Assembly (NCBI GenBank): GCA_021307315.1
Contig: JAJSPD010000013.1
Coordinates: 310,001-374,000 of the forward strand
Direction: 5' to 3'
Origin: Bisporella sp. PMI_857
Lineage: Eukaryota > Ascomycota > Leotiomycetes > Helotiales > Helotiaceae
Length of the DNA: 64,000 nt
A program made the translations under genes and the position numbers. A model generated the notes under the pieces. It was given only the letters and a program-made list of their open reading frames with translations, was not told the DNA's origin and did not search any database. Shown in pieces: positions 1 through 64,000 of this stretch (its first letter is position 1; each line of letters opens with the position of its first letter).

Positions 1-1805
1 CAGCTATAGTAGCATAGGTCTTAGGGATCAAGTACGGCTACTTACGATCATATACTGCAATACTTCCGCATCGTTGGACCCGAAGATAGACAATATTCTG
101 TATCTGGTAATGAGGTACAGTACAAGGCTACATAATTGGTACAACACCGATTAGGTCTAAACCAGATCTTCAAACACACTTGATACATCTTAGTATTTTT
201 ATACAAAGTTCGAATATTTCACTCATAAAAGGATTAGCAGGCGGATTTGAGATGTCGACGGTGTCAAGACCGCCTTCATGTTTCTATCGTTCAATGCCGG
301 TATTATGCCCTGGCAATTCATGGACCGCTATGCGAATGTCCCACGCATAATGTTCGCGCAATAGGCAACTTGTTGATTCAACGGGTCCTTCTTGGCCAGA
401 TCACTAGGTCGAGATCCGAAATGTAATTTCGGTTTGCAACCATAACATCTCGAAGCTACCTCTATTTCGCATGCGGTCTTAGTATGGCTTGTCAATAATA
501 TCATATGTGAGATACGAACTATCAGGTATATTTAGTAAGCTGATACCTAGGAACACGACGCTTGAGCAATGTACCAGCCTTTTTAACAGTGAGCCAGCTA
601 TCCACAATCGATCCAAGGAAGAGCATACTACGTATTGCTACGAATTACGGCGCCTGTAAGTTTCACGTTCAAGATATTGCATTCCAGCTCTATCGTTGAC
701 GTATTCAACGATCAGTAGCTCCATGATAAATTGGTCAGAGGTTGTCACCAACACAGAAAAGATTGTCGATTGCGTCTTTGTCAGCAAGTGCCACAGAACC
801 CTTAATTTGGCTTAGGCGCCAGCTAGATATCTGCTATTAAATAAAGCCAATCACGATTTTGACCAAAGGGAAAATGTCTTGAATCCACGAGGTTTGAGCT
901 TTGCTGAAGTACCCAATGTCAACTGTGGTAAAATGCACAATGTGTTCTCCCAGAAATTGCAGGGATCTTCTATTGATCCTGACTACTCCCTCCAGCATCC
1001 ATCTCTCTATTCTAAGTAGTTAATCCAATTTATGCCTTCCCCATCCGATCTTCATACGTTTGTTAATACAGAATCTGTCCCCATCTGTTGTTTCCCGTGG
1101 ATTCCAGCATCTTCCAACGTAACACCAGCAGTAGATGGCGGGGGCTTCAAATGCCGGGATATATGGAGTTTGAAACTCCCCAAAAGCCGAAATTGGCAAA
1201 TGCACAGCAAATCCCGTGAGAGCGGGTTACCGAAACTTCATAGTGCGGCTTAATGTCAAAAGCACAGTCAGTTCACGTGAATGTAATGCTTTTCATACTC
1301 CGCGTCCCTTTTTCAAGCATCGGTCTGGATTTGAATTTGTCAAACAACGAGCTGCATCACCACATGTTCGGCCCTAGCTAATCAGTAATGTAGTTGCTTG
1401 ATCTGAGATGTTCCGGGTTTGAGACTCGGGAACTGTTTTTCAAGGCAACTATCAGGTGGTGGACACATAATACTATGGGCATGTACTTCTCCACGCAGAG
1501 CAGCTACTTGTTTTCGGAGCGTTTGCAGCATTGTGCAATACCGAACGACCTCCGACAGGTAGGAGTGGAACGATTTTGAACAGAAAGGGTACTCCTGATC
1601 TGTGACATTATCCGGGCAGTTTGTAGACCGTGATAGTATCATTCTCCCTTTAATATTTGTTTGGAGAAAGAGAAGGGGGTATAGTATATAAGGTGAGAGG
1701 ACCTCATATCTCCCCCAACGTTCAGAGCACACAAAAATATTATCATTCATTCATATCACCAATTCCCCAAGTAACATATACAGATCTTTGATTAATTCAT
1801 CAATC
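1..1805. other. intergenic stretch, no gene recognised
   Basis: About 1.8 kb upstream of the cyanide hydratase gene. Only short overlapping open frames of 60-120 codons are present, with no domain signature or spliceable continuation that I can see. The last few hundred bases probably hold the promoter and 5' leader of the downstream gene, including an in-frame upstream ATG at 1788. Confidence 0.55.
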
Positions 1806-3087
1806 ATGCCAGCAACCATCAGAAAGTACAAGGCGGCCGCCGTCAACGCCGAGCCAGGATGGTTCAACCTTGAGCTGTCAACCCAGAAGACAATTCGATA
1901 TATCAACGAAGCTGGCAAAGCCGGCTGTAAGCTCATTGCCTTCCCAGAGCTTTGTAAGAAAAACCAAATAGGTTCCCAACGTTCATGCGTTTACAAGTCT
2001 AGGGATTCCTGGCTACCCATACTGGGCATGGAAAGTGACCTACCAAGAGAGTCTCCCATTGCTCAAAAAATACCGCGAAAACAGCCTCCCCTCCGACTCC
2101 GACGAGATGCGCCGCATTCGCGAAGCTGCACGCTCCAATAAGATTTTTGTTTCGCTTGGATATTCTGAGCTAGATCTCGCTAGTTTGTATACCACTCAGG
2201 TAATGATATCACCAACAGGCGATGTCATTAACCATCGCCGCAAGATCAGAGCCACTCACGTCGAGCGTCTCGTCTTTGGTGATGGAACCGGCGATACTAC
2301 CGAATCGGTTGTGGATACAGAGATCGGTCGTATTGGTCACTTGAACTGTTGGGAAAATATGAATCCGTTCTTGAAAGCCTATGCAGCCTCACTCGGGGAA
2401 CAGGTTCATGTTGCTGCTTGGCCATTGTACCCCGATGCTACGACTCTAAAGTACCCTGATCCGTACACCAATATTAGCGATGCCAACTCTGATGTAAGTA
2501 TTCCTTCAATCACTATTTGTCATGGATAATTGAACGATGGGAATAGATCGTCACTCCAGCGTATGCCATCGAGACAGGAACCTTCACTCTAGCTCCATTC
2601 CAAACCATATCCGCAGCCGGTATCAAGCTCAACACTCCTCCCGGAAAAGAGCTCGAGGATCCAAAGATCTATAATGGTAACAGCAGGATCTATGGACCGG
2701 ATGGGCAGAATCTCGTTGACCATCCAACAAAGGATTTCGAAGGGTTGCTCTTCGTCGATGTATGTGAACTCAAATGCACATATCATAAATTTGGATAAGC
2801 TAACGTTTATATTTTAGATTGATCTTGATGAAGCTCATCTGAGCAAAGCTTTAGCTGACTTTGTAAGCACTCCCACCCCCCTCCTCTAACAATGGGTCGT
2901 AGACTGACTTGAATAGGGCGGGCACTATATGCGGCCTGATTTGATCCGCCTCCTTGTTGATACGGATCGTAAGGACTTGATTGTGCGTGAGGATAAGCAC
3001 ACTGGAGGTATCAAAATTGTCAAGACTATTGACAGGACTGGGCTTTCTACCCCACTTGCTGATAGTGCTGCTGAAGAAAGCAAGTAG
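1806..3087 (+). CDS. cyanide hydratase / nitrilase-family C-N hydrolase
   Basis: Five exons (1806-1953, 2003-2493, 2547-2759, 2818-2862, 2917-3087) encode 355 aa. All four introns are 49-58 nt with GT-AG ends, and the phases add up. The product is a carbon-nitrogen hydrolase of the nitrilase superfamily. The expected catalytic triad is visible as Glu48 (FPEL), Lys130 (HRRKI) and Cys165 (LNCWEN). The stretch around the cysteine ([13 protein letters not shown], then [10 protein letters not shown]) and the later [15 protein letters not shown] match fungal cyanide hydratases, which convert HCN to formamide, better than plant-type nitrilases. Length fits that family. Cyanide hydratases form helical homo-oligomers and let fungi tolerate cyanogenic plants. 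An in-frame ATG at 1788 would add six residues; I prefer 1806 because the protein then starts like its relatives. A nitrilase with another nitrile substrate remains possible. Confidence 0.9.
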
Positions 3088-3480
3088 AATGCTTTGGGAT
3101 TCCCAAGAAGTGCCTGGTGAGAGAATACATCATATAGAAAGCGACACAAATATCATTCAAAGTCAACCTATTGCTTAAATACCACCATTGTATCATAGTA
3201 TTTTACTATTTATATAGTAACCATACAAAAAAGCTTCAATTTGACATTCATTTTAGGTATGGTATATGTGACATATTAACAAAAATTAACGTTTTTAGCT
3301 TGAACTTTAACCATCGTTTAACTAAGTTTAAAAAGCTTATTTGTTAGTATTGCTTTTGACTATTTTTATTTTTATATTTACATCTTTATTAACATCACCG
3401 ACTTCTCCCATATTAATTCTATGTAACCTTATTACCTATCTCCCTATCTGGGTGCAGTTTGTATTGTACAAAACTAAAGT
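3088..3480. other. AT-rich spacer
   Basis: The stretch after the cyanide hydratase stop is very AT-rich, especially 3180-3430, with runs of A and T and several short TTTAA-like motifs. I see no coding signal. It probably contains the 3' end of the upstream transcript. Confidence 0.5.
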
Positions 3481-3833
3481 AGTGGTGTTGTCGCCATAGC
3501 TGCAAAAGCCAACACTGCCCGTTTGTCTTTCTTCTTGATCCCCAAACCCGCGAATCCCGAGTTGGCACCGTTATCGAAGGCTTTCCTTGCGTTGATTAAT
3601 GGCACTATGACTTTTGGATATCATGCATATGGGCTAGTGGATACGGAGCATCCGCACAATACCCAGGGTAAAGCGCTCATGAGTGTGAACTTGACTAATG
3701 ACCATCCCATAGTTATCGGGTGGTGTTTGCATAAAATGAACAGGCTGCCTCCAAGGTGAAGGCGCAGTATATGTTCGGTTGCCTGATTGGTGGTCTGGAG
3801 GATGCCCTCGTTATGGAGGGGGTGAATCATTGA
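3481..3833 (+). pseudogene. broken coding remnant of unknown family
   Basis: An open frame without ATG runs from about 3481 to 3759 and reads like real protein (for example LSFFLIPKPANPELAPLSKA, then MTFGYHAYGLVDTEHPHNTQ). It ends at a stop, while a second plausible peptide (QAASKVKAQYMFGCLIGGLE and onward) continues in another frame from about 3742 to a stop at 3831-3833. The overlap of the two frames is too short to be an intron, so this looks like a frameshifted fragment. I do not recognise the family. The absence of a start codon and the frame change both argue for a relic, but an unrecognised spliced gene is not excluded. Confidence 0.35.
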
Positions 3834-4496
3834 GCTTGCAGCAGTGTCCGCAGGAGGCGCTACAATACGAAGAGATGCAAGCGATGTCTATTCTCGATGA
3901 GCTCAATTTACTCTTGCCTCAAAATTGGCCTGCTCCGATTTGCTCAACATTTAATGCAATTTGAGGTATCCAAAACTCTGCGGCTCATATCAAAACCCTC
4001 CCCGCACAATATAATCTTCCTCCATTTACAGTTAGCCTCCATCACCTCTTTCCCTTCCGCCCGTCTTTCTTCAGAATCGGCAATAAATTGTTACACAAGG
4101 ATAACAGATAATTATGCAGAGCTGTCTGAAAACATCAGCATTCAAGATTGAGGCTCCCTGAAAAATGGCTCCAGCAGGAGAGTAACGACTTTCGATTTGT
4201 GCCTACAAAATGGAGAATTTATGGCCAAAAAGTCTATTATCAGAGTGATCACCAATGACAGAATAAATCTGTAACCAGTTACCGGCCACTGTGAAAAGAA
4301 AGTATGAAATGGCAGTCTCCATCAAGATCTGCCACACATGATCAACGCGGGGCTTGCAACTTACCACTGCAAAAGGTCGATATTGATGGGATTCGTACTG
4401 TCAAGAAGGCTAGAAGTGGCCTCTTCTCATACTCTGAAATGCAAAATTAATCAAATAAAGCGCGGCAGTATATTAAATTGAGTAAGTCTTCTTCCA
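3834..4496. other. intergenic stretch
   Basis: Only short open frames without recognisable domains. It separates the remnant on the plus strand from the 3' end of the LanC-like gene on the minus strand and probably holds the 3' untranslated region of the latter. Confidence 0.5.
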
Positions 4497-5711
4497 TTAA
4501 GTATCCGAATAGCCCGGAAAGCCTTTAGCTTCAACATCATCTATATCAAAAGCCATCCACGCCCATGCTCTACCAGCACAGCCCCATTGTAACCCAAAAG
4601 GGTCATCAGTCTTGATGTATGTACCATCTTTGATTCCACTCTCTACTCTTTCCTCGGTTGACCAGGACATGAAATGCTCCCGATGGGGAGATTGCAACGC
4701 CAACGCATTCCCTGTAACTCCATGACAAAGATTTGGCTCTTTCTTCAGAATTCCTTGCTGCCAAATATTCTTCCTACCCAGATCGATCGCTTTATCAATT
4801 CTTTCCTGCAGCTCCGGAAAATGTGGTCTCAGCTTCAGCAACGAAAGCACCAACCCCGGACTTCCATGGCAGAACTGCACTAAGTCCGTGGGATCCGACA
4901 GCGCTGCCCTCACATACCAATTCCCGTCCTCTCTCTGGGCATCTAAGTGCCTTCCCAAGTCCCCTTCCAATCTTCCCGCACAATTCGGGTCACAAAGCAC
5001 GATCTGAGTAATAATCCCGATGCTCCCGTGAGCGGCACCGAGATAATTCACATCTCGGAACGTCCACGGCTGGTTCGCAAGGCAATGCTCGATAATCGGC
5101 TTCATAACCTCATCTAAGCCCGCTTTCTCCTCCGGGAGCCAGTGCCTCACGATTCTCAACAGCGCAAGTGTGCCTGCGCGGCCAGACAACCATTCGTTTT
5201 CCACGGCTGGGGCTTCGAGATTCGCGGCCTCGGCAGCATCTTTCAACCGCCGGACACTCGTCAGATCACCCGTCGCAATCGCATTTACGGTATTGTAAAC
5301 CATATACTCGTTCTTGACCCCAATGCCATTTCCCGCGACGGGGTGCGCATCGGATCCGCAATCCAGATATGCTAGACACCAATCTCTGGAGGCCGTCCCT
5401 TTGACGAGAAGATCGGGGTGCGTGTGAGAGAGCCAGAAGAAGAGGTAAGCGATTGCAGAGGGCCCAGTCCAGAGGCCCTGGGGTTTGGGTTTAAAGGTAT
5501 CTGTCCATGGTTTTCTTGGTGGATAGCATTCAACGATGGTGGTGAGACACTTGAGAAGCTCTTGGCGGGGATTTGGTAGGCTAGAGAAGGTCCCGTGAGT
5601 GGCTAGGTTAGGTAGATATTTCTTAGTCTTAGGCTCCGTGTTTGCCATTGCTTCGTAAAGAGTAACACATAACTGATTATGAGAGGCTTCGACACTTCTC
5701 ATTAAAATCAT
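4497..5711 (-). CDS. LanC-like (LANCL-type) protein
   Basis: A single uninterrupted frame of 404 aa starting at an ATG (5711-5709). It belongs to the lanthionine synthetase C-like family, an alpha/alpha toroid that binds zinc. Family signatures are visible: GAAHGSIG near residues 226-232, CHGSPG at 281-286 and LCHGVTGN at 328-334. The zinc ligands would be Cys281, Cys329 and His330. Eukaryotic LanC-like proteins add glutathione to dehydroamino acids in damaged proteins, as shown for mammalian LANCL, rather than making lantibiotics. No precursor peptide or LanB/LanM-type dehydratase gene is visible nearby, which fits that role. No signal peptide or membrane segment is seen, so it is probably cytosolic. 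The gene lies 461 bp from the HeLo gene on the same strand; I see no functional link. Confidence 0.88.
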   Translation of the reverse strand: MILMRSVEASHNQLCVTLYEAMANTEPKTKKYLPNLATHGTFSSLPNPRQELLKCLTTIVECYPPRKPWTDTFKPKPQGLWTGPSAIAYLFFWLSHTHPDLLVKGTASRDWCLAYLDCGSDAHPVAGNGIGVKNEYMVYNTVNAIATGDLTSVRRLKDAAEAANLEAPAVENEWLSGRAGTLALLRIVRHWLPEEKAGLDEVMKPIIEHCLANQPWTFRDVNYLGAAHGSIGIITQIVLCDPNCAGRLEGDLGRHLDAQREDGNWYVRAALSDPTDLVQFCHGSPGLVLSLLKLRPHFPELQERIDKAIDLGRKNIWQQGILKKEPNLCHGVTGNALALQSPHREHFMSWSTEERVESGIKDGTYIKTDDPFGLQWGCAGRAWAWMAFDIDDVEAKGFPGYSDT

Positions 5712-6172
5712 AGTCCATCAATGTTGCGGGTAAGATTAGTCACGCCACCTAACCTGAATAGCCGTAAATTTATGCGAAGCATTGGACGTAGCGATGGAAT
5801 TAGGAAATAATTTATTCAATTGGTATCCCTCACATTAATTAATGCTTATCAAAAGACTAATCATAGACCGAGAACTTCGCCATGCATCTGATTATATGCA
5901 TCACGTGATACATCACAAAGCCCATGTTTGAAGGTATACTTTCTAAGACTACAATGCTGCCGATTTCTGAAATACATAAGATTTCTTATTAAAGTACCTA
6001 GTCCAATCTCTTAAATGCATACTTGATTTGATACTAACAGGTACCCCTAAAAATGACCCGCACCACCCAATAATAGACGAAAGTGTCTCGGTATACAAAT
6101 GACAGAACGGTAGCCGATTCAATATTGATAGTGAAAATCGTCGACATATCAACTTTCAATCGACATCAAGAC
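5712..6172. other. AT-rich spacer between LanC-like and HeLo genes
   Basis: 461 bp that should hold the promoter of the LanC-like gene and the 3' untranslated region of the HeLo gene, both on the minus strand. No coding frame of note. Confidence 0.5.
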
Positions 6173-7066
6173 TTAGGAAGCTGAGTGGGTGTTGCTTCCT
6201 TGGAAAGTATCACCAAGATGAGTAGAGCCCTTTCCGCCCATTTTGAACCCTTTATACACATTCCCATCTCCCTCTCGATTTCTCCCCACTCCATATGTGT
6301 TACCCAGGGTCGCCTCGAACCCAGCATCCCCATTAATTTCAAAATTCTCATATTGATTGCCTTTGGTTGTTACCGCCCTGGTGATCGTCTCCGTCAAGAG
6401 TCGATCATCTCTCCCAGCTGCTTCACCCAGCAAAATTAAATCATCAACTTTCTCGTACTCCTCGACTTCCGTCTGGCAGATCACCGTCGCCAGCTCCAGT
6501 ACTTCGGGTGGAAATACCGTTTCCAGACTGTCGACGAGGCCAGAAACATCTTCGATGAGACGATCAAATTTTGATTTCTCGTACAAAGCCCAAGAAATCT
6601 TTTGCAAAACATTTGTGCCCTTCTGTCTCTTCTTAGCAATGTCACGTGTCTTGACATGAACCGATCGAGGCTGGTCTGGAAGGTCAACAGCAGGATCCCA
6701 AATGGCGAGTTGATCGTCCTTCCCAGCTTTCTCCGCCTTTGTCTTGAACCTTGTCGACACTCGTTCTGAATCGTTGAAAATATCTTCAATTTGGTCTAGG
6801 ATATCTCGACACAGCTCTAGCTGGTCCGGCGTTGCAGCTATATACTGGCGCTGTGGATCGCGCACCATTTTCCCATCAATGTAAACGCCGACGGCCTGGC
6901 CCCAACGGGTAAATCGAAGCCGGACGATGTCGAGCTTCAATATACTTCTCTCGTAGTCTTTCCCGAAAGAGCGAGCGAATTGTACGTACTCGAAGCAGTC
7001 TACGCAGGAAGTAAATACCCCTGCTAAACCTGCTACGCCAGTGACAACGCCAAAGATCTCAGCCAT
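6173..7066 (-). CDS. HET-S-like HeLo domain protein with two C-terminal amyloid-type repeats
   Basis: A 297 aa intronless frame that starts at an ATG. Residues 1 to about 225 are a HeLo (prion-inhibition and propagation) domain: the N-terminus MAEIFGVVTG with CVDCFEYVQF and GKDYER follows the HET-S/HET-s pattern of Podospora anserina closely, including the hydrophobic N-terminal helix that becomes membrane-inserting in HET-S. The tail from about 235 carries two imperfect repeats, YENFEINGDAGFEATLGNTY at 239-258 and YKGFKMGGKGSTHLGDTF at 271-288, separated by a Gly/Asn-rich linker. This matches the two-repeat prion-forming region of HET-s, though in variant form. The related motif occurs once at the N-terminus of the NLR transcribed divergently from 7654. 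In the known system the NLR motif templates the amyloid fold of the effector tail and the HeLo domain then perforates membranes, killing the cell. Function here is inferred from domains and neighbourhood. Confidence 0.9.
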   Translation of the reverse strand: MAEIFGVVTGVAGLAGVFTSCVDCFEYVQFARSFGKDYERSILKLDIVRLRFTRWGQAVGVYIDGKMVRDPQRQYIAATPDQLELCRDILDQIEDIFNDSERVSTRFKTKAEKAGKDDQLAIWDPAVDLPDQPRSVHVKTRDIAKKRQKGTNVLQKISWALYEKSKFDRLIEDVSGLVDSLETVFPPEVLELATVICQTEVEEYEKVDDLILLGEAAGRDDRLLTETITRAVTTKGNQYENFEINGDAGFEATLGNTYGVGRNREGDGNVYKGFKMGGKGSTHLGDTFQGSNTHSAS

Positions 7067-7653
7067 TTTGATATCTTATACACCGGCCTATCCGGTCTCT
7101 AGTGGAGGTTTTAAAGTTAGTCGAGTTGTACTGTATATTGTCGCCGTCTTCTTATCAGTTTTGTGACTTCGCGATAGCAGTGTCAGTATTGTGGGATATA
7201 GACCAGAGTTGGGAGATCTGCCTGTGTGAAGTTCAAAACCTCTTATAGCCCGTGACGAAAACTTTGTAGTGCAAATATACGTCAGTAGTTCAAATTACTT
7301 TCAGCTACGCAGCTAAAGCCACCATGCTGTGTATCTGGTTTGGTCTCCTTAATATTTGTCATGGAGTTGGTGTTGGTGTGTGGCGGAGGCTGTGTCGCCA
7401 ACAAAAAGCACAAGCCACTCCAATAAACTTCCGCTTGATGCTCAGCGCCTCATCTTGTATTTTGCTCTTTACCCCACCCAGCACCACCCAAAGCATACCC
7501 TACTTCAGCGAACTTTATCTGCTCTAGAGGACAGCTTTTCTCTGTACCTTTCAACTTCAAGATGGGACTAGTGCACTATGCACCTTCCTACCAAATAAAT
7601 CTATGAGATCTTCTGCAGAATGAGCATGCGCATAAGCACTGGGTCTGTTCTCG
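7067..7653. promoter_or_regulatory. shared divergent promoter region of the HeLo/NLR pair
   Basis: 587 bp between the start codons of the HeLo gene (minus strand) and the NLR (plus strand). Such head-to-head placement lets both partners share control. I see short open frames but no further gene, and I cannot point to specific factor sites. Confidence 0.5.
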
Positions 7654-10600
7654 ATGGCGGCAATACCAGTTCGTTCTCGAGCAGGCCACAGATACGAGCA
7701 TATTCAGATAGAGGGGAACAACAACATTCTAGGTGATTATTACGCTAGTAAGTGCTTTCTCATCATCTGCTACATGGTAACCACATTAGTAGTAATTAGA
7801 ATTGCTAATACGGTATCTTTAAGATACTCCAACCCTGCGGGAGCGCCATGAAGAGAATCTACGTCAATTCTTCAGAGGCACTACAAATCCTCAGATTGAT
7901 CGGGAAGAGCTTTTAATCCTCAAAGATCATCGTGCGAATGGAACGTGTGAATGGATCAAAAGCCACAGCGACTTCCAGAGCTGGCGGAACGGAACCAACC
8001 AATCGCTCTTGTGGATCTTAGGGAGGCCAGGCAGGGGCAAGACTTTCCTAAGCATGTACATTGCTGAGACCATCAAAAATGTGACACGTGAAGCCAGCTC
8101 CCGAGGCCAAGAACATATAACTCTTGAGTTCTATTGCAACAACCGACATGAGTCACGAAACACCGCGGTTGGTATTGTGAAAGGCCTGATGTTCAATCTC
8201 TTGCGTCAAAGTAAATATGCAGTCGAGCATCTGCTAGAAGCCTTTGAAAGCTCCAAAGAAGCTGTGACTGAATTATCGAGATTCTGGAGTCTATGGACGA
8301 TATTCCGAAACATGTTAAACGATGAGAGGATAAGTCGGATATATTGCATTCTAGACGGTCTTGACGAATGTAATGACGATTCCTTTAGAGACGAGCTTGT
8401 GCGGCGTCTGAAAGGCGTAGCTTCAGAACGGAAGACGCCACAGGGAAACTGCAAGATCAGTATATTAGTCACCAGTCGTCATATGGCAAGATCAGCCTCT
8501 GCCATTTTATGTTCAGGCTATTGCATCCAGTTAGATCAACATGAGGACAATAACGAGGTTGTCTCTGCACTGAACAAAGACTTGCAACAGTTGATCAACG
8601 TCAAAATGGACAGGTACTATCCAACGAGCTTATATCCAGATAAATTATGGAGAGCTAGTCTCGCCGAAGACTTACTTCGGCGATCAGAAGGGACGTTCCT
8701 TTGGATTGGATTTGCAATGGAGGTCATCAAAGACTTGAATCCTGACGAAATATCAGCTTCTCTGGATCAGCTACCTGGGGATCTACACAAGATGTATGCT
8801 CGAATTCTGGGCCAAATTCTTCCTCTGAGGAGGCCCATTGTGAAGTCAATCCTGCTTTGGGTGTCAGCAGCAGTTCGTCCACTTTCCTTGCTTGAACTGT
8901 ACGAGGCCACCGCATCAGAAAACTCCTCTCTGTCTTTCCAGAAAGCTACAACTTCCGACGACGACCAAGCTGTAAAACGGATGAACGAGTGGGTAGGCTT
9001 CTGTGCCAATTTACTAGTTATTGACAATGCGCAAACGGTGAATTTTGTTCACCAGTCTGTCAAAGACTATCTTTTCCGAGAGATAGACGACGACGGCGAC
9101 GGCGGCGATTACAATGATGGCATACACCCTTTTCGGGCTTCCACGAGCCTTGGAAATATTGCTCGGTCAAAAAAGCACGACATCGACTTATTCCGCTTTC
9201 GAAAGGCTGACGTACACTCCTTGATCGTAAGGGATTGTCTTTGCTATATTGAACAAAAATGGAAAGGCAATGAGGATCTCCATAGCGCGAACGCCACACA
9301 AGAACCTTACATAACTTCAGGGGTGCTGCGGGAGGCACCTATTATGTATTCAAGACTCGACCAAGCAGCCACGTTGAACCCGCTCCTCAGCTACGCCGTG
9401 CTTCATTGGCCTGACCACGCAAAACTAGCTGAAGATGAAGTCTACCACCTGATAATGCCCTTCTTGGCTGAGAAGTCAGGGAGTCGAGACTTCTGGCTGA
9501 GGGAATATGAACTTGTCAATGAGGGATGGGCAAACGACAGATGTGCGTTGAGCTTGAAAGTTGAGCTGGAGACCTGGAAATCAAACCCTTCGAATGCGGC
9601 TGACCCGGAACCTTTGAGTAATGCTCTACATATAGCTGCGAGAATTGGTTTGTTATCATTGGTGCGAAGGCTTTTGGAGAGAGACCGTCGAGGTCTTGAG
9701 GATCGACACAAATTGGTCGGTCGTATGAGATATCTCGAGACCAGGTCAAAGTGGGGGAACACTGCCCTGATGTTCGCCGCGAGATACGGACACTCCGAAG
9801 TGGTCCAGCTCCTCGTTGACAGCGGCGCTGACATTAATACCTCGAACAAATACGGCCTTACTCCTATCCTACTCGCCGGGTATGCGAATCAATTAGCCGT
9901 CATTGATCTGTTACTTAAGCACGGTTCTCAGATTGGGGTTCGGGTCACTACTAGATATGCCAAGAATGCTGGTCCAATTCTAGTGCAAGGATACGCAAAA
10001 ATTATCGAGCGTCTCTCCAGTACTGGACAAGATATCTCAGTTCATATGAAGGCAGGAAATGGCTATATTCCTCTTCTTGCCGCCTTCGAGAAGGGAGATT
10101 ACTCTTTAATCAAACTTTCACTCGAAAATGGAGCGAATCCCAACCAACTGAATGGTCGCGGGGATAGCGTTCTTTCGATTGCTGCCGCTGCCGAGAACCT
10201 GTCTTTAGTCCGTCTTCTTCTCGACTCGGATGCAGATGTCGAACTAAAAAATGACGCCGGGGAAACACCCTTGATCGTTGCATCAACACTCATGCCAACA
10301 TTGAGGAGAACAAGATGCATCGAAGCCTTAATAAATCATGGAGCAAATATCGAGGCGCGAGATAAAGGCGGCGATACGGCGCTAATTAAATGCGCTCGAA
10401 TCAGGTACCTTAGCAACATGAGAGAGCTAGTCGCTCGTGGAGCAGACATCGAAGCCCGTGACACAGAGGGCTCTACTGCTTTAATGATTTATCAGATAAG
10501 TCCCTATGGTGATGAGGATCATCATCGAATGTACATGGTCCAATTCCTCGTCCAAAAGCTTACAGAGTCTCGGAGGGGAAAGTTTGAGAAAGGCACTCTC

Positions 10601-10702
10601 AGCGACTCTGAGAGGAAGGAGCTGCTATCTGCGTATGATAAATTGAATAGCTTAGAAGCAATGACTGGTCGAAAGAAAACATCTTTACCGATATGGATGT
10701 AA
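7654..10702 (+). CDS. NLR: amyloid-type motif, NACHT domain, ankyrin repeats
   Basis: Two exons (7654-7747 and 7824-10702) encode 990 aa; the 76-nt intron starts GTAAGT. Exon 1 encodes only 31 residues and holds the motif YEHIQIEGNNNILGDYY (14-30), similar to the two tail repeats of the adjacent HeLo protein. A linker leads to a NACHT NTPase with Walker A GRPGRGKT at 98-105 and Walker B ILDGLDE at 207-213. Ankyrin repeats follow from about residue 630 to 930 (for example GNTALMFAARYGHSEVVQLL and GGDTALIKCARI). This is the sensor architecture of the NWD2/HET-S pair, with ankyrin instead of WD40 repeats: ligand sensing by the C-terminal repeats, NACHT oligomerisation, and clustering of the N-terminal motifs to seed the effector. 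The ligand is unknown. The C-terminal repeats are diverse rather than near-identical copies. Confident for domains, inferred for signalling. Confidence 0.9.
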
Positions 10703-11514
10703 AGAGTTGCATTTAAGTAAGCCAATAACTTTTATATAGACGCTGCTCACTTTTGTACACGTAGATAGCTTTCTCTCCTTGTTTGACCTCCTAGTTGATA
10801 AAGTACTTTATTGTACGGCTTATACAGAGTGCTTGTGTGACGTGGTATAGCATTTTTAGGGGTATTTAACAGTTATTTTATTTTATTTTATTATAACACT
10901 AGAATTATCTCAACCGCCAATGATTTGAAAACAAGATTATAATCTCAATTATAAATAACCTTCCGACCTATTGATTTCAATCAAAATCTTGATATTTAGT
11001 AAGAGGATCCTCGTGCAATAAGTCAATCAAAAGGAGGCTTCTCAGGCACTCGCTTAAAACAATAGTCCGTCTTTTTTTTTTCCACCAGGAGCCATAATCG
11101 TTCGAGTCCTCGGCAAAGCTTGTTGTGGCATGACATATTGTTTATCCTTGCCCTTTGTGTACCAAGATGCGGGTCTTGAAACGGCCTCCACTTCTATTCT
11201 AGCTAGCCAATCCATAGTTCCTTGTGCCTGCTTGGACTGCCTTACAAGCTTGCAGCGCCGCATAACGGTATGCCCTGAGAGTCCAAGATCTGCAAGCCCA
11301 TCGGGATCCCCTTTCTAAAAAATTTTAATGGAGCAACTTTCAAGCAGTCACCCAATGGATCCAAGTATCATGCAGGCGGTGTTAGGCTCTAGTACAAAGG
11401 TACCTGTTTGGTATTGTATGTGCTCTCTTCACACTTAGATAGCAGCGGTTTCCACCCTCTGAGCTTCTTGCAGAACTTTTGATGAATTGTTGATTCCATC
11501 TTTTAAGCTTCTCA
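10703..11514. other. AT-rich intergenic stretch with a short (TTTTA)n run
   Basis: The stretch contains a TTTTA repeat of about three units near 10876-10890 and otherwise AT-rich DNA. It should hold the 3' end of the NLR transcript and the promoter of the receptor gene. Short frames at 11054-11318 overlap on both strands and look spurious. Confidence 0.5.
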
Positions 11515-13120
11515 ATGGCCGACACCGTTGGGGACATGCCGCCCGGCACTCCTAACCGCCTCGATCTCAGAATTGGCTGCTATATTCTGTTCGGGGTCTC
11601 AACTATTGCAGTTCTCGTGAGGTAAGCTCACGTTCATTAGGTCCCCTGGTGGGCAACTTTAACAATCGCAACAGATTCTATGTCCGGACAATGATTGCGC
11701 GAACAATGGGTCTCGATGATTTCTTAATATTGGCTTCATGGGTACGATTTCGCAAATGGCATAGGCGTTCCTACTGACGCAGTGATGACAGCTAGCTGAG
11801 GCATTCGTGATTGCTGCTACCAAGCTTCAGTTCGATAGAGGCGTCGGATGGCATGTAGCAGACCTGGCGACACTTCCAAACGCTCAACAAATCCTAACTC
11901 GAATGATACTGGCAAGCCCGAAATATCTTTCTAATCAGTTGGAATATCCTAATGTTTGGCAATCTTTAGTGGCCATGGACAACTCAGATTCTTTACTATT
12001 TCGGCCTAGGATGCATCAAAGGTAGCATCGTTGCACTTTATCTAAGGCTTGCTGTTACACCTCTGCAGCGAAAGATACTTTGGGCCGCCTTGGTTTTCAT
12101 CCTGGCACAAGGATTTACCTCTACCATCGTAGGCGAAAAGTCCCATCAGAAAGTCTCGGATCTAACCATGTTGTCTTCAAAAAGGTCGTTGGCGGTTTCC
12201 TATGCACGCCACTCAAAAAAGTATGGACAGAGCCCACTGCAATCGGAGGCCCCTCATGCATCGACATACTATCTTTCAATTACTACAATGCAGCACTATT
12301 CATCGTCACAGATATCTTTCTTGCGCTTGCCCCCATAGCTGTCATCAAGGATTTACAGATGAACCGCTCGAAAAAACGTGAGTTAGAAGCAATGCGCTGC
12401 CACGTTCTGCTCATATCCCAAATCTTCCGCGTCACGAAGAGTGTTGAAAGAGTGATGCTAATATGAGGCAGGCGCACTAATTATAATGTTTTCTCTGGGT
12501 ATCCTCGCTATCGGAGGTACGATCTCACGACAAGTAACCAATGCTATTGCGATCAACAACACCTCTGACTTCACATGGTAATATCTTCCTCCTTACCAGT
12601 CCCCTCTGCTTCGAACAGTCACGCCTGAATTGGTAGGAAGAATATCGCTGATCCTTTTCGCTCCATTTACAGGCACTGGGCTCCCACGGCGCTCTGCTCC
12701 GTCCTCGAATCCAGCTTGGGCATCATATTCGTTTGCGTACCAGCCATGGCACCGCTATTCAAGAACTTTCTCGGTGGTTCTACGGCCGCCAAATACACCA
12801 ATAAAGAAAGTAACGACTATCGACGCAATCGGCCTTCGACCTTTGGCAAGCTAGGGTCCATGCCGAAGCTGCGGCCCTCTGATCAGAGCATCTTGTACGA
12901 CACGCGGATTACGGCGGTTGATCGAGCGGGGGAGAGTTACGAAATGGATCACGAAACGGGAAGTATTCCGGAGGACAGCGGCAGCGAGAGGAGGATCATT
13001 GCGAAGGGCCAAGGAGGCGATGAGAGAACGCCTAGGGATGACCAGAAGGGGGTGAGGGTTGATGTAGAGTATACGGTGAAGCATGCGGACAGACGTCCGG
13101 CAGACACGTTTGGGAAGTAA
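11515..13120 (+). CDS. PTH11-like integral membrane protein (fungal rhodopsin-fold domain), one junction out of frame
   Basis: Exons 11515-11621, 11675-11741, 11792 to about 11937, 11988-12128, 12185-12377, 12472-12577 and 12673-13120 give a multi-spanning protein of the fungal rhodopsin-fold family that includes PTH11-type receptors. Family hallmarks are RFYVRT and GLDDFLILASW in the second segment, ILYYFGLGCIKGSIVALYLR in the fourth, and WHWAPTALCSVLESSLGIIF in the last membrane segment, followed by a polar cytosolic tail of about 120 aa. PTH11 in rice blast senses surface cues. Five of the six introns fit in phase. The intron at about 11938-11987 has good ends (GTTGG to CAG) and a normal 50-nt length, but its exons join one base out of frame. 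The gene may be disrupted there, or I have missed the true splice site. Confidence 0.75.
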
Positions 13121-13935
13121 CCCTTGAGACAAAGGCTCGCCCCCACGATTACAATCCAATCCTGTATAATAAAACCATTAGAATAATTCAGCCAGAACAA
13201 AATCCGGCAAGAGGCGTGGGTATGTAACTCGTTTCTCCAACAACTGGAAATTAGAAGCGATCGTCAGCTTCTTCACTTGCCTAGAAGGAACCTGCCGTAG
13301 GCTTCCGCTTCGAAACTGATGTTGATTGAGGGTGACCCCTATCGGCTCCGAACAAAAAGAGAAATGATCCTCTACATCACTTTACCATGCCATACCAAAA
13401 GGTTGGCGGACTCGTATGATAGGTGTTCCCCTTGTCACCACGATTCATGGATGGCGCTCAAGCCAGCGGTGAACCCAGGATGGCGGCATTTGAAGTCTAG
13501 CCCCTTAAACGGTCACCCCCATTTTAGCGCGGTTTCGTTGTACACAGGAAGTGGGGCGCATGAAGATCCTCTCCGTACTTTTTTACGCGTGGCATGCGGC
13601 CCGGCACGTTTTTGACACAATCGCACGAGTACAGTACTAAAAGTATGAAATTGCACACCACTTTCCCACTCTTGCCCCATTTATTGCCCACAGAAGGAGC
13701 AGGCCCCTTGAGCTTCAATTGCCTAGTTCAGGCGCCTCAGAAAATGATGGATCATGCCGCATAAATTAGCGTCCATCATTCACATTTCCAAGAGTGGAAG
13801 AACAAGGCTCTTACGGTTAGATAACCGTTGTTGAATCCATACGGCACCGAAGTTTCCGCAACTTCCCCGTGTTGATTTCTCGCAGAACACAATCTCTTTG
13901 GTAAGTTGTCCTACCGAAACCTCATCCTCTTCATC
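13121..13935. other. intergenic stretch
   Basis: Between two plus-strand genes. A 98-codon frame at 13319-13615 has no ATG-supported domain and looks accidental. The last 150 bp before 13936 are rich in TC and likely form the promoter and leader of the methyltransferase gene. Confidence 0.5.
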
Positions 13936-15266
13936 ATGTCCGACTCCTACGCACCCGCAGCAGAAGTTGCGAAACTGATCGCAGCAGTCAACGATGCTGG
14001 GAAGAATTTTGAGGCCGCTGCTGGCGGCGATGTGCATGTAGCTCGTCGTAATTTGCAGCTGGAGGCAAGGAAGCTGTTGTATTCGTTGGAGGAACCAAAC
14101 ACGGAAGTTTGGCCTCGTATTTTCCAGGTGAGCAAATGCTATTTTCTGGACCTCTCGTGACTATATGCTTGTCTGCCATGAATCGTGAGTTGTTTGCTTA
14201 CTTACGCATGTTCAAGGTTAATGTCAGTGCTGCAGTCGAGATAGTATCGAATCTGGGACTATGGAGCAAGTTCGAGAATGGAAAGACTCTCACACTCGCC
14301 GAGATAGTTAAGTCCACGCAAGCGGACGAGATCATGATCGGTAAGGCGTTTTCTACCCGTTGATACACCATTCTGACACCTTGACTTCAAGTTCGCATCT
14401 TCCGCCAGCTCACTGCTGCCGGCGTTTTGAAAGAAGTGGCCGGGCCTGGCTTCGTCCTGACCGCCATTGGCCAACCGTACCTAAACCCCGACCACAGGGC
14501 CTTCAACAACCTAATGTTCCAAGACATCATGCCGGCCATCCTAGCAATGCCTCGCACCCTCGCTGACCACAAATACAAAGCCCCTACGAAAGAGTCCGGG
14601 ACCCCCTACAAATGGGCTCACGGGGAGGAGCTCTGGACCTGGCTAGGCTCACATCCAGATCGCGCCTTGAACATGGTGGCAGGCATGCGATCCCACAACG
14701 CAGGCAACGTGTCCGGGGACGCCTACCCCTTCGGCGAAGAGCTCTCCAAGCTCAACCTGCAAGACGATGACATCGCGATCGTGGACATCGCTGGCGGGCA
14801 GGGGCACATCATGGAGGAAGTGCGCAAGCGGAACCCCAGCATCAAAGGCCACTTCATCGTGCAAGACCTGCCTTCCACCTTCGAAGCCGTCGCCGGGCCG
14901 CCAGCAGGCGTGGAGTTCATGCCGCACGACATGTTTAAGCCGCAGCCGGTGAGGGGCGCGCATATTTACTATATGCGCCACATCATCCATGACTGGAATG
15001 ATGAGGATTGCGGCGTCATTTTGCAACAGGTCGTTCCGCTCTTGAAGGAGCAGCCTCACAGCAGGTTGCTTCTGGTCGATCTCGTTTTGCCAGACAGCAA
15101 CGTTACGATGCAGGAGGCCATCAGGGACTTCTCGATGTTCCCTATCGGGGGGTTGGAAAGGAACGAATCGCATTGGAAGGAGCTGTTGGCGAGAAGCGGT
15201 CTGAAGGTGAAGAAGATTTGGCGGGGAAGCGAACCTGAGGCTTGCGTCGAGTGCGAGCTCATATAA
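13936..15266 (+). CDS. SAM-dependent O-methyltransferase (plant/fungal caffeate OMT-like family)
   Basis: Three exons (13936-14127, 14217-14340, 14392-15266) encode 396 aa with consistent phases. The N-terminal third is the helical dimerisation region, and the rest is a Rossmann-like methyltransferase domain. The glycine-rich SAM loop is VDIAGGQGH (around residue 235), followed by an acidic VQDLPSTFEA segment. The catalytic histidine lies in MRHIIHDWNDEDC (around residue 300), the arrangement of class I O-methyltransferases that modify phenolic or polyketide hydroxyls. No membrane or signal sequence is seen. Such enzymes often belong to secondary-metabolite clusters, but no polyketide synthase, peptide synthetase or P450 lies in this window, so the substrate cannot be named. 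Confidence 0.88.
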
Positions 15267-15792
15267 CGCGATAGCTTGCAACTTGCAATCATGATCCAAT
15301 CTTCGAAGTTGGTGCTTTTGATCGGCTTCGTGATGTTCTCTGAATGCTAATGGCAGAAGGAAGAATAGCCAGCCATCAGAAATCTAAAACCGTTTCGTGA
15401 AAGCCGGAAGCCATGTGAACTTTCTATTACGAATCTGTCGTTACTATAGCTTTTCATATAAGGTTGTGTGAATGTGTGGTGATTGAGCATGCTTAGCGCC
15501 TTGCAAGGCTACCGCCAAGGACCCACTTACCGCGAAGGCCCCTTTTACTTACCGAGTCAACATAGATGCGTGCGGATAGCTACCTGATGGGAATGGAATG
15601 GTGACATCCGAGAGCTACATATATGAGTGCACAGAGTAAAATAAAAAGCGGTTATAGCCCTGCATTTGGGATAAGAAGTCTATTCCTGTATCTTTGCTAT
15701 TGAGCCGAAAGACTGCTGTTGTCAAATTTCCTTTTCCTATCTTCCCAGCCTTCATTCCTCAAAACTCTTTGATCCACTTCAAAATTTCAAAT
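15267..15792. other. convergent 3' spacer
   Basis: 526 bp between the stops of the methyltransferase (+) and the sirtuin (-). No coding signal seen. It should contain both 3' untranslated regions. Confidence 0.5.
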
Positions 15793-16754
15793 TTATTCCT
15801 CAGGAACCTCGATCTTCCCAATAATACCTTCCAGCAACTGCGGCAGGATCTCCGCCGCATCGCCTTGAAAGAAAAAGTCGTTGTCGTCAAGACCTTCGTC
15901 CGCGCTCGGATCAGGATTGATAACCGCAACCACCGCGCCTCTCTTCTTGGCCTCCCTCGTATATCCCGCAGCAGGATACACTGCCGCCGCGGTGCCAATA
16001 ACGAGCATAACATCTACCTTATCCTCGGCGATCCAAGCATCAGCTTCCTCGAGCATTCCTTCTGGCAAATATTCGCCGAACCAGACGACGCCGGGCCGAA
16101 GGAGCGATGTTTTGCCGCTTGAGGCGCAGGAGGGGCATTGAGGGAGATCTGAGGGTGAAATGTTGGGAGCGGGGATCGCAGGGTTCAGTAGCGGCATGGT
16201 TTCGCCGGGAGGATAGTCTTCTGCTGCTAGTGCTAAGGCGGCGCAGAGGGGGTCCTTCAGATTATTTTTCTCGATGTAGCCGCATTCCTCGAAGCACTTG
16301 ATGTCTGCAATACTTCCATGCAGGAGACGGAGTGCGTTTTCTGGGTGGCCGGCACGTGGACTCAACCCTATTAAGCATTAGGCCATTGTTTCTCCCTCAA
16401 AAGAATTCACAAACATATCGGAAGACACATACCATCAACATTCTGCGTCAAACACATGAACCCCTCTTTCTTCTTCGCTAGCTCCGCGAGGGCATAATGG
16501 GCCTTGTTTGGCTTGGCCTTAAATGCCATATGGCGTCTCCATGCATAAAAAAGCCACACCAGTCCCGGGTCTTCCTCGAAAGCATCTGGGGTCGCAAGGC
16601 TTGTCGGATCATGGTTCCTCCACAAACCCCCGGCACCGCGAAAAGTAGGGAGCCCAGAGGAGGCAGACAGGCCAGCACCACAGAGAGCGAGGATACGCCT
16701 GGAGCCGTTGATGAGTTGCTGAAACTCGGCGATGGAGGTTCTAGGTAGATGCAT
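15793..16754 (-). CDS. class III (SIRT5-like) sirtuin, NAD-dependent protein deacylase
   Basis: Two exons (16433-16754 and 15793-16367), a 65-nt intron, 298 aa. Sirtuin motifs appear in order: GAGLSASSGLPTFRG (NAD binding), TQNVDG split by the intron and followed by LSPRAGH, HGS with the catalytic histidine, paired cysteines CFEEC and CPSC of the zinc module, RPGVVWFGEYLP, and VIGTAAAVYPAAGY. The segment FYAWRR near residue 69 supplies a Tyr-x-x-Arg pair equivalent to the one that selects succinyl, malonyl or glutaryl lysine in human SIRT5. Desuccinylase activity is therefore likely, with plain deacetylation as the alternative. No long N-terminal presequence is obvious, so the compartment is uncertain. 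Confidence 0.9.
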
Positions 16755-17527
16755 TTGTGCGTATTTGGTGTGGCGGGTCCAGAAGGGGCCTAGAAGGATG
16801 ATCAGGGGTCAGTTTTCAGTTGAGTGGATATGTAGGAGTTAGATCCGTTATTGGAGAGCCTTGTACTCCCACGACTTTGGATGTGTCTTGTGAAATTATC
16901 TTCAGTTGTGAGGACTCCTAGAACTGCAGGTATGGTAATGCCTCGAGAAGCTTAAAACTTACGGCGATCACGATTGCTTTTCATTCGACTTAGACTTCGC
17001 TTTCAAGTGATTTTTAGGAGAAAGTCGAGGGCATCTTTCGTGATGGGAAAGATGGTCGGTCGGTGGTTGCCTTAGATATGAATGCGGGTAATACTAGGGA
17101 GTTGCCGAATGACTGGAGTGTTAGCCGAATAGTGCCAAGAGAGGTCAAGGATAATTTCAACGACTATGATTTGCTGTGTCGAAGGATATTTCGGTTAAAC
17201 TTTACCCTTTCATCTCGACGGCTCAAAACTTTGCTAACTATTTTGTGAAAGTTTTCATGTTCCTGAGAGGGAAGGCACGGTTTAATTTGACCTGGTATAA
17301 GCTCATCAGTGAGCAATTTTTCACCTGAGAACGCATGTACAGTCAAGTTGGAGAGAGCAGGTCACCGTTCATCTATTGTTTCAATTCTAACTTTATCCGA
17401 CATGTTAGTAATAATCTGCTCATTGCACGTTCTTCTTGTGTATTAAATGAGAAAAGTAGCCCAAAATTTATTACTATTATCCATATACTAGTCTTAGTGT
17501 ATATGCTTAGTGGCCTGGTACCACCAC
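16755..17527. other. intergenic stretch
   Basis: Between the sirtuin start and the PhoD stop, both minus strand. Frames at 17063-17248 and 17335-17685 lack any domain and the second overlaps the 3' end of the PhoD gene antisense. Nothing else recognised. Confidence 0.5.
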
Positions 17528-19731
17528 TTACGGCGCATTGTATAGAAAATAGTTACCAGTGGCCGTATCAAAAGTCAAATTCGTCTGTACCATATTACCG
17601 TTCTTCAAGCTCCCGCTCTCAACAACTCCAGTTGCTGCAGATCCGCTCGTACGGTGTAGCTTATTCTCACCAGCCACCACAGTGAAGTTGGCCAACGAGA
17701 TCTCGTAGCCCTGACGGATCTTGGTCGTAGGGATTCCAAAGAAGGCGGCACTAACCGCTTCGTGAGTGATAGACAACTCATAATAGCCGCGGTAGTAGAG
17801 ATCCTGCCATTGCAACTCACGGTTGGCAGTTGTCAACCACGAAGCCCCAAAATTTGCGAGGGAGAGTGAGACGTTCTGACCTATTGGGCATGGCGAGCTT
17901 ACCGCTGAGCCCGCGAACTCGACGCCAATAGATCCAGCACCGGTGGTGGGGTCATATTCATGCTCACCCAGCCACACAAGATCAGAGACCCAAGAGGCGT
18001 GTGAATCGCCGGCCAAGAAAATGTTGTTGCTGACATTGTTTTGGTAGAGAGTCTGGAAGGTACGGTTGCGGTTTGCTTGGTAACCATCCCATTGATCGTA
18101 GTTCATAGGATTCTCCTGGCCAAGTGCTAGAGTCAGGTTCATGCGGCTGAAGATAATTTGGTTGCCAATCAACCGCCAAGTTGCACCCCGTTTAGAGCTG
18201 CGTTTTAGAGTCTTGTAGAACCAGGCTTCTTGTCTGGGACCCATGAGAGATCGACTAGCATCGTTTGAGATGGCATGGATATAGTCAGTGTTCCAGTATA
18301 CATCAGTAATCCCTCGGTCATATTGTCTCGTATCCAACATGATTAGGTCAAAGAGATCTCCAAAGTTGAATTGTCGCCAGATGCGCAAGTTGTCATCCAT
18401 GTCGACTTGACGAATTGGCACTAACTGAGTGTTAGCATTGAGAAACGATCATCTTTGTAACACTTACTCCATTCAAAATATGCCCGCACTGCGTTCATTT
18501 TGCGTTGATCAACAGATACACCTCCATCTTGGATGAACGATTCCTCGCTGTTATTTAATTGCGAAGCGCCAGATTTCCACGTATTATCAGACACCTCTAA
18601 GAATTTTTAGTCAATATCGGTGTTCGAACAATGGCCACCAGGCTATTGGTGTTGTTTCTTACCATGGTCATCCCACACTGGAATCCACGGAAAGCTTTGG
18701 TGGCTAGCAACCAAGTCGAGATCAGTCCTGTAAGTTGCAAGCCGCTTCCGGTAATCATACAGACTGAGAGCTGGTCAGCTTATCCCGCTTGCTGATTCTC
18801 TGCATACAGGTAGTACTCACGTGTAGATGTCCCGATCCGGAAGCGGTATACGCCCATAAGAGTTGCCCCATCCATAGTGGCCATTGGCATACTCATAGAT
18901 GTAGTCACCTAAATGGATGACATAATCGACCGAGTCTTTTCTTACAGGGTTTCCGTAGGCATTGAAGAAACCAAATGCTGCGATTTCCATAGTCAGCAAA
19001 TTGAACCTCAAGTTTCGCGGAACACTCACGATAATTGCTGCAAGAGTAGACTGCAATCTTGACAGGAGTAGTTACTTTCTCATCCTTGCATGGAATGGTC
19101 TTGGTACGGCCAATTGGCGATTTGTTGGCCGAGTTGCAAACACTGAACTGATAATCTGTTTGATCTCTTTGTTAGCGACGTCAAGTGATTAGGAAAATTT
19201 TAACATACAATAAGTTGTGAAAGATTCCAATTTCTTGGCTTCAACCTTGAAAATCAGTCAGCATTATGCGAACAAACCCAGAAGAGTTGAACTCACTTTG
19301 ACCGTATAGTCAACGTCAGAGCTTGTGTAGGCCGTTCCCGAATTTACCGGGTGGTCGAAAGAGTCGGACTCGCTAATCTTCCAATCCACGCAAACAGGTG
19401 CGTTGCTCTTAGACACGTACTCCTCGTTGCTATGATCATATAGAGGAACATATCCCGTCACAGTTATGTTACTCTTATCATTATCACTCGTTGGTGCAAC
19501 TCGTGTCCAGAGAATGACGCTGTCCTCGTAGGGATCTCCAGAGGCGACTCCATGGGTGAAGTTCAGCTTGGCCGGATCCCACGGCGAATTCCGGTGGGTT
19601 CTCTTAGCAACTTTGCTGATTGACACACCGAGCGAAGGGTGATGGAGCGAGGGCGAGAAGTAGTTGAGGTTACGCGTGAAAGCCGCAGAAGCAGTCACAG
19701 CGAATGCGAAAACGCTGACTGGATGAACCAT
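17528..19731 (-). CDS. secreted PhoD-type alkaline phosphatase / phosphodiesterase
   Basis: Seven exons: 19297-19731, 19209-19245, 19030-19155, 18821-18977, 18663-18763, 18468-18596 and 17528-18420. Together they encode 625 aa, and all six introns (47-66 nt) fit in phase. I start at the ATG of 19731, which gives a clean signal peptide (MVHPVSVFAFAVTASAAF). The N-terminal domain has the PhoD hallmark GVASGDPYEDSVILWTR. The metallophosphatase core supplies metal-binding motifs: YSCSNY, HLGDYIYEY, WDDHEVSDN and LAGDSHASWV. PhoD enzymes release phosphate from mono- and diesters using calcium and iron. Several Asn-x-Ser/Thr sites suggest glycosylation. Export to the wall or medium for phosphate scavenging is inferred. 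The internal GTG at 18421 lies in an intron acceptor region and is not a start. Confidence 0.92.
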
Positions 19732-20931
19732 CTTGTTCAAGTAGATACTAGAGTAGCAACCAGGAAGTAACTGTAGCTATCCCTCCAGCCGCACTTGCTG
19801 GCTGACCGCATCTTTATACGAGTCTGGGCTTTTGCTGTAGCACAAGCCTATCGCTTCAGTAGCAGCGGTTCAGCTCGTGGGTAATCACAGAAGCTGTGAT
19901 TGGACCGGTAGCTCCGTCTGAACTACGTAACCATCCATGGAAGGCAACTAGCAAACCGTGCCAGACCGTTAGAAGCGGTTCCTGGTGTACTGATGATGTC
20001 GGCTTGCATCATCACCTGGGGTCGGATTACTCTGAAAATGATGAATTTTAGGGTTCCTGGCTGCTGGAGGCTTTGCCGCGCCCAATAGTCTTGGACAGAT
20101 TTAGCACGTTGCCAAGAAGAGTGGGGGCGGGGTAACTTGCCTGCCCAGCACCAGCCAACCTTTGTTTGGGACGAACATGTGGGATATCCATGTACAATAA
20201 TAAAGATTATTGTCCTTAGGTAGATCCTATCATCATAAGTGTTTTTTATTGCACGCTCATTCTCCGCCTATTCCTCATTCATGTGTCCCGTTGGCTACAC
20301 CAAATCCGAACTCACTACGCCCATTGGAACTCGATAGAGGATCTAAGAGTCAAACATGAGCGGCTTTTGCATATTCGTATGTGACTTAACACCTTTTATT
20401 TGGAGGAGTACATACACTTAGATAAATGTCACAATGAATTTCATATATAAATGGAGCTCTCCAGGTTCAATTCTTGATTGTGTTTTTCTTCAAGCTAGGA
20501 AATTTGCTGGCAGAGTGGCAAGGGGTTGGGTTCCATCCCTCATTGTTCATATATAAACCTTCAGACGTTATTTGGTTCATGAAAGGTTGTCAGCAGTTGA
20601 CAGACAGTGGTATTCAATATCCCCCAGTGATTTTCTTCATGAGACGTGCGCGATGTGGGGAGAATTGTTACTGGCTTCAGAAACGTCGTCATTTACTCCA
20701 TGGTCTGACTGCCTGATTTACATGAGCAGAGAGAAATTGCCTATTTAAACATATATGTGCGTTCAACAGCAACCTAGCACTATGAGTAAACAATATAATC
20801 TAGAGCACGTTTTTCTTGTTGCTGACGCTACTTCCAATGGCACAAGCAGTGAGAAAATGCTCACCATAATTGAACACTCTGTTCGGTAACATATATTATG
20901 TACATGTACCATACTCACATCACATCCCTAA
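19732..20931. other. intergenic stretch, 1.2 kb
   Basis: Contains the promoter of the PhoD gene at its left end and the 3' region of the propeller gene at its right. The frame at 20474-20716 has no supporting features. A cluster of short inverted motifs near 19850-19920 was not resolvable by eye. Confidence 0.45.
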
Positions 20932-23059
20932 TCAGACAAGGAATTCGTTAGGAACATATAGAGGCATCGAGTCCTCCCACATGCTGTCTGTAAGCATACG
21001 CTTATCGGACCCATCCGCGTTCATCACGATAATCTGACCATACGGCTGGAACGTGTTGTCGTAAATGGCGGCCTCGTCACGGAAGCCATACATGCCGCTC
21101 GAGTACATGATGCGGCCATCCGCCGTCCACACCGCATGCGCATCATTTGCAGCGCTTGTAGTGAGCACCTTCAAGTCGGTGCCATCCGGGCGAATGGTGC
21201 ATACATCGAAGTTGGTCGAGGTGATCTTGCGGGTAAAGACGATCCTTTCGCCATCCGGTGACCAGAAAGGCAAGTTATCCGTCTCATTGGTCAGCGCACG
21301 AACACTCTTGTCCTCGAGGTCCAGAATGCGCAGACCAAAGCGTGCTCCCCACTCGCGAAAGACAATGTAGCGCCCATCAGAAGAATAGCTGGGGAAACCT
21401 GAATGCACGGTGCCATCAGTAAGCGATTCGTAGAATGAGCCATCAGCTTTGGCCCTCATCACTTTCGCTTTGCCGGTCGCGCGAGACTGGAACCATGATC
21501 CCAAGCCAAAAGTAATCCATTCCCCGTCTGGCGACCATGCTGGCTGGAACGCACCGGCCAAGCCCTGGCTCACCTGTGTAGTATTAAGGCCTCCTGAAGT
21601 GATAGGATCGAATATTAGCTTCAAGTCAAGTCCGTCTGGTGTCATTGTTACGATCGAAGAGTTGCCTAGCTGCTTTTGAGTTATGGCTAGTCGACCTTGC
21701 TGCGATAACACAGGGAAAACGTCCGTATGGCGATATTCCCAGTCCGGATCCCAGCTATACAATGGTTTTTCCATTGCTCGCGCTGTGAAGCCAACCTTCT
21801 CATAAACAACCGACTTGCCATCTGGTGACCACGCTGGCGAGCGTATTTTAGCCTTCACTGCTGCAAGTCCGGAGCTGTAGGAAGTATAGTTAAGTCCTTC
21901 ATTTGACCCTCCTTTAATGAGGTATCCGACTGCATCCTGTGTCACGAATTGCGGAAACATCTTTAGCCCAGAACCTGAGGTATGCTCAACGCGGTCTAAT
22001 CCAGTCGCGAGGTCAACTGACACAATCTGCGAAGTAACACTGGAAACTGACTCTGGCCGATGTGCGCCCCAAGTCGACTCGGTTGTGGTCTCATAGAAGA
22101 CAACGCGCCCCCCATCTGGCGACCATTTGGGCGAGCCGAGACAGTACCCTGCCTTGGTTGCTAGTTGTCGAAACCCCGTTCCATCCGCTTGTATAACGTA
22201 TATTGAAAGTTCCTGAGTATGTTCCCTTCGACGAATTAGCAATGATTTTTGTGGCTTTTACATGTAGGAGCTAGGGGCTCGGGACCATATATTGAGAGCT
22301 CAAACAATGGTACAACGGGAAGGTGTCGGCTCTAAGATTCCCAGCTCCTATACAGCAAAAATATGGCATTTTCAGGGAAGAATTAGCTCACCAGCCAGTC
22401 CCATTGCCATGCCCACGCCACTCTGTATTCCGGTCCGATGCGAAGGCTAGCCACTGTCCATCAGGCGACCAACTTGGCCGGAAGTAGCCATCAGGCTTAG
22501 TTGGATCACCTGCGATCACGTCCGTATTGGTCAGATTGGTCTGAATGCCGGTGGCAAGATCCAGAACCCAGATATTGGCCTTGTAACCATTCGCCGTAGA
22601 CACAAAAGCGACCTCGCTACCATCTGGAGATATTGATGCAGCATCCTCAAATGATGGTGAGGCAGCAATCTGTTCTAGTCCGGAACCATCGGGGCGACAG
22701 CGATAGAGATCCGAATTGCCATCCCCGTTGCGCTCGCTAGTGAATATGATCCATTGTCCGTCTGGGGAGAAGGTAGCATGGTACTCAAACTGCGAATCTG
22801 GCAACAGCTTGCGCTCATTGCTGCCGTCCGAATCTGCCACATATAGCTCCGAAGTTGAAGGCCCAATGCGGTTCATCAGCAGCACGCCTTTCTTGCCTGG
22901 CGCAGGCAGACCGCGAGCCGAATGCATATTTGGCACTGCATTATAATTCAACTCGACCCCGAAATTGTTTGCGCCTTGAGGCGCGCCAAGAGTTGACGCA
23001 GCGGTGATGCATAACCAGGCGATGAGAGGCAAAAGCATGGCTTTCCTCCTTTGATGCAT
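20932..23059 (-). CDS. secreted TolB-like WD40/beta-propeller repeat protein
   Basis: Two exons (22392-23059 and 20932-22225) with a 166-nt intron encode 653 aa. The ATG at 23059 gives MHQRRK followed by a hydrophobic signal peptide (MLLPLIAWLCITAASTLGAP). The body is a series of about nine repeats with the PD40/TolB pattern: W/FSPDG followed by a beta strand (ATFSPDGQWIIFTS, PSWSPDGQWLAFAS, PKWSPDGGRVVFYE, PAWSPDGKSVVYEK and others) alternating with the strand pattern xDGSxxxxL. Such domains fold as beta-propellers and bind proteins or sugars. In bacteria TolB serves envelope integrity; fungal secreted versions are uncharacterised. There is no peptidase domain after the propeller, so this is not a dipeptidyl peptidase. 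Role unknown. Confidence 0.85.
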
Positions 23060-24378
23060 TTGAAAGGTAAGGAGTAAGAGCTTCTATACCGCAATGATGA
23101 GGTCGGTAAATAAAGCAAACGGAGCGAAAGTAGAGAGGTAACAAATTGTGCAGTCTATTCCGTGCACCTTATAGCTAAATTCTCTCATCAACACACTCCA
23201 TTATTGCTCCTGTCAACGCGTCAGTGCAGACGGATGTGGACTTCCGGACCGGCTATATACCTTTATGAGGGGGTCTCTACACAAACTCCGAATAAATTTT
23301 TGATATACGTTCCATGTTGACTAGAAGACAGTAGCGTAAGAAAAGATGCTCATGATACATGTTCGAACGGCAATCAGGTCTTGATATCTGTCTGATTGGC
23401 CTTGAACCTAAATGCGAGGATTAAAAATTTTATGCCTCCAAGGATACTCAAGGCATGAATCGAAGGTTAAGACAGTGTTCAGCAAGAAATCTGATCCATG
23501 GTTAAAATCCAGAAGTAACATCTTGGAACTCGAGATGTCACCTCCCGGTCATAGTAAACATGAACAGCCAATTGTGGTGGGGATTGTGGGGATTGTGGAG
23601 AATTATGGATCTTTGTGGGATCTGTTTCGCATGGAAGAAGTACACAGCTACTATCCTGGGTTAGCTTCCGCAAACCGTTATGCTTCCCCTCTCTTTTTAC
23701 CTCTCATAATTCGGGCCTATCGTGGACGCCAAGTTATATATCAACATTACCCGCAGGGCTACTACTGAACGCATATTCTTCTACCAGGTTCAGCTTTTTG
23801 TTTTGACGGGATACTCCACATGGGAGGTAAAACCCATGTGGAAGTTAGCCACTTAAGAAGTGGCAACTCACTTTTCATTGCTTGGTAAACTTATGAATAT
23901 CAGAGTGGTCACATAATGTTCGAGTTTTTCTCAAACAGTAAGTCAAGAGAGATCCTTCCTGACATCACAACTTGGCTTATGCTTTAAATTCCTACATAGG
24001 TTATCTGCCTTGCCGTGCGAGGGGCAGATGTAGATACGCATTAGGGATGTAAAGTTTGGAATATAGCTGGTTGATCTAAAGCCAACGATCGGCTGTGACG
24101 CTACCCTAGTCGGCATTTAAATAAGACTGCCACGGCTAACGGGTTCCAGATTTCTCCATTTTTCCATAACTGAAATGTGCTAGGTTAAACTAAGATTCGC
24201 ATTTCGTACGCGATAATATCTCCTCTACTGCTACCGAATTCGTAACGCCACAAAATGAAACGACCATCATCAAACCAGAATGAAACATTCGAATGAAAAT
24301 CAATCTCAGATCTCAAGAATGACCCCCCAGTTCAAGCTGCGTGAATCTACCCTTCCAATACCCTGCACCGCCTACACA
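23060..24378. other. intergenic stretch with two adjacent hairpins
   Basis: 1.3 kb between the propeller promoter and the 3' end of the AAA ATPase gene. No gene recognised. Two consecutive perfect inverted repeats lie at 23815-23864 and are listed separately. The frame at 23412-23768 shows no domain. Confidence 0.45.
23815..23864. repeat. two consecutive inverted repeats
   Basis: Arms 23815-23824 and 23833-23842 are a perfect 10-bp inverted repeat with an 8-nt loop (TCCACATGGG and its complement). Six bases later, 23848-23854 and 23858-23864 form a perfect 7-bp inverted repeat with a 3-nt loop (GCCACTT and its complement). Together they could fold as a double stem-loop RNA or cruciform. No coding frame or known element accounts for them. 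Confidence 0.6.
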
Positions 24379-26613
24379 TCAAAGCATACTTAAAGCCTGG
24401 ACCCTCTTATCTGCCAGCATATATAGCCTCTCCATTGGGATCTTCCCTCCACTCTTCATACTCAGCAACTGCGCGCTCTTAATGAGATTCTTGATCTCGC
24501 GTCCATTCAGCGTAAGCTGAGACAGCTTCTCCAAGCTTCCCTCATCCAGCTCGAATCTATCTCTACCAGCACGATCGATGAAATTCTCCCACACGGTGCG
24601 GCGGGCTGCTGGCGCGAGGTCATGGTAAGGCAGGAAGAGGTCAACGCGCGATTGAAAGGCATGGTCTATAGAGGAGATGCGGTTGGTGGTTAGGAATAGG
24701 ATGCCTTGGTAGTATTCAAGTTTGGTCAAGAAGATTGACACAAGCTCGTTCCTGGCAAGAGACTCATTGGTTCGAGCGCCAAGGAATACATCGGCTTCAT
24801 CAAGGAGGAGCATCGCGTTCCACATACGGCAGAGTTCCAAAGAGCGCTCCAAAGCCTTCTCAACTTCGGCAGGCTGGATACCGAGATCTCCAGCACTCAT
24901 GGAATAGAGTGGCACTCGAGAGCGCTCGGCGACAGCTTCGGCTGTGAAAGTCTTTCCTACACTATATTTTTTTATTAGCTTTAGTTATTGCAGAAAGTCC
25001 GTGACAGTTTTGATTATCAAGCAGAACATACCCAGGTGGCCCAAACATAAGGATGATCAATCCACGACCCTTGTCAGGAATGAAATCATCAAAGTCATTC
25101 TTCGATAGACTCTTATTTTCAACAAACGCCCAGGCAAGATCCTTCTCTCCCCCAGGAAGAACAAGCTTCTCAAACGCTTCATCGTTCCAGGTCATCTCCT
25201 TGAGATCATCGACGCGAAGTTCACACCAATCCTTAGACTTTAGATCAAAGCCTTTGAGCCATGGAGTGGCCATCATGCATTGCTCATCAGTAAGGAGTCG
25301 AAGATCCTCAGTCCGCTCTGCTGGACCTTTGGCAGCCGATGCAGTCTCTACAGGGGCGACAGAGAAGTTCGTCTCGTATGGCGTGTCCGACAATTCATCC
25401 TCTTCAGTCTCCTCACCAGTCTCTTCATCAACCTCTGGATATAGGGAGCGTAAGGTTGGCTTGACGATGTTGCAGCTTCGGTAGTATGCATAAGCATCAA
25501 CACAAACTTTGCCAGCCACGGGTCGTTGCTCAGGCTTCTCGGTCTCCAAGAGAACCTTTGTGCCATTGCTGATCATGAAATGATAGCCCCGGAGACGTTC
25601 AAACTTTCTGCCCCGTTCAATCATTGCGGTCTTGGTCTTTTCAGCGTCGCTCAAGAATGAGATGGGGAAAACAGGTAAAGCCGTCACCCGGCGGAAGCCT
25701 TCATACTCCCAGATGGTCAACTGAGTAGTCGCGTACCCAGTATTCTCACCATTCCAGTCAACATACTCCAGATCAATGACCCAACCTTCTGGGTTGCATC
25801 TATCTTCAGGTCGTTTCTTGTATTTCAAGACACGGCAGATCGTCTCGACGCCGAAGAACTTGGTAGATACGAGAGCACTAGGTGGAAAGATCTGCCACAC
25901 GTTCTGGAAGCTGACTTTGCCTGTCTTCTTAGTCTGAGCGAGGGAGAGGACTGATGAGGCAATGATTGGAGAAAGGAAAGCCAATAGGGCAGAAGCCGCG
26001 TTCTTCAGCAACCCTTCTTCAGCTTTGGCTTGGTACTCTTTCAATACATCCCAGCGATGAACCAGAGGCATGAACGGAGGCTCAATGGTCCATTGTTCAA
26101 GCTCCATATCTAAGTCTTGGTACTTATGCAAGACCTCTTTGAGAACCTTGCGCATTGACACATCATGGACCGTGATAGAGGTCGTAATCCAATGTTTGTT
26201 CTCATAGACATGACGATGGACAATGGGAACCAAAGCGCTTCTCTTGGCTAAGTCTGCTTCATCCTCATCAACAACGGCAAACTCGCTCCAGCGAGACTGG
26301 CATGACTGGTACTGGCACTTATGCTGATACCAGTTGCTGATAAGGTTGGACGAATAGCCAAATTTAGCCGCTTGATCTGCTCCATTGCTGTTCAGTGCTA
26401 GGGGGGTGATATCAACACCATCGAGAACTTGCACATGAGCTGCGTCCTCGTTAGTCTCTTCTTCAGATTCTGATGTTTCAGATTCGGCTTCCGAACTTTC
26501 CACACTCTCGTCGTATTCATCTTCGGTGCCTGAAGGAGATTAGTTGCTTGATCATTAAAGACCTCTGTTGAGGATGAAGTACTTTTTCTTGCCGTCTGCT
26601 TGGTTCGAGCCAT
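24379..26613 (-). CDS. AAA+ ATPase with a histone H3 tail copy at its N-terminus
   Basis: Three exons (26583-26613, 25032-26529, 24379-24961) encode 703 aa, and the phases close exactly. Exon 1 is only 31 nt. The protein starts Met-ARTKQTARKST, identical to mature histone H3 residues 1-11, followed by an acidic Ser/Glu/Asp-rich stretch to about residue 40. A middle region of about 420 aa resembles the conserved N-terminal region of fungal AAA proteins of unknown role (IHVR/VHRH, EYEGFR, EDELSDTPYE). The C-terminal ATPase has Walker A GPPGVGKT (about 507-514, split by intron 2), Walker B LLLDEADVFL (about 560) and a sensor-like LTTNR. It is of the single-ring type seen in ATAD-like proteins. 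Removal of Met before Ala would expose the same N-terminus as H3, with lysines at positions 4 and 9. A nuclear or chromatin role is inference; the ATPase call is firm. Confidence 0.9.
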
Positions 26614-27551
26614 TATGAAGAAGAGAGCTGGGCGAGATGAAGTATCGAGAATTTTGCAGCAATTAATGAAGGAAGAAGATCCGAGATGGCGAGTTATATT
26701 AGAGTAGAGGTCTACTAGACTAAATAAATAGAGATCACTTGCTACGGAGATCTATCTAAATATATGTCCACCAAATGAGACTTCATGCCTAAGGTTGCAC
26801 ACACCTGCCTAAATTTTGTTGGATCGCTAGCTAGGCAGAGGCAACATATGACTCACCCCATGATAAAGGAACGGTTTCTGATAGCCATTCCCTGCATGTT
26901 CTGGAGTGATTGCTGCCGGCGTTAGGCATCCGAACCGGGGTGGAGTAATTGTACGTACTTAAAGGCGAGATGAAACAAGTGTTGATAGGCCGTCTCGAAG
27001 TAGTACGATCTGATAGGTGTGGTCTCCCAATAGATTCTATGCCTTTGTCCTAGAGACTAGACTCGGAACGAATCATAAGATAATCATCTATCTCGTACCA
27101 AGGTGTATTTTTGTCATCTTAGCTTTGCATTTCATCAACCTTTCCTCCCTCCGCAGCATAGAGCCTGATAGTGCAAGAAATGCTCAAAGGATGAAAAGTA
27201 TGCGGTTTCTAATTTTCCCACATGTCAAAGAGCCTCGAAGGTCGGAAGGGGCTTCCTGTTTCTATATACCACATTCAGAGATAAAGGATTATCTCTTTAT
27301 ACAATACTTCAGTAAAGATAGTGCCAAGAAGGTTTCATGGCATCAGGATGGCGAAACTACACCAGGCAGCTTCCAAGCAATGAGATCTTCTCTCATATCA
27401 AATTCATCTACCTCTCGTGCGTTTCTAAATCCTGGTCGTCCCCTCTCCGAACTTCCTGAGCCTATAACAAACGTTAGCATTAATCCAGTGCAATTGACGA
27501 CGCCTCGTCGCGCAAAGTTTGCTGTTTACTCTCAAACCAGAGATCTACAGA
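26614..27551. other. intergenic stretch
   Basis: 938 bp between the AAA ATPase start and the stop of the NT-C2 gene. The left part should be the ATPase promoter. The 190-codon frame at 27017-27589 begins with GTG, overlaps the next gene antisense and has no domain; I treat it as accidental. Confidence 0.45.
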
Positions 27552-28629
27552 TCACGTACTCGTGTGGCCATCCTGGCTATTTAGACTAGTTGAACTCATA
27601 TCTCGGCTCGAATGTTTGTGGCTCATTCTTGTATGCCCTTTAATAGTAGACTGCGATTTAAGACTGGAGTCTGATTTATTCCGGGAATGTCGTGCCTGAT
27701 ATTCCGAGCGCCCGTCAACCTGGTCTTCTGCAATATTCAAATAAGGAGTTTTTGTATTCGCATTCGACCATCCACCTTTCCAGCCATCTCCACCATTGAA
27801 AATGTCTTCGATACATTCTTCAGCAGTAAATTCCCCTACAGGGGCTGATAAAGACGCCGCAACAGACTGACGATAGAGATCCTGCAGATCATTGTGATCT
27901 CCTCCTTTGCTTATTGTGGGCATAGCTATCAGGGTTAGCAAAATGCGGTCAGAAACTTAATGAAGTAAATACCTCCTCGATCATCCGGCTTCGCTTGTTC
28001 GCCCGCCATAATGCCTGCAATTCCACCAAATACGGGCACTGTTTTCAAGGCAGGAGCGACAAAGTTCCTGTCACCATCAATCTGCTTCATCGCTATTCCA
28101 ATCTTGAGCGTGCTATTGATTTTACTCTCCTGCATGAGATATCTTCGCACCACGCCATCCTCGGAATCTGCGGATTCGCTTTCCTCGACATATTCGGCTA
28201 AGTTCAACCTCACTTCTCCGAGAATAATTTTCTCCCCTCTGCCGCCTCCGCTGTAATCCTGGATAACCTCCAAATGCAATATTGTTTCTGTCAAGTTATT
28301 GATTTTGTCAATGACGATCCTTACTGGAATCGTCTTGCTGTAATCCCAGGTCACCCTGTTGTCCTTGATTGTAGCTTGTTCGGTCCGTCCACGGTGCTCC
28401 GCGGCATTTGAGGTGGGGAGATTCCAGCGCACATGCGAGGTGCCCGCAACGAGGGGTACATTATTCAAGTCGTATATCTAATTCGATCAGCAAGAAAACC
28501 GCGACATGCGAGTAGGAACACGAACCCGAAGACTAAGTTCAAACTTCGGCTGTGAAATTGGTCAGCTCGTTATTGCAACATGCAGACGCTGAGGCGTATT
28601 ACCTTCCTGCCTTTAGGTACTAGAAACAT
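27552..28629 (-). CDS. NT-C2 (EEIG1/EHBP1 N-terminal) domain protein
   Basis: Four exons (28603-28629, 28526-28549, 27973-28477, 27552-27925) encode 309 aa; phases fit and the first two exons are very short (27 and 24 nt). The start MFLVPKGRK then PKFELSLR then IYDLNNVPLVAG is the conserved opening of the EEIG1/EHBP1-type N-terminal C2 domain, followed by IRIVIDKINNLTETILHLEV-like strands and a GEVRLNLAEYVEE segment. The C2-like domain covers about residues 1-165 and is expected to bind membranes or small-GTPase pathways. The C-terminal half is Ser/Thr/Asp-rich and low in complexity, likely disordered and phosphorylated. Animal relatives act in membrane trafficking and actin linkage; the fungal role is not established. 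Confidence 0.85.
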
Positions 28630-29030
28630 GTTTAGCCTTCTAGTCGTTGTTTGATCACCAGACTCTGGAATAACTCACTCAAAGGATTCATACTCATATC
28701 TAACCCATACAACTACCAATGATACAAAAGAGGAAACAATGATTTGATCTTCAATGCATTGTTGTTCCCGATTGCCCAGAGTCTGTCATTGCCTGATGTT
28801 GAATGCGGCGAAGTAACACAGGGCTGACAATGCCAAGTCGGCCGCACCGTAAAATACATTTGTGGCTGGTGCGTGTAACCGTCAGGCTTAGGGTCATAGA
28901 AGGATTCCAGCCTCGTCGCTTCTGTTAGGTACGCTTAAGCTCAAGAAATATCTCTCCATTAAATGAAGATTTGGACCATCTAATTAGAAGAATGCAATCT
29001 GATCAATGGATCTGATAAGAACATCTGAAA
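28630..29030. promoter_or_regulatory. divergent promoter between NT-C2 gene and Tad1 gene
   Basis: 401 bp between two divergent start codons, so it must hold both promoters. I see no additional coding frame and no site I can name with confidence. Confidence 0.5.
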
Positions 29031-30471
29031 ATGAGTATCTCTGGCGATAAAATTGCTCAGGTGGTTTTAGATAGGTTCAATGACCTGCCTGCAAAAGCTA
29101 AACCTCTCAATAGAGGGTCTGGACTGCGAGAATGGGTACCGTTAAGTGGCATCGTGGCTCAAGGTATGGCGAGATTTAAAAGGTCCTAGACACATGCAAA
29201 CAAAAAAGTCTAATTGTCTGCTCAGGAAATCATAGCCTTACTTGTTTGGCGATAGCGTTTGTCCTCTCATAGGCATACCCACACACCCACTGATATATAC
29301 CTTAGGACTGGAATGAAATGTCTTCCACACAATAAACTAGGCCAGGCTCAAGGCATTGTGCTTCATGACTGGCATGCCGAGGTCCTTGCTATACGTTCTT
29401 TAAACCGCTTCCTTTTGAATGAGTGTTATGCATTGGCAACCGATAAGAAGCCGTCGTCGGAGTTCATCCGTTTTAGAACCGCGGAGGAGAAAACCGGATC
29501 TCACTTCCAGCCATTTGCATTGCAAGACGGCATAGACCTTCATATGTACTGCTCTGAAGCGCCTTGTATGTGAAGTGATCTCTTCTTGAGTACAAAATAC
29601 TGAAACAGCAGGTGGTGATGCGAGTATGGAACTGACGATGGCTGCTCAAGAAGACTCCACACCCTGGGAAATTCCTCAAGGGTCCTTTGACAATATCACT
29701 TCAACTAATATTGTCAATGAACTCACTACATCTTCAGAGCCAGCACTTCAAGGCAGATCATATTTCTCTCTTCTTGGCGCTGTGCGCCGGAAGCCATCCC
29801 GGCTAGATGCTCCACCCACTCTATCAAAGTCCTGTTCCGACAAACTCGCTCTTAAGCAGTGTACCTCTCTTTTATCTTCATCTACGTCTCTGCTTATATC
29901 TCCATCATCCATATACCTATCATCCATCACTCTGCCATCTTCCCAACATTCTTCCACTGCCTGCACCAGAGCTTTCTCCGCCTCTGGTCGCATGTCTGCT
30001 CTCAAAGATCGAAAATGGGGAGGGGGTTACTCTTTCCAACCGTTTGAGCTTAAGACAACGGATCTAGATTTTATGTATAGTCGAAGACAGGCTCTTCAAG
30101 AAGGTGAGAAGCTCGTGTCCTCAAACATTGCGGCCTCATGGGTTCATTCCCATGCCAAAGCTGCTTCGCAGACCGAAGTACTCATCGGAGGTATGCTTCA
30201 AGGTCGGAAAAAGTTTGATATCTTAGGGTCATCTCGCACATCAAGGCGCTCAATATGGAAGCTTGCTTTAGATATTTCAGCGCTTGTTGCCGTACCTTCA
30301 GCGCATTGGTGCCTCAGGAGAAGTACATATAACGAAATGAAGAATAGTGATTGCCTTAAGGAACGCCGAGAGGTGAAAGGTGAAGTTAAGGAAAACGTAC
30401 TCAAAGGATGGGCAAGGAATACTGGTGATGATGACTTCGCGGTGGACACGGCCATAGTCAAAATTCCTTAG
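29031..30471 (+). CDS. TAD1: tRNA-specific adenosine deaminase Tad1 (A37 to inosine)
   Basis: Four exons (29031-29163, 29226-29256, 29306-29565, 29612-30471) encode 427 aa with consistent phases. The deaminase domain spans the protein and has the ADAR/Tad1 zinc motifs: HAE in VLHDWHAEVLAIRSLNRFLL (proton-shuttling glutamate), then CSEAPCGDASMEL for the PCGD cysteine. The choice of the acceptor at 29611 is decided by this motif. A third zinc cysteine is expected near SCSDKLA. Tad1 deaminates A37, next to the anticodon, of tRNA-Ala, the precursor of 1-methylinosine. The C-terminal half is longer and more Ser-rich than in yeast. No double-stranded RNA binding domain is present, which separates it from ADARs. 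Confidence 0.9.
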
Positions 30472-30597
30472 TCGACAACGCACGGCACGAAACACCAAAA
30501 ATTATGAAAGAATAGAAAATATATAGATATATTTCTCACTTTTGGAGGAAGGATAAACCAGATACTAAGAGCTTCGCAATCGGAAGAGCGTAGTCAT
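30472..30597. other. convergent spacer
   Basis: A short AT-rich gap between two convergent genes, holding their 3' ends. Confidence 0.5.
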
Positions 30598-31263
30598 CTA
30601 TGCGACCTTCCCCTTAGTCTTCTCACTGGAACCCTCACCATCCTTCAATGTGAGAAGCTCGTAAGCATTGTTCTCGAACATCGGCAATTGCCAAACGCCG
30701 TCAGCGTCCAACGATCCCCTATGTGGGTCCCGAATTGTCTGCACCAGCATGTCCGCATCATGGCACAGTCCAATAGCCAACAACCACGCCACAGCGAATT
30801 TCACGCGGAACTCCAACCACACCTCAATCACTCCGTCCTCATCCCAACCCTCGTCCTCCTCGGGCACGTGGCGCCACAGATGGTACATAACGCACGTTTT
30901 GTCTCGTGCGGTCCGCTCGTCGAGAACTACAAATGTGTCAGGAGAAACATCAACACCGAAGCTCGAAGACTCGGCCATCCCGGGCGAGAGCTTGTCTTTC
31001 ATGAAGGACTTTAGGGAGTCCAATGACGTGTTCTCAAAGCCGCTAATGAACCCCGTCATGGGAAATGGGACGCGTGAATTACATCATCTGGAGTTTTCTG
31101 GAAGATCCAGGGCTCTTCTGGCACAGAGGTCGGAAGTGAGGATTGCGTTTGGAAATCCTACAGCACCTTTAGATGTATTAGCAGTCTATTGCCTTTAAAT
31201 ATAATTACTTTTAAATACCTCAGCAGGAATTTGTGCCGTGCAAAACACAAGACTGATAGGCAT
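30598..31263 (-). CDS. hypothetical protein, probable frameshift near its middle
   Basis: The firm part is a 153-codon frame (31059-30598) starting at an ATG, with a coherent globular sequence (FVVLDERTARDKTCVMYHLW, FAVAWLLAIGLCHDADMLV, then GVWQLP). It resembles small fungal proteins of unknown function, possibly of the DUF6924 type, but I am not certain. Upstream, an ATG at 31263 opens a 15-codon exon (31219-31263), a good intron follows (GTATTT to GTAG), and 33 further sensible codons (EEPWIFQKTPDDVIHASHFP) run into the same spot one base out of frame, ending in a TGA that overlaps the ATG of 31059. Either the gene has lost a base there or translation truly starts at 31059 and the upstream exons are accidental. 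Confidence 0.55.
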
Positions 31264-32914
31264 GCTGGGTTGATATCAATTTGTTGTGGGTTTTGTTTCT
31301 TGCAAATTCTAGAGCTGTAGGTTCTGACTATGGCGTAGAACAGGATCTTTATGGTGCCAGGTGTTCATATAACGATCCGCTTGTGACAGTTAGCTCCCAA
31401 AACAAAAACCTCGTACGTGAGGCTGTGTACATTTAAGATATTTCTTCAAAAATATTATGCGGGATTTCCATTCCTAGAACAGGGTATGTCATCGGCGATT
31501 ATGTTTGCTTGGATTGGCAGGAATTTTCAGCTCGAATAATTTTATTGTATGGAGGCGCCGTGTCAGATACCAGTCCATGTTGAATTAACCAGCAATCAAC
31601 ATTAATTGCGATGAAAACACATAGAGAGTTTAGATAGAATTTTGTGTCGATTTTCAAAGCTCCAAATATAACACATTCATGAGAAAATAAGATCAGCGTG
31701 TATTGAGGCGTGGCCCGCACTGTAGGATCATCACGCCTTATCTTCAGCTACCATATATCAAGCAGCATCAGAAGTTGTTGAAGAGATAATTCGTATCCCT
31801 CACAGATCATTGTGCCGAAAATATAATATTACCAATCCTTCAAACTCATCTATGCCTCTTCATGTCAGAGTCGGCTGATTTTCGGAGACGTGGCTGATCA
31901 CAAGAGAGCTGATAATGTAGCAGCGCTGAGGTTCATTCGCTCAATTCATTAACCCATGTTGACCTTGTTTATCATGGCAAAAGAAATGAGGTTTGGATTG
32001 GGACTTCGCCATAACCATGGCCGAACAAACGTTGAACATTAGAGCTGAGTACTTGCGGCACAAATTACAATATAATGAATTGAGCGACTGACTTGGACGG
32101 CTTATTTGTCGGCTCACCTTCACAGGCTGACCTCTTTATTACTATTTGTTCAAATAAAACCTACGAAATCGAATCGTGTTTACTAAACACTAATTTCTAC
32201 CCTCATACAGCCAATGATCCTCTCGATGGCAATGGTGAGCTTTTCATCTTTAGGGCATCCGATCAATTCTTACATATTCTTATACATTTTCGAACGGAGA
32301 AAGCACTATTCTAGAGACTACCATACGTAACTATGGCAATAGAGGAGGCAAAGGGAATTTAGAAAGAATACACGGGTCATATGGGGCAGTCGCTTAGACA
32401 TGCCGCTTCGGTGTCCACCTGGGTCAGCTTACACAGTTGTGTGAGTTTATTATTAAGCGCAAGGCACTGATGTTTGCCAGAAGGATATGTATAAATCCCA
32501 CAGTGAGTAAATCGCTAGATATAGAGTATTGACCATGGTTGTCCATCGCCCTGCACTTGCTAGGATATGTGAAAAGCTGGTGGTAAAGTAGCAAAGCTCT
32601 GATTTCAGTATAGACATGATGTAAAAAAGGCCATGCCAAATAGTGTGCTCATCGAGCATACTGAATAAATGAAACCATGACCCATCTTATAGAACGCATC
32701 CATTTACGACTTTTAAGGTCGATAATTCGTGGTTGCCAAATGTATTTTTTTTTTGTACACGCAAGCAAGCAAGTGACCTTGCCCTGGCGCTTCCGAAGTG
32801 CTAGCTCTTCGGGCCATTACCATGAAGCAACCTAGAATTTGAGAGATGCCTCAGATCATAAATGCAGCCGCTCCCAACCCACTTAGCCTTCCGCGCCAAT
32901 ATGAAATTGCATGT
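31264..32914. other. AT-rich intergenic stretch, 1.65 kb
   Basis: Only short overlapping frames on both strands, none with domains. The base composition is noticeably AT-rich. The left end should hold the promoter of the upstream minus-strand gene and the right end the 3' region of the NAC beta gene. A poly-A/T run lies near 32745. Confidence 0.5.
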
Positions 32915-33646
32915 TTATTCGACTTTGTCCTCGAATGTCTCACCCGCAACCAAATCTGGGATGTCATCCTCATCATCATCATCCTTGGACTCGCCGGCCT
33001 CATTCTTTTGCATGGATTGATAGCTCTCGGCTAGCTTTCGGAGAGAGGCCAGTGAGTCTGGGCCGAGTTGATTTAGAATTCCCGGGACGAGTTCGGTGAG
33101 CTCCTTGTCCTCGCCATTACCATAAATAGCGAATGTGTTGGAGGGAGGGGCAGCGTGAACTGTAACCTCAAGCATTAGAGTTTTGTGACGGCAGATACTT
33201 CCCATTACCGGAACGGTAATAGGAGTTTCAATAACCCTTACCTTTAGGTGCTGCGAAGTGGATAACATTTCCATCAGACTTGAACATGTTGACCTCCTCA
33301 ATGGCCTGAATTGGTTGAACATTCAACTTCTTCAATTGAGTCTGCAGCTTCTTGTCATCTCCTCCGGTGCTCTTGTGCTTGGGACCAGCCTTTCTTCGAG
33401 GTGCACCCTTTGCACGACTGTTGTTTTCATCAGCACTACGCCATCTAGTATTCATTTACCTCCTTTTGGACTTGCTTTGCTTTCGTGTGACTGTGCTCGA
33501 AGCTTGATGGGGAATATTACGTACTCTGCAGCTGTTAGCAATTATTCCGATACAGCCTTGTGATGTTCTGGAGCTAGCAAAGCACACATACTCTGATTTG
33601 GTCCCGACTGCTGCAGTTTCTTGAGCTTCTCAAGGTCGACAACCAT
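32915..33646 (-). CDS. EGD1: nascent polypeptide-associated complex subunit beta
   Basis: The protein starts [13 protein letters not shown], the ribosome-binding helix of NAC beta, from an ATG at 33646. After an intron it continues KGAPRRK (the basic ribosome-contacting motif), [20 protein letters not shown] and the NAC core, and ends with [20 protein letters not shown] and an acidic tail [12 protein letters not shown]. The last exon is 32915-33159 and the intron before it is 33160-33241 (AAAG to TTCAC). The first intron ends somewhere in 33420-33600; two acceptor choices give slightly different residues before KGAPRRK and I could not decide between them. NAC beta pairs with NAC alpha at the ribosome exit tunnel to shield nascent chains and control SRP access. 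Expected length about 155-165 aa. Confidence 0.9.
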
Positions 33647-34394
33647 GATGGCGGTGTGAACCTCTGATCTGGAGTTGAAAAGGCTGATGTGATCGTTGAG
33701 AAGAGGACTTGGGTGGATCTGCTCGGCGCACAGTCAGCACCTGGTCGGGAATTCTTTTGCTCGCTCGACTCGACCCGACTACCATGAAAGCGTCAAGTTT
33801 CCAGCGACGAAATGGAAGAGGGCACTCACCGTCGTCGTTGAGTTTGAGGCGGAAATCGAATTAGAAATTCCGGACCTATGCGATGATGAAGTCGGTAAGT
33901 CAAGCTTGCCGTTGTGGGAGTGCCAAGAAAAGTGGAGTGTAAAATTTCATAAGCGAGCCGCAAGCATGGACAACAGCCTAACAGCCTCTTACTCACCGCA
34001 GACCGCTTCTTCTTTGTTACCTGAGAACTCTATATCAGGGGGCCGTTCGCACGACTCTCTCTGTCTTCTTCCTTCTCCTCTTTCTCTTCATTCTTCACTC
34101 CAGCAAAAATGTATTCCTAAGGGTTCATAGAATTGATATTGCGTGATCTTTCTCTATTGCATTTTAGATCTTTCCATGGGCAACCATCCAGTCAAATTTA
34201 TCCGTCACCGGCGTTTTTAGAGACAAGCATCCATACCACAGCAATTCTGTCCTTATCACAAGTTTGCACTGTTTATACGAGATACAGATACCTTTCCACT
34301 CAGCCGCCTGTCTTTCCTGCTTTTAGAACGATTATCCAGTCTTCCTCTACGGACAGGTCCGCCAAGGTAGTCATCAGGCTCCAGCTCAACAGGA
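33647..34394. other. divergent intergenic stretch
   Basis: 748 bp between the NAC beta start and the next plus-strand gene. Frames at 33696-34130 and 34133-34432 are open but show no domain; the region is CT-rich towards 34100, as expected for fungal promoters. Confidence 0.45.
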
Positions 34395-35543
34395 ATGGAG
34401 TCAGCAATTCTCAGCATAAATGCCTTTCATGATCGTACGCATTTGGAACATGTCTTAGAAGAGATCAGCCATGTTCATGAGTTCCTGCTGGATCAAGATG
34501 CCAAGGGCCTGGAGCAGGTTGGAAAGAATCTGACATCACGTGTAAATGCTGAGGAACTTTCGAAATGCAACCATCTCGAGCCTCATACCACCATCCAAAC
34601 CTTTACCCAAAACGCTTTGTCTGAGCCTTTGTCTGGACAGCCAGAGCTTGATATCGACCATGAGCAACAACAATATTCATCCATTTCAGAAACCCTGCAA
34701 CGAAACACACTTCACAAGCTGCCTCCTGAAATAAGACTCATCATATTTGAGGATGTCCTCGCTATGCAGGACAAACCGGTCCGCAAAGATGGCCGGGACT
34801 GGTTAGGTCGTCCTCGCCTCACACCACCTCTCTTGATTGCCCTTCGTGCCGATCAACCCATGTATCAGGAAGCCTTGGAAATATACTACAGCAAGAATCT
34901 TTTCACTATTTGTATCCACAACTTCACGACTGCTAGAGATGACCTTTTGCCACATGTACTCTCCTTGATTCGGAACCTCAAGATAGAACTCTAGTAAGCT
35001 TCATGCCCCCCGGCCCAAAAATCCCATCAAAGCCAGTAACTAATCTGAACTAGCGTCACCCCTCCTGGGTATGGAGCCAAACACAGCAAAAGATGTAGTG
35101 ATTACGAAGACTTTATTGATAATTTTCTTGATGATCGAGATACACGACTTTCATTCCTCTGTGGCTTAGGCAAACTCATTGTTCAGGTTGGCAGTCAGAG
35201 GTGCCTCTACCAGTCATGTGATAGGAAAAGTAGAGCATTCCACTTGGTTAGACGACTTTTAAGCTTGAGCACTGGGGTAGATGAGCTCACATGCTATCTT
35301 GAGGATGACACCGAATCAGAAGGAGTACAGGAAGAATTGGATACTGTCATGAACGTAAAAGGGGTTCGCCTGGAAGTGCCTTCAAACCCGGGAAGCAGGA
35401 CTTCCAGCCCTCTCCTACTACCTATAACTACTTCGGTTAATCGCTGGGGAAGACAGCATCTACCCAAAATTAAGGAAGCAGAACGCTGGAAATGGAGTGC
35501 CGAGCATGGGAAGGCATTGCAGCTATGCGACACTGAAGTTTGA
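34395..35543 (+). CDS. fungal protein of unknown function (2EXR/F-box-like family), copy A
   Basis: Two exons (34395-34993 and 35054-35543) with a 60-nt intron encode 362 aa; phases fit. The core LHKLPPEIRLIIFEDVLA followed by TPPLLIALRADQPMYQEALEIYY and LIRNLKIEL is the usual layout of fungal F-box-like (2EXR-type) proteins: a leucine-rich LPPEIR helix, then a membrane-free region tracking a residue change in a fungal-specific alpha/beta domain. The first 110 residues contain helical segments (HVLEEISHVHEFLL) without known domain. The neighbour at 36733 has the same order of motifs, so the two look like diverged copies. No biochemical role is known for this family. Confidence 0.65.
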
Positions 35544-36732
35544 ACCATGCTCTGTCGATGATCGGCCGGTATAAGGAAGTCCTGGCGCCAAAAAATTATT
35601 ATTGAGAGACTTAGAATGCCCACTCTATTCCACGAAGGGATACAATCACTAGTTCATTTCTTGATCTAAGCTTCCACGTAGCTGATCCTTAGTAGGATAA
35701 TGAATCATGAAACCACTATCCTGTTTCGTCTTCTACGCGTGTTGTGTGTGCGTAAAACCATTTGGTGAAATAACTATGCGTGCCTGTGCTTTTACAAGAC
35801 AGGCCTCACTTCCTGCTTAGGTCTTGACTTGCGTAACTTTTACAGTATATTCGCGATCACTTATGCATCAATTCTTTGTGCCTTATTGACTTCAGGGAGG
35901 CTTCACGCCTGCTTCCGAAATATCTTGTCTGGTAGTTTAACACATTGTGTTCTTAACTGTTAATCCATTTTATGACTTAAAAATGTTTGGTTCGTTTCAA
36001 CAGATCGAAGTAGCAATACATTGTTAGTCAATCCTATGGCAGTGGACTAAGGAGGCCTGAGGTAACAAGAAATCGTATATACAATAACGAATTCCACTGC
36101 TCTTTTCATCCATTATGTTCCAATCAATTTGCTGGACTGCCCATCGCATCGATAGTGCCTTGTCTTCCATGTATCACAGTAAGAGGCATGCCCAAACAGA
36201 AGCCGCAACCCGTATATATAGAGAGAAGTTTGGCCACAAATTAACAGCCTCAAGGCTACCGCCGTTTATCTAGCTAATTCACCGCGTGATTTGGGTGCAC
36301 CCTTCTTGAGATAATAAACCAACACGATAAACTCAGAAGAACAAACTTTATTCTATCCAACCAACCGCTCCAAACGCAACAAGCTTCGAGTTGCGGGAGC
36401 AATTGCTCATCAATCTTCACATAAAAATCCCCTTAGGATACGCAGGAACTTTCCATCCTCATTTCCCCTTCGCTTTTGCCTCCCATCTACGAGCTTGAGT
36501 CTTTGTTCTTCATTTCATAGAAAGACGCTGCGAGGTAAGTGTATCTTAGACATCAGAATCGCGTTCTCTTTGTTTTTCTGTTTGTGTATAGCGTGCCACA
36601 ACTCATACCCACACATGACTAGCACACAGAGTCATCATCGATCAACAACTTTTGATCCTTGTCGTCTTGGATCTGAGTATCCCCTGTGGGACAGGTGCAT
36701 TCTCCACTTCAGAGTTATTTCCTCTCCACTCC
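35544..36732. other. intergenic stretch, 1.2 kb
   Basis: No gene recognised between the two related genes. The right end, 36350-36700, is CT-rich and is likely the promoter and leader of copy B. Confidence 0.5.
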
Positions 36733-38104
36733 ATGGACCATCATAACGGTTTGAGAAGTTATACTCATGAACGATTAGGGTTTAACCGGTCTTCGATATC
36801 CCAGATTATGGCATCTCTCAATACCACTCTGTCAGATTTAGGTTCTAGCATCATCCGACTCCTCACAATCTTCCCAAAGGATGAATATGATACACTCAGA
36901 AAGCTCTGTGTAGCAGCTAATACAGATCCCGAATTAAAGACTTTGATCGAGTCAGTCGGAAGCAACACGGCAACCGAGGATGAGAACCAACTGTTTCTTG
37001 CAAAAGTGGCAATGTTTGAAGATAAAGAGAAGGGCTTCCATCTGCGGCGTCTCTTCGGAGCACCAGAGGTTCTGCGTATGATCTTTTCGCTCTGTCTATC
37101 CGATACACGAACAACCAAAACCCCTGTCGCCCTTAATAAGAAGGAGACAGTTGGTCATGTCAATGGCTTTGACCGCTATATCACAGTCGTCCCTCCTTTT
37201 GTCATTGCGTTTCGCCCAAATAAAGACCTATATCTGATTGCATTACAAACATTCTACGACAAGATGACAGTGGTTCTAAGTCGGCACACTTGCAGCAGTA
37301 TTGAAAATCTCTCATCCAATGCCCTCGGTATGATTAGAAATGTCAGAATCGACTTTAGGTAATACGCCTCATCAGGCCTAGTTTTCATCATTCCATACTA
37401 ACACATACCGTAGTAATTTCTTTCCAGAGCGTAAGGCAATGAACCGCCATATTGCAAGTTTTGAGGCATTTCTGTGGGACTACATGGCCAACGATAATAA
37501 TAAACTGAATCATATGACAAAAGTCACATCACTGACATTTGTCATGACACACGAGGACTGCCACCTAGCGCGAAACTTTATTACAAAATTCCTAGAGACC
37601 AACGAAAGACTCAAGCAACTCATCATTTGGAACTTGATAACTGATGTCTCCCATTCTGCACTTCGGAAGCTTCCACATGTCGACATGTACAGGCTTTTCC
37701 ACTTCGTTACGCAGCTGCTAGTAGCATCAGGTGTCAGAGGGGAGATGGTTGGCAGTTCATGGACAGCAGAATATCAGTCTCGCCAAGTATCACGAAAGGC
37801 GGATGCGTGGGCTTGGCAAGCTTATCAAGGAAATAATCTGAAGATTGAGGGGAACATTTTACAAGACGGAGGTGCTTGTAGCGAAAGTGTTGGCAGGAGC
37901 GGCTTCGGAAAGTTCGAAAGCAAATTTGACCTTGGCGGGGAACTATCTGATGGGCTCACATGGTGGAAGCGGTATCGAGAGTTCTCTACAATATGCAAGT
38001 CCAAACATCGTGATATCTTTGAGTTGAGGGGTTTCGATGGCGTCACTGAATACAACGAGAGTTTCCACCGCTTGATTGAGGCGGATAGTGGATTCGGAAG
38101 ATAG
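36733..38104 (+). CDS. fungal protein of unknown function (2EXR/F-box-like family), copy B
   Basis: Two exons (36733-37358 and 37414-38104) with a 55-nt intron encode 438 aa with consistent phases. I chose the ATG at 36733; the next in-frame ATG at 36808 would remove 25 residues and is equally possible. The segment GAPEVLRMIFSLCLSD, then PPFVIAFRPNKDLYLIALQTFYD and ALGMIRNVRIDF corresponds motif by motif to copy A, including an intron right after the IRN-x-x-I segment. The C-terminal half differs and is longer (WWKRYREFSTICKSKHRDIF). The conserved intron position supports common descent. Function unknown. Confidence 0.65.
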
Positions 38105-39113
38105 GTGATGGCAGATATATGGGTTATTGACGATGCCTTATGTAAATTACTTGTGTATTATGACTCGGATAGCATTGAGGCAATCAGAGCTGATTGCTGA
38201 TTTTGTTCCTTATCATGTAATTGTGATTTGCTTTAAAATATCATCGAATGCGCTGTTTCGATGACTAACTTTGAAACGCGTTTGGTATATTATAAAAATT
38301 CCCAATGACAACTCTTTTAGATGTTACAAATTCTAGCAAGATGCTTGCTCCACTCCAATATGGGTAAGGATGAATTCGGCTACTAGCTTCGAGGAAAAGG
38401 GGGCAAGAAGTCCTGATTTAGGTTAGATCTCTGTCGCTTAACAAAAGCTTGAACTCACAACGGTAACCTCTCTGCACTTTCCCCACCCCTCATCGCGTCT
38501 GGAATCCTATAGGGCAAAGAGCAGGACGGCGATTCGCCCTTAATACTTTTTCGTTTGTTAAAAAAGAGGCTACTGTACGATTCCTCTAATCTCCTCCTCT
38601 GTGATCTGCCTCACTAAAACTAGTATGTCCGTGACGAAACCTTAGCTGAAAGCGCCTCTCGCAGGGGGTGACCCATAGCAGGCCAATAACAATCTAAGCT
38701 TTGACTTGGCAAACAAGCACCCATGGACGGGGCTGAAATTGGGTATTGCAAATGGTTAAACTTCTTAATGCCTAGCCTTGCTACACTGAGGAGGTTTGTG
38801 TGGAAAACCCTGAACAGATATTCTGCGCCAATCGCATACCATCAATCTGATCATTAGATCAGGTGACCCCGTGTCTCCACGGCAGAACACACCCCCGACT
38901 GACACAAATTCTCTCAGCCGTCCCCAAACTAGGTAAGGTAATAGCTGGTCTCCTTATACTGTTTTTAGATCATGCAATCAATGATTGGCCTATTATTCTC
39001 TGTTCCCGCATGTAAGTGCATGTCATGAATTGAGCGGCAGCCGTTTTTCTTGCGGTAGTACAGCTTTGTCTCCCTCTCCCTCATTTTTTTTTTTCGAAAT
39101 ACATATTTTCATA
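38105..39113. other. intergenic stretch, 1 kb
   Basis: AT-rich at the left (3' end of copy B) and CT-rich with a poly-T run at 39087-39097 just before the next start codon. No additional gene seen. Confidence 0.5.
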
Positions 39114-40838
39114 ATGAGCGGCTTTAGGCCATACATCTTTTTGTTTGTGGCGACTTTTGTCGGTGCAGATGTGGTATATATCACCGACCTCCCAGCCTTT
39201 TCATTACTTGCTCCTTGTGCCGCCTATGCGGTTTCCTATGGTGTCAGTAGCTTCGCGAGGGAGGGTTGCCCAGCAGATGTTACCGCGTTTGAATCTTGCG
39301 TTTGTACAAAAGATTCAAACTCCGCAGCGATTTCCGCAGACATATCAAGCAGTGTCTTAAGCAGCTGTGGGGCTACCGCATCTGAAGATGTGGCAAGCGC
39401 ATCCGCTGTGCTAAACAACTATTGCGAGCAAGACAAGAATCTGACGCCGTTTCCTGCATTGACAAATTCAGTCACGCAGTATATTGAAGACCTCCCTGCT
39501 TGGTCAGACCTGGGACCATGTGCCGCATATGCGTTGTCATATGTTGTGAAGTCTATGACCTACGATAAATGTCCACCAGCTGCGTCTGCTATGGTTTCAT
39601 GCGCTTGTCTCAAGAACCAAAATTCACTATTGATCAGTGGCGAGATAAATAAGTCGGTCTTCTCGTCTTGCGGCACAACGCACTCCGCAGATGTTTCATC
39701 CGCTCATGCTGTCTTTGCTGGATATTGTGGCCTCAATAATGGAACGAGCAGCTTTCCAACACCAAGTCCCCTAAAGGGAGACATGACGTATTATATCACT
39801 GATATGGCCGAATATTCATCGCTTGCTCCATGTGCAAGAAGCGCTATCTACTACGACGCGCTCTATAGCTTAACCTACAGTGATTGTCCGAGTGCCCCGG
39901 GAATGTTGGCGTCCTGCGCATGCTCAAAAGACGGGAACTTTGGCTCGATCTCCACCGAGATTATCAAAGATGTGCGATCCTCTTGTGCTTCAACTGCCAA
40001 TGCGGATATTACTAGCGCTCTGGCTGTACTTGACCTTTATTGCAGCGCTGCAAATGGTCTAGTCACTCCCCAGGGTATTACAAACTCGGGTATGTATCTA
40101 TATAAAGTCAGGGTTTTGCCATACTGACTGTTGGTAGTGGCAACTACTGCATACTCGAATGGCGGTTCCAATCCAACGGGCACTAGTGGGAAAACACCTG
40201 CCACTAAAGCAGGGTCAACAGGAACTTCATTCGCAAGCGAAACGAGCAGCTCCAGCTCATCCGGGAACAACAGTGACACTACGATTGTTGGTAGAAAACT
40301 CCCTATGGGCGCAATCATCGGAGGATCTGTTGGTGCAGCAATTATTATTGGTTTGATTATATTCGGTGGTTGGCGATACCGTCGAAGCCGCTTCAACAAA
40401 CCAAAACCAAACCCTGCCAACCAAGCATCCGATTTTCCACCCGACTACAACGGAAAAGCCGAACTAGCATCTACTTCCGTCACTCCACTGCCCGCCAAGG
40501 ACTTCAAGCCAGCGCCCAGTCCAATATCTCCCGGTGTGTCACCGATCACGCAAGAAAAACCAAGCGAGATGCAAGCGCCTCCTGCTCCGTATCATCCAGT
40601 GGCACCTGGGACACCAAACGCGCCTCCACCACAGCAAGGCTATGGATATCAGCAGAATTATCCGCAGCAACCGGGGCCGCACGCCACGGAAATGCAAGCT
40701 GGATGGGCAGGGTATGGACAGGCGATAGAGATGCATGGGCAACCACAGGATCCGAGATATGAGATGAGTGGGGTGAGTTCGAATATGAACCAGGGGCCAT
40801 ATTATGAGATGCCTGGACAGCATCAGTGGTCGCGGTGA
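39114..40838 (+). CDS. type I membrane protein with three six-cysteine modules
   Basis: Two exons (39114-40089 and 40138-40838) with a 48-nt intron encode 558 aa. The ATG at 39114 gives a signal peptide (MSGFRPYIFLFVATFVGAD). Three tandem modules follow with cysteines at 35/52/62/64/85/104, 136/153/163/165/186/205 and 240/258/268/270/291/310. Spacing is nearly invariant: C-x16/17-C-x9-C-x-C-x20-C-x18-C. Each module opens with a Y-I-x-D motif and contains SC-x-C-x-K and DV/DI-x-SA. A Ser/Thr-rich stalk leads to one membrane segment (GAIIGGSVGAAIIIGLIIFG, about 430-450), then a basic stop-transfer RYRRSR and a Pro/Gln/Tyr-rich cytosolic tail. The CxC core recalls CFEM domains, but with six rather than eight cysteines. 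A wall-facing sensor or haem/ligand binder is possible. Not a recognised named family. Confidence 0.8.
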
Positions 40839-41581
40839 TATTCACTTTAATTCGAAATTATGAAGAATAAGTTACCATGGAGGTCATAGATGAAAGCCGT
40901 GCGAACTGGAGTCGGGAAAGTCGGCATCAACAGGAGATACTGAAGATACTATATGAATTGTAGTTGTATACGATTGCAGGCGAACCATGTAAAGATGGAT
41001 GGGCCCGTGGAGTTTGGGAGAAGCGTATGTGCATTGCAGTAATGCTGTGGTGACTTTGTTAATATTAGATGACAATGCCAAACAGAATTTATTGAAGGGC
41101 TGTGCCTAACATGTGCTAATTTGAGTATTTATCTACTGCTCTGAATTGTACATGGTAAGTGGATCAATCTACTATTTCCCACTATATTTGCTCCGCGCTT
41201 TGCGAGCTACAACAACAAGCTCACCGTTGTCCAGGATGACCTCGGCTTACAGACCAACCAGGAACAATTTCTTCATTCTTCACTCATGCCAAAAGGTTCT
41301 GATGGTCATATCAGACTCGAAATATCCAATAAGCTCTTCCCGACTCTTGTACACATTCGTCACTTAGTTGAGCCTAGATTGAGTCAATAAATGCAATGAG
41401 TTACCAGCTGTGAGATGTTGAATATCAAATAGGATCATGATTGCCTTATAGTTGCCTCACTTCAATTCTATCTGCACACATTTCTACTCCAAATCGACAA
41501 ACGGTGCCACGAAGTATTTGGGCCACCGTGCGGCATATTGCAGCCTTGCTTCCAACATCGCCTCATCACTAAATACTCAAG
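40839..41581. other. intergenic stretch
   Basis: 743 bp between convergent genes. Short frames without domains; the 3' ends of both neighbours lie here. Confidence 0.5.
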
Positions 41582-41986
41582 TCAGTCATCTTTTCTGATA
41601 TGAAGCCATATGGCGAGTAGGAGAACGTACAAGAGGACCAACGACATTTCGAATTGCCTTCGCTTTTCCTCCATCTCAGCTCGACCTCCTCCACCCCGCT
41701 CCACCATCCGAAGCTCCGCCTCGGCGTGACGCTTTCCTTCTCCATATGCCAGGATATTGTCATTGATGTGCTCTGGGATTAACGCTCGGTTGGTGTCTCG
41801 GCTGGCAATATTCCTGGCCCAGAGCCTAACAGCTTCCTTGCAGGTCTGAGCCCGCAGATGGGTACACAATTCGCCGTAGAGGCTTCTGCCATATTGGCGT
41901 GCGTCTTCCACCTAGTTTGGTTAGTTGTCGGGCTAGAGAAGCTTAAGAAGATATCCTACATTCTCTTCTGGTACCAAGTGCTCCAT
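41582..41986 (-). CDS. small hypothetical protein with one C-terminal membrane segment
   Basis: Two exons (41960-41986 and 41582-41911) joined by a 48-nt intron encode 118 aa from an ATG at 41986. The first 85 residues are hydrophilic and helical (EDARQYGRSLYGELCTHLRA, then a charged ERGGGGRAEMEEKRRQ coil), and the end is one hydrophobic segment (SLVLLYVLLLAIWLHI) followed by RKDD. That is the plan of a tail-anchored protein of the ER or mitochondrial surface. I recognise no family. Support comes from a clean splice and a sensible membrane segment; the gene could still be a chance reading frame. Confidence 0.5.
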
Positions 41987-44900
41987 CGCTGGTAATATCT
42001 TGAGATTGAGGTAACGGTAGTATTTTGATTTGCTTGTGGGTTGAGAAGCGAAGCATTGGAGCTGAGCTGCTTTACCATCTCAATCCACAAATGTGTTTGA
42101 CGGCTGAGCGATATCTCCTATCGTTTTGCGCACGAGGCTCCCCTATCAATAATTCAAGCTCTTTCCATGGCTCTCACCACTTCAAACTAAACCAAACGCC
42201 GACCTAAACAGTATAAAGAATTCGTCAACCATTCAACCTCAACGATGGCCACTGAGAGGGGCGGTGATCTTCTCAACAGCACTGCGGCCGTCAATCGCGC
42301 CATCCCAAACCAAGGCACATCGAGGTGTTCAGCAAGTCCTATGTTATTTAATTAAAGACTGGCGCCCATCAGAGCGTTGATCTCAACACAATTTCAGGAA
42401 ACACGAGGTTTATATACGCATTCAATGCGCCTTATATTTGAGATAGAGGGCAGGGTTAGAGATTCAGATGAATACTGAGCCAAGATAGTGCCAATGCATT
42501 GAGTAGAAGAATGACCACCACTCGCTGATGACTTGGTAAGCTGCTCTTGAGTCCACCAATCTTTCTTTTCTCACTCTTGCCCTGACTAGCGGGCGTATGT
42601 TAAAAGACGTGAAGGATGTGCCAAGAACCCATCAACATTTATGTCAAGGATATGGCCAAGGAATAAACCAAATTCACGGCTCCCGATTTCGTGATACAAA
42701 TGCCCGCCATGGGCTGCATATTGGTGATGAACCCAGCAATCCTACTGCTCTCCATCGCCTAGAAAGTGCTCGAAGCAATTATCTAAGCTGCTCGGGACGA
42801 GTCACAGCCATCACAAGCACCAGCATTTGCAAGAGCTAGATATGGCAGTTTGTGTAACCAGCCAAAGGAATCTATCAGTATCCACAGTCCTTCATATAGA
42901 CGATACAAGGACAAAGTCTTACATATCTTATCATTCTTTACCCGAGCTGTACGGGCCGAGACAGTGCCATAGAAGTTCTACACAAGTGTTCGCCCATAGC
43001 TTCTGGACTTGGGATGACCCGGCAGCCAACTCACGGCTCGCCGGAAACCACGATGTATGGCGGTCTTCTAAGTCGAGAGATTCATTGTTCATGGTGGTTG
43101 ATACTAATCTCAAACTGAGATTAGTATACTGGCATGGAGTCCCATACGAGTTGCGGGAAACTTCACGACAGAACGATCAACCTGCTAGCCATGGCTCGAG
43201 CTTAACCTGCAGTTCAAGATCTCTCTGTCTTCATCTGTGCGGCTTTGCCTGATGAGCTAAATATTGAGACGACGAATCTTCCTTGCAATGACAGATGAAT
43301 GTATTAGCTGTCACTGGAATATGCCGATTCTGGTTGCTGGTTTGTTTAGCTACTCAATGTCCTCCAGCTGCTCAGGACCCACAGATTCTTGAACGGATTC
43401 TGTCAATACGTTTCGCATATTGCGCCCCCCGGTACCAGCAAGCTTCAGTATTCTGATTTTGCTTCAGGTCTCGATTCCCATTCCTCCGCCGCGGAGTTAC
43501 CTTGCGCAGTGTCTTTGTGATGAAGATATTATCAATCCATTGACCTTCATCCTAGTCACAGGAGCCACATCTGCTCTGTAAGACCCCTATAAGACACAGC
43601 GGGAAGACTTGCTCATGAAGCCTTATCAACTAACCAACAGGTGACGGTAGGGGCAGCCGCCCCTTCTTTCTTCTTGAATAACTTCTTCAGGATGGCTATG
43701 TATTTGTGCTTCTCTGAAACGGGTGCTGGAAATGTATATTTCTGTCATCATCTCTATCAGAATGGCACGTTTAGTCTCAAAAGCTCTCTACTGAGAATAA
43801 TCATGGTACTCTGGGGCTTGAATTGTACCAAAAGAAAAGACATAGCGTTTCTGAGCTCTTTATATCATACGTATCTCCCTACCGGTGATGGCTTTCTCAA
43901 CTATATTCCAAATATCTCTCCTTTGGCGAATGACTGCGGCGCGGAATTACGCGCGTCGCCGAGCTGCAGCCTACGGAAAGGCTGCTGGAAGGGTCGAGCC
44001 TAGCCAAGTCGATAGAGTCATCTATAAATAAATCAGATTCTACCATGCCTCCGCCTGGCTCTGAGATCATATATTCAGGGCAAGTGTGAATCTGGCAGAT
44101 ACTCCATGGAATAATGGCGTTCGAGAGTATCTGGGAACATCAGGTCGTACACTACTTTTTGAGCTCGTGATATGTGGGAAGGTATCGGGGTGATTCTTTG
44201 ATGCTTTCCTCGACCGCTGACGAATATAGGAAGGCGCCGATGTTGCATGGCAAGTAGCCGAAATAAGGCGTTAGTACAGAAAATTGTCTTGTCATTGAGT
44301 GGGCTATTCCGATCTAGACCTGTCCAGTGGCATAGAAGGAGTTTGGTCATTTATTTAACTTACAACAGCTGTTTGTTCCTGGACGCATATATATAACTTA
44401 CGGAAAGTTGGGTGGTTGTCACGGGAGATCTGATACATCTATGGATCTGGGCTAGGTGAATTTGAGAAGAAGTAGCATATGTTTAGTATGGATAAAATAT
44501 GTTGATTGAGGATGAGCGAGTATCCGTCCCGCAAGCGTCAGCAAGTTTATGACAAGTCTGTGATCGTCCAAAGAGCCTGTTAAAGTTCACCAGGAGTAAG
44601 AAGATGATCGCAGACGAGAACCATTCCATACTGACTATTCGCTAGAGTTGGACGCGAGATGGAGGGGTGCTTCGAGGGCTAGACCATGTGATGGAGACTG
44701 TAATGGCAGAGGATGGGCTGATGGAGAATTTGTCGACGAGACCTGTGACCTGTTCTTAGTCCTCAGTTTGATGCCCGTTCACAAGCCTTCGAGCTTCAGC
44801 AAGCTGTGGGCTGGTCGCCTTTCACCCCTGTCAAGCGCATTGTCAAACTGAAGATCATTGCTGCCGTATAAAGAATCCTCAAAAAGAAATTTGATATGTA

Positions 44901-45980
44901 GATATGATGATTGATTGACAAGTTGTGGAGATCACCTGGTATTGTTCTCGGTCTTGATTAATGGAGCTTTGGGTTCTATTTTGACCTTGCTTCTACCTGC
45001 TTCGCGAGAATTCCATAACCGCCCGCTGCCTTTGCATTTTAGGCGAATCCTCGTGATTTTGATATTCTGTCAGCCTGTTAGGCTAGTAGAGTACAGCACA
45101 AGGTCCCACATACTTCAAGTGACCAGTTCTAGGCTGTATGAAGGCCTAAACCAAGAAACAATGAACCACTTCCCTCAGAATGATATTGAACAGTATCGTT
45201 GTGCGTTTTATCTTATACGGATGTGTCTTGCTCTTAACCCATATTTCTCAGCTTCAAGTTTACTGGCCTTGAAGCATATGTGCAAACAGAGCAAAGGCAT
45301 TTGTCCAGAAGGATACTTAGATTCTTGAAACATATTAGACCATGGCATATAGAACAAGCTTTACAAGGTTGGAGACCATTTGTCTATTGCCGTATTAGGG
45401 TATTGAAGATGAAATCATCATGCTGTCTGTGATAACGACTTCAAATCGTATGTAACAGACAAGTAGGAATGCGAGCCTACCCTATCTTTGTTATTATAGC
45501 CCAAGTAAATACAAAAGCAGAAACGATAGTTAAGTCTAATTTTCCAAGAAGCGGCTGTGCTTGGATAAACTTAAGCAAGGCTTCACAACGGTTGATTAAG
45601 GACTTTGTTCTGGTAATGATCTATTGGCAATGGGGACTTTGCTTTCATTAAAGCAAATATCGAAGGGCCTGGATCGAGAGAATACATACAATACTGTAAC
45701 ATATGATGATGATGTGCGGAACAAACGCAACAGACCAGCTACCCGGATATCGTTAATGAAAGCACCGACAACAACGCAAACTCAAGAAGACGCTATAGAA
45801 ACCCTACATAAAAAATATGCTCTGAAAATTGAAGCTCAGATCTAATGCTTTGTCTGCATAAGGGCTTTCAAGATTATGCTGACAGAGAGAATACGAATAC
45901 AAGAAAGAAAATGGGTATCATAGCTTTTTATTCCCCCCCAACACCATTTCCTCAAGCCGTAATTGCCTGGAAAGAAACTC
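41987..45980. other. gene-poor stretch, 4 kb
   Basis: The longest gene desert of the window. Many short frames (42597-43252, 43641-44003, 44915-45328) appear on both strands, but none has a domain, a convincing splice pattern or coding-like composition. It contains the perfect palindrome at 43101-43127. An ATG at 42245 opens a 36-codon frame (MATERGGDLLNSTAAVNR) of unclear meaning. Decayed mobile DNA is possible, but no terminal repeats or transposase remnants were seen. Confidence 0.5.
43101..43127. repeat. perfect 12-bp inverted repeat with 3-nt loop
   Basis: Arms 43101-43112 (ATACTAATCTCA) and 43116-43127 (the exact complement) flank AAC. It could form a hairpin or cruciform, or serve as a dyad binding site. 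It sits inside the 4-kb gene-poor stretch. Confidence 0.65.
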
Positions 45981-46574
45981 TCAAATCCTATCATCACTCT
46001 CCACTACCCTTGCTTCAATGATCTTCACCTCCTCCTTCGGCCTATCCTCAGCTCCCGTCGGCACCAGTCCCATTCTCTTGACGACCGGCAATCCGCTCTT
46101 CACCCGTCCAAAAATTGTATGCTTGCCATCCAGCCACGGAGTCGGTGCTAAGGTAATGAAGAACTGGCTTCCATTTGTGTTTGGTCCGCTATTTGCCATA
46201 CTCAGGATACCGGCACCTGTATGTTTTAGAGAAGGGGAAATCTCGTCCTCAAATTTGTCACCATAGATGCTGGTTCCGCCTCTGCCGGTCCCGGTAGGAT
46301 CCCCGGTTTGCAGCATGAAGTTCGGGATTATGCGATGGAAGATTATGTTTGCGTAGTAACCGCGCTCGACGAGAGTCTTGAAGTTCTTGCAGGTCTGCGC
46401 TAGGTTAGTGGTGGGACTGCATGAGAAGAAAAGAGACTAACCTTAGGGGCATGATCGTGGTAAAGCTCAACAGTAATCGTACCCTGTAAATTGGTTAGAG
46501 CAAAGGCAATGAGAGGTAGTTATGGGTCCTTGCGGAAATACCATGGTGGTTTGTATTGCAATGTTTGTTGCCAT
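45981..46574 (-). CDS. cyclophilin-type peptidyl-prolyl isomerase (PPIL1-like)
   Basis: Three exons (46542-46574, 46442-46483, 45981-46394) encode 162 aa with consistent phases. The whole protein is one cyclophilin domain. The active-site run [20 protein letters not shown] contains the catalytic Arg and Phe residues; [20 protein letters not shown] supplies the substrate pocket with the tryptophan that cyclosporin contacts. Length and the opening [19 protein letters not shown] match the PPIL1 class, a component of the active spliceosome that binds SKIP/Prp45. No signal or organelle presequence is present. A general cytosolic role is the alternative. Confidence 0.93.
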
Positions 46575-47141
46575 GATGTGGTATCTCTGATGGTAAAGAT
46601 CACAACTAAGATATTATGACTTTGAACTTCTCCAATGGTATTCTTGAGGCACCAGGTTCGCTATGGATCGTTACACAGGTATCAGTAGTAAGTATTATTG
46701 TTGTTCAAAAAGGCTTGATAGATACTGGCTAGATTTGCAGCCGTCTTAACAAGGCTGAGAGAAATCATAAATACACTAGCTACATCGCCTAAACTTCGGC
46801 ACGCCACATTATGATAATCCTTGTCTCATACAAATCATTGTCTTGTCTACCTACGGTACCTAATCCTGAATTACTTTCCACATTCTATACTTTGAAAACT
46901 ATCATCGTGCAGCCATCAGCCTTAATATACTCGCTCTAAGGTTTGAAACTGTTGTATAGTTTGGAGCAATTACTACCATTTCAATAGATATTAATTTTCT
47001 TGTAAGTTCACCTACGTGTTCACCCAAGTCAAAAAAGTATCGAGAGAAGGCATGGTTTTTCCTTGACCTCACTATGGAATGATGTTACTCCAACTTTATT
47101 ATTTCTGGGTTCTAACTTGAATTTTAGGCTATTCTTCCATC
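46575..47141. promoter_or_regulatory. divergent promoter between cyclophilin and signal peptide peptidase genes
   Basis: 567 bp between two divergent starts, so it must hold both promoters and leaders. AT-rich; no coding frame. No specific site can be named by eye. Confidence 0.5.
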
Positions 47142-48700
47142 ATGGAAACTATTCTTGGCTCCCTCCAATGGGACAGTCCACCGCTCCAATTTATAGGAAA
47201 ATGGGGCTACTATATCTACTCTAAACGAGAACTCGTGAAGATGGAAATACATCTCATACTCGCAGCTTTAATGCCTATATACACCGGCGCTCACGCATCT
47301 CTAAGATGTCCACCGTCGGCATCTCAAGCCAAGGAGGACGAGGATGGAGAGGACGTCGAGGTCGCTCCTCAGGTTGAAGGACTACAGCCTTCTGATGCAA
47401 TAGTATTTCCTATCCTGGCTGGATGTACATTAGCCGGGCTTTACTACCTTATTAAATGGCTTGAGGACCCAGCTGTGAGTGCTTCAATCTCCTGGCATCG
47501 ATGGTCATAATCATCACGTGTTTTTTTTTTAACAATGGCCTTCGTTGGTCACCTACCTCGAGTCTTACATCACCAATTACTAACAATTTTTCTCAGATAC
47601 TTAACAAGCTTCTTGGATACTACTTCTCGCTCCTCGGAACCTTTGGCGTAGGCCGTATCCTGGCTGACTTCCTCAACCTCTCTATCTCCATTACGCTCCC
47701 CCGTCTCCTCCCCACCTTAACCCAACGCCTGCTCTTCAAATCCTACATCCACCGCATTGTCTCCGTAAAACAACACATCAAGCTCCAATCCGTTATCGGT
47801 TTCATCCTGGGCTTTCTCGCCGTCACCGCCTACAACTTCCTCAACAAGCCATGGTGGCTCACCAACCTGATCGGCTGGGGATTCTGCTACAGCAGCTTAC
47901 AATTCATGTCCCCTACCACCTTCTGGACAGGAACGCTCATCCTCTCAGGGCTATTCGTCTACGATATAACCATGGTATTCTACACGCCGCTCATGATAAC
48001 CGTGGCAACAGCCATCGACGGCCCAATCAAGCTTGTCTTCCCGGGCCCGGGAAGAGGCAGCATGCTAGGGCTGGGCGACATCGTACTACCCGGGATCATG
48101 ATGGCGCTCGCCCTGCGATTCGACCTATATCTGCATTACCTTCGCTTGCAAACCAGATCCGCATCCCCCAGCGAGTCCGCTGAAGCGAAGAAGGCGCCGT
48201 ACATCGAAGCAACGGGAGCGTGGGGCAGCCTCCTCCGAGGCCCCCTTCCCGGATCCCTCGATGCGTCCACATTCAAGAAAACCTATTTCCATGCCAGCCT
48301 CGTACGTGTCTTCCCCATTTCTCCTCTCCCCATCCACGTCACTAACAGTACGCAGATCGGCTATACCATCGGCATGCTCACCACGCTCATAGTGCTCCAC
48401 AAATTCAACCATGCGCAGCCCGCGCTTCTCTACCTCGTCCCAGGGGTCCTGGTCTCGCTCTGGGGAACAGCGCTCGTGAAGGGCGAGGCGAGCGAGATGT
48501 GGCAGTATACCGAGGATGGGAGTCTTGCGGATCCATTCAAAGAGGCGACGAAGGAGGGCAAGGGAAAGGCAGACAAAACGGAAGAGGAGAAAAAGGGAGG
48601 GGAGAAGAAAGCCGAGCCGGGGGAGCGGCATATATTTCTCTTATCTTTGACGCAGGTTAGTAAGAAAGGGGCGAGTAAGAAAGTGGCGAAGGAGGCATAG
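47142..48700 (+). CDS. signal peptide peptidase (GxGD intramembrane aspartyl protease)
   Basis: Three exons (47142-47474, 47597-48301, 48356-48700) encode 460 aa. This is a multi-spanning A22B-family protease. The catalytic aspartates are Asp234 in FVYDITMVF (YD motif) and Asp272 in LGLGDIVLPG (GxGD motif); the PAL motif is QPALLYLVP at 367-375. SPP cleaves leftover signal peptides within the ER membrane and takes part in ER quality control and, in fungi, in hypoxic adaptation. A long acidic loop (KEDEDGEDVEVAP) follows the first membrane segment, and the C-terminus is lysine-rich, compatible with ER retention. The second intron (48302-48355) is 54 nt with no stop in frame, so a retained-intron form would add 18 residues just before the seventh membrane segment. 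Confidence 0.9.
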
Positions 48701-49136
48701 ACTAGGTAATATTCAAAGACGAAATATATCATACTCAGTATAGCAAAGATCAACTCGACGAGAGATTCCCACTCCCGGACCCGTGTTGCAATGCCGCACA
48801 AGTCAGTCGAACAAAGAACAAGGCATGATGTCTGATTCCCCATCGCAAGTCTTGAAATTCGGCATTATTTATATCCGCTTATTCTACACATGCAAGCTAT
48901 CCCATGGATATCCCCTTTCCCTCCCGTCCTGAAACGCCAAGCTTGAAAATTACCTGGAAGCGTTTTCTTTCATGAGCAGAACAGCCATCCTGGACCTGTC
49001 CAAGGATACTGTTTTATATTCATCTCTCCCCGCACATCCTCGCATATAATAGGATATCCCATCGTTCATCTCTTCATATAATATCTTCGTATTCAAGCTT
49101 GCAGGCATATATGTCATATCAAGGTTTGAAGTGTCC
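48701..49136. other. convergent spacer
   Basis: 436 bp between the stops of the protease (+) and the Skt5-like gene (-); holds both 3' regions. No coding signal. Confidence 0.5.
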
Positions 49137-52100
49137 TCACATCACAGAACATTCGCCCTCGTTCTGCTTCCCAACCTTCGATCTTGAGATACGCTCTCGG
49201 GCCTTCAAATTTGCATTCTTCCCACCTTTCTTGAGGTCTTCAAGTCTCTCTCTGGCTTTGGGGAAGTTTTGAGCTGTTTACATGTCAGTATATCGGTTGC
49301 CACTCAAGCGTAGATTATAGATCTAGTAGACACTTACCAGCAGCCCTCCAGTACCAGCGCTTCGCATCTTCCAAATTCGCCGGAATACCAATACCTGTCT
49401 CAGTAAAATATCCCATCGCATACTCTGCCTTGGCATTGCCTGCCATAGCCGCTTTCCGTGCCCAGAGATATGCTTCCGTATCACTTTGCTGCAAGACGCC
49501 TTCAGAACCTGTGAGATACCATCCAGATAACGCGAGCTCGGATTGATGTTCCTCTTGCACAGCAGCACGCGAATACCACATAATTGATTGCCGTGGATCG
49601 ATAGGACAATTAAACAATCCGTATTCATATGCAGCGCCGAGTCTGAATTGGGAGAACTTGTAACCCAAGTCGGCTGCTTGTTTGAATAGCGAAAAGCTGT
49701 ACATCTCATCACGAATAATTGAGCCATCTGGTACTTGAGGGGCTTCATAGAGAAGACCCAATTCATGGAGAGAGTGAGGATTCTCAGCATCGGCTAGCTC
49801 GGCGGCTCGTTTGAGCCAGACCACAGCCTCGCGGGGATTCTTCTGCTGGCCCAACAGACCTTTAAGTTGAATCATGCCCATTTTGTACATGGCAGGTGTA
49901 TCTCCTAGCTTTGCAGCACGATTGTACCATTGCATTGCCTTCAGCGGATCCTTGCGAGTGCCGCCACCTTCTTCGTTGCCCAGTTCGCAGCAGACTGCTG
50001 TGCGGTATGCGGCTTGAGGATGGTTGCCCTTCGCAGCGGATTGATATAAGGTAAACGCCTCTTTGTTATCAGCTTCTAGGCCTAGCGATCCTCGACCGTA
50101 GCAGTCAGCCAAATAGAACATGGCATTCACGTCATCCGCTGCAACGAGCTTTTTGAGTAGTTTGTATGCTGCGTTTACATTCTGTTCGCGGGCTTTGTTT
50201 CGATGTCTTTGGTCAGGTATTGAGGGGACCAGGACATCGCATGCCTCGACTAGCTTTCGCACAAGAATCATGGCTGTCTCCTTGTCTTGAGGCTGAGCTT
50301 TAACTCTTGCTGTAAGAGCGTCGATTTCTGCTTGGGTGACTGGTGGTGGTGTTGCTGGCTTCGCCGCTGCAGCTGGAGTGGCGGCTGGCTGAGGAGCTTG
50401 AACAGGTGTTGTTCCGGAATTAATGTTGTTGTAGTTTCTTACAGGAACAGGTTTATTATTAGCCATTGGCGTTGGGTTAGATGTGGAACCAGGCACAGAA
50501 TTGGACAATCCAGGTCGAACAGGCGCAGGGTGAGAAGGCAAAGCATCCGGGCCCAACTTTGGCATTGCGTTCGGTGATGGGCCACTGGGAAGACCAACAA
50601 ATCCGCCACCAGGTTTTGGGCCGTTTGGAAGACCTCCGCCTGGCGTATTCATTCTAGGTGCTGCCGATGTGCTTCTTGGAGGATATCCATTTTGTGGAGG
50701 TTGTCCATAGCTTTGCTGATTTGGTGGTTGTTGAGCATTGTAGTTGCCGTTTTGTGGACCATAACGATCTTCGGGGTAATTTGGTTGATATTGGTTCGGT
50801 AGAGGCGGAGGCGCCTCACCTACCATTTCAAAAACAGCAGCTTGAGGCTGCGCTCGACTCCTAAAGTCAGGCTGTGATTTCATAGGTCTGAGTTGTTGCT
50901 GGTAACCATTTTGAGCCTCGAAAGAAAGTGCACGAGCAGGATATTGCTCATTCGCTGGGTTCTGTCCTCCAGAATCGAAATTCGGCATATCTGGTTGTGA
51001 TTGGGAGCTGTTACGTGGTCCGCCTTGAGGTTCTGGTGGGTCATAGTACGAATCATAGAAATCGCTGACGCTTTCATGCTTTTGCATATTGGCGGGAGCT
51101 TGTAATCGACCATTATCGATGGGCCGATTCGCATAAGGATCAGAAGGATATGCTTGTTGGGATGGGACTGGGCCGTCGCTCGCATACGTTCTCTGAAGTG
51201 GAGGTCGTGCTCCTGTTGCTGTTGATGGTCTTGGTGGCATTCCCCTTCCAATAGGCCCATTATATGGACGCTCGCTAGCAATAGGATCCATTGGCATAGG
51301 AGGCTGCCCACCTGGGCCTCTTGGTTGCTGGTTTGGCATGGTCATACTTCTTCCAGGCGGAGCAAAATCGTCGCGGATGGGGGACGCTGGTCCAGGATCA
51401 TAGCCTCTATCGTTATATCCAGGCTCTGGATATCCATTTTGACGAGCTTCTCTTGGCGCTTGACCTGGTGGCCCTCGTCTTTGATCTGGATATCCTTGAG
51501 AAGAAACTTGCGGTGGCCCTCTTCCTGGCATGCTCCGTTGACTATCTACTGAAGGTCGTGGCCTCGCTCCATAGTCATCAAAGCTTGGGCCTCTTCCGGG
51601 TGGATAGCGGTCTTGACTTCCTTTACTTCCTGCTGTCCTTGGTCTATTCTGTGGGGGTTGTCCTGTCATTTCTAAAGACTCCATCCTTTCGATGATCTGT
51701 TGCTCTTCATCTCTTGCTGTCCTTTTCTTCGTGTTAGGAAATGTCGGAAATGGATTGTCCCAAGCGGTGGTATCTGGTGACATAGGCGGTGTCTTTAGGG
51801 GCTTGCGTGGCCCTGGTCCTCTCGTGGCTGTCTGATATCAGTATGCAGACCTAATGAGATTGAGTTGAAGCTGAACTTACAGCCAGGATCAGAAGATCCA
51901 GCACGATCCAATGGGGCTGGTCTACCTCCTCTCCCCATCGCCTGCCCATTGTTTGGTGGTCCCCCATTCGAATATCCCCTACCTTGACCTTCCCCCGCCC
52001 GCTGATCATAACCTCCTCTCATGCCATCTGCTGTAGGCGGTCTTTGGATAGGTCCTCCCCTTCCTCTGTTTGGCGGCGGCATTGCTCCACCCCTTGGCGG

Positions 52101-52439
52101 CTCATAGTAATCTTGTTGGGGTGGTCCTCGTTGTGGAGGTGGATAACTCTGATTCTGGGGTGCATAGCCATTCCCTCTACCTCCATACGGATCTTGCCCT
52201 CTTCCACCCCCATTCATATTCTGATTCTGATAACCACCTTGCCCATTGTAGCCCTGATCATAGCCATTATCATATCCATCGTCATAGTAGCCATCCTGTG
52301 GGTATGGATCATAGCCACCCTGAGGGGGATACTGTTGGGGAGGCGGCTGCTGATAATCTTGTGGTGGCCTGGGTCTTTGCGCGGCTGGTCCATTGTAGGA
52401 CCGCTGTGGTTGTTGATAGTAACCCTGGTCGTATGCCAT
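49137..52439 (-). CDS. Skt5/Chs4-type chitin synthase activator with Sel1 repeats and CaaX end
   Basis: Three exons (51881-52439, 49338-51827, 49137-49273) encode 1061 aa; phases close. The first 600 residues are Pro/Gln/Gly/Tyr-rich and presumably disordered. From about 690 a row of Sel1-like repeats follows (YRTAVCCELGNEEGGGTRKD, MYKMGMIQLKGLLGQQKNP, FRLGAAYEYGLFNCPID, YAMGYFTETGIGI). The short last exon adds a basic stretch and ends CSVM, a CaaX box. In yeast Skt5/Chs4 recruits and activates chitin synthase III at the bud neck and is farnesylated at its CaaX cysteine. Here it is expected to control a Chs3-type synthase at septa and hyphal tips. The model without the last exon would lack the CaaX signal. 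Confidence 0.92.
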
Positions 52440-53835
52440 GGCTTCGAAAGACTTTGGCCGCTCGTTCTCAGGACTTGCGCTACGATCGATAAGGTAGATG
52501 GCAGGTCTTAATTAAATCGGATGCCGTCGCTATCCTATATAAAAGCCATATATGCACAAGTTGGATGTGCTTTTTGGTGGAGATTTTGAGTTCAAGGCGC
52601 AAAAGGATCGCGTTCTGGGGTAGGGCAAAATGTGTTTCAGCCGGGTCTGAAGCTCCAATGCGAAGATGCGGAATGTCGCTAAAAATTATAAAGGAGTGTC
52701 GTGTTGGTCAAAACCAGAAAGCGCGATCCGATATAGGTGTCAACTCTGCCTCCGCCTTGAGAGGATTGTGATTGTGCATGTACCAAGTGTTTACACGGTC
52801 TCGACTTGAGCGTTGAAAGGAGGGGCGGCGGCGGCGTCACGCTAAGATTCGAGATCCTACGGGGGGTGGTTGCTCCGACCTCACGTTCTTTTTTTAAACA
52901 ATAACAAACTTGAATTAAATTAAGTGGTGAGGCTAGCTTTGGTGAGATTGTAGATGAACAAAAGGGAAGGTCGGCTTTTCCAAACATAAAATACACATAT
53001 ATCGCTTTGACACTGGGGTTTTTTTATGGGCCGGGCAGGTCATCAGCATTAAAGGTTAATTTTAGGTGTTGGAATTTGACCCAAGTCACCACGTCGAGCG
53101 CGTCTCAGAGCAGACAGGGGGGGTTCCACTGTTATGTCAGGCACATGGATCTTACCATTGGATGAATGGGGAACACTCCAGCGATCAGTAGGCAATCAAT
53201 ACGCCAAGGGACGAACTGGAGAAATGTAAAGCATACAATGGGCGGTGCAGACGACGGGATTGTGTTGGTCTTCTGACTGCACATCAGCACTACAACATGC
53301 AATATGATGGCGACAATGACTAGCAGTTGAGTGGGAAGCAGTCTGAGAGTGGTTCGATTCCGGGAATATGCCAGAGCAAGGAACCATGCGTATAATTCAG
53401 CTGATGTTGGAGGTTTCCGGTCTTGACTATCAAACGTAAATTATACATTGTAAACATGAATATCATACCATAATCAAAACTACATTGTTTTTCATAACCC
53501 GGGCGTTGTTTTGCCATTATTCATATCAATCTAAGCATTATTTGCCCACTAGTAGTCTCAAGAAGAAAAGCCTTGTTAATTAATTACAGCGGTCCTCCTC
53601 CCCCCTTTTCAAGCCGAATAGCCGTTAATTGTGAGTAATAAGCTTCTCCAGCCAGATCAGCGAAACACTACCAAGGTGCCAAGCCGGGAACGCCGCCACA
53701 CCTCCATTTCGCACAGCCACATCTGCGGCCGCATTCAAAAAGTCATCATTGACGACAACCACTAGTCACCAGTCGCGAGGAATTGTATTCCGCATCCCAG
53801 CACAGCTGGATATTCGCCTAAACTCACCAATCATC
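52440..53835. other. intergenic stretch, 1.4 kb
   Basis: Between divergent genes. It should hold the Skt5 promoter and the Cbp4 promoter (53600-53835). I see no further gene; a GGTTCGATTCC string near 53350 is not part of a tRNA. Confidence 0.5.
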
Positions 53836-54324
53836 ATGCCTCCGAAAGCGAAGACGAATTGGTATCTCTGGGGCAAAATGCTGGTTGCGTAAGTGCCTGC
53901 TGTCCCTGGTCATTGCGGGGAGACTGGGGAGAGCGCCTAGACTAACAGATGATTGCTGGGATAGTGGTGGGATATGCTGCATCGGCGGGCCAGCGCTCAC
54001 CTTCTGGCTAACGCCTACCGAGGAGGAGTTGTTCAAGAAATACAACCCAGATCTGCAGAGGCGGAGTTTGGAGAACCGCATAAGCAAGAAGGGAGAGCGG
54101 GACTTTGATGAGTTTGTTGGCAGACTGAAGGAGTTCTCCAAGAGTGACAAACCTAGTATGTCTTTTCCTGGTTCTTAATTTCTTGGAACAGGTGCTGACT
54201 GAAATTAGTATGGGAAGTCGCAGCAGAAGCAGAGAAGAAAGAGAGGGAGGGAAAGATATTGGAGCAGGTCAAGCTGTCGAAGGAGATTCAGCAGAGGAAG
54301 GAGGAAATACGGAAGAGTGGGTAG
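53836..54324 (+). CDS. CBP4: cytochrome bc1 complex assembly factor Cbp4
   Basis: Three exons (53836-53888, 53965-54155, 54209-54324) encode 119 aa; phases fit. The order is as in yeast Cbp4: a short basic start ([18 protein letters not shown]) leading into one membrane segment ([15 protein letters not shown]), the hallmark [18 protein letters not shown], then [19 protein letters not shown] and a charged coiled-coil end. Cbp4 is anchored in the mitochondrial inner membrane and works with Cbp3-Cbp6 to bring newly made cytochrome b into complex III. Size is that of the family. This gene is easily missed because none of its exons is longer than 191 nt. Confidence 0.93.
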
Positions 54325-57278
54325 GATTCAGCGCCTGGTAAGAGTTAGCTGTGAGAACAAAACATTGGTTATACAAATATGGCGTTGTGGTTAACAGGCG
54401 TGGAAAATATGTCCATTTAGTGGACGCATGGAATTACAATTGTATACTGTTAGAGTAATGTGAATATTGACGACTGTAATGGAGAGTTTCTTGTGGATGC
54501 CTGGTCCTCTCCTATGCTGGTATTTCCGCAGGCTCAGAAGGTTTGCGAGTTTTGGGAAGCTCAGTGTGTCAATTGGTTTGTCTTTTTGTGTGGTACAATT
54601 TTGAATCAATGAGCCCGTACAGATTCTTTATCATCAGATGGCCTTTATGCCCCAGTGCTTGTCCGTTTTTGACCGCCATGATGCTAAAACCTTTCCCTTT
54701 TTTCACAAAATCAAGATTTTAATCTCATCTTTATAGCTAGCTCGATACGCAAGCATCATTGCCAGCCAGTACCATATGATCGCTCACGCCAATATCTTCA
54801 CTTCATACCTAAATAAAGCTGCCAAGACTATGATGATTCCTGGGAGGAGTCATGAAACTTGGATTACATTAGTTCTATTATCAAGTGGTGATGCGTATTT
54901 TCGCTTGTTTGAAAGAAAGGATGGTATCTTTCCCAAAAATACCACTTGCGAATAAGTTATTTTAAAAGATTATATCTGCTTTCAATGAAACCGGAGAAGG
55001 CCTTATAAATACGTGAGAAATTGAACAATATTGGCTACCCTTATATACCCGTACTTCTCTAGCGTTTCGCTACTTGTAGATCTTCTATGTCAATCAACTA
55101 GAGATATAACTCCAGGAATAGAGCTATGCAGAATATCCAAAGTATCAGCCGCTGATTTCTGTGGTACCCAAATCTTGAGCGTCGATTTAACAAGATCGAT
55201 AATCATCCCCATTATTATCCTTCCATTCCAGTTGTTTCCAGATGTAGGATAGTACGTCGGTTATTGATAGTTCCTGAGCACCAAGATGCGGAGAGTGTTC
55301 TTGCGGCATATTTGAATCTCACTTCAGTGTTACCTCTCTCGGAACTGAGCTTAACGTTTGCTGCCCAAGCATATTATTCTTCACCAAGTAGTCCTCCAAA
55401 CTCAACAAAATTTCCAGTCTCCCTTCTTCAATGAAAATCGGCCTCTGTTTAGCAAACGTCGAAACATACTTTTGTCTTAACGTGAGAGCTTTCGACCCTC
55501 AGGCAAAATTTTGGCGGTTACGGTCCCGGAAAACTGGACCAGCTCGAAACTGATTTGATTTTCTAATGTTCTTTTATGAGGTAAATGTTGCATTTTGCTC
55601 ACTATGCCTATAGATTCAGTACAAGCAAAGCGTTTATCCAGAGCGCCAAACAGCAGACGCCAGTGCACACAGTTGTTTTCGTACAAAACCCCAATTCTCT
55701 CAAGCTGTGACAAGCGAGCTACTTTGAAATTATGGACAATACCTCCATTATTTTCTCCCGTGCCACCGTCCAAATTTCAGCAGGGCACTTTCAACTAGTC
55801 ATTTGGGAACGACAAAAACGTACCTCGACGACTCTGAATTACTCTTTCTTACACTGAGTATTCTCTTTTCGATAATGAAACGAAGACGCCTAAGCCTATG
55901 GTGAATTTCTAGACTCGTAGTAAATCTAATAGGTAAGTAAGCAGCGTATGCTATGTAAACAGTGCTTTGAATTTGGGCTGGGAGCACAAGAGGCAGATCT
56001 GATAACATACTCTGCAATACCTCTATTACCTGAACCCTATCGTGGAGTTTTCCTGCATCCCTAATTTGCAGTTATTTACTTAGTTCTGCTGGGCCTCCAG
56101 AATTCTCAGAAGTATTGATGCTTTCATTGCGTGCGTTGAATGATCTTGGCATCCACATTCGATAGCGCAGAGGTAAAACGACGTCTGTCGAATCGATGAG
56201 CAATAAGTTTATAGGAAGGAAGCCTTTTCTTTTGCTTCCTGCCGTGGACTCTGTTAGCTTATGAAAATAATTGCATTTGCCGAAACATGAAAGTAACCGT
56301 CTCAAAGATCTTCCACAGAATTTTGGTAGGCAGACCATATAGCACGGTTCGGGAGCTGAGGATTTCATATTCGCGGTAATGAAGTAGCTTTCTATCTACT
56401 AAATCAAACCTCTCATAGCTTCAATTCCCAGACCCAGAAACAATGTTGCCCGCTCTTACGAAGGATTCGAGCACTGAGTGCCAAGCACTTTTGGGGCGCA
56501 AACTCCGCTTGGAAAACCAGCGGGAAGATTTAGCCCGTTGCTTACCGAGAGCCAACTGCTCTGATGACAATGCTTCTTTTTACTCGGTGACAACCTGCTT
56601 GAACGATGGATCTTCCTTTTCCTGGGATACAGAATGCTTAGGCTTAGGCGTCATCTTCATCTGAGTTATTGCTCAACGATGGAGGGGCACGAAAGGACTG
56701 CTCGGCTGCAAACGATGTAATTATGGACCTCGGGTTGATTCGGATATCAAGAGGACTGTTACCCGATACCCGTGCCGAAGAGAGCAATGTAGCCGTCCCA
56801 ACGCATCCACAGCAGAGTGCAGGCAGTTGGAAGCTATGTACTTAGACTTCATAGCATAGCAAAAGGAGGAAGTCACCTCTACTTAACCAAATAAAAAAAG
56901 AGTATCCAGCCCGCCAACGCACGAATTTTGTGGCGTCTGCCCGCAGCTATTTTAAGGCTTAGCCGAATCCACTGAACCCTCATATCTTGCATGATCTTCC
57001 AGCCTCACATACATGGGCACCTCTAAGAAGCAGAACTAATGTCAAGTTTATCCAATGGAAATGCTGTAATAACGCCATTTGCAGCAGCGTGTACTGATCT
57101 TTTCCCGTGTGATGGATCAATAAAGATAGACGGCTCCCCCAGAACTGCTGGAGGATTGGGGCTGTATCTTTGATTTTCACTTTCTTGCGTTCAAGAGCCG
57201 AGAGCTTCTCAGATTAGAGATTGGGTAGCGACAAAAGGATTCTATGGTCTGTAAATTTTGTTGCAATTTGAGGTCATA
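54325..57278. other. gene-poor stretch, 3 kb
   Basis: AT-rich, with scattered short frames on both strands (55477-56368 minus, 56443-56664 plus) that carry no domain. At about 56690-56862 a plus-strand frame without ATG contains four cysteines in C-x2-C and C-x4-C spacing (GCKRCNYGPR, then YPCRREQCSRPN), reminiscent of a decayed zinc-finger region. I would not call a gene on this evidence. Confidence 0.45.
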
Positions 57279-59097
57279 ATGAAGGACCACGGCTTTCCGA
57301 AATTTGTCATTGAAAATCAAGCTCCGGAAGGACACAGACGAGACGATAAAACGTAGGTTAAAATGAACTTTTGGAGGCCAAGGCAGAAACCGTGCTAACG
57401 TTTTGCCTCAAGTTCGACAGATGTAGAAGAGATCCCAGATTATCGTCCCGCTAGGATTGAAGACATACCAAAGTCTGTTGTACGTGCCACTCTTGGAACC
57501 AAAAACTTGAGCAGCTAACAACCACCAGTTGAACTGTATATATGACCGCGTCCTAGATCAATGCGCCTACACCGATCATGAATGTATCTGCAAACGCCTC
57601 AAATGGGTCGTCTATGACGCCGGATTTCAAGCATGCGTAGAAAACACCGATTTCAACAATGAGCAAATATGTCCGTCCTCTCGCCCGTGTTTGAGGAATG
57701 CATTCTAACACCTCCCAGGGGCACCAGCAGCCCTCCGCGACTTCTGTTCCTCCGTCTCCATCTCCCTCGGCGAGTTCCCGGCATGGATGACACAACTTGG
57801 CGAGCTACGACGGCGACAAGGCGGGTTCTCTTCAATTTACTTCGACCCGTCGGATACCGAGACAACCACATACATCACGTCGACGATCACGGCTGCGTGG
57901 GGCGAAACGGGCTACTTTCCACAGACAACGACGTTGCCGTACTACGCGGGCGTTGTGAGCGTGCTTGTCGAGGTGGAGAATATGGCTGCGGTAACGACAA
58001 AAAGGGTCACTACTACGATTCCCGCAACACGGGCAGGCTTTACATCAACATATACCAATGCTAATGCTCCACAAGTCACAGTGCTTGTTGGGAAACCATC
58101 GGGTTCAAGCTCCAGTCCGAGTGACTCGACCTCAAATGATAGTAGTAGCAGTAGTAGCAGCAGCAGTAGTGGACGCGCAAAGAAGAAGGGCTTGGGATCC
58201 GGTGCCAAAATCGGGCTCGGTGTTGCGATTCCTCTCGTGATCCTAGCCATTGCCCTCCTGCTAGGCTTCTTGCGACGACGAAAAGCGAGAAAAAATCGGA
58301 AACCACAACAGGTTCAAGAAACCACCGAAAAGGACGACGGGAACCTGCCAGAAAACGTCACCAATCTACAGCAGATTGACGAGATAACGCCAAAACCTCC
58401 GCCTCCAGCTTACCTCGCGAATCCATCGAGGGTGCACGAGGTAAGTGCACATCAGGTACAACACCAAGAGCCGACCAGTCAGAAATATGGGTATGAAGTG
58501 AGGACTTCAAGTCCAGCGGCATATCCTCAAGATACATCTCGGCATGAGATAGCAAGCAACCCAAGTTCGGGATATTATCCAGCAGAGCCATCTCGGCACG
58601 AGGTTGTAAGCAACCCAGGCTCCGTGTCGTATCCATACCCCTCCGAGCCGCCCTTCCACGAGATATCCAGCACGCCTGCCCCACGGCACGAGCTACTCTC
58701 GCAACCCTACTACCCGCCGCCCTCCTCCCACCCGTCCGAGCTAACAGCCTCCCACCCATCTCCCTCCCTGTCCACAGCGGCCATAGCGCGGAAACCGCTG
58801 TCGCCGTCCCCAGAACCAAGCGCCAGCAACATATCGTCTCCGCAACCCAGTACTAGAACATCCATCCCGCCGTGGGACACCACACAAGATCATGATTTCT
58901 CCGCCTACCAGCCCCAACACCACGAGATTATCAATGAAGAACGAACCGCTGAGGATATCGAGATCCAGAGGTTGGAAGAAGAGATGGCGCAGGTGAAGCT
59001 GCGGAAAGAGCGGTTGCAGAACCTGCAGAGGCTCGAGGAGCGAGAGGAGGAGTTGAGGAGGAAGATCGAGGAACGGAGAGGCGGCGGACCTTCTTAG
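57279..59097 (+). CDS. membrane protein with a six-cysteine ectodomain and long cytosolic tail
   Basis: Four exons (57279-57352, 57413-57479, 57529-57670, 57719-59097) encode 553 aa; all phases close, and three introns have CTAAC branch sites. Residues 43-104 carry cysteines at 50/59/66/68/83/104 in the order C-C-CxC-C-C, preceded by IEDIP, which mirrors the modules of the protein at 39114 (IEDLP before the first cysteine). A Thr/Ser stalk including a run of serines leads to one membrane segment (IGLGVAIPLVILAIALLLGF) with a basic RRRKARK stop, then a Pro/Ser/His-rich tail and a C-terminal coiled coil (EIQRLEEEMAQVKLRKERLQ). The predicted N-terminus (MKDHGFPKFV) is not a signal peptide, so the true first exon may lie upstream. 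A wall sensor or CFEM-like protein is likely. Confidence 0.72.
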
Positions 59098-59469
59098 AGA
59101 AAAAAGGGACGGACTGTGATAATCGTATGAAGTGGTTGTGAATTGGTAAATCCTAAGTTATATTTAGCATTAATCCGTTCACATGAACGTTTAATTTAAG
59201 GTAGATCTGTGATGTACGTCATGAATAATCGAAATTGAATATTTTTAATATAAAGTTGAAAGGAAATTTCAGCCCTGCATCATCATCAGTTTTACTCATA
59301 ATTAATCTTACAGCATGGCGGCAAAGCACCATGTAAACTCCAATCATAAATCAACAATGCACATGAAGCGATACCCTTAAAAATGCTTTCCACTTCCATG
59401 ATGTCTTCCGCATGCTCCAAACACCCACTCCGAATTAAACGAGATCTATCAACACAGAATACGGAACAA
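59098..59469. other. convergent spacer
   Basis: 372 bp of AT-rich DNA between two convergent stops, holding both 3' ends. Confidence 0.5.
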
Positions 59470-61622
59470 TTATAGCATAGTTCCAAAAGTTCCATCCGTC
59501 GCAATGGCTTTCCGAGGGCTAGACCTGCCATTATCATCTGTAGTAGGCTTACGATGTCTAAATGTGAAACCGACAAAAAGGCTCTTGTTCATCGGCTCCT
59601 CCCTGTCAGCCATCTGCTCCAATGCAGTTTGCTTGTCGTGGACCTCCTTGTACTTAGCCATGTCGGCTTCATTCGTGAAGTCATCAAAATAGCCGGCATC
59701 AGTCTCCGAGTCTAGCTCAGGTACGAATGGAGCGCGTTGAGAGCGAAGTGTCGACCAGTCAACTTCGGCAAAGTATTGGTGGTTATAAACATCTTTGATG
59801 GACGAGAAGCGTTTGCTCTTTGAGTTAATACAACTGCTCATGTTAGCTCAAAATAGATGGGGTAACCGTAAAGCGCATACGTAGTAATGAAGTTCCACGT
59901 CCTGTTACTGATGAAGTAGTTTGGATCCTCCCAAACAGGTCTCTTCAGAACCTCTCGCCAGTGTTTCAAATTCTTCCAAGTCTCCTCAACCGAATTTCCT
60001 GCAAATGGAGGGAAGCCAGTCAGAGCCTCAAAATGCATGCATCCTAAGCTCCAGTAATCTACGGAAAACTCATATTCCTCGCCCTTTAGAACTTCGGGAG
60101 CCATATAATCTGGGGAGCCAACAATTGACTTAGCATAGTTGACATCCTTGTTTCTCATAGATTGATACCCTTCTCGACGCTCTGCAACCGACCGTTGATC
60201 CATTGGTTTCCCAAAAGGAACATATGTTTCCCCAACTTGCTCGAGTTTGACTCGCATAGACTCGATCTTTCCAGGGGCCAAGAAACCAGCCGCAAGTCCA
60301 AAGTCGGTAAGCTTGATATGGCCAGTAGAATCAACCAGGAAGTTTTCGGGCTTCAGATCTCGATGGATATATCCTAGTTGATGGAGTGCATCGACGGAAC
60401 AGAACATCTCGGCAATATAAAATCTAGCATGGCGATTTGCAAGCACACCAGTGTTATTAAGTAATGTTCGGAAATCTCCACCGGGAACATATTCCTATAT
60501 TGCATTAGCATGCTTTCAAAGCATAGTCATACCAAACTTACCATTGCTAGGTAGATGCTCTTCTCATCTTGGAAGGAGTATAGCAATCGCACGAGCCACT
60601 CACTCTTTGCATTTGTGAGAATATCGCGCTCTGTCAAAACGTGTCTGACCTCATCCAATTTGAATAAAAGCTTCTTGCTCATGACCTTCAACGCGCAAAC
60701 TTCTCTTGTATCCTTTTTTTGAGCAAGAAAAACCTGTCCATACCCACCTTGTCCAACTTGGGTGAGAATTTGGAAGTCTCCTTGACGAAGGCGAACTCGA
60801 CGCTTTCGAAGATTGGCACGCTCTCTACCAGTATACTTTTGCCACAGTGGATTGTAGGTTTCATCAGGAGTAGCGGGTGGTTCAGGATACTCAGCTTTGA
60901 AGTGGGCAAGGCGAGCTTGACGATTCCCAACGTATGTGAGGAGATCGAAGTAATAGTCAAGGAAGTCTAGCTATTGTTAGCAGCGAATTGAAGGCTTGAT
61001 TCTGTTACTCACAGAGTTGAGTGACATTGGCAAGACGCTTCACATTTGGCTTAGCCAGAATCTCTAATTCCTCCGGTGTCAAACCCCGATGTGTGTTGTA
61101 CTTCTTCGTATTTTGTGGCTCTCTAGCCTGATATAGTTCCTGTCGAGATAAGGCAGCATGATTCTGAGCAGCATCCTGACCCCTAGATGATGGCGGAGTA
61201 TTTTCTTTCCCCTGCTTGCGTAATGGGCTTCCTGGTTGTTTGTGTAATATGCTATCATCAACATTGCCGCTGGAATTGCCAAAGTATGAGTCGTCCACTG
61301 CCAAACCATTGCTCTTTCCAGGAGATAGTGGTGTGCCTCGACCTTGTTTCGTTGGACTGCCAAATGTCCCTGGCGCAAGCTTCATATTTTCGAAAGTAGA
61401 TGGAAGATCATGGGCACCTGGAGGCTGCGACTTCTTACTTGGACTGCCCTGTGGAGTGGATACTGGAGTAGTGAAATTGTTTCGATTTGGAGTGCTTGGT
61501 CGCTCGCTCAAGCCCTCGTTTTGGCTCGAACGAGTCTGCAGAGGTGGCGTTGGCACAGGCATGATTCCTTCGTGTTTATTTGCTTGGGAAGAGGGGAAAA
61601 GATTCGTGATGAAGTTCGACAT
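59470..61622 (-). CDS. NDR/Dbf2-type AGC protein kinase (mitotic exit / septation)
   Basis: Four exons (61013-61622, 60542-60966, 59881-60494, 59470-59833) encode 670 aa; phases close. I start at ATG 61622 because the frame further upstream opens only with TTG and is closed by a TGA. A Ser/Pro-rich region with many SP/TP sites (about 1-180) precedes the Mob1-binding helix segment YFLDYYFDLLTYVGNRQARL. The kinase domain has the glycine loop VGQGGYGQVFLAQ, catalytic YIHRDLKPENFLVD, DFGLAAG, an NDR-type insert before the activation segment, and APEVLKG. The C-terminal tail includes a hydrophobic-motif-like FVGFTFRHRK. The closest kin are budding yeast Dbf2/Dbf20, fission yeast Sid2 and Aspergillus SidB, which act with Mob1 in mitotic exit and septum formation. 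Phospho-regulation of the Ser/Pro region is inferred. Confidence 0.93.
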
Positions 61623-62241
61623 TTGGTGCGATATTGAGGTTGTTGTCGGATGGAAAGATGGTAGTGGAAGTTTGGAACCTTCCGAAGGTGATGTCAATCA
61701 CGCAATCAAGATCGGAGATTGAGGCGTCCAAGCACCTTCAATGCAATGAAAGTAGGTGTCGGTTCAATAGTGTGCGGTGAGGGACGGTGAGGTTGTCCTG
61801 ATATGGATTTTGTAACAGGAGTATGGTGGGGCTGATTGTTGACAGCCAAATTCTGGCAGAGCAACATGAAATTTTGGCGCTAATCAGGACCCACAAAAAC
61901 ACCATAGAGCAAAACACATTGGGAGTCGCATTCAAAAAGTCTGTCTTCGTAAGTCTATAGTACGTCACAGTATCCACGAGCTGATCCGCTAAGTGAACTG
62001 GCAGTATATCGTAGGAGCCGTGAATTTTCAATTTGCTATCGAATTGGTGCTGCCAACCAAAGATCAAAATAGCCCATATGCATCGCATTCACCCGTTCCA
62101 GAAGAGATGAGTTTCCTAGGGAGAGATTGTAAACGCATACTCGGATTAAATACGACTGTATATTGGGCTGGCCCCGCCGTGCAAGACTATTCAAGCACCC
62201 TCTGAGATACACCACAATGCACTCCTCCGAACTTGCTCTCT
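61623..62241. other. promoter side of the kinase gene
   Basis: 619 bp between the kinase start and the stop of the Hsp12-like gene, both minus strand. No coding frame beyond the TTG-initiated extension of the kinase frame, which is closed by a stop at its 5' side. Confidence 0.5.
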
Positions 62242-62648
62242 CTAAAGCCTCTTGTCCTTGGTGGAATCCTTAGCGGCATCGAGCGCATCTTGTACGGTCT
62301 GTCCAACACCACTTGTTATTTCCTTTGCCGAGTCAAGATATGTCCCTTGAGCATCGTCGGCACTGGAGCGAGTGCTGTCACCAATCATCTGGGTCGTTAA
62401 CTTGGAATCCGCTGAGACAGATCAGCACATACGACGTTATATCAAGGGAATGGAGCTTACAAAGCTGGGTAGTAGAAGCCACTTTATCAACGATGCCGAA
62501 GATGTTCTCGCTAGCAACCTGATTGTAGGACTTTTGAGACTGAGGAGTGACTTTCTCGCCAACCTGATCGCCTAATCCTTCGCGCCTGTGTTCTCTTAGT
62601 TGGAAATGAAAAGTTCAGAACCGCGGAAGCTTACAAATCGTCAGACTT
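62242..62648 (-). pseudogene. Hsp9/Hsp12-like heat shock protein gene lacking an ATG
   Basis: Three exons (62635-62648, 62461-62585, 62242-62411) would encode 102 aa in a fully intact frame with good introns (49 nt each). The product fits the Hsp9/Hsp12 family of small hydrophilic stress proteins: it begins SDDLREGLGDQVGEKVTPQS, as family members do after Met, and continues with QKSYNQV and a closing QGTYLDSAKE segment. However, the codon where the family has ATG reads AAG (62648-62646), an in-frame stop lies four codons further upstream, and no other ATG precedes the conserved part. Either the gene lost its start by one base change, uses a different first exon, or initiates at a non-ATG codon. 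Family members are induced by heat, salt and glucose depletion and stabilise membranes. Confidence 0.75.
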
Positions 62649-64000
62649 GTCTATTTCTGCTTATTAAAATCGAATAATTTGAGTGTTTGTGAATTTATTG
62701 CTTGTTGAGTATATCCTTGGAAATTGAGATTGCTCGAAATGTTGCAGAAGCAAAGCAGACTTTATAGAAATCTCACTGTCACTTTGTTCACTTGAGCCTG
62801 TAACAGAAGCAGGATCGCGAATTCTGGCTTGGAAGTTCCTGCTTCACCACGTCTCTGCTTATAAAACACTACAAAGAAAGTAAGACTTTGGTTTTTAATA
62901 CTTTGGTAAATTCAGAATGTTTATCACGAGAGAAATGGTCGGTATGCGATTGGCATGAGTAACTTCCACGCGGCATGTCGCATTTCGCTTGCCCAAATGT
63001 CGATCCTTGATTGCTTGCAAAGTGCAAAGGCACCTTTTAAGTCGGTGATGTCAGACACGCCAAGAATTATCCAAGGATGATATCATGTAGAGCATCTGTA
63101 CAACGAGTTCTTATATCATTACGACTCAGGGATATTCTCCTGTATTGCTCATCTAAATATTTCAGGGTCAAACCCATCGAGAGTTATATTCATATATAAA
63201 AGACTGTGTTTTTTGGCCCTGTATAGATCTATCCATGTATTCAAGCCGCTTTCGTGTATCCGTATTAATGAGCTTACATGACCGTCAGTGATATAGCTTG
63301 ATCGTGGTTCAACGTCCACTCAATATAATCAGCTGACGAGTGTTGCAAAATGCACTCAGTCTCATTGCAAGTTATCCAGAACATTTTATAACTAAGGGAG
63401 TTAGGTACAAGTGGCAAAATTTGTAGCTCAACACTTCGGATATTCCTGATGCCTTAGTTATCGTGAGTACTATATATTTACTTCGAGTGTCTAAGTTGGG
63501 ACGTCCTTTAGCGGGTTCCAATTTCAAGTAAGCCCAGTCCATTAAACCCTGAGCTACCTTCAAATTACAATCAATTCCTATTTTATAACTACTTGCACTC
63601 AATTTATGAAATTAGAAGACTGATGGTACTGTTTAGCGATTGTTCGAATACCCCAGAGGTGCTGTTTGCCAATTCAAACAATTTAGATCCCCCCCCCCAA
63701 AAAAACTAACGAAAATTAGACAAACCCCATTATTGCTACGCTTCCAACCTCTTAATTGTATAACAAATGCCAAACAACAGGGGGAGAACGACTACTCTGC
63801 AGAGAGAATATAGAATCTTGGCGTCTAGCCAGCTTTTCAGAATCTACTCGGGATGGCACGTCCCGCTACCAAGCCCACTTGAACTTAACTATCATTCTTG
63901 CTTCAATCATACTCCTTGTTTGCAACGTTGTCAAAAGTTATGAAGTCAAGCATGGAATTAATACTCCAGCAATAATATGACATGGTAGTGATGAAGTTCT
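62649..64000. other. intergenic stretch at the window end
   Basis: 1.35 kb of AT-rich DNA, starting with the presumed promoter of the Hsp12-like gene. Short frames at 63372-63602 and 63756-63980 lack domains. A C9-A6 run lies near 63691-63706. Confidence 0.5.

Follow-up and report, generated by a model that had tools for sequence, protein, structure and literature searches.

We found that an AAA ATPase gene of the ascomycete Bisporella sp. PMI_857 starts with the N-terminal tail of histone H3, and that three further non-histone loci of the same genome carry H3 tails; the ATPase tail is best read as an H3 mimic. The gene lies at 26613..24379 on the minus strand of the 64,000-nucleotide stretch of DNA that was analysed (hereafter the window) and, with two predicted introns and three exons, encodes a conceptual protein of 703 residues with the N-terminus MARTKQTARKST-EDEYDES... 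(first residues MARTKQTARKSTEDEYDESVESSEAESETSESEEETNEDA; tail peptide ARTKQTARKSTEDEYDE). Residues 2-12 of this protein are identical to residues 1-11 (ARTKQTARKST) of H3, the reference being the H3 gene of the same genome; past T11 the sequence is acidic and bears no H3 likeness, with Asp or Glu at 15 of the 28 residues from 13 to 40. A preliminary description of this DNA had placed the gene at 24379..26613 and had reported the 11-residue match directly after the initiating Met, followed by a turn to acidic sequence; the conceptual translation agrees with all of this.

On the minus strand, exon 1 (26583..26613) holds the ATG, the codons of ARTKQTARK and the first base of codon S10, and encodes the putative H3-tail mimic. 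It is followed by a predicted phase 1 intron of 53 nt within codon S10 (26530..26582; GTACTT donor, branch-like CTAAT, TTCAG end), by exon 2 (25032..26529), which contains the rest of S10, T11, the acidic stretch, a DUF7025 domain and the first half of Walker A, by a second predicted intron of 70 nt within the Walker A loop (24962..25031; GTATGT...TAG), and by exon 3 (24379..24961), which carries the remaining AAA domain and the lid region up to the stop codon. Both introns were predicted from sequence alone. Of the GT dinucleotides downstream of the ATG, the GTACTT donor comes first, and its phase joins the frames; since it differs from the usual fungal consensus, intron 1 may sometimes be retained. 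Retention would yield a peptide of 71 residues (window 26398-26613, minus strand) with the same H3 tail, ST included, so that the match is kept in both the spliced and the unspliced form, as previously claimed.

Chance identity had been judged very unlikely, and three lines of evidence agree with this. Multiplying the residue frequencies along the 11-mer, as taken from the six frames of the window, gave 3e-14 per start. A 10-codon pattern run against 257 Gb of prokaryotic records gave nine matches, all in records of metagenome-assembled genomes (MAGs): seven were H3 genes (one cut by a contig end), presumably eukaryotic contamination, and two were short frames, of 28 and 19 residues before a stop codon; scaled to the genome of the window, this corresponds to about 0.0004 chance frames. 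In the 55.6-Mb genome itself, an eight-codon pattern was found at six places versus none for the reversed control, with about 0.003 expected under uniform composition. Judged by these sequence counts, a chance origin of the H3 match in the ATPase is excluded.

Apart from its tail, the protein resembles other fungal DUF7025-AAA ATPases in domains and motifs. Pfam placed DUF7025 (PF22942) at residues 208-303 (83.4 bits, cut-off 27) and AAA (PF00004) at residues 503-618 (67.8 bits, cut-off 21.2); AAA_lid_13, which often accompanies these domains and is not strictly defining, stayed below its cut-off (18.8 bits versus 27). The motifs GPPGVGKT, LLLDEADVF, LTTNR and SRVDL are intact, and we take them to be Walker A, Walker B, a sensor-1-like motif and an arginine-finger-like motif, respectively. 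No histone family was among the 11 Pfam matches up to E 1, indicating the lack of a histone fold, and Pfam found no chromatin domain. Solved structures, among the best 60 of 169 matches, align with the AAA part; they include AFG2, VCP-like and Vps4 proteins. The genome contains 27 DUF7025 matches, including that of the window and some that are fragments of one gene, and the closest paralogue has 48% identity over the AAA half. None of the other 26 matches showed an H3 tail in the frame holding DUF7025, a reading blind to any tail encoded by a first exon in a different frame; the genome-wide eight-codon pattern, however, revealed no uninterrupted MARTKQTA beside any other DUF7025 gene.

The six places of the eight-codon pattern correspond to the canonical H3 gene (C35:942693, minus strand), two copies of an H3-variant gene (C3:124397, minus strand, and C221:118957, plus strand) and three non-histone loci, one of which is the ATPase of the window. 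The second non-histone locus is a single-exon gene for an F-box protein of 348 residues (C135:209332, plus strand, in region C135:208000-212500), which starts MARTKQTARKSTGG (longer N-terminus, MARTKQTARKSTGGPAPRRRLAGS) and has an F-box domain at 26.9 bits against a cut-off of 20.5. Its 13 residues after Met are identical to H3 and retain the whole site of the H3K9 methyltransferase DIM-5 (R8-K9-S10-T11-G12); a search for relatives within the genome returned the protein itself alone. The third (C210:465972, minus strand, in region C210:463500-467000), for which the gene model is uncertain, starts MARTKQTARQTT (fuller start, MARTKQTARQTTKGV) and keeps the K4 side of the H3 tail with Gln in place of K9; two pieces of this locus gave no Pfam match. 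A fourth tail is internal to an 867-codon frame (C274:501080; frame 1279-3879 of region C274:498500-504500), in which a 31-residue stretch matches H3 2-30 with the changes K9I, K18R and L20I; its structure matches, among the best 60 of 144 in the PDB, were all H3-type chains aligned through the H3-like stretch. We had suspected this frame to be a reverse transcriptase, on the assumption that it resembled fungal rvt genes; it had no Pfam match and one NCBIfam match, to a group II intron reverse transcriptase at E 0.095 and far under the cut-off, and the identification is unproven. Among the four non-histone tails K9 is kept in two and replaced by Gln or Ile in the others, and all four have the core RTKQTAR, a sharing that owes something to the patterns used, which required the K4 core.

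To look for further tails we relied almost entirely on short patterns. The pattern TKQTAR occurred at nine places versus two for the reversed control, five of them being H3 and the four non-histone tails, and the other four lacking an H3-like continuation. Two of the latter, on C242 and at C243:242495, fall within frames that stay open for roughly 100 residues or more; that at C242:223480 (plus strand) reads TKQTARM, where Met stands in place of K9, and its frame, open for more than 100 residues, shows no further H3 likeness. A search allowing one mismatch gave 11 places versus five for the control, and its one-mismatch hits are not above noise. Five one-mismatch places were a UAA-type transporter start, two C-to-T mutated copies of the H3-variant gene and two chance frames. 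The transporter case (C124:571500-574500) has a gene start, MARTKQATPVRREP (MARTKQATP), just before the UAA-type domain in another frame, and the two seem to be joined; that an unrelated transporter seems to start in this way indicates that five-residue ARTKQ starts alone mean little.

A 41-residue query with H3 residues 1-40, open, unlike the patterns, to other parts of the tail, gave four matches in the genome, namely H3, the C274 frame, the F-box gene and one at E 1.1. It missed the 11-residue tail of the window ATPase and the C210 tail, so that our count of H3 tails is a lower bound. The equivalent H4-start query gave two matches, 98-100% identical and taken as the H4 genes, and in this one genome search no H4-tail copies were found outside them; short H4 copies could likewise escape, since the equivalent H3 search missed short tails, and this limits the control. 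From this comparison of H3 with H4 we rejected the idea that tail copying is common to all histones.

The tail does not appear to be a recent copy of the H3 gene. Over 12 codons the ATPase and its own genome's H3 gene differ at 10 of 36 bases, all 10 differences being synonymous, and their identity (26/36) equals that of random synonymous codons (mean 27.4, SD 1.9; fraction of random codings at or above 26, 0.84). The first intron of H3 (201 nt) lies in codon R8 and that of the ATPase in codon S10, both in phase 1, and no match longer than 15 bases or with E below 0.07 links the upstream sequences and introns of one gene to those of the other. Random-level codons, differing intron positions and short flank and intron matches led us to reject recent exon shuffling from H3; what they leave is convergence or else an old capture whose protein sequence has been under strong selection. 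A binomial figure of 9.5e-7 for the synonymous differences is biased, the case having been chosen for its protein identity, a choice that leaves the loss of synonymous similarity unaffected. Under convergence, the sequence would be maintained for a different role, for example as a basic nuclear localisation signal at the N-terminus or as an N-terminal-processing signal. The codons and intron position unlike those of H3 are as expected from this, although they fit an old capture equally, and the exact identity at 11 positions, including Q5, T6, A7, S10 and T11, far exceeds the needs of a basic signal, as do the 13 identical residues of the F-box tail; we therefore regard convergence as unlikely. 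It is more improbable still that the tail is a functionless fossil of a captured H3 5' exon. An early phase 1 intron does split both genes, as such a fossil might retain, but at different codons and with no longer matches around it, and ten synonymous changes with zero others are unlike neutral decay, even if the case was picked for protein identity.

A further alternative, also rather unlikely in our opinion, is that the tail acts as a decoy, occupying H3 writers or readers away from nucleosomes, or is modified to switch the ATPase; in that case the internal K9I tail of the C274 frame would belong to the same group and naturally inhibit K9 methylation. The Ile at K9 in that tail would suit such a role, and in Neurospora, according to the available text of PMC3248561, H3 K9L or K9R is semi-dominant, as if poisoning the methylation machinery. 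However, a single ATPase gene may yield too little protein to compete with H3, and the ATPase retains K9 and lacks G12. Finally, the unusual intron 1 donor might be taken to mean that translation begins elsewhere or that exon 1 is unused. We hold such a mis-annotation to be very improbable: the start codon has A at -3 and G at +4, its 5' flank (26614..26773, minus strand) is a CT-rich leader without any ATG, the closest upstream ATG begins 173 bases before it, and the second Met of the protein is residue 136, within a segment (residues of about 90-180) that by eye resembles paralogues such as L020.

Compared with these alternatives, we prefer the reading in which the ATPase N-terminus is an H3-tail mimic that serves readers and writers as a K4-side docking peptide, to which we would give about an even chance. 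Removal of the initiating Met is expected before Ala, and would leave the free end A1-R2-T3-K4-Q5-T6-A7-R8-K9-S10-T11, as in H3, presented as an exposed tail in front of the acidic stretch. Readers or writers of H3's K4 side, such as PHD-type proteins and the Set1 complex, would then most likely dock on the tail, and docking would bring these factors to the ATPase or the ATPase to chromatin complexes. We infer that the transcript is spliced, that Met is cleaved off, that the tail is exposed and bound and that the protein is nuclear, as well as which way the effect runs. The genome encodes H3 writers and readers, with one N-SET match, one DIM-5-like Pre-SET gene (C210:89150) and two HP1-like chromo-shadow matches (C219:268879 and C268:166779). 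In the portion of PMC5415848 available to us, free ARTKQTARKS binds the PHD fingers of human BAZ2A and BAZ2B in vitro (Kd 51 and 40, unit presumably micromolar), and ARAKQTARKS, with T3A, shows no binding to one of these fingers and a value of >5000 for the other. Since the free peptide binds PHD fingers and T3A nearly or wholly abolishes binding, the ATPase tail is long enough for K4-side readers of this kind.

For K9 the outlook is different. Neurospora DIM-5 requires R8-G12 of H3, and G12P abolishes its activity (PMC3248561, as far as available); in the ATPase the site R8-K9-S10-T11-G12 is incomplete, position 12 being Glu, a residue absent from the G12 substitutions in the part of that paper seen. 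Methylation of the ATPase at K9 by the fungus's DIM-5-like enzyme is therefore doubtful. Of the earlier proposal that the ATPase behaves like H3, the mimicry has been strengthened, by the three additional non-histone H3-tail loci, by the failure to find H4 copies in one search and by the loss of DNA-level similarity to H3 past that dictated by the peptide, whereas K9 methylation has become the weaker part, with Glu at G12 and K9 replaced in two of the four tails.

A terminal H3-like peptide outside histones is reportedly carried by the viral protein NS1; that peptide is C-terminal and shorter, whereas the ATPase tail is N-terminal, endogenous and fungal. In the cited papers, as far as their text was available, known mimicry consists of short H3-like motifs inside proteins. 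For example, G9a/GLP and their partners have H3K9-like motifs that are methylated and, for G9a/GLP, read by HP1; these comprise automethylation sites of G9a/GLP and candidate targets that are not histones (PMC9768651, PMC10611923). As in the ATPase, a brief stretch of H3 likeness sits in a protein other than a histone, but the G9a/GLP sites named there (K185, K239 and K205) are internal, while the ATPase has the whole tail 1-11, K4 included, at its N-terminus. Similarly, fission yeast Swi6/HP1 holds an auto-inhibitory H3-mimic sequence (PMC7192584, seen in part), providing a case of H3 mimicry in a fungal protein; that mimic, however, acts inside a heterochromatin protein, and the carrier here is an AAA ATPase without a Pfam chromatin domain. 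In a limited literature search we met no report of an AAA ATPase or F-box protein with a true H3 N-terminus, a negative result of weak weight.

The non-histone loci suggest that proteins outside chromatin may use the H3 tail as a docking or decoy tag. It is possible, though we put this forward tentatively and as something less than probable, that the ATPase, the F-box protein, the K9Q locus and the K9I frame, with their core RTKQTAR, form a class of H3-tail-tagged proteins, which would act as soluble surrogate H3 tails, docking onto or titrating the factors that read and write H3 and linking these factors to activities that include ATP-driven remodelling and ubiquitylation. If so, H3-tail signals in fungi would be read off non-histone proteins too, which would bear on antibody specificity, on which proteins are listed as targets of Set1 and DIM-5, and on the regulation of heterochromatin enzymes.

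A role of the ATPase in defence was considered and rejected, only weak AAA-only matches having been obtained. The AAA domain of the anti-phage ATPase IetA matched that of the window protein at E ~1e-7, but the score of 30.9 bits is far under the NCBIfam equivalog cut-off of 510, and no protease was found among the ten window frames scanned of the 28 frames of at least 180 codons listed. Searches for relatives of the ATPase found none in viral contigs; in plasmids they returned a single weak match, confined to the AAA domain. A LanC-like gene (4497-5717, minus strand) and a NACHT-ankyrin gene (7823-10702, plus strand) also lie in the window, at 14-22 kb from the ATPase.

The H3-variant gene mentioned above starts MARTKQTATKSARKPSAK... 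and continues with K-rich repeats and then histone-fold pieces. It is present in several copies, two of which (C14:8250 and C189:646645, both plus strand) look C-to-T mutated, as by RIP, the C14 copy being judged on its first 30 bases.
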